From: a virus
Strand: one strand, 5' to 3'
Length of the DNA stretch: 25,994 bases
IMG/VR virus record: IMGVR_UViG_3300020207_000138
Span: 1 to 25,994 of that record
The notes beneath the pieces were generated by a model that saw only the letters and a list, made by a program, of their open reading frames with translations, was not told where the DNA came from and ran no database searches. The stretch's first letter is position 1, and each line of letters starts with the position of its first letter. Made by a program: the position numbers and the translations under genes. Of this stretch, positions 1-25,994 are shown in pieces.

Positions 1-70
1 TAGAAAGGCCTTGCTCACTACCTACTATCGTAATAATATTATCTACTAAATAACGTGGTATTAACTGCAT
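1..70 (-). CDS. 5' end of a leftward gene, cut by window edge
   Basis: An ATG on the minus strand at 70 opens a frame that stays open for 23 codons to the left edge; the peptide begins MQLIPRYLVDNIITIVG. No Shine-Dalgarno sequence precedes it. An exact TATAAATA, the T4 late promoter core, ends five bases before the ATG. A short opening of this kind resembles N-termini of conserved virion-associated proteins of marine T4-like phages, but that is only an impression from 23 residues. The gene is divergent from the 122-residue gene at 102. A chance open frame of this length cannot be excluded. Confidence 0.5.
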   Translation of the reverse strand, partial: MQLIPRYLVDNIITIVGSEQGLS

Positions 71-75
71 AATAT

Positions 76-83
76 TATTTATA
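76..83 (-). promoter_or_regulatory. candidate T4-type late promoter (TATAAATA)
   Basis: The minus strand reads TATAAATA here, identical to the T4 late core recognised by gp55-type sigma factors. In T4 this element occupies about -13 to -6, which puts the predicted transcription start at 70, the A of the ATG of the leftward gene. That would give a leaderless transcript. The match and spacing are seen; promoter function is inferred, and chance matches are not rare in AT-rich DNA. Confidence 0.42.
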
Positions 84-88
84 TGGAA

Positions 89-96
89 TAAAAATA
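89..96 (+). promoter_or_regulatory. candidate late-type promoter (TAAAAATA)
   Basis: The plus strand reads TAAAAATA, 7 of 8 matches to the T4 late core, followed by exactly five bases and then the ATG at 102. The geometry is the same as for the opposing element at 76-83. The gene it precedes has no evident Shine-Dalgarno sequence at normal spacing. Confidence 0.3.
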
Positions 97-101
97 GATT
101 A

Positions 102-470
102 ATGTTACGAAACCAAATAGAAGAAAACTACCCATTTATCAGTGTAATCACATACGGCGGAAAAGAATACGTTGGTATTGTTGTAAATCAAGATAATAAT
201 ATTACAACAATATTAGATTACTCTATGCTTAAGACTACTGAGGACAAACAATATCTACTAGAGATAGGACAAACATGGTGGATGGAATCAAATAGGTTAA
301 TACCTATTACAATATTCCTAAGCAAAGATGTTGAGCCTATTAGATACTGTTTGAGAAATATGAACAGCAAAGATGTCAATATAGTGCTAGGCCCAACAGT
401 TAATCTGCACAACCTAACACTAAAGAGAGTCAAGAGGAAGAATGTGCAGTTAGTTCGTCGTCCGAAATAA
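102..470 (+). CDS. conserved-looking phage protein of unknown function, 122 aa
   Basis: The protein is 122 residues and has no signal peptide or membrane segment. The first half alternates short hydrophobic strands with turns (residues 13-45, with YGGKEYVGIV followed by a polar turn and TTILDYSML), which suggests a small beta-barrel of SH3- or Sm-like type. The C-terminus is basic (KRVKRKN), which could contact nucleic acid or a partner. The gene is one of only three on the plus strand. Its last 41 bases overlap, tail to tail, the 3' end of the DnaE-like gene. I do not recognise a named family, and the barrel is an inference from pattern only. The start is ATG with a late-like element in front and no good ribosome site. 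Confidence 0.75.
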   Translation: MLRNQIEENYPFISVITYGGKEYVGIVVNQDNNITTILDYSMLKTTEDKQYLLEIGQTWWMESNRLIPITIFLSKDVEPIRYCLRNMNSKDVNIVLGPTVNLHNLTLKRVKRKNVQLVRRPK

Positions 471-1017
471 TTTGCTCACAGAGTAAATTCATATGAACGA
501 CTGTAGCAATTGCGTAAGAAAAGGCATGAGCTTTCTTGAAGTAATAGTCTCCATTGTATGGAGGCTTCCATACTTCTCGGCGTATAGCGTCCCAGCCTTG
601 ATCCGCTAGATACCTTTTGGATGGACGTATGATAGCTAGGACCATTGCGAGTTCTTCGACGCTAGTAGGTTGTAGCTTACGACATAACGGTCCGTGCCCG
701 CTCAAGTGAAATACTTGATTTACAAATTCGTCGTGCTGTAGCAACTCCCACTCTGGCTCTGTATTCATCAACTCATCTAGATGTCCTTCATCTCTAACAC
801 CTTTGTATATATTGACATTCAGAAAGTCTATTTTGAAATAGCCTCTCTCTTCTGCCTGCTTATAGTTTATCGTAGCTTGTCCAGTTAACGGATTCCACGG
901 GATAGCAGTTCCATATATTCCTGTATTGTGTTTAGCTCCGTTCTCTAGTGTTGCTGCACGGTGAGGAATTATATCTAATAATAAATTTCTATCAGCAAAA
1001 TCTATATCCACATCCAC
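430..1017 (-). CDS. miniature DnaE-like (C-family DNA polymerase) palm/fingers protein, 195 aa
   Basis: The protein reads as a cut-down bacterial polymerase III alpha subunit. Residues 2-7 (DVDIDF) match the PDFDVDF block that carries catalytic Asp401 and Asp403 of E. coli DnaE. Residues 29-39 (KHNTGIYGTAI) match its RNAGVHAGGVVI block. Residues 61-66 (FKIDFL) match the block with the third catalytic Asp555. Residues 113-132 (RKLQPTSVEELAMVLAIIRP) match the fingers motif ending in FRPGP. Residues 161-170 match the NKSHAAAYALV segment. The PHP, beta-binding and OB domains are absent, and the palm is much shortened, yet all three Asp positions are kept. The start is GTG just after the HNH stop, with GGGGAAG upstream; the frame is open further back inside the HNH gene. 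It could be an active mini-polymerase, a nucleic-acid-binding relic or a decoy subunit. Family assignment is strong; activity is unknown. Confidence 0.8.
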   Translation of the reverse strand: MDVDIDFADRNLLLDIIPHRAATLENGAKHNTGIYGTAIPWNPLTGQATINYKQAEERGYFKIDFLNVNIYKGVRDEGHLDELMNTEPEWELLQHDEFVNQVFHLSGHGPLCRKLQPTSVEELAMVLAIIRPSKRYLADQGWDAIRREVWKPPYNGDYYFKKAHAFSYAIATVVHMNLLCEQIISDDELTAHSSS

Positions 1018-1018
1018 G

Positions 1019-1516
1019 TTACTTCCCCAATTTTTTAGCCCAACCGGCTCGCATCTTAGCCTTGTCCTCTTCAGTTCGAGGCACTCCTTTATTCCAAGCA
1101 GTCCTGCCTTTATTGGCTTTACTCACAGCATCCTTTACCGCTTGAGATCGAGTCATTCCTCTATTCCAAGCGGGCCTACCTTTTCTCCCGTGCTTTCCAA
1201 AATGTTGATGTGCTTCTTTACGAATAGATTCATATAACTTTGAATTGAAGTTGCCACGCAATCTATTCTTGCTACTTCTAACAAACATCATATTGAATGC
1301 GTATAGCAGTTTGTGCCTTGCTTCTCCTTCATACATTTTAGTTAGCAATAAGTGTGCAATAAAATGTTCTCTAGGTGTTAAAAGAATAAGATTTTCTTCA
1401 TCATCAGAACCTCCTACACATTTGGGAATTATATGATGCTTTTCTAAATAAGTATCTTCTCGAACTGGACGTGATGTCATCAACTCAAAATACCATTTAG
1501 AATATTTACTTTCCAT
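1019..1516 (-). CDS. HNH homing endonuclease with NUMOD3-type repeats
   Basis: The protein is 165 residues. An HNH nuclease core lies at residues 23-60: YLEKHHIIPKC (His27, His28), a GGSDDEENLILLTP stretch with Asn42, and REHFIAH with His51 and His55. The second half has two copies of a short basic repeat, RKGRPAWNRGMTRS (about 111-124) and NKGRTAWNKGVPRT (about 136-149). This is the NUMOD3 DNA-binding pattern of phage homing endonucleases. It is a free-standing gene between deformylase and the DnaE-like gene; its ATG lies 11 bases inside the deformylase 3' end and its stop abuts the next start. Such enzymes cut a homologous genome lacking the gene and so spread. It is probably an optional, mobile insertion in this operon. 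Confidence 0.9.
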   Translation of the reverse strand: MESKYSKWYFELMTSRPVREDTYLEKHHIIPKCVGGSDDEENLILLTPREHFIAHLLLTKMYEGEARHKLLYAFNMMFVRSSKNRLRGNFNSKLYESIRKEAHQHFGKHGRKGRPAWNRGMTRSQAVKDAVSKANKGRTAWNKGVPRTEEDKAKMRAGWAKKLGK

Positions 1517-1997
1517 TTCTCTTACTCGCTTTTTTGGAAGCCATTTTCCATTTTAGTGGTGACACACGATCCTTGAAGCATACTCCTTGTAGGTGATCCC
1601 ACTCGTGTAAGAATACTTTGACAGCATATCCTGTTAGGTGTTGTCGTCGTTGCTCCATATTCTCATCTGTATATTCTACTAGGATTTCTCTAGGGCGTTT
1701 GACTTGAACAAATATGCCAGGGAAGCTCAAGCATCCTTCGTCTTCTAATACAGTATCCTCAGTGTGTTGTAATACTGTAGGGTTGATACAAAGCTCTGCG
1801 TTCTTTGGATCTGCTCCCATAACAAATAGTTGATGATTCAAATCAACTTGGTTGGCGCTAAGTCCAATCCCGTTGTTACTCAGCATTGTATCAATCATTA
1901 TAGCTTTGATCTCTTTAGGATCAAATCCAGGATTAGTGATATCTACCTCAGCAACTTTTGTAGTGAGGATCTCATTTGGGTAATATACTATGTCCAT
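1506..1997 (-). CDS. def: peptide deformylase
   Basis: All three deformylase motifs are present in order: GIGLSANQ at 43-50 (family GxGLAAxQ), EGCLS at 87-91 with the metal-ligand Cys89, and HEWDH at 131-135 with the two His ligands and catalytic Glu132. The enzyme removes the formyl group from the N-terminal Met of nascent proteins and uses Fe2+ or Zn2+. At 163 residues it is near the usual length; the basic tail KKASKRNGK is short. Marine T4-like phages often carry their own deformylase, thought to sustain processing of phage or host photosystem proteins during infection. The start is supported by AGGAG at good spacing. The start overlaps the end of the upstream sulfotransferase-like gene. 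Confidence 0.95.
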   Translation of the reverse strand: MDIVYYPNEILTTKVAEVDITNPGFDPKEIKAIMIDTMLSNNGIGLSANQVDLNHQLFVMGADPKNAELCINPTVLQHTEDTVLEDEGCLSFPGIFVQVKRPREILVEYTDENMEQRRQHLTGYAVKVFLHEWDHLQGVCFKDRVSPLKWKMASKKASKRNGK

Positions 1998-2995
1998 TTA
2001 AAGTCTCCTGTTTTCCAGTTTAGTGAAGGAATAAACACACTTGCTAAATCTTCATTATATCTAAGATAAGTTTTATAAAAGTTTATAGATGGGCTTGGCA
2101 TTGATCTACCATAAAACTCTTCTAGTTTTTGAATTGTCTCTTCTGGGTTAGTTATTATAGATCGATAGTCTACAAATAATATATTAGTAGTATCAGTAAA
2201 TAGTTTTCCAGGATCATCTTTTGTAGTATAATATTCTATAGAAAAAAGATCTATTCTTTCTTTTAAAAGTTTCAGCAATCCTAACTCAAGAGTTTCTTCT
2301 GATAATATCATACGCCAAGCACGATATGTTGTGTATCGTCTCTTAAATCTATATACATCATTTTTTGGTAAGGTTGAAGAATATTGATCTAAAATATCTT
2401 GCCTATCTATATATTTTAAAATAGGATATCTTCTTTCAAGGTAGTTACATACTCTTTTACCTATCTTAATAAATGTTTTATACATTTTTTTGATATCATA
2501 ATATCTCATAATCTCATTAGGTTTATCGCCTAGTTGAATAATCTCATATGGTATTTTGAGTGACGCCTTAGATCTTTTTCGAACATAATCCATTCCATCA
2601 CCCAATTCATTTTTTATAATTCGTAAGAAATTTATTTGAGCAAAATCATCCTCAGTAACGAGCATCTTAATGTAGTTACAGTTTTGAAGATATTTCCCTT
2701 CAGTTTGATTTTGGAAATAAAGTTTGGACTGTTGTCCAATATTATGCCAATAATAAAATTTATAGTCAGGCGATTTATCAATTTGAGATCTCCACTCAAC
2801 TTGATTTATTGGCTGGAAAGGATCTTCTGGATCAAAACAATAATGTATATTATAATGATCCATTTGATGAGCATCGCCTAGATAACCAATGGTATATTCT
2901 GGACTTTCTTGGTACATGCTTGATATTAAAAATAAGAGCATTCTACCACCACCCCCTCCGGGAAAATCTAAATGTGTAGTTTTATACGGCGTCAT
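1988..2995 (-). CDS. sulfotransferase-like protein, copy B of a tandem pair
   Basis: The protein is 335 residues and clearly paralogous to the gene just upstream. The N-terminus has TTHLDFPGGGGGRMLLFLIS (residues 6-25), a glycine-rich loop at the position where sulfotransferases bind the 5'-phosphosulfate of PAPS. A later segment, NYIKMLVTEDDF, and the C-terminal FVDYRSIITNPEETIQKLEE resemble the YEDL...P...I..L..F pattern near the C-terminus of sulfotransferases. No signal peptide is present, so it should act in the cytoplasm. The substrate is unknown; a glycan or peptide tyrosine is possible. DNA here is more AT-rich than in uvsW (13 G+C in 60 bases at 2221-2280 against 31 in 60 at 6601-6660), consistent with separate origin. 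Assignment is by motif only. Confidence 0.6.
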   Translation of the reverse strand: MTPYKTTHLDFPGGGGGRMLLFLISSMYQESPEYTIGYLGDAHQMDHYNIHYCFDPEDPFQPINQVEWRSQIDKSPDYKFYYWHNIGQQSKLYFQNQTEGKYLQNCNYIKMLVTEDDFAQINFLRIIKNELGDGMDYVRKRSKASLKIPYEIIQLGDKPNEIMRYYDIKKMYKTFIKIGKRVCNYLERRYPILKYIDRQDILDQYSSTLPKNDVYRFKRRYTTYRAWRMILSEETLELGLLKLLKERIDLFSIEYYTTKDDPGKLFTDTTNILFVDYRSIITNPEETIQKLEEFYGRSMPSPSINFYKTYLRYNEDLASVFIPSLNWKTGDFKWT

Positions 2996-3974
2996 CTATG
3001 TAACCTGTCCCCCAATTTAATGATGGGAAAAATAATTTTGCAAACTCTTCATTATATTTAAGATAATGAAGGTAAAAATTTTTAGATGCAGGAGGTAATT
3101 TTTTGTTATAAAAATTCTCCAAAGTTTTAATAGTATAATGTGGTTTAGTCATTATGTTTCTAAAATGTATAGGCAATGTATTGTTAGTAGAATGCAATAC
3201 AGGATCAAAAGTAGTTTCAGAAAAATATTTTAGCATTCCATCTTTAGTTGATTTTAAATCTTCATTTGTATGAACTAAGTGATCCTTTATCATCTCTTTT
3301 ATTCCTAAAGGAATATTTTTACTATGTGCTAATATAATTCTCCAAGCTCGATACTGATGCCAGTATTTTTCAAGTCGCCAGATATTTAGCGGCAAAGGTT
3401 CTTTGTAACTGTGAGATAAATCCCATACATCTTGCCTACTCATAGTTCTTATCTTTGGCGAATGCCCCGATAGATGTTTGCTGACTTTTCTACCAATCTT
3501 GATAAACGATTTGTAAATCTCATCTACGTCATACCAATGTAATATATCTGTTGGGTCTGAAGATAAGAAAACTGTTTTCTCTCGAAGTGTTAAACTAATT
3601 GGTTCTTGTTGTTCATGATAGTAAGTTAAAGAATCTCCTATAAAATTTTTTATTATTCTTAGGTAAGCTATCTGCTCAGTGTCTTTGTCAGTCACTACCA
3701 TCCTAACGTAATTACAGTTCTTAATAAGTTCGTGATCGACAGCCCAATCTATATGATGCCACCAATAGAAATCATCTTCTGGCTTTTTTGGTATCGTATT
3801 ATCAGTTTTACGAAAGTCAAGATTGGTACTGTGATGCATATCATGTGCCTCGCCAGCCATACCTATCTTATATAAAGGATGTTTATAATACATACTTGAT
3901 ATTAAAGATAGGAGCATCCTACCACCACCTCCTGCTGGAAAATGTAGATGTGTAGTACGATATCCTTTTCTCAT
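2982..3974 (-). CDS. sulfotransferase-like protein, copy A of a tandem pair
   Basis: The protein is 330 residues and aligns end to end with its downstream neighbour: TTHLHFPAGGGGRMLLSLIS (7-26) against TTHLDFPGGGGGRMLLFLIS, CNYVRMVVTDKD against CNYIKMLVTEDD, LRIIKN in both, YRAWRIILA against YRAWRMILS, and KYNEEFAKLFFPSLNWGTG against RYNEDLASVFIPSLNWKTG at the C-terminus. The glycine-rich N-terminal loop suggests PAPS or nucleotide binding of sulfotransferase type. The ATG sits in an ATGA overlap with the stop of the zinc-finger gene and has GGAAAG upstream; its own 3' end overlaps the next copy by 14 bases. The two have diverged well beyond a recent duplication. An unrelated P-loop-like fold is the alternative. 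Confidence 0.6.
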   Translation of the reverse strand: MRKGYRTTHLHFPAGGGGRMLLSLISSMYYKHPLYKIGMAGEAHDMHHSTNLDFRKTDNTIPKKPEDDFYWWHHIDWAVDHELIKNCNYVRMVVTDKDTEQIAYLRIIKNFIGDSLTYYHEQQEPISLTLREKTVFLSSDPTDILHWYDVDEIYKSFIKIGRKVSKHLSGHSPKIRTMSRQDVWDLSHSYKEPLPLNIWRLEKYWHQYRAWRIILAHSKNIPLGIKEMIKDHLVHTNEDLKSTKDGMLKYFSETTFDPVLHSTNNTLPIHFRNIMTKPHYTIKTLENFYNKKLPPASKNFYLHYLKYNEEFAKLFFPSLNWGTGYIDDAV

Positions 3975-4666
3975 AATTTGCTTTCCTTTATCACCTCTTT
4001 TGCTAAAATAACATCCCTAGATGATTGTGAAAACTTTTTACCCCAATGATCTGGATCTAATATATGATAGATCAGTCCAAGTTGCTCCTCGTTGAATCGT
4101 CCCATCATATCCTGTGCCTGTACAGAGTTTAGTAGTAGCCATGGTGATAGCTTTCCATCTTTGATATGATATACTGCTCTGTTTAGATTTACTAATCTAA
4201 AATAATGATTCCATTGTGCTGGTGGATTCTCAGTTGCCCACTCTGTCATTGTTTGTATGCTACGCTCTAATGCTGTATGTACATCTTCCTTCTTTATAAG
4301 ATCCACAGCATATTTTTCGTATAATGCCTCATCACACCATTTGTCAATCTTTACTCCGCTCATTACGATGTATTCAATATATTTCTCTGGATACAGAGGG
4401 CGGACGTTAGTAACGAATGAACCAAACTTTACAAAGGCATTGTAGTAAGGAGAGTTACAGAACTCCTCATACGTCTTGTCACGTTTGAAGCCTGTGCCTT
4501 TCCTATAGAATAAATTGAATGCGTAAAATCCTGTTTGTACTCTTTTCTCGTCACGTTGCTGCGCTCGTCGTTTCTTTTCGCAAACGTGAACGAGTATTGT
4601 ACTCTCTTTAGAAAAACTTTTCTTACAGTATTCGCATTTGAATCTAGAGTTTGATGTCGATGCCAT
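3971..4666 (-). CDS. zinc-finger protein of unknown function, 231 aa
   Basis: The N-terminus carries a C2HC finger: Cys11, Cys14, His27 and Cys29 within FKCEYCKKSFSKESTILVHV, followed by the basic stretch EKKRRAQQRDEKR. The rest is mostly helical, with aromatic blocks (PYYNAFVKFGSFV, PPAQWNHYFRLVNLNRAVYHI) and no membrane segment. Proteins with this layout seem common in marine T4-like phages, but I know no assigned function. Its position in the operon behind UvsW, beside two other conserved unknowns, points to a role in DNA metabolism or transcription, perhaps DNA binding. The start overlaps the upstream gene by 23 bases and has no clear ribosome site, so translational coupling is likely. 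It is not gp59: no helicase-loader feature can be seen. Confidence 0.72.
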   Translation of the reverse strand: MASTSNSRFKCEYCKKSFSKESTILVHVCEKKRRAQQRDEKRVQTGFYAFNLFYRKGTGFKRDKTYEEFCNSPYYNAFVKFGSFVTNVRPLYPEKYIEYIVMSGVKIDKWCDEALYEKYAVDLIKKEDVHTALERSIQTMTEWATENPPAQWNHYFRLVNLNRAVYHIKDGKLSPWLLLNSVQAQDMMGRFNEEQLGLIYHILDPDHWGKKFSQSSRDVILAKEVIKESKL

Positions 4667-5096
4667 GATTGTCTGCTAGTTCCTGTATATCTTCTTTAGT
4701 TGCCATTTTTGCTAATATGAGTAGCTCGTCCATTTTTTGATTTGGGTATGCCTTTTCAAGAACAGATAGAAACTTGCTGTTTTGTGCATCTAGTTTATCC
4801 TTGCCAGACTTCAATCCAATCCACTCATGGTATTTAATCTTTCCGTAGTCTGCTGACAGACAGAGTAGTTGCCATTGTAGTTTAGGATGCTTTGACATAA
4901 TCATATAATGTTTATTGAAGAACTCGTTAGTCTTCAATACTGCTATCTCAGCGTCTGAACCTTTTACACTAGAAGCATATCTATTTAATAGCCAAAATGA
5001 TACAGACTTTTTCTCCTCATCACTCAGCTCGTCCCATACATTCTTTGCTCCTATATCTACAGCAGCAAGAACATCTTTAACTGGTAGCTTTGCCAT
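4644..5096 (-). CDS. conserved-looking phage protein of unknown function, 150 aa
   Basis: The start chosen is the ATG at 5096, giving MAKLPVKDVLAAVD; a longer frame from a TTG at 5123 would overlap the upstream gene and adds nine unlikely residues. The protein is 150 residues, largely helical and soluble. A central WLLNRYASSVKG segment is followed by HPKLQWQLLCLSADYGK and HEWIG. The NRY plus tryptophan pattern faintly recalls gp62-type clamp-loader small subunits, but gene 44 is not adjacent and the match is too weak to name it. The end runs 23 bases into the zinc-finger gene. The setting between the 168-residue protein and the zinc-finger protein suggests that the three are co-translated. 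Confidence 0.72.
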   Translation of the reverse strand: MAKLPVKDVLAAVDIGAKNVWDELSDEEKKSVSFWLLNRYASSVKGSDAEIAVLKTNEFFNKHYMIMSKHPKLQWQLLCLSADYGKIKYHEWIGLKSGKDKLDAQNSKFLSVLEKAYPNQKMDELLILAKMATKEDIQELADNHGIDIKL

Positions 5097-5100
5097 AATA

Positions 5101-5607
5101 CTATATAAGATTGCAGAAGTCAATAATTTCTGTTTGACGATTTACATCCTTGATGAAGAAAGCACACAATGGATTCTCATCGTCTGTTAGTGGCACCGAT
5201 AGTAACTGCCCTGACTTTATCTTAGGGAAGTACCATTTGATGTCATTGTAAAAGTTAGTTACTTTGATTTCGCCATAGTCTGCTTTGTAGCTCTTTAGAG
5301 GATTGAATAAGAATGCCTCAAAGCCTCTATCATTCAAACTTGTAAGTGGCAGGACTTCTAAGTCCTTGCCTGTGCGGCTATCACCTACAGCAATATGGAA
5401 ATCAATAGGCATCATTACTTCGTGTCCATTGATCTCTAGAACGATAGCGGAGTTGCTAAATGATTCTAAAAAGATAAGAGGCACAAAATAAAAGTCAGGA
5501 TCTGACGGAGTTGAGTTATCTAAAATAGAAAACCTAAAGTCCTCATCAATCTCCTCAGGTAAGTTGTTCAAGTCAAATGATTTATTTTCAAGTGTTAGAA
5601 TTTTCAT
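5101..5607 (-). CDS. conserved-looking phage protein of unknown function, 168 aa
   Basis: The protein is 168 residues and rich in predicted beta strands: YFVPLIFLESFSNSAIVLEI, then HEVMMPIDFHIAVGDSRTGK, LEVLPLTSLNDRGFEAFLFN, IKWYFPKIKSGQLLSVPL and CAFFIKDVNRQTEIID. It has no signal, membrane or metal-binding motif. Its start lies in an ATGA overlap with the uvsW stop, so it is translated with the helicase. Close linkage to UvsW suggests a role in late replication, recombination or the switch to late transcription, but nothing in the sequence shows the function. Confidence 0.75.
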   Translation of the reverse strand: MKILTLENKSFDLNNLPEEIDEDFRFSILDNSTPSDPDFYFVPLIFLESFSNSAIVLEINGHEVMMPIDFHIAVGDSRTGKDLEVLPLTSLNDRGFEAFLFNPLKSYKADYGEIKVTNFYNDIKWYFPKIKSGQLLSVPLTDDENPLCAFFIKDVNRQTEIIDFCNLI

Positions 5608-7067
5608 GTCCAGTCAACCTTTTGTAGTGTAAATGGGTATTGGGCTTGTTTATAAAACTTTTTACGTTCAGTTAAATGACGCTTGGCAAATTTACAAGTA
5701 GATGTGAAGTCCCATATTTGTACAAAGTCCTTGTCCTTTGCTTTGCGGATTCCTCTACCAATAGACTGAATCACACGAACAAATGATTTGCCTGGCTCTA
5801 TAAGAACCAGATTGAATATTCTTGGGATGTTGATGCCTACTGCTGCTACACCATATGTAGCAATAATAACCATGTCGCTCGCATCCTGGACTTCGTCATA
5901 TGTCTCTTTTCGATCTTTTACTTTTACTTCGCCACTGATAAACACTGAGTCTGGCACAAGCTCTTGTAGCTTTTTACCTGCGGATACACGATCCACTAGA
6001 ATGAGTGTGTTACCTGATTGTCTAATATTGATGATCTGGCTAGCCAGATACTCAACTCTCTTGTCGTTAGTAACAAGGTATTTGAGTTCGCTTTGATAGT
6101 CACGATGCTCAACAATGTCTATTAGTTGTTGAATGTTCACGTGACACTGTGATAGCACTCCTTTGTCCTGTAGCTCCTTAGCACTAATAGATCCAATTAC
6201 AGGACCTATGGCAGCGTGGAGTGCTTCAAATTCAAATTTTTCTTTTGGTATAGTACCAGTTAGTCCCCATCGTATGGCAGCGTTCTTTAGGCTTTGTGTT
6301 AGTAGTGCCTTTAGAACATCAGCTTTTGCTTGGTGCACTTCGTCTACAATAATAGTTTGTACACCTTGTAAAAACTCTGCGAGAGTTATTTCTACTTCTG
6401 CGTCTTTGCTTTTCTTTCCAAGGATGTTAAGACTCTGCCAAGTGCATATGGTATGTTTTTTGGCAAGGTCTTTTCGATCACCAAAGTATACGCCGACGTC
6501 CAGCCCGCAGTTTCTGTAATCTTCTTCAGTCTGCTGCACAAGAGATTTGTTTGGTACAATGACAAGTGTTCGTCCATGTTGTTCTGCTATGTGTGAGAGT
6601 GTGGCTGTGGTAATAGTTTTACCTGCGCCCGTAGCTATTTCCTGCAGTGACTGCGGGTTAGCTAAAAAATTATTTATCGCTTCTACCTGGTAGTCACGTA
6701 GTAGTATTTTTTCACCCTCAGCAGGATGTCCTTTGGGCCAGCATACTCCTTGGTTCGCCCAATAGTTCTCTGTAATAGTTGGAAACTGTAAGTCTATTGT
6801 CTGCCGTCTATCATCAATATCTGAGATAGTGTAGTTGTGTTTAGATAGGATCTCTACCACAGTGCCTAGATGATTGACATATCCTGTTCCTCCTATGTTG
6901 AAGAAAGGAACTTTGCCATCCCAACGCCCTAGCTTGTAGTGTGGCGTATGCCTAGCATATGGAACTTCAAACTTTAGAGCGTTTGCTATTTTGCGTCTTA
7001 CATCTACTGGCAAGCCTTCTAACTTGATATTGACTTCGTCTTGTATTACAAGTTTACATGGTTTCAT
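5604..7067 (-). CDS. uvsW: UvsW-type DNA/RNA helicase
   Basis: This superfamily 2 helicase has 487 residues (T4 UvsW has about 500). Motifs in order: RDYQVEAI (Q-like) at 124-131, Walker A ATGAGKT at 145-151, motif II DEVH at 242-245, motif III TGT at 270-272, and motif VI QSIGRGIRK at 434-442. The N-terminal 100 residues carry HYKLGRWDGKVPFF, typical of the small UvsW N-terminal domain. In T4 the enzyme unwinds R-loops and branched DNA and drives fork reversal, shifting replication from origin-dependent to recombination-dependent mode. The ATG overlaps the stop of the upstream 445-residue gene as ATGA. Expression probably comes from the promoter at 8421-8449. Confidence 0.95.
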   Translation of the reverse strand: MKPCKLVIQDEVNIKLEGLPVDVRRKIANALKFEVPYARHTPHYKLGRWDGKVPFFNIGGTGYVNHLGTVVEILSKHNYTISDIDDRRQTIDLQFPTITENYWANQGVCWPKGHPAEGEKILLRDYQVEAINNFLANPQSLQEIATGAGKTITTATLSHIAEQHGRTLVIVPNKSLVQQTEEDYRNCGLDVGVYFGDRKDLAKKHTICTWQSLNILGKKSKDAEVEITLAEFLQGVQTIIVDEVHQAKADVLKALLTQSLKNAAIRWGLTGTIPKEKFEFEALHAAIGPVIGSISAKELQDKGVLSQCHVNIQQLIDIVEHRDYQSELKYLVTNDKRVEYLASQIINIRQSGNTLILVDRVSAGKKLQELVPDSVFISGEVKVKDRKETYDEVQDASDMVIIATYGVAAVGINIPRIFNLVLIEPGKSFVRVIQSIGRGIRKAKDKDFVQIWDFTSTCKFAKRHLTERKKFYKQAQYPFTLQKVDWT

Positions 7068-8401
7068 ATTGTAAAGTAATGATGTCCTGTGAAAAATTCA
7101 TCTGAGTACGTTAAGTTTAAGTCTGCTGATTCTCTAAAAACAGTAATAGTTCTATTAGTAGAGATAGAAGCTCGTAGCATCAATACAGTTCTAGGCCTCC
7201 AACTAGATTCAAGCAGTGGCTTAGGTATTCTCTTTTGCTGATGTAAAAAGATAACTTTAGTGTCCTTGGTTGGTAAATTATTTAGTTCGTGTCTAGTGAC
7301 ATAGTTATTAAATTCACAATCATCTATTGATCTCTTATCCTTGCGATACAAAACTGCCATCTCAGAATTTTTTACATATGATTCTAAATATGTATGTAGC
7401 TTGGCTAGGATAACAATATCAGGAACTGACTCGCCAGGACCTAAGACATGATCAATTCCATTAGCTTGATAGAATGAAACAGACTCGTGTCGAGATAATA
7501 CTGGCATAGATATGAGTAATGGATATCTATCTAGCTCGTGTATGCTTTCAAAAATTTGATCTAGTCCATATATTTTAGATGAAGCAAAGCAAAGATTAGT
7601 AGTTCTCAATAATATATTTTGGCTGACTTGTGTTAGCTTCGCATCGTTTTCTCTACTAGCTTTCAAATCAAAATGAGACAGTCCTAATATACCTGCAGCA
7701 TCTCGATATAAATGTAAGTTGTGCGGTCCTGGTTCGCCAAACTTTTCATGTGCGTATTCAACCACTCGTGGATGAACATTGCGTAACTGATAATCATATA
7801 CACCAGGGCAATGAGTATCACTGTTAGATTGTATTTGACATACCTCATCATAATACTCTAATAGCTGAGGCTCAATATCAAATTCTAAATCTTTGAAGTG
7901 TGTGATAATATCTAATGCGTTGCGTTCGTTTAGTTTGACGAAGTGCGTCTTTGTTTTATTGTCGTACATTTTTTTATCTTGTACAGACTTGATAAAATCA
8001 ATATGCTTTATCATTTTATTAGAAAATGGAAAGCGTATAGCCATCATCTGAGCTTTGATGAGTCCCCCAAACACTGGCACTTCTCGCTCTATTACTTTGA
8101 TAGTTCTTGTTCTATCAATAATACGATATGGGTGACGCAGATGATCCAAGTCTTCTCTAAAGTCAGGATAGCGTGCCTCGAGCCACTCAGAGTATTCAAG
8201 TAGTTTGAGTTTTAGCAGTTCGTGCTGCCGTTCAGTCAAACCCATACCCTTCATAGATTGTCTGTGTAAGCTATAGAATAACTTTTGATCAGGATCTGTT
8301 AGAATTTTTTTATTAGCTGATATAATATCTAAATAATCTTCAATAGTCACTGGGTCCTGTGGTTCGTGAGAATCTACATCCTCTAGTCCAAATGTCATCA
8401 T
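7064..8401 (-). CDS. unknown protein with a HARP-like segment, upstream of UvsW
   Basis: The protein is 445 residues. Residues about 120-180 (MAIRFPFSNKMIKHIDFIKS, then a charged turn, FVKLNERNALDIITHFKDLE and FDIEPQLLEYYDE) follow the pattern of the HARP domain, F-P-[YF]-x(3)-[LM]-I-x(2)-I-K, that precedes the helicase core in SMARCAL1-like proteins and related phage helicases. No Walker A or DExH box is present. The C-terminal half (about 280-445) alternates hydrophobic strands and helices and could be a decayed or accessory RecA-like fold. It is the first gene after the promoter and is joined to uvsW by ATGA, so a helicase partner or branched-DNA-binding role is a reasonable guess. Start: two adjacent ATGs, with AGGTAG upstream. 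Confidence 0.7.
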   Translation of the reverse strand: MMTFGLEDVDSHEPQDPVTIEDYLDIISANKKILTDPDQKLFYSLHRQSMKGMGLTERQHELLKLKLLEYSEWLEARYPDFREDLDHLRHPYRIIDRTRTIKVIEREVPVFGGLIKAQMMAIRFPFSNKMIKHIDFIKSVQDKKMYDNKTKTHFVKLNERNALDIITHFKDLEFDIEPQLLEYYDEVCQIQSNSDTHCPGVYDYQLRNVHPRVVEYAHEKFGEPGPHNLHLYRDAAGILGLSHFDLKASRENDAKLTQVSQNILLRTTNLCFASSKIYGLDQIFESIHELDRYPLLISMPVLSRHESVSFYQANGIDHVLGPGESVPDIVILAKLHTYLESYVKNSEMAVLYRKDKRSIDDCEFNNYVTRHELNNLPTKDTKVIFLHQQKRIPKPLLESSWRPRTVLMLRASISTNRTITVFRESADLNLTYSDEFFTGHHYFTI

Positions 8402-8420
8402 AAATTCTACCTATACTTTC

Positions 8421-8449
8421 ATTATAACAGGTTATAAAATATTTGTCAA
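8421..8449 (-). promoter_or_regulatory. perfect sigma-70 consensus promoter
   Basis: On the minus strand TTGACA (8449-8444) is followed by 17 bases and TATAAT (8426-8421). Both hexamers are exact consensus at optimal spacing. The expected start is near 8414, about a dozen bases before the ATG of the 445-residue gene and upstream of its AGGTAG ribosome site. T4-like early genes use the host sigma-70 polymerase, so this is most simply an early promoter for the 445-residue gene, uvsW and the operon below. The -35 lies inside the last codons of the glycan gene upstream. Confidence 0.88.
8422..8437. repeat. 16-bp palindrome over the -10, possible operator
   Basis: TTATAACAGGTTATAA has perfect 7-base arms with a two-base centre. 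It covers the -10 and the adjacent half of the spacer of the promoter at 8421-8449. A repressor or activator dimer bound here would block or modulate polymerase. It could equally be a by-product of an AT-rich -10 next to TTATAA. The symmetry is seen; regulation is inferred. Confidence 0.45.
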
Positions 8450-9280
8450 TCGTTTTAGTGGCTTACCCGTAGATATTTCTTTCGTAGTCCATTCGGTATA
8501 TGCAAAATCATTCAGCCATTGTCGTCTGTCAGGTGTGTCTGGATTGTTTATATTATTTACATCCAGATTACCCACGCTCCACGCTAGGCTCGAAAAGGAA
8601 GTAAAGAGTGGTATTCCTTTCATTGCTGCTATGATGCCTGGGTTGGAACTCCAATTGACTACGGCGTATGCCTTCTCAACAGTAAAGTCATAGTCATCAT
8701 ATGTGTTAGGAATCTTTTTAGGTATTTGTAGAATAGTGTTGGCAGGTAGGTTTCTCAGACGCATTGGGCATCGTGGATGCTGCCTTACAATAATATTTCT
8801 ATCAGTATGTTTTCTTATTGTAGCTAGTGTATCCATCAGCCATCGCTCTTGATGTTGCTCGTCGTGCCATTGTGCTGACTTATTGTTTTGACAAGCTATG
8901 AGTATAGAACCATTTGTGTTTTGTTTCCATGGATCTAGCTTTAGTCCTAGCTTGTCAGCTCGCTTGCTGTCGTTTGCTCGAGGTCCAAAGTAAGCTGAGT
9001 TATTGACTCCGCCTACTCCCATTTTCCATGTGACATTGCGTTCTATAGCACCTACTTCTAATACTATGACAGGTGTACGATTGCGAGCTGCTCTGTGCCA
9101 TATCTCTTTGTTCTTCAACATTCTACCATGCCAGAGGACGCCCCATATGACATCTACATCTCCTTTGTCGGAGTTATGGTAAACAGTGTAGCCTAATCGT
9201 TTAGCTCCAGCCTCGAAGGCAGCGAATACAGATTTGGAGTTGAGTGCTCCATTATTTGTGTGCAAATTAAATGATTTCAT
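8432..9280 (-). CDS. KpsS/KpsC-like capsule glycosyltransferase, copy 1
   Basis: The protein is 282 residues. It has the two sequence blocks of capsule-synthesis transferases of the PF05159 type: NIIVRQHPR (162-170) and a segment around 206-225, AVVNWSSNPGIIAAMKGIPL, where a Ser/Pro-Gly loop followed by a helix binds the sugar nucleotide. The C-terminal RRQWLNDFAYTEWTTKEI matches DRTDWLQRLAMCHWKMEEL of the paralogue at 10846-11805, so the two are one family. It has no signal peptide, so it should act in the cytoplasm on a lipid-linked or phage-made glycan. The ATG at 9280 lacks a Shine-Dalgarno sequence; TATAAGTA lies six bases upstream. The 3' end overlaps the promoter of the next operon. 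Confidence 0.72.
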   Translation of the reverse strand: MKSFNLHTNNGALNSKSVFAAFEAGAKRLGYTVYHNSDKGDVDVIWGVLWHGRMLKNKEIWHRAARNRTPVIVLEVGAIERNVTWKMGVGGVNNSAYFGPRANDSKRADKLGLKLDPWKQNTNGSILIACQNNKSAQWHDEQHQERWLMDTLATIRKHTDRNIIVRQHPRCPMRLRNLPANTILQIPKKIPNTYDDYDFTVEKAYAVVNWSSNPGIIAAMKGIPLFTSFSSLAWSVGNLDVNNINNPDTPDRRQWLNDFAYTEWTTKEISTGKPLKRLTNIL

Positions 9281-9319
9281 ATTAAATACTTATATATACT
9301 ATATATACAGGAGAAACTG
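9281..9319. promoter_or_regulatory. divergent AT-rich control region between glycan genes
   Basis: This 39-base gap separates a leftward gene (ATG at 9280) from a rightward one (ATG at 9320). It holds an exact tandem repeat of TATATATAC (9291-9299 and 9300-9308). On the minus strand TATAAGTA (9294-9287, 7 of 8 to the T4 late core) would start transcription one base before the leftward ATG. On the plus strand AGGAG at 9309-9313 is a good ribosome site. The plus strand shows TATACT at 9295-9300 but no matching -35. The 11-mer TATAGTATATA on the minus strand here also occurs upstream of gene 32. Confidence 0.4.
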
Positions 9320-10165
9320 ATGACAGACATTCTTGCGGTAACAACTTTCAACAAAGAGGGTTTAGATCTCTATGCTCAAAAGTTCTTAGACACATGGGCA
9401 CAAAATACAGATGATAATATGAAGTTGCTAGTGTATGCTGAGGATTGTGATCCAATCAATCCCGCACCTAGCAAGATTCTAATATTGAATCAACGGGAAG
9501 CATTACCAAAGTTGATGAAGTTCAAAAAGAAATGGGGCAAGGTTCCTAAGGCTAATGGCGAGTGTCCTTTCCCGCACAAGCGTCCTAGGGACTATGATAA
9601 AAAATTCAAATGGGATGCGATGCGATTTGCAAACAAGGTATATGCGGTATTTGATGCTTGTGAAAGAAATACTGGCAAAGGTTGGGTTGTATGGATTGAT
9701 GCTGACATGGTTGTGCATAGTCACTGGAACTATGAACAATATGCATCTCTGTTCCCTTCTGATGTATGGCTAACATATGTAGGCAGAGGCAAAGGATCTC
9801 AGACATGGCCTGAGTGTGGCTTTTATGGGATTGATTGCAAATCCGCTAAAGCACGACAGTTTGTAGCTAATCTTGAATATCAATATGAGAATGCTGAGGA
9901 CGGGATATTCAAATTAGATGAATGGCACGATAGTTATGTGTTTGGCTCCTGCTTAGAAAAATTTATGCGTATGTATCCAGATGTGTTAGATTACAGTGCT
10001 GGTATGTATAGCGTGGCTGTAAAGACTGGTGGGGGAGGACATCCTCTCATCAATGGTGTGTTAGGTACTTGGTTAGATCATCTAAAGGGTGACAGAAAAC
10101 AAACAGGTAAAAGCAATAAAAGAGATCTTATGGTGAAGCGTGGAGAAAAATACTGGAAGTTTTGA
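9320..10165 (+). CDS. GT-A-type glycosyltransferase with DxD motif
   Basis: The protein is 281 residues. After a first strand and helix (ILAVTTFNKEGLDLYAQKFL) it has an acceptor-side region and then GWVVWIDADMV at 121-131, with the metal-binding DAD at 127-129 typical of GT-A enzymes that use nucleotide sugars. It later has a WPECGFYGID segment, and near the C-terminus VKTGGGGHPLINGVLGTWLD, perhaps the acceptor end. No signal or membrane anchor is present. It is one of two plus-strand glycosyltransferases inside an otherwise leftward region, with AGGAGAAACTG before the ATG. The sugar and acceptor are unknown; a phage-modified surface glycan or virion glycan is likely. Confidence 0.78.
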   Translation: MTDILAVTTFNKEGLDLYAQKFLDTWAQNTDDNMKLLVYAEDCDPINPAPSKILILNQREALPKLMKFKKKWGKVPKANGECPFPHKRPRDYDKKFKWDAMRFANKVYAVFDACERNTGKGWVVWIDADMVVHSHWNYEQYASLFPSDVWLTYVGRGKGSQTWPECGFYGIDCKSAKARQFVANLEYQYENAEDGIFKLDEWHDSYVFGSCLEKFMRMYPDVLDYSAGMYSVAVKTGGGGHPLINGVLGTWLDHLKGDRKQTGKSNKRDLMVKRGEKYWKF

Positions 10166-10889
10166 TGTTGTAACAAGTATGAGTCTCGACTATTACAACA
10201 AGGTTGGGACTTATATGATTCAAACTTGGCTGAAGTATTGGACTGGCTTTACTCTTACTGTTTATACAGAAGACACTTTGCCTATAACTGATCCTAGAAT
10301 TACAATCAAGGATGTGAATAATTTAGGATCTGCTTTTCATAAATTCCAAAAAGCAACACATACTAACAGCCGAGCTACTATATTTTCTAAAAAGGCATTT
10401 CCTATTATAGAACATCTCAAGCCTTCTACTGGTTATCTAGTATGGGTAGATGCTGATGTAATCTCAGAAGGTTACATTACACCCCTTTGGTTACACTCTT
10501 TGATAGGGGATGATAGTTCAGATAATATATCTGCTCACTTTGGAGTTCCCCAGCAAGGTTACTATTCTGTAGAGACAGGATTCTTTATAATCAATCGAGA
10601 GCATAGATACAAGCCTATGTTCTATGCAAAGTATCGCAGCATCTATCATCGTCGAGACTTTTCAAATATGTATAAGCCTTTTGATGGAGATTCGTTTGGT
10701 AGAGTTATTCGTGAGTGTAGAGAGTTTGTAGATGACTTTAGCTATAGAGAATTATCTCCAAAGCCAGATAAGATACTAAGCCCATTCAATAATCAAATGC
10801 AAGGAAAACTATGGCATTTAAAAGCAAAGCACAAAGATAAAGACTTTACTTCTTCCCTAAGGTTACATAAGGCTCTTTATCGGAGATAA
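10140..10889 (+). CDS. second GT-A-type glycosyltransferase with DxD motif
   Basis: The protein is 249 residues. The order of features matches the gene before it: FDVVTSMSLDYYNKVGTYMI near the start, then LVWVDADVISEG with DAD at 104-106, then GVPQQGYYSVETGFFIIN, so the two are distant paralogues. The start is GTG at 10140, 26 bases inside the upstream gene, with GGTGAAG upstream. Alignment of DVVTSMS with the ILAVTTF of the neighbour supports this start. The C-terminal 44 bases overlap, tail to tail, the leftward KpsS-like gene. Activity and substrate cannot be read from the sequence. Confidence 0.75.
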   Translation: MEKNTGSFDVVTSMSLDYYNKVGTYMIQTWLKYWTGFTLTVYTEDTLPITDPRITIKDVNNLGSAFHKFQKATHTNSRATIFSKKAFPIIEHLKPSTGYLVWVDADVISEGYITPLWLHSLIGDDSSDNISAHFGVPQQGYYSVETGFFIINREHRYKPMFYAKYRSIYHRRDFSNMYKPFDGDSFGRVIRECREFVDDFSYRELSPKPDKILSPFNNQMQGKLWHLKAKHKDKDFTSSLRLHKALYRR

Positions 10890-11805
10890 ATTGTTTCATA
10901 TGTCGCCAAGCATCGCCATTGCGTAGCTCTTCCATTTTCCAATGACACATAGCTAATCGCTGTAGCCAATCTGTTCTATCAAATGTTTGTGGAGACTCAA
11001 TAGTAGATAAATCTGTATTGGCTACAGCAAATGCTTGGCTAGTCTGTGGAATTGGATCTGTAACATACAGAGGTACTCCTTCAATAGCACTGGCTACACC
11101 TGGACTAGAATTGTATGTTATTGTAGCCCATGCTTTTTCAAAATCCTTTTTGATACTTTTGTTGTTAGATATTTTATGCTTTGTCTCTCGCAAATATCTA
11201 TGAGCGTGTTTGTCTCCTGGATGAGCTCTTACAAGTATGCCTCTGTCTGTATGCTTGCGGATCTCTTGAACTGTTTGATGAATCCAATCTACAACAGACA
11301 GTCCTTTCATACTCCAACCTTCGTTGCGTTGGCAACATAGTAAGATGTAACTTCCTAACTTACGCCATGGCTTTACTTTTATATCTAAATCTGTGGATAT
11401 CTTATCCCAGCGTGTCTCATCTACAATAGTATCAAAATAGTTAGCAGTAGTTGGAAATACTCCGCCCATGCTAAAACGATGATACATCATAGGGTGTAAC
11501 TTATCTACATTGTAACCAAACAGGTTACTATCAATAACAATAAGATTTTTATTATCGTCTTGTTGTCGTTTTATAATACTACGACGAAAATTTAGATGAG
11601 GAGTTCTTGAGGAATTCTCATGCACCCAGCCTTGTAATACAGCAACATCAACTGGGACGGGGCGATTATATCTAGAGTCATAAATTTTGCCAGAGTCTTT
11701 ATTAGCATTGACTCCTTTGATAAAATTTATGAGTAAGTCTGCTTTGTGACTTCTACGGGCAGATGGAGGTATTGAGTTGATGAAGGCACAAACAGTGGTT
11801 TTCAT
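10846..11805 (-). CDS. KpsS/KpsC-like capsule glycosyltransferase, copy 2
   Basis: The protein is 319 residues and is a paralogue of the protein at 8432-9280. Shared blocks are ILLCCQRNEGWSMKG (154-168) against ILIACQNNKSAQWH, EIRKHTDRGILVRAHPGDKH (181-200) against TIRKHTDRNIIVRQHPR, and ATITYNSSPGVASAIEGVPL (227-246) against AVVNWSSNPGIIAAMKGIPL. The His-Pro and Ser-Ser-Pro-Gly blocks are the expected nucleotide-sugar site. Its start overlaps the stop of the 238-residue glycosyltransferase as ATGA, so the two are coupled. It probably adds a sugar to the same glycan as its neighbours. Confidence 0.72.
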   Translation of the reverse strand: MKTTVCAFINSIPPSARRSHKADLLINFIKGVNANKDSGKIYDSRYNRPVPVDVAVLQGWVHENSSRTPHLNFRRSIIKRQQDDNKNLIVIDSNLFGYNVDKLHPMMYHRFSMGGVFPTTANYFDTIVDETRWDKISTDLDIKVKPWRKLGSYILLCCQRNEGWSMKGLSVVDWIHQTVQEIRKHTDRGILVRAHPGDKHAHRYLRETKHKISNNKSIKKDFEKAWATITYNSSPGVASAIEGVPLYVTDPIPQTSQAFAVANTDLSTIESPQTFDRTDWLQRLAMCHWKMEELRNGDAWRHMKQFISDKEPYVTLGKK

Positions 11806-12518
11806 TTATCAACAGTGTCCTTGATGGTAAATTCTCTCTCCATTAGTTGTTGATACTCATCCTTCCAAACATCTGATAAGTCCTGCATAAAATAGTTTTT
11901 GAACCAAGGCCCGCCTTCTGTATAGTGTATTAGCTTTGGTGATCCATCGTGTTTGTAGTAGTGCCCTACAAGCCAGTTCCATTCGTGATGCAGTTCGCCT
12001 ATCTCATCATCCTGCAGCCAATTGAAACGATGGAAGTATCCACCATCTTTAGATGGGTCACTAATAAGTTCCTTAGTCAAAACTTTATTAGAAGGATGCT
12101 CACAGTTGAACAACATTACCGAGGACCAGTTTTTGCGTGGATATACAGTTTGTAGTCTGCCATCCATTTTAGTTTGGCTGAGTGGTGTGTAGTCGTGCTT
12201 CACTACCATTACAGCATACTTGTCGTCAGCTAAATCAAACAGTTCGTTCAAGTCAGTTTGTAATAGCGTATCACAATCAATAAACAATGCCCACCCTCTG
12301 TAGTGTGTTAGCGCAGGTACTAGAAATCTAGTAAATGTAAATTCAGTAGATGATAATCTATCTATTGGACGCCAGTACCAGCCTGACTTCTCTAACATTG
12401 TTTTCTTAATTGGATATACAGTAGCGCCAGGTGTTCGTGTTAGAATGCTATGGCGACATACTTCATATGCTAAGTCCTCTCTTGGATCATAGCCCACATA
12501 AATTTTTAAATCTCTCAT
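11802..12518 (-). CDS. GT8-like glycosyltransferase
   Basis: The protein is 238 residues. The N-terminus is a Rossmann-like strand, LKIYVGYDPREDLAYEV. Next comes SSTEFTFTRFLVPALTHYRG (57-76) and then WALFIDCDTLLQTD, with DCD at 81-83, and later NWSSVMLFNCEHP. This order of TxFxxxRFLVP, DxDxL and N-[WS]-S-[VS]-[VM]-x-[LF]-[FW]-N is typical of GT8-type transferases. A C-terminal LIHYTEGGPW block with His is the expected metal ligand region. It overlaps the pyruvyl transferase 3' end by 32 bases and has no clear ribosome site, so coupled translation is likely. Confidence 0.85.
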   Translation of the reverse strand: MRDLKIYVGYDPREDLAYEVCRHSILTRTPGATVYPIKKTMLEKSGWYWRPIDRLSSTEFTFTRFLVPALTHYRGWALFIDCDTLLQTDLNELFDLADDKYAVMVVKHDYTPLSQTKMDGRLQTVYPRKNWSSVMLFNCEHPSNKVLTKELISDPSKDGGYFHRFNWLQDDEIGELHHEWNWLVGHYYKHDGSPKLIHYTEGGPWFKNYFMQDLSDVWKDEYQQLMEREFTIKDTVDK

Positions 12519-13248
12519 AAAACCGTTTGTTTAGATCTCTACATTCTTCCAAGTATGTAGGATGGATATACATAGTGTCATTGGACACATCATTGATTGA
12601 CTCTAACATTACAGGCGTATATTTAAAAGTTTTGAACTTTGTGCTCCACGGCACTACTTGAACATTCCTGCCAAGTAGCATAGCCCAATAGGCTCCGTGA
12701 TAGCTAGTAGTTACTACAGTTTCGCCTGAAGCTAAAAAGCGAATAATATTATATATGTCTTTTGCCTTGTTAGTTAGTACAGGTGCATCTACATCTGGCT
12801 TTTCTTTTCTTGCGTGTAGATAATATACTTTGTCATGCTTTATTTCATAAGGATTATCAAATGCTGGATGCATACAAGTTACACACGGAACATATTCGCC
12901 AATGCCTATATTGTTAGCATCTCGCAAACCAATCATATCAGCATTGCCAAGCCATTCAGGATATCCTCTGTCCTTATTTACATCATAATTGGTTCCAATA
13001 CCCCAGACTACGAGTTTTGCGGGTTGCTGTTTTACAATAAATTCAATATTCTCTGTGAACGTTGGATGTATCAAACCACCTCCTCCTATAACAACAATCT
13101 TACCCTCGGCATCAGTTACTTGATATCTTGGATTATCTTGAAGTTGAATAGGACAAGTCTTGGCAGAAAAATCTGCAAAGTATCTGCTAGGGTTACAGTA
13201 AAAGTCTCCTGCGTTGCCTCGATGCTGTCTATGAAATTCGTAAATCAT
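12487..13248 (-). CDS. polysaccharide pyruvyl transferase family protein
   Basis: The protein is 253 residues. It has the family pattern: RGNAGDFYCNPSRYF near the N-terminus, IVVIGGGGLIHPTF with the GGGG loop at about 54-57, VVWGIGTNYD, MIGLRDANN, and SGETVVTTSYHGAYWAMLLG, where the conserved SYHG is the late motif of this family. These enzymes transfer pyruvate ketals from phosphoenolpyruvate to sugars of exopolysaccharide or cell-wall polymers. The start overlaps the uvsY stop as ATGA, which ties the glycan cassette to the recombination operon. The family call is good; the acceptor sugar is not known. Confidence 0.86.
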   Translation of the reverse strand: MIYEFHRQHRGNAGDFYCNPSRYFADFSAKTCPIQLQDNPRYQVTDAEGKIVVIGGGGLIHPTFTENIEFIVKQQPAKLVVWGIGTNYDVNKDRGYPEWLGNADMIGLRDANNIGIGEYVPCVTCMHPAFDNPYEIKHDKVYYLHARKEKPDVDAPVLTNKAKDIYNIIRFLASGETVVTTSYHGAYWAMLLGRNVQVVPWSTKFKTFKYTPVMLESINDVSNDTMYIHPTYLEECRDLNKRFYERFKNLCGL

Positions 13249-13703
13249 AATGTTGCGTCCTCCATACCTGCTACTCTTAGTTTAGTAATGTTAGTAATTT
13301 GCCATTGCTTCTGATCTAAGCCTTTCATAACGCCTAGCCATTTATTACGAAGCAGTGCAAACTCATTTATGATATGTTCAAAATCAACAACATCAGGTTC
13401 ACCATCTACATATTTTTCTACATCTCTACTAGACAGTGCTCGCTGATAATTTTCTAAATATTTTTTAAAGAATGAGGATCTTAGTTTGCGAAGTTCTATG
13501 TTTAGGTAGTTGAGAATAGCCTCAATCTCTTGTAACTGATTGAACCTATGCTCAACTATACCTGGAAGTTCAGAACTAGCTTTTTCAAGTGAGCCTCTCA
13601 GCTTACACTCCATACGAGCTTGTGCTAGTTCTGATTCAAAGTGTTGAATAGCATTAGGTATAGAGTTTACGTCTCTAGTAACACTAGAGTACCATCCTGC
13701 CAT
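13245..13703 (-). CDS. uvsY: UvsY-type recombination mediator
   Basis: The protein is 152 residues; T4 UvsY is 137. It is mostly helical and charged. The C-terminal third (ALSSRDVEKYVDGEPDVVDF, then NEFALLRNKWLGVMKGLDQK and QWQITNITKLRVAG) fits the conserved C-terminal block of UvsY-like proteins in marine T4-like phages. In T4, UvsY forms hexamers, binds gp32-coated single strands and loads UvsX. Gene order is consistent: gp32, uvsX, a 70-residue gene, uvsY. The ATG follows the previous stop by two bases. No nuclease or ATPase motif is expected or seen. Confidence 0.85.
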   Translation of the reverse strand: MAGWYSSVTRDVNSIPNAIQHFESELAQARMECKLRGSLEKASSELPGIVEHRFNQLQEIEAILNYLNIELRKLRSSFFKKYLENYQRALSSRDVEKYVDGEPDVVDFEHIINEFALLRNKWLGVMKGLDQKQWQITNITKLRVAGMEDATL

Positions 13704-13705
13704 AT

Positions 13706-13918
13706 TTACTCATCGTATTCGAGGTCAGGTTCGTCCAAGTAGTAAGCAATTGCGTGATCCAAATAAGGACAGTTGCCTAATACAGTTTTTAACGTTGGAT
13801 CATCTACCCCGTAGTCAGCACATAGTTCAACAAACTGTTCTGCTACAGCAGGTAGATTCTTTTTATCTAAATGATCTTTGAATAAAGTCCATGTATCAAC
13901 AATGAGCTGTTCATTCAT
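13706..13918 (-). CDS. small acidic protein between uvsX and uvsY, 70 aa
   Basis: The protein is 70 residues, helical and acidic at the C-terminus (YYLDEPDLEYDE). The sequence NEQLIVDTWTLFKDHLDKKN, then VAEQFVELCADYGVDDPTLK, suggests three or four helices. Its ATG overlaps the uvsX stop, and the next gene, uvsY, starts two bases after its stop, so all three are co-translated. I do not recognise a family with known function. Being between recombinase and mediator, it may regulate or bind one of them; that is inference from position only. Confidence 0.75.
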   Translation of the reverse strand: MNEQLIVDTWTLFKDHLDKKNLPAVAEQFVELCADYGVDDPTLKTVLGNCPYLDHAIAYYLDEPDLEYDE

Positions 13919-14978
13919 CTTGTGTTATCTCCTCTTGAGTTTCAACATATGGTATATTTAGCTCAAGAGGACGATTGGGTAGATCATTTATAATCATGTC
14001 TAGTCGCTCACCAGTCCATGCCTTGCGATACTCTTTATGCTCTACTCCTGCAGAGTCTGTGTAACGTAGTCTGTTGCCATCCTTTACAAGCAATCCTTTC
14101 TTCTCAAATAGATCCACTAATCCACTATACGGATCCATTCCTGTCTCATACGGAATCTTAACTTGTACTCCTTCAAACGGTTTAGCATATCGTGTTTTCA
14201 TAACTTTACAAGCAGCACGAATGCCATTTACATTTGAGGTTTTATTTCCATCCTCATCTTCTTTTAGCTTTAGCTTTTTCATCGCTACTACAATAGAAGA
14301 GGCGTAAATAAATCCTTGTCCGCCTGAAATTTTATCATCCGGATCAAACATATCCTGAGATGCATATGTATGATTAGTTGCTACAAGTCCTACGTTATGG
14401 CTACCAAACATATTGACACAATTTCTTACTAGGGCTGTTAGTGCTTTAGGTTTCCTACCCATATCACCTTTTAGATCGCCTTTGCCAAACTGATCAACAT
14501 CTGTTGGAGTTAGCAACATACCTAGTGAGTCAATAACAAATAATACTTTGGGTTTGTCTTCTCCGTCTAGCTTTTTGAAGTCATCCATAAAGACAGAGAT
14601 TGTTTTAGCTACATCATCAATCATACTCATATTGAGTTTTAGCAGTTTGCTTTCGGATGTATCTACATTTAGATTGCGTAGCCATTCTTCGTCTAGTGCG
14701 TTCTCACTATCTACTAGCACAACGAAGATATCTTGTTCCTGTGCGGCTTTTACAATATTGCCAGCACAAATATAACTTTTACCAGCGCCTGACTCTCCTG
14801 CAAATACGCTCACTTTACCTAGAGGTATTCCTTTATAGAAGTCGCCGGATATCAAATAATTTAGTGCGTAGTTTCCTGTACTAACCCAATCAGTAGGATC
14901 ATTAAATCCTGTACTCATACCTGAGATAGATTTAGTCAGTTCTTTGCGAAACTTTGATGGGTCAAAAGCCTTTGCCAT
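13911..14978 (-). CDS. uvsX: UvsX RecA-like recombinase
   Basis: The protein is 355 residues. Walker A GESGAGKS is at 61-68 and Walker B VLFVID is at 145-150. DSENALDEEW (90-99) matches the RecA DAEHALD block, and a loop-like segment with KISGGQGFIYASSIVVAMKK follows. The N-terminus FRKELTKSISGMSTGFNDPT is typical of UvsX proteins. The enzyme forms filaments on single-stranded DNA, pairs homologous strands and starts recombination-dependent replication with gp32 and UvsY. AAGGAATTTA precedes the ATG. It lies downstream of tRNA-Thr and gene 32 on the same strand. Confidence 0.96.
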   Translation of the reverse strand: MAKAFDPSKFRKELTKSISGMSTGFNDPTDWVSTGNYALNYLISGDFYKGIPLGKVSVFAGESGAGKSYICAGNIVKAAQEQDIFVVLVDSENALDEEWLRNLNVDTSESKLLKLNMSMIDDVAKTISVFMDDFKKLDGEDKPKVLFVIDSLGMLLTPTDVDQFGKGDLKGDMGRKPKALTALVRNCVNMFGSHNVGLVATNHTYASQDMFDPDDKISGGQGFIYASSIVVAMKKLKLKEDEDGNKTSNVNGIRAACKVMKTRYAKPFEGVQVKIPYETGMDPYSGLVDLFEKKGLLVKDGNRLRYTDSAGVEHKEYRKAWTGERLDMIINDLPNRPLELNIPYVETQEEITQDE

Positions 14979-14999
14979 TAAATTCCTTAAAGGGTGAGG

Positions 15000-15073
15000 T
15001 GGAGCCCCGTACTAGAATCGAACTAGTAACGGAAGATTACAAATCTACTGTTATACCATTTAACTAACGGGGC
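15000..15073 (-). tRNA. tRNA-Thr (anticodon UGU)
   Basis: The minus strand folds as a full cloverleaf of 74 nt. The acceptor GCCCCGT pairs with ACGGGGC in all seven positions, followed by discriminator U and an encoded CCA at the end. The D stem is GTTA/TAAC with a GG-containing loop. The anticodon stem GTAGA/TCTTC has one U-U mismatch (28-42) and the loop TTTGTAA gives anticodon UGU. The variable loop is four bases and the T stem is ACTAG/CTAGT with loop TTCGATT. UGU reads ACA (and ACG by wobble), codons favoured by an AT-rich phage. It sits between gene 32 and uvsX, in the same transcription unit. Confidence 0.95.
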
Positions 15074-15082
15074 GCCAATATA

Positions 15083-16066
15083 TTAATCTTCAGACTTTTG
15101 TCTGTTACGGATCATTGCTAAAATGTCATTAGCATCAGCTCCACCTTTAGCAGCATCGGCTGCCGCTTTGGGCTCGTCTGGCTCAAATGGTAGATCGTCG
15201 TCTTCTACCTTTTCTACCTTAGCTTCTACCTTTGGAGCAGGTGCGGGAGCAGGAGCGGATTGTGGATCACCAGTCTTAGCTGCCAACCCAGCAGGGCGGA
15301 AGTAGCTACCCCACTTCTCTTCGTCATATGCCTCGCCATCGACAGATGCCTCAAACATTTCCTGCATAATCTTCAATTCTACATCTGTTGGCTTCTTTGG
15401 AAGGAAGTCATTCAGATTGAACAAGCCGTTGTTATTCACAGCCTGCATTTCAGCATCGCCTAGTGGGCGTGTTCGTCGTGCCCAGCTGGATGTTGAGTAA
15501 TCAGCGTATCCACCTTTGGAAGTCTTCTTCAGTCTAAAGTCCAAGCCTGATGTGTAATCAGTTGGCATCTCTTCCATGTCTGGATCCATAAGAGCATCCT
15601 TGACTAGGGTAAAGATTTGTGGACCAAGTATAAAACGACGAATAAGATTCTCAGGTTTCGATTCTTCGTTCATTGGATCTTCTACTACAAATCCTTGAAA
15701 CAAATAAGAACGCTTCTTCCAATACTTACGCCCCATTGACTCCATCTCCGGAGACTTGAACCAAGCACGAACTTCGTTCAAGATAGGGCAAGACTCTCCG
15801 TACATTTCCATACAAGGAATCTGTACCTGTACTGGCTTAGAGTCCGTTTGTCCTTTGATGCCACCTTCAAAAGGTAGTTTAATCATCAAACGTTCTCGCC
15901 AAAAGAAAGTGTTGTTTGTATCTGCGTCAGGTAGAAATCTCAATACCGCAGTCGTTCCTTCTGAAATATTCCAGAAGGGATAAATTGCGTTATCGCCGCC
16001 ACCTTGTCCTGTTGATTTGGATTCTTGTTCTTTGAGTTTTGCTCGGATTTCTGCTAAAGATGCCAT
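15083..16066 (-). CDS. 32: gp32-type single-stranded DNA-binding protein
   Basis: The protein is 327 residues (T4 gp32 has 301). The short N-terminal segment MASLAEIRAKLKEQE is the cooperativity-type region. Residues 28-75 (IYPFWNISEGTTAVLRFLPD and on) begin the OB core, which continues through LIRRFILGPQIFTLVKDALM. The C-terminus is an Ala/Pro linker (APAPAPAPKVEAK) then an acidic stretch, as in gp32, ending in DANDILAMIRNRQ. T4 gp32 holds zinc with His64, Cys77, Cys87 and Cys90; here only Cys85 and Cys93 are present in the whole protein, so the zinc site appears incomplete. AGGAGAATATT precedes the ATG, and a sigma-70-like promoter lies at 16134-16162. Confidence 0.93.
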   Translation of the reverse strand: MASLAEIRAKLKEQESKSTGQGGGDNAIYPFWNISEGTTAVLRFLPDADTNNTFFWRERLMIKLPFEGGIKGQTDSKPVQVQIPCMEMYGESCPILNEVRAWFKSPEMESMGRKYWKKRSYLFQGFVVEDPMNEESKPENLIRRFILGPQIFTLVKDALMDPDMEEMPTDYTSGLDFRLKKTSKGGYADYSTSSWARRTRPLGDAEMQAVNNNGLFNLNDFLPKKPTDVELKIMQEMFEASVDGEAYDEEKWGSYFRPAGLAAKTGDPQSAPAPAPAPKVEAKVEKVEDDDLPFEPDEPKAAADAAKGGADANDILAMIRNRQKSED

Positions 16067-16122
16067 AATATTCTCCTATAATAATAGCCTGTTAAATATG
16101 CCTAAGTTGAGTTAAAAGTAGC

Positions 16123-16144
16123 ATATACTTCTTAGTATATACTA
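16123..16144. repeat. overlapping palindromes upstream of gene 32
   Basis: TAGTATATACTA (16133-16144) is a perfect 12-base palindrome. A second inverted repeat, ATATACT and AGTATAT with a four-base TCTT loop, spans 16123-16140. Both overlap the -10 of the gene 32 promoter, and the second falls in the predicted 5' end of the mRNA. Either could be an operator or an RNA hairpin. T4 gene 32 is regulated through its mRNA leader, so a structure here is worth testing, but AT-rich repeats also arise by chance. Confidence 0.4.
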
Positions 16145-16162
16145 TATTTTATCTAAAGTCAA
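16134..16162 (-). promoter_or_regulatory. sigma-70-like promoter for gene 32
   Basis: On the minus strand TTGACT (16162-16157, 5 of 6) is followed by exactly 17 bases and TATACT (16139-16134, 5 of 6). Transcription would start near 16127, giving a leader of about 60 bases before the gene 32 ATG. The -35 lies within the last codons of the SGNH gene. It should serve gene 32, tRNA-Thr, uvsX, the 70-residue gene, uvsY and, by overlap, the glycan cassette. Confidence 0.75.
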
Positions 16163-16961
16163 GAGGAAATATTTCTTGCTTTAGAACCGTTGTGCTAAAT
16201 GAACTAGCTTCAGTTTTATTTATCCATAATGACAGCGCATTATAAAAAAGATGATGATTTGTTTCTGACAGATGATTGGGGGAGAGATTTATCTCATGAG
16301 TGACGAAGAGTGAATCAGTATATGGCATATTCATATAAGTCTCCAGACCAGGTCCTTGATTGACGCTCACATTATCAAATATATGTTCATTATTTGCTTT
16401 TAAAAACATGTCTGTATAACTAGAAGACTCATTTAGTGGCAGTTGTGGAACTTGTATAACAAGAACCTTTTTAAATAATTTTCCTTGAGCAATTAATGTT
16501 TGTAAGTTTCGAATTTCATCTATTTCATCAACATTATAAGGAATTCGATGATGCCGAGCATATATCTTAGCCCATTTATACCAAGGTAAATATTTCTCTG
16601 CGTCTTTAATTTCAATTATAGATTCCTCTCTAGTTCTATAAAACATATGTGCAAAATTACTAGCTTCACTAGCCTCAAATGGCTTAAAATCAAATCTATG
16701 AGCATAAGATAATAAAAAAATTAAATTTATATCTTTTAGCTGTTCAAGTTTTCGTTTATGTTTTATAATTTTCTTAAAAAGTTCATTCAGCATCCTTATG
16801 GGTGATGATCCACTAAGACAGTAATTTCTTACTTGATACTGATGGTTAAGTTGGTAGGTATATGTATATGGTATGTGGGAAAAGCATGGATCTCCAAAGC
16901 TATCTCCAAAGATCCAAACTTTTTCCCTTGTATCATCCTTCGTGGGAATGATTGTGATCAT
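16149..16961 (-). CDS. SGNH/GDSL-hydrolase-like protein
   Basis: The protein is 270 residues. VWIFGDSFGDP (15-25) matches block I with nucleophile Ser21. CLSGSSPIRML (48-58) could be block II with Gly51. LSPNHLSETNHHLF (226-239) matches the C-terminal block with His230. In most SGNH enzymes an Asp stands three residues before this His; here that position is Ser227, so the triad may be altered. A block III Asn is not obvious. If active, it may add or remove acetyl groups on a glycan, which would fit the sugar genes elsewhere in the window. The start is an ATG 29 bases inside the lipoprotein gene, without a ribosome site. Confidence 0.68.
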   Translation of the reverse strand: MITIIPTKDDTREKVWIFGDSFGDPCFSHIPYTYTYQLNHQYQVRNYCLSGSSPIRMLNELFKKIIKHKRKLEQLKDINLIFLLSYAHRFDFKPFEASEASNFAHMFYRTREESIIEIKDAEKYLPWYKWAKIYARHHRIPYNVDEIDEIRNLQTLIAQGKLFKKVLVIQVPQLPLNESSSYTDMFLKANNEHIFDNVSVNQGPGLETYMNMPYTDSLFVTHEINLSPNHLSETNHHLFYNALSLWINKTEASSFSTTVLKQEIFPLDFR

Positions 16962-17181
16962 GGTATTGATCGTGCTTCTTCACTGATTGGTGATGATGAG
17001 GTGCTGGTGCCTCTGGTTTGTTATGCTCGTGGTAGTCACAAATAACATCTGTGCCACGGGTGTAGCAAATCTTATCGTGATCGTCGTGCTGCATGAAGTA
17101 AGGTCCTTCAACTGCAGGTTGAGGTGCTGTACAGCCTACTGCGATGAGTGCCACTGCGCTCAATGCCAAAAATAATTTCAT
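16933..17181 (-). CDS. small histidine-rich lipoprotein
   Basis: The protein is 82 residues. A lipoprotein signal peptide MKLFLALSAVALIAVGC places the acylated Cys at 17. The mature part has 12 His, mostly in the last 35 residues (EHNKPEAPAPHHHQSVKKHD, then YHDHNHSHEG), plus two further Cys (ICY and VICD). It should be anchored in the inner or outer membrane of a Gram-negative host and could bind zinc, nickel or copper. Phage lipoproteins often block superinfection, but metal scavenging is equally possible. AGGAG at 17187-17191 is an excellent ribosome site. AATAAATA at 17203-17210 on the minus strand is a weak late-type element (7 of 8). Confidence 0.83.
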   Translation of the reverse strand: MKLFLALSAVALIAVGCTAPQPAVEGPYFMQHDDHDKICYTRGTDVICDYHEHNKPEAPAPHHHQSVKKHDQYHDHNHSHEG

Positions 17182-17208
17182 TGTTTCTCCTAAATTATAT
17201 TTTATTTA

Positions 17209-17691
17209 TTACCAAACAGTGAACCACAGCATATTGTTGCCAATAGGTGATTCCATGTCAGTAAGTTCAACCACTCCCATTTTCATATCGGGGTGTGCCT
17301 CAAACAAAGCCAATTCATGATAAGATATCATTGGCTCATCCTTTAACTTTTCGTATAACTCCATTACTTCCATTGGACTGTCAGCAATGAACAGAGTAAT
17401 ATCAAGATCAGGATAGGTTGTAAATCTAACGCCATGCCGTTGTGCTATTTGTCTATCGTAGTAAATATTTTTCATTTCAGCTACGACATAATCAAATGAG
17501 AATGCATAGACGTCATCTCGAGATGTATAAAAAACAGGATATTCTACACCACCTCGCATAATAGGCCTTTTGATGTCATGGAAGATTCTTCCATTACCTA
17601 CATAGCCATTGTCGTGAATTTCAGCTGATGCTGTGCTTGTCATTATAACAGACATTACCAGTGCTACTAAAAGCCCGCTAATGTATTTCAT
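17209..17691 (-). CDS. exported protein with Sec signal peptide, unknown function
   Basis: The protein is 160 residues. The N-terminus is a classic cleavable signal: positive start, hydrophobic core to residue 19 and an ASA site at 21-23 before EIHDNG. The mature part (about 137 residues) has no further membrane helix or Cys; it contains PVFYTSRDDVYAFSFDYVVA and a C-terminal SPIGNNMLWFTVW. It should be periplasmic. AGGAG six bases before the ATG supports the start. It lies between two lipoprotein genes, all read in the same direction, so the three may act together at the host envelope. No family is recognised. Confidence 0.8.
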   Translation of the reverse strand: MKYISGLLVALVMSVIMTSTASAEIHDNGYVGNGRIFHDIKRPIMRGGVEYPVFYTSRDDVYAFSFDYVVAEMKNIYYDRQIAQRHGVRFTTYPDLDITLFIADSPMEVMELYEKLKDEPMISYHELALFEAHPDMKMGVVELTDMESPIGNNMLWFTVW

Positions 17692-17702
17692 TCAGTACTC
17701 CT

Positions 17703-17987
17703 CTACTTTATTTCCTCAACTATAGTTCTATCAACTGGAGTCTGAACATAACCTACTTCCTCACTCCAAAAATAATAGTAGCCTGTTGGTATTCCATTCT
17801 CTTTTTGTCCTGATGTTATTTTGCCATCTTTAATGGTCCATGTCTTAACTACCTTTCCCTCATCTATATATGAGACACGATAGTCTTGCCCTATAACATT
17901 ATCAGCAGAACGAAAGAGTTTGTTTCTGGCTTCCTCGGTACAAGCAGATAAAAGTATCAATACAATCGTTATAATGATGACACGCAT
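17703..17987 (-). CDS. small lipoprotein, 94 aa
   Basis: The start chosen is the ATG at 17987, giving MRVIIITIVLILLSAC, an ideal lipoprotein signal with the acylated Cys at residue 16. A longer frame from a TTG at 18008 would prepend seven residues and overlap the upstream stop. The mature part is a compact beta-rich domain: GQDYRVSYIDEGKVVKTWTI, then GYYYFWSEEVGYVQTPVDRT. Lipoproteins of this look seem common in marine T4-like phages, usually without function. No inner-spanin partner with a membrane anchor is encoded beside it, so I do not call it an outer spanin. Superinfection exclusion or virion attachment is a guess. Confidence 0.78.
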   Translation of the reverse strand: MRVIIITIVLILLSACTEEARNKLFRSADNVIGQDYRVSYIDEGKVVKTWTIKDGKITSGQKENGIPTGYYYFWSEEVGYVQTPVDRTIVEEIK

Positions 17988-18004
17988 CAATTGAGCTAAC
18001 CCTT

Positions 18005-19438
18005 TCAAGCCCCTATTCCACTCAACCTAATAATATCATTCAATCCACCTGCAGAATCTTGTACAAACTCTCCACGTGATCTTGTGTGATATTCTTTGAA
18101 CTTTTCGTTTATTGCTCTAATAAACTTATTAGCTCCTTCAACGTATTTTGGGCCATAGTCTTTTTCTACGGCTGTCAATACTGCTGTTTCGCCTTTAGGA
18201 AACTGTCCTGTTTCCTTATCATAGTAACCTAAAATAAATTCGGTTACGGGGATTTTCTTTTCTTCTCTATGATCCACTATCTCATCGTCGATAGGATTGA
18301 ACTTGCTACCTTTGTGATGATGACGCTTTTTTAGATCTCGTAATTTTTCTTGTTGGACTGCATTATCAACTCTATGTTGTGCCCAAGCCTCAAATTTTTC
18401 TACTGGGGATGAAGATTTTTTTGCTGCTCGATTTCTTTCTGTTGGTTCTTCTTTTACTAAATCGTCTGGACCAATTGACTCTAAAGGAGCCTCTGCTACT
18501 AGACGATAAAGGTAAGGGAATGCTTCTTTTAGCTCTTCATCAAATTGCTTTACAGTAAGTTGATCAATCCAATTTACAGAAATGTCCTCAGGAACTTCTG
18601 TAAGTTCCTCAGCTACGAATTGTGATGTAATGTGCTTGTAGCTATACTCACGTTGTATTGATTCTAGTGTTCGTTTGATTGACTGGATACGTTCTTTTAC
18701 AAGTCCGTGATAGTTTTTCATTCCCTCTGTAACTGCTTTAGATTTGCCTACATAAGTTTTAAACTTACCTAAAATACCAAGCTCTTCAGATAGTCCCGTA
18801 ATGTGTTTTCCAAAATCATCAAATGGATGCCCGCCTTCAGACATATGCCGTGCCATAGCTCGTGCACCGTTCAAATGCTTATATGGATATTTAAATCTTT
18901 CTCCATCAGCATTTTCAATATAAATGTTTTTGATGTTCTGTGTTCTTGAATTCATCAAATCTTGATTTACCTTGCGGGTGTGCTCTAGGTGGATACGTGA
19001 TGTTCCAACATCTTGATAGCTATCTCGAGCAGTCCCGTATAGTTTTGATTCTGTCATTGCTTGATCCCCAAAGTGTTGTGATGACATAAATTTATAATCG
19101 CGTTTGTCTAAGTTGCTCTTTGTAATGTTTCTCACATCAAAGTTCATTAGCCTTTTTCTAGCAAACTGTCGTAATTCTTTTAGAAAAGAATACCATCCTT
19201 TTTTTGTAGTAGAGGTTTGGTCCTCTAGAAAAGTTTCAGCGTACATTACATTCAAACCCTCTTGGCTCAGTTCAACATTTATTGATCCTGTTCCTGGTTT
19301 GAATTCAAAGTCAAAGTAGCGTCCTTCCTTAGGATTGTTTGTAACATTTCCTGATTCGTCACCAATAGTAACCTCAGGAAATCTTCCGCGGATTTTATTA
19401 AACAGCTCTTCGCCTATAAAGTCAATATTCTTATCCAT
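18005..19438 (-). CDS. large conserved-looking protein upstream-linked to terminase, 477 aa
   Basis: The start chosen is the ATG at 19438 (MDKNIDFIGEELFNKIRGRF); a TTG at 19453 would add five residues. The protein is soluble and mostly charged, with a beta-rich first 90 residues (YFDFEFKPGTGSINVELSQE) and then long helices with RMARHM-like blocks. The C-terminus ends GLNDIIRLSGIGA, a motif like those at both ends of the 339-residue neighbour protein. The second half holds a Lys/Arg/His-rich stretch (LRDLKKRHHHKGSK). It lies directly downstream of the terminase gene and has GATAAATA five bases before the ATG, with no ribosome site. I expect a virion or head-assembly role; nothing shows it directly. 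Confidence 0.75.
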   Translation of the reverse strand: MDKNIDFIGEELFNKIRGRFPEVTIGDESGNVTNNPKEGRYFDFEFKPGTGSINVELSQEGLNVMYAETFLEDQTSTTKKGWYSFLKELRQFARKRLMNFDVRNITKSNLDKRDYKFMSSQHFGDQAMTESKLYGTARDSYQDVGTSRIHLEHTRKVNQDLMNSRTQNIKNIYIENADGERFKYPYKHLNGARAMARHMSEGGHPFDDFGKHITGLSEELGILGKFKTYVGKSKAVTEGMKNYHGLVKERIQSIKRTLESIQREYSYKHITSQFVAEELTEVPEDISVNWIDQLTVKQFDEELKEAFPYLYRLVAEAPLESIGPDDLVKEEPTERNRAAKKSSSPVEKFEAWAQHRVDNAVQQEKLRDLKKRHHHKGSKFNPIDDEIVDHREEKKIPVTEFILGYYDKETGQFPKGETAVLTAVEKDYGPKYVEGANKFIRAINEKFKEYHTRSRGEFVQDSAGGLNDIIRLSGIGA

Positions 19439-19443
19439 AATTT

Positions 19444-19451
19444 TATTTATC
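19444..19451 (-). promoter_or_regulatory. candidate late-type promoter (GATAAATA)
   Basis: The minus strand reads GATAAATA (7 of 8 to the T4 late core) followed by exactly five bases and ATG at 19438. The predicted transcription start is the A of that ATG. The element overlaps the TGA stop of the terminase gene. It is the same layout as at 76-83 and 89-96. Confidence 0.35.
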
Positions 19452-21030
19452 AATAATGATTAGATATAAAGATTGGCATTGGTGGTTCGTATTCGTCATC
19501 TTGCGTCAAACTCTTGAAAGAGTTATATATTCTAGGATCCCAATCTCGTAACACGCCAATCATTCGTATAGCCAGCAGCATGGCAGAAACCAAGTCATCT
19601 GTTTCCTCCATCTTAGCACTATAAGATGCACCGTTAGCTACAAAATTTTTCAGTTCTGATATCAATGCTGCTGAATTTATTTCTAGTTCGTAGTTCTCAA
19701 TCATAGTTTTCATTTTACTACACGCATTGAGTTTAGAGCTATGTGTAGTGTTGAAGCCTTTCCTATACTTCCGCATATGTCCTTTGCGGATAGGCTCGCT
19801 CAAAAATAATCCAGGTATATGTTCTTCACCTAAGTCATTAATAACAATAAGTGCCGCCTCACCAATGGAATTATTTTCTACACTCCAATATAATGAATTT
19901 ACATTGTCTAATTTAGATGCAATATGAATACACAAATCTTTTAGCAATCGTATTTGTCCAGGAATAGCAGTAGTGTTATGTCGCCACTCTGCTACCTGCT
20001 TCCAAGTAGGAACTTCTACAACTTGTATAGCAGCATAGTCACCACCAGTTCCCATAGCCGGGTCCAGTGCTACAACATATGTAGCCGCTGGATCTATTTT
20101 TCTATACCAGCGTATCTGTCCCATGTTCATTATAATTTTGTTGCCTACCATCTCAGCTAAACGTATAGAGTTGATTAGTGTTTCATCATATACTAAGAAC
20201 TCGCAGCCATATTCACGTCTAAAACGCTCTTCACCAATACGTCCTAGTTCAGCCTCTTTCCATTTTTCATCTCTATCAGGATGCTCGTCCCAGCGGCAGG
20301 TAAAAGATTTAAATCCGTTTATACCTAAATCTTGTTCGTTGCCGTGCTCGTCAAACTTGTGTTCAGCTTGCTTCCAAATTGTAGCAAATGTATCTTCGTC
20401 TGAGTTTGGAGTAGATGTAATAATGGCACGCCCACCAGTTGCTAGTGTAGGAGAGATAGAAGTCCAAAATTCTTCAGCTATGTTTGGAGCAACGAACGCA
20501 AACTCATCACAGTATAGCAGTGATATGGACATACCTCTACCAGTGTTACCTGTAGTGGTTGCACTTACAATCCTGCTACCGTTTTCGAATTCAATGCTAC
20601 CTTTATTGTAACTGATTACACCTGCACGAATATGATCTGGACAACATTCATACACATAGCGAACTCTCTGCATAATCTCTTGAGCGCCTGTGTATTTGTG
20701 AGCAGCGATTAGAATTGTTTGATCTGGATGAAACATAGCGTACCACATCAAATATATTGCCGCGCAGGTTGTTTTGCCTGTCTGGCGTGGTAGCATATTC
20801 ACATTGAAGCGATGATTGTGATATGTATCCATTAGTCTGACTTGATAGTCAAACGGATCAAATAACAATTTACCTTTGACAGGATGTTGTATGTAAGCGT
20901 AGTGTTTGGAAAAGTGCAAGTATCCTTCCTCAGGATCCATGCACTTCATTAATTCTTCTATTTGTTCATTGGTGTATTGTTCTTGCTGGTTAGCTTTTTT
21001 AGTTAATACCCCATCCAAAGATTTTGACAT
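19450..21030 (-). CDS. 17: terminase large subunit, gp17-type
   Basis: The protein is 526 residues (T4 gp17 has 610). The ATPase has a Walker A variant PRQTGKTT at 81-88, Walker B LLYCDEF at 171-177 and the coupling motif STPN at 206-209. The nuclease has the RNase H-type acidic set: Asp323 in ALDPAMGTGGDYA, Glu385 in VENNSIG and Asp478/Asp479 in TDDLVSA. The motor cuts concatemeric DNA and pumps it into the prohead. The N-terminal region is shorter than in T4. The ATG follows the 339-residue gene by 12 bases, with no ribosome site but a late-type TAAAAATA at 21038-21045. No small subunit (gp16) is seen in the window. Confidence 0.97.
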   Translation of the reverse strand: MSKSLDGVLTKKANQQEQYTNEQIEELMKCMDPEEGYLHFSKHYAYIQHPVKGKLLFDPFDYQVRLMDTYHNHRFNVNMLPRQTGKTTCAAIYLMWYAMFHPDQTILIAAHKYTGAQEIMQRVRYVYECCPDHIRAGVISYNKGSIEFENGSRIVSATTTGNTGRGMSISLLYCDEFAFVAPNIAEEFWTSISPTLATGGRAIITSTPNSDEDTFATIWKQAEHKFDEHGNEQDLGINGFKSFTCRWDEHPDRDEKWKEAELGRIGEERFRREYGCEFLVYDETLINSIRLAEMVGNKIIMNMGQIRWYRKIDPAATYVVALDPAMGTGGDYAAIQVVEVPTWKQVAEWRHNTTAIPGQIRLLKDLCIHIASKLDNVNSLYWSVENNSIGEAALIVINDLGEEHIPGLFLSEPIRKGHMRKYRKGFNTTHSSKLNACSKMKTMIENYELEINSAALISELKNFVANGASYSAKMEETDDLVSAMLLAIRMIGVLRDWDPRIYNSFKSLTQDDEYEPPMPIFISNHY

Positions 21031-21037
21031 TGTTCTA

Positions 21038-21045
21038 TATTTTTA
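21038..21045 (-). promoter_or_regulatory. candidate late-type promoter (TAAAAATA) before terminase
   Basis: The minus strand reads TAAAAATA, 7 of 8 matches to the T4 late core and identical to the element at 89-96. It ends seven bases before the terminase ATG, so the predicted start lies two bases before it. The element overlaps the TAA stop of the upstream gene. Confidence 0.32.
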
Positions 21046-22062
21046 GAGCCCAGATAGTTTGCGGATGTCGTCCATCTCTTCATCATATTGACTACTATTG
21101 ATTTGATCCTCTGGTGCGTCCTCAATCTTCTTCTTTAGATGTGGAGGAAGATTGTGCTGCTTACCTTTGAGTTCTTTTTCTCGTGCTGCTTGCTCGCCTT
21201 CTGTTCTTCTTCCTGCAGATCCACCTGCACGTGTTCGACTAATGTTTGCTAAATGTCTGCGTTTTGCTTTCTTCTCTTCTCGTTCTACAGCCTCGTCATA
21301 GTCTGTGCCTAGATCCAATACTTTGTTGCCGTACATTCTTTTGAGTTTGCGGAATTTGGAGTTTGGAAGCGCCATGATGTCTGCGTTCTCATTAGGGACT
21401 TCAATGTCACCAGCAAAGCGATTATCGTCTTGGATGTCCATATAGTCATCGTCGTTAGGAACTATAAAGTATGTTCTGTCACTACGTCCTGAGAAGTTGT
21501 TACTACCTTCATCTCTGCCATCAATCTCTGTAAAGTATTTTTCATTCAATGCTTTCCAAAGTTCTTTCTTAAATTTACTTTCCATTGCCATTGGATCCTT
21601 TACTCTAATGTCTGATTTTTTGTTGCTTGGTCCACCTGATACATTCTTTCTCAAAAAGTCTCCGTCTTGATATTTCTCATCTGGGGAGTTGTCCCAGTCA
21701 CCATCGCCTTCTGCTTCTCCGCAGGGTTCGTCACCGTGGATTCCTCCACAAGTGTCACAAGTTGAAGGTCCGTCTAAATCTAATCCAAGAGGTTTAGATG
21801 GAGGCATCCCGTCCAAGTCTGGAGCAAGTGCTGGTCCAATTGGTGGCTTAATGTCTGGAATGTCCAGCCCAATTGGTGGCTTTGGTGCGTCACCTAATCC
21901 AATTGGCGGGAGAGCGGGTTTATCTAAACCCATAGGTGGTTTATCTCCACCAGTAAAGATTCCCATCAAATCTTTTATCTCTTGACTGTTTGTTCCGTTT
22001 AGCGATATATTTACGCTAGCTTCATTCAGCCCAGCCAATTTTTTCATGTCTTGTAAATTCAT
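21043..22062 (-). CDS. Pro/Gly-repeat protein, probable internal head protein, 339 aa
   Basis: The N-terminus MNLQDMKKLAGLNEAS has a short amphipathic leader ending LNE/A, which fits the (L/I)xE cleavage rule of the T4 prohead protease gp21 and resembles the T4 capsid-targeting leader MKTYQEFIAEA in length and end. Residues 42-77 carry PPMGL, PPIGL, PPIGL and PPIGP at about ten-residue spacing. Cys102, Cys105, His109 and Cys114 form a CX2CX3HX4C knuckle-like set. The C-terminal half is acidic and then basic, ending DDIRKLSGL. AGGAAGG before the ATG is a strong ribosome site. The gene lies between terminase and the giant protein. A role inside the capsid is inferred, not shown. Confidence 0.72.
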   Translation of the reverse strand: MNLQDMKKLAGLNEASVNISLNGTNSQEIKDLMGIFTGGDKPPMGLDKPALPPIGLGDAPKPPIGLDIPDIKPPIGPALAPDLDGMPPSKPLGLDLDGPSTCDTCGGIHGDEPCGEAEGDGDWDNSPDEKYQDGDFLRKNVSGGPSNKKSDIRVKDPMAMESKFKKELWKALNEKYFTEIDGRDEGSNNFSGRSDRTYFIVPNDDDYMDIQDDNRFAGDIEVPNENADIMALPNSKFRKLKRMYGNKVLDLGTDYDEAVEREEKKAKRRHLANISRTRAGGSAGRRTEGEQAAREKELKGKQHNLPPHLKKKIEDAPEDQINSSQYDEEMDDIRKLSGL

Positions 22063-22063
22063 A

Positions 22064-25000
22064 TTACCTTCCTGTTATAAAGTATTTAGCGTTCCTGTAT
22101 GTATTTAATCTCTCAGTAAGTTTTTTCATCTTACGATACAATATTATTTTGTGAGATTCTGTTGTTTCTTCTTTATAATGTCCTGAGCTAAGTCTTCTAA
22201 GAATAAATTCTTCGTGAGCATCAGCACGTTCATCTTTATATGCTAGAGGATTTATTGCCTTTACTCTTTCATATTGCTTCTCAGCTTCTGTTGCTAAAAA
22301 TCTTGCCATCTCTACTTTTATACCAACAACACCGGATGCTCTTCCATTAAATATGTCATCAACATATCTTCTATCATTAGGATTTTTTATATTTTGGATA
22401 ATTTGGTTATAGTTGTCTGTTAGAAAATATCCATCATAGTTATCGAGAACTTCTTGAAGGGCATACTTAGCATCTGTCATTTTATTTGGATCTACCATAC
22501 CAAAGCCCAAAGCCCCTTGACTCAAATCAACTGTAGGTGCGTTTCTAGCATCATACCTTCCAGCTGGAGCAGTTGTTTCATTACTTCCTATAATAATAGG
22601 ATGTCCTTCTGCAAATACTTGATTGTTAGGCTCGTTTCGTATATCCTTAAATGTTTTACTTAAGACTTGTAATCCACCATTTTTGTCAATATTTATGAAA
22701 TAATATGGTCCTTGCTTCCATCGTCTTGCTATACTTTCTACTCTTTTCCTAAACTCTCTCATATCACCGCTTGTTCTAGGTTGTTTAGGAACATCTCGAA
22801 CAACACTTAATTTATGAATATTAAACGGAGTCAAAGGCATTTCTACAGGCTCATCTTTTCCTGTTTCAGCATTTGGTTTAGACACTGTTACAGCAAATCC
22901 TCCTCCACCATATGTTTCTCCCATAAAGTTTTCTTTAGCCCATTTGTTGTTGAAAACTCTACCACCTGTAATATCGTTTTTCCATTGCTCAAGTCCGCCA
23001 AACCACCACTTTGGATTGAAGGCTGATACAGAATCATATTGTAACATTCTAGCTACATATGCTCGTTTATCGTCATCGCTAGTATCATCGTTTCTTAAAT
23101 AGGCATCTATTTTTTCTAAATCTTTTTCTCTCAATGCCATTAGCTCTTCATTAGTGTCATCTATCCATCCAGCTGCTACCATGAGAACTACTATATCATA
23201 TACATCTAATAAATCAAGAGCCCATATAGCCAAACCAAATGCGGCACCAGGTACGGCACCAATAGCAGCACTGGTTGCAACTATTGCTATTCCTAATTTT
23301 TTAGCTATTGAAGTTGCGACTGATTTAGGCATCTTAGCTAATCTCTCAGCTATCTCTCTACTAGATGGGAGACTTTTTGATACGTTAGCTTTATGTTGTT
23401 TCTCTAAACTTTCTGAGTTAGCTCCTGCTTCTATCTCTTTTCGTTGAGCCTCTATTTTTGCTGTGCCTTTGTTTATTGCTGTATCTAATTTCTTTTGTTC
23501 GTCTCTTCCGCCTTCAAGTTCATCAAGTTCTTTAGCATCCTTAACGCCTAATCTATCAGCCTGGGCTCTATCAGCATCTGTTAGGTTTTTCTTGCGTTCT
23601 TCAAAGTTGCCGCCTGACGTTCGTTCGTCGATAGCTTTTCTCTCTTCTTTAAACTCGCCCCATGTATTTTTATTTTCTTCAGATACTGGAATTAGTTTTC
23701 CAGGACCAGCTTTGTTTATTGCGTCCTGTGTTGTGCCTGCCATCGTGTTTGTTTCTGGGCCAGCCATACTACTTGATGTAGGCTTTTGTAGTTCTCCGTC
23801 TTTTGGGGTAATGTTTCTTTGATTTATAGTTCCTGGTTGTTCTGAGTTTGCTACGCCTAAATCGCTTAATGCTTGTTGCATTTGAGCATCAGCTTTTTGA
23901 GGTATAGTAGCAGTTTTTAGTGGAGTAGTGGGACTGTTAAGTTGTTGTGCTACAGTGCTAGTAGCCATTTTGCCAGTAGTATTATTTCTCCACTGTGCTC
24001 CTAGCCATTCATACTCAGCACCGTTTACCATCTTTTTGTCACCAACAGTGTATTTTGTTTGTGTTGAGGATGGCGGTGATTGACCATTCATAGCAGCAAT
24101 TTTATCAGCTTGTGCTTGAATTTCTGCTGCTGGGGTAGATGGTTCTGGTTCTACTGTAAGCTGACTTTTAGGATCAAAGTTTGGTGATGGATCTGGCTCT
24201 GCTAGCTTTCTTTGTTGGATATTGTCAAACTCTGTATTGGCTTGTTTTGTTAGTTCAGCTGATTTATCTCCAGCTGGTGCTGTGCCAGTCTCTGGAAATG
24301 TTTTAGCATCGCGCATTTCTCGTTCAACAGATTGTTGTAGTTGTTCTGAGTTGGGAGAATTTTTTACAGAATTCCAATATGCTGTCGCTGCTTTATTTGT
24401 ATCAGCTTGGAGTTGAGCTATCTCTCTTTCATAGGCAGCAGTTCGTCTAGCCCTTGCTGCTTCTTCTCTACCTTCAGCTCCTAATTTTTGAGCATCTTCA
24501 ATATATTTTTTTCTTGCGGCTTGTTCTGCTGCCATTGCTTTTTCATATGCTGTATATGCTCGCATACTTTCACCTTCGGCATTTTGCATCAGCCGACGCA
24601 TCTCTCTTTCATGTTTTTGCATAGCAAGAAGCTGTTCTTGCTTTCTAGCTATCGCAGCATTCTCTGCAGCTGATAGATTAGTTTCCAAACTACTACCAAA
24701 AGTAGAACCATCAACCGGTCTATTGTTTGGTGTATGTGCTGCCAGTGTCTTGCTAATATTTGCCTGTCCCATAGCTTTTTCAAGTTTGTCTAAATCTATT
24801 GTGCTACCTTGCATAGCATTGGCAACAAACTTTGGAGCATTTTTATCTTTCCAAGTTACTTCTATAGACTGTGCAAACTCTTGAGGTTTTATTTGACCAT
24901 GTGTTAATCTTTCTAGTGCTTCTTGCCCAGCGTCTGAAGTTAATGATTTATTCAGTGTAGAATCTTTAGCTTGGAATATGTTTAATAATTCTTCAGTTTT

Positions 25001-25994
25001 TGTAACTTTTGGGTCCACCAGTTCAAATGGAATGTTATTTCGTGTAACCCCGTTTTGCTGTATCCATGATGCTAAATCATCTCCTGAAAGAACTGTAGCA
25101 GAATTTCGGTATCGCTCTAAATCTATTTCTCCACTCGTTAAAGGTTTAGATTCTTTTGAGATTGGTTCTAGTTTTGCGTTGGGTCTTGGTAGCCTAGTAT
25201 CAACATTAATCTCAAAGTTTTTAAGCTCATCCATAAAACCTCCATTGGTATAAGTGGAGTTATTAGATATTAGTCCCGCAGTAACTTGTTTCAAGTTTGT
25301 CTTACTTGCTTCTGGCAATCCACCAACATTTATTTTACTGACATATAGTTTAGTTAAATCAGTAATGTCATCTAATAGTTTAGGATTAATATTTTTCATT
25401 GATGCCCGCATGTCATTTAGATACTTTTCTAAATTTCCATCTGGTGGATTATCAGCTCCGTCTAATATTCCTAGTAATAGTTTATGCTGAGCGTTATGTT
25501 CTATTTTAGGAAGCTCAGGCATCTTGTTAGGATCAAGAGCTTGAAGCACCTTGACTGGAGTGTTGCTATTGATATCTATTTTGATAGGACGATGGGTTGC
25601 AGGTGTTATGCCTCCACCGCTTACTGATTGAGCTGGTGCAGGAATTTGATTTCCAAGTCTTAGTTGTTGAGCCGTAGGCATTTCTGCTTTTTTAGATTTC
25701 GTAGATGCCGGCGTTATAATTGGCTCTTTAGGTAGAGCAGGCTTGACAGGTTTTTCACCTCGTAATGCACCTGGGTCATCGAGATTAACTGGGACTGGTC
25801 TTTTGCTTGGATCAGTTGTTTTTGTCCTTAAAGTATCGTCAACATCACCACTTCCTTGTCGAGCTACTCCTGATTTACCTGGACCTTCTTTATCAAACTC
25901 TATTGGTGTATTTTTACTTGGAGTAACATCATCGTATTTTGATAATGGATTTTCATTTGGGTTTTTTAGAAACTGTTGGCTTTTAGCTATTGCT
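22064..25994 (-). CDS. giant partly membrane-embedded protein, 5' end beyond window
   Basis: A single frame runs from the TAA at 22064 to the right edge with no stop: 1309 codons are visible, and the ATG at 25681 is internal because 104 further codons upstream stay open with the same Pro/Lys-rich style. The visible order is a disordered Pro/Ser/Thr-rich part (about 25300-25994); a mixed domain; an Ala/Glu/Arg-rich probable coiled coil (about 24380-24680); a small domain with KMVNGAEYEWLGAQWRNN (about 23937-24058); a charged helical part; two or three hydrophobic helices (about 23165-23310); and a compact C-terminal domain with YFINIDKNGGLQVL. No catalytic motif is recognised. It could be an ejected internal virion protein or a large structural protein. 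Position suggests late expression. Confidence 0.85.
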   Translation of the reverse strand, partial: AIAKSQQFLKNPNENPLSKYDDVTPSKNTPIEFDKEGPGKSGVARQGSGDVDDTLRTKTTDPSKRPVPVNLDDPGALRGEKPVKPALPKEPIITPASTKSKKAEMPTAQQLRLGNQIPAPAQSVSGGGITPATHRPIKIDINSNTPVKVLQALDPNKMPELPKIEHNAQHKLLLGILDGADNPPDGNLEKYLNDMRASMKNINPKLLDDITDLTKLYVSKINVGGLPEASKTNLKQVTAGLISNNSTYTNGGFMDELKNFEINVDTRLPRPNAKLEPISKESKPLTSGEIDLERYRNSATVLSGDDLASWIQQNGVTRNNIPFELVDPKVTKTEELLNIFQAKDSTLNKSLTSDAGQEALERLTHGQIKPQEFAQSIEVTWKDKNAPKFVANAMQGSTIDLDKLEKAMGQANISKTLAAHTPNNRPVDGSTFGSSLETNLSAAENAAIARKQEQLLAMQKHEREMRRLMQNAEGESMRAYTAYEKAMAAEQAARKKYIEDAQKLGAEGREEAARARRTAAYEREIAQLQADTNKAATAYWNSVKNSPNSEQLQQSVEREMRDAKTFPETGTAPAGDKSAELTKQANTEFDNIQQRKLAEPDPSPNFDPKSQLTVEPEPSTPAAEIQAQADKIAAMNGQSPPSSTQTKYTVGDKKMVNGAEYEWLGAQWRNNTTGKMATSTVAQQLNSPTTPLKTATIPQKADAQMQQALSDLGVANSEQPGTINQRNITPKDGELQKPTSSSMAGPETNTMAGTTQDAINKAGPGKLIPVSEENKNTWGEFKEERKAIDERTSGGNFEERKKNLTDADRAQADRLGVKDAKELDELEGGRDEQKKLDTAINKGTAKIEAQRKEIEAGANSESLEKQHKANVSKSLPSSREIAERLAKMPKSVATSIAKKLGIAIVATSAAIGAVPGAAFGLAIWALDLLDVYDIVVLMVAAGWIDDTNEELMALREKDLEKIDAYLRNDDTSDDDKRAYVARMLQYDSVSAFNPKWWFGGLEQWKNDITGGRVFNNKWAKENFMGETYGGGGFAVTVSKPNAETGKDEPVEMPLTPFNIHKLSVVRDVPKQPRTSGDMREFRKRVESIARRWKQGPYYFINIDKNGGLQVLSKTFKDIRNEPNNQVFAEGHPIIIGSNETTAPAGRYDARNAPTVDLSQGALGFGMVDPNKMTDAKYALQEVLDNYDGYFLTDNYNQIIQNIKNPNDRRYVDDIFNGRASGVVGIKVEMARFLATEAEKQYERVKAINPLAYKDERADAHEEFILRRLSSGHYKEETTESHKIILYRKMKKLTERLNTYRNAKYFITGR

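Follow-up and report, generated by a model that had tools for sequence, protein, structure and literature searches.

The C-terminal subunit of a probable split minimal DNA polymerase III alpha in an uncultured viral contig

The locus and its conserved neighbours

The window analysed here is a 25,994-nucleotide stretch of an uncultured viral contig. The features at and around the open reading frame of interest (hereafter the C-gene) are given below. Counts of neighbouring genes refer to a set of 59 sequences, made up of 58 loci and the window, with one locus identical to the window, and these counts are limited by contig ends.

102-470, plus strand: convergent small ORF (phrog_11637) that overlaps the 3′ end of the C-gene; 54/59 sequences, 5/6 named phages
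430-1017, minus strand: probable C-subunit of a split minimal Pol III alpha (phrog_11778), 195 aa with a GTG start at 1017; assigned from its profile match, conserved residues and model
1015-1017, minus strand: GTG start codon of the C-subunit, read from the sequence
1019-1516, minus strand: HNH endonuclease with a NUMOD3 motif (phrog_655, E 1.7e-43), stopping one base before the GTG of the C-gene
1506-1997, minus strand: peptide deformylase (PF01327, E 3.5e-40), recurrent cargo at this slot; 28/59 sequences
1988-2995 and 2982-3974, minus strand: a tandem pair of paralogues, each about 330 aa long; the first matches a sulfotransferase below threshold
3971-4666, minus strand: C2H2/C2HC zinc-finger-like protein (phrog_11058, E 2.5e-60); Pfam zinc-finger matches are below cut-off
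4644-5123, minus strand: conserved neighbour phrog_11758; 52/59 sequences, 5/6 named phages
5101-5607, minus strand: conserved neighbour phrog_11279; 15/59 sequences (a count limited by locus length), 5/6 named phages
5604-7067, minus strand: UvsW-like helicase at the head of the block (cluster 15), named from an earlier sequence-only reading of the window and from the like position in RaK2 and PAC2

The genes most often found around the C-gene in the neighbourhood set are, on one side, a 155-aa gene (52/59) followed by the C2H2-like gene (57) and, after the C-gene, a 124-aa gene in convergent orientation (54), a 264-aa gene (50) and a primase (43). These neighbours also adjoin the C-gene in five of six named phages; Slickus01 shares the primase only. 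The C-gene block is common to marine contigs, RaK2, the PA5oct relative PAC2, Atu_ph07, Phosso and a Vibrio phage, and in both RaK2 and PAC2 it is preceded by UvsW. The location of the C-gene within a block conserved in marine contigs and named phages bears out the earlier view that this gene is not simple cargo. Beside UvsW in the window is a 445-aa ORF (7064-8401, minus strand) for which neither PHROG (at E 0.01) nor Pfam (at E 0.1) gave a match. Between this ORF and a UvsY-like gene (13245-13703), the replication/recombination block contains six further genes (8432-13248), two of which have Pfam matches, to glycosyltransferase family 8 and to polysaccharide pyruvyl transferase.

With respect to the genes immediately upstream, the phrog_11058 gene is the most constant upstream neighbour of the C-gene (57/59 sequences, 5/6 named phages); the C2H2 profile found no counterpart in the Slickus01 locus (L285). 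Its C2H2-like product is a candidate partner of the C-subunit. The gap between these two genes is 60 nt or less in 12/57 sequences and 2,957 nt in the window, with variable cargo in between, which in the window consists of the two paralogues, the peptide deformylase and the HNH/NUMOD3 endonuclease. Among the 59 sequences, the tandem sulfotransferase-like paralogues were seen in the window and its sister only, and the HNH cluster in four, counting the window and its identical sister. Both domains of the HNH ORF score above cut-off (PF01844, 27.6 bits against 21.4; PF07460, 25.7 bits against 20.4). A Shine-Dalgarno-like GGGGAAG is located within the 3′ end of the HNH gene, 4 bases upstream of the GTG of the C-gene; a pattern of this kind precedes 36/58 C-genes, although it is loose and proves little. 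The HNH gene would be a mobile passenger, behind which the C-subunit appears to have kept its start signal.

Family, catalytic residues and missing parts

The 195-residue C-protein matches the phrog_11778 'DNA polymerase' family with an E-value of 8.3e-63 (residues 1-185 against positions 7-197 of 197). A relationship to DnaE, for which a profile search had been proposed as a check, was also recovered with phrog_405, a family of full-length C-family polymerases (residues 49-134, E 5.3e-7). Matches to the Pfam finger domain (sub-threshold at E 0.071 and 12.9 bits, cut-off 22) and to TIGR00594 (NCBIfam, Pol III alpha; E 0.11) were weak, and PF00136 (B-family polymerase) gave no Pfam match at E 1. 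Because phrog_405 matched all 14 control genomes, archaea included, weak phrog_405 matches were used only alongside PF07733, which matched 10 of the 14, all bacterial. The ORF is a real gene and, judged from its sequence, encodes a palm/fingers fragment of a C-family (DnaE-like) polymerase; the motifs quoted for it in the sequence-only reading are all present.

A survey for the same short form by tblastn identified relatives in 63 of 50,697 phage records. Where lengths were known, 57 of 61 such records exceed 284 kb (RaK2, K64-1, GAP32, CBB, 121Q, PA5oct and kin, Atu_ph07, Phosso and others), and the window C-protein shares 33-50% identity with its counterparts in the listed named phages. In viral contigs, relatives are encoded by at least 592 of at least 599 pattern-matched stretches. 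From these matching stretches, 80 were taken as the C-loci set, which provides 58 distinct proteins, the window's own sequence among them, once identical ones are removed.

When the window protein is aligned to E. coli DnaE (2hnh), the E. coli counterpart reads P400-D401-F-D403-V-D405-F and then K553-F-D555, as counted along the printed alignment. Window residues D2, D4 and D64 correspond to D401, D403 and D555, which are the catalytic residues of DnaE. The retention of three catalytic aspartates that had been claimed for the window is thus found throughout the family: D2, D4, D6, H30, G33, K62, D64, R131, P132, K161 and H164 are invariant in 58/58 distinct C-proteins, and no homologue that has lost the Asp residues was present among them. 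D6 represents a fourth invariant Asp. Even the C-protein of Slickus01, the most distant member seen, retains the DVDID, MKVDIL, IRP and FKKSHA blocks. The parts recognised in the window protein are accordingly the catalytic palm half (D2, D4, D64), the base of the fingers (I130-R131-P132) and the FKKAHA helix.

The 195-aa ORF does not have the single-chain architecture of DnaE (PHP, thumb, full fingers, beta-binding and OB parts). The PHP, beta-binding and OB regions are absent, as had been stated earlier, but that list was incomplete, since the N-terminal half of the palm with its GS motif, most of the D403-D555 stretch and the RRAMGKK part of the fingers are missing as well. Specifically, the 152 residues from D403 to D555 in E. 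coli compare with 60 from D4 to D64 in the window protein, and the 119 from R639 to K758 with 31 from R131 to K162 (alignment counts). These shorter spans indicate that the thumb, presumably at about residues 433-509 of E. coli, and the R709-R710-A-M-G-K-K segment of the fingers are gone. The RRAMGKK segment contacts the incoming nucleotide.

These absences also bear on an earlier suggestion that the protein is a decoy, competing with host DnaE for its partners, which draws on the homology to DnaE only. The window protein ends at about E. coli residue 785 and the PHP region is absent; the clamp- and tau-binding regions of DnaE presumably lie beyond this residue, and the PHP region presumably binds epsilon. 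Going by these locations, no clamp-, tau- or epsilon-binding region is left, and the gene is deeply conserved in a phage replication block. We infer that a decoy role is highly improbable.

The N-terminal half and the cut through the palm

When PF07733 was searched over the whole records of four named phages and contig G002, one further small ORF was found in each. These additional ORFs match the 260-position profile only within positions 18-98; the five N-proteins first examined are 169-185 aa in length. The two that were scanned (RaK2 and G002) match phrog_11127 'DNA polymerase'. A second PF07733 match in G002, below cut-off at E 0.0012, falls in its C-gene region. The N-gene is located about 11 kb from the C-gene in Slickus01, about 33 kb in RaK2, where three genes separate it from the gp44 clamp-loader gene, and about 224 kb in Phosso. 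The notion of a self-sufficient tiny polymerase consequently does not hold; the palm is cut in two, and its other half is a separate gene in relatives.

In terms of the cut itself, the N-parts stop 33-42 residues past the first G of GRGS in 78/80 loci, the other two having no pattern match. The GRGS motif is invariant in 73/73 aligned N-parts; this alignment kept 73 of the 78 motif-bearing loci, and alignment A2 comprises 33 of these 73 and five others. On the C side, a start codon is present 0-5 codons ahead of the point where the match begins, and an in-frame stop occurs no more than 35 codons upstream, in 80/80 C-loci. By alignment, the N-part ends at E. coli L392/N393 and the C-part begins at M399-D401, with only five or six E. 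coli residues covered by neither. These positions place the cut within the palm, in the loop that joins its GS half to the DxD strand.

Two other relationships between the parts were considered. That N and C are duplicates of one another was rejected on a profile-profile probability of 0.3%. The DnaE of cyanobacteria has a split intein, and an arrangement of this type was judged unlikely here, since the ORFs stop and start at the palm edge, with no more than 42 residues past GRGS in the N-parts and no more than 35 codons ahead of the DxD strand in the C-parts.

The same boundaries speak to the origin of the C-gene, which could be envisaged as a recent fragment, the tail of a larger dnaE broken by insertion of the HNH gene that abuts its start. 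Homing endonucleases do split phage polymerase genes. A split PolB with an HNH-bearing intein is described for MIJ3 in a passage of PMC6892783. Nonetheless, the start residue is the same in 80/80 loci, yet the HNH cluster is present in only 4/59 sequences; moreover, the N-half is located elsewhere in related genomes, and the PHROG family profile itself has 197 positions. A fragment made by HNH insertion was rejected on the basis of these shared gene boundaries and the rarity of the cluster, and we find it scarcely credible.

Predicted structures of the two proteins, modelled singly with AlphaFold2, are consistent with adjacent halves of one palm. The window C-protein was modelled from a 53-row alignment (six rows were dropped, and the window replaces its identical sister) with a mean pLDDT of 83.5, falling to 63-67 in the blocks that hold both active-site strands and the stretch 21-30. 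The N-protein of G002 was modelled from 34 rows with a pLDDT of 91.0. In Foldseek, the twelve best matches each for N and C were chains titled DNA polymerase or Pol III, at E-values that were all 0.001 or higher (0.0036 for N and 0.061 for C). On re-alignment, N residues 79-185 correspond to E. coli 279-393 (2hnh; Z 10.7, rmsd 2.8, 100 residues), the best match being 5lew at Z 12.9. C residues 2-185 correspond to E. coli 403-781 (2hnh; Z 8.6, rmsd 5.6, 179 residues), again with 5lew best (Z 9.1) and a C match rmsd of 5-6. C-family polymerases make up 14/14 re-alignment rows for N and 14/17 for C, and the first non-polymerase row for C has Z 3.0. By the tool's own caution, a Z under 8 (under about 13 for helical folds) can stem from a common arrangement. 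The C match is thus modest by itself, and more weight is given to the finding that N and C align to the same chains in neighbouring stretches.

With regard to co-occurrence, 61 accessions were identified for the 63 C-records, and 59 of them are also among the 60 N-records. Of the two exceptions, OQ508957 (Slickus01) was found to hold an N-gene by profile search (E 7.8e-18), and in PP728206 (109 kb, marked UNVERIFIED and classed as Alcyoneusvirus, of which the member RaK2 has 346 kb) the N-gene was not found. Conversely, the N-record OP752703 is not among the 61 identified C accessions. In viral contigs, 20 of 80 N-bearing ones were tried, and a C-gene was present in 6/6 of those of at least 200 kb and in 0/14 of those shorter. 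A search of 25 C-bearing records for N gave five with N, two with a one-piece ORF only (described below) and 18 without; these 18 comprise 17 contigs below 150 kb, the window among them, and G001 (the contig of locus L031, 261.8 kb). G001 has a C-gene, and neither an N-gene nor a B-family polymerase match was found in it; it may be incomplete, or it may represent a lineage that lost both. N and C are nearly always together in large records, G001 excepted.

The N-half was not found in the 26-kb window or in five sister contigs (18.9-49.6 kb), and for this reason we infer the pair in the window's virus from its relatives. N-bearing contigs do occur in at least three of the five metagenomes of the sister contigs (3300023110, 3300023175 and 3300023178), with several different N sequences, none of them assignable. 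A separate B-family polymerase, which the earlier reading had expected of such phages, was found in 5/9 and 9/10 related records; the second set includes LR756508, which has the one-piece form, and G001 was negative in both. Slickus01 (OQ508957, locus L285) is a 141-kb circular phage with both Pol III halves, its C-gene near a clamp-loader gene, and it also carries a B-family polymerase in two frames.

The presence of a B-family replicase in relatives, together with extreme reduction and no known activity, would fit a catalytically dead remnant of Pol III with a structural or regulatory place in the replisome. Set against this are D2, D4, D64 and K62 in 58/58 C-proteins and GRGS in 73/73 aligned N-parts, as well as the persistence of the Asp motifs in Slickus01. 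A dead remnant thus appears quite improbable.

Proposed function and comparison with known systems

Sequence and predicted structure put the strand with the catalytic aspartates at the N-terminus of the window protein. The product of the C-gene is probably the C-terminal subunit, binding metal and template, of a split minimal Pol III alpha that would serve as a distributive auxiliary polymerase. The N and C chains would assemble into one Pol-beta-like palm, in which the GRGS of the N-subunit would hold the triphosphate and D2, D4 and D64 of the C-subunit would hold two metals. The pair would transfer nucleotides distributively, as an auxiliary to the B-family replicase gp43, with gap filling, primer-patch repair or bypass as potential roles, and other proteins of the replication block might bring the split polymerase to DNA. 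Distributive action is proposed because the thumb, the RRAMGKK segment and the PHP, beta-binding and OB parts are absent; ordinary processive synthesis without a thumb and RRAMGKK is doubtful.

The loss of the thumb and RRAMGKK also makes an untemplated transferase the strongest rival. According to this alternative, the pair would not be a DNA polymerase but a nucleotidyltransferase without template direction, engaged in tailing, end-labelling or the modification of nucleotides, which would be compatible with palm catalytic elements in both parts. We consider it unlikely, as the finger-block residues R131-P132, K161 and H164 of the C family are invariant and the C-genes adjoin primase and recombination genes. 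An auxiliary polymerase is preferred because the residues at the finger base are retained, as is the location amid genes for primase, helicase and recombination.

A more speculative proposal, possible but in our estimation also unlikely, is that the C-half, the N-half and the C2H2-like protein constitute a three-part enzyme, in which the zinc-finger protein would replace the lost thumb and clamp contacts. Having no RRAMGKK fingers, such an enzyme would differ from conventional polymerases and be a new split nucleotidyltransferase of the Pol-beta fold acting on phage replication/recombination intermediates. A polymerase core of the replicative type that is severed within its active-site fold, and that many phages maintain as two unlinked genes, offers a natural test of how small a working C-family polymerase can be and of the possible origin of such enzymes, and the defined gene boundaries and constant neighbours make a two- or three-protein reconstitution testable.

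The form is not as unexplained as the sequence-only reading supposed, since passages of Iyer et al. 2021 (PMC7824862) already predict that group 2.2 jumbo phages have a split minimal Pol III alpha, and the window is a further member of this type. Four points were not seen in those passages of PMC7824862, namely the exact cut, the loss of RRAMGKK, the pair in a 141-kb phage and the constant C2H2-like neighbour. Elsewhere, the Atu_ph07 paper lists gp316 as a gene for Pol III alpha and gp671 as one for epsilon (PMC6102473), and the relevant part of a survey of marine jumbo phages gives PF07733 in 51.9% of cluster PGC_A (PMC9123017), which would correspond to the N-part. The main text of the RaK2 paper contains neither 'polymerase III' nor 'dnaE' (PMC3622015). 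Full-text literature searches found no biochemical test of the N and C pair.

In comparison with bacterial DnaE (E. coli 2hnh, M. tuberculosis 5lew), the window protein shares the order and identity of the palm and finger-base motifs, the Asp triad and the predicted fold. Unlike DnaE, it has 195 aa, compared with 1160 in the E. coli chain 5fku, it begins inside the palm, and the predicted enzyme consists of two chains. T4 gp43, a B-family enzyme with an unrelated palm fold, is the replicative polymerase of the same kind of phage, and the window protein differs from it in having no PF00136 match.

One-piece DnaE-like ORFs of 554-556 aa were also observed in contigs G005 (L090:541-2208, minus strand) and G016 (L190, L203), both of which carry a split C-gene too, and a 575-aa frame of this type is present in the 484-kb uncultured phage LR756508. 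In contrast to the split form, these hold both palm halves in one chain. In Pfam, the G005 ORF matches PF07733 and, likewise above cut-off, the finger domain but no other domain, and it contains an RRAF-KK helix at the site of E. coli RRAMGKK that the window C-protein lacks. Against the 549-aa one-piece ORF of G005, the N profile gave a probability of 87% and the C profile 16%.

The closest known counterpart is the split Pol III alpha of Iyer et al. (PMC7824862; PHROGs 11127 for N and 11778 for C), as described in the passages cited. The window C-subunit belongs to the same family, and the system has the same division into two genes, for NTP-binding and Mg/template-binding parts, with the N-gene seen in relatives of the window. 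Those relatives likewise have a B-family polymerase and T4-type replication genes alongside. Unlike the named phages, the window is an uncultured viral contig with an HNH gene, a deformylase gene and two sulfotransferase-like genes as insertions ahead of the C-gene.
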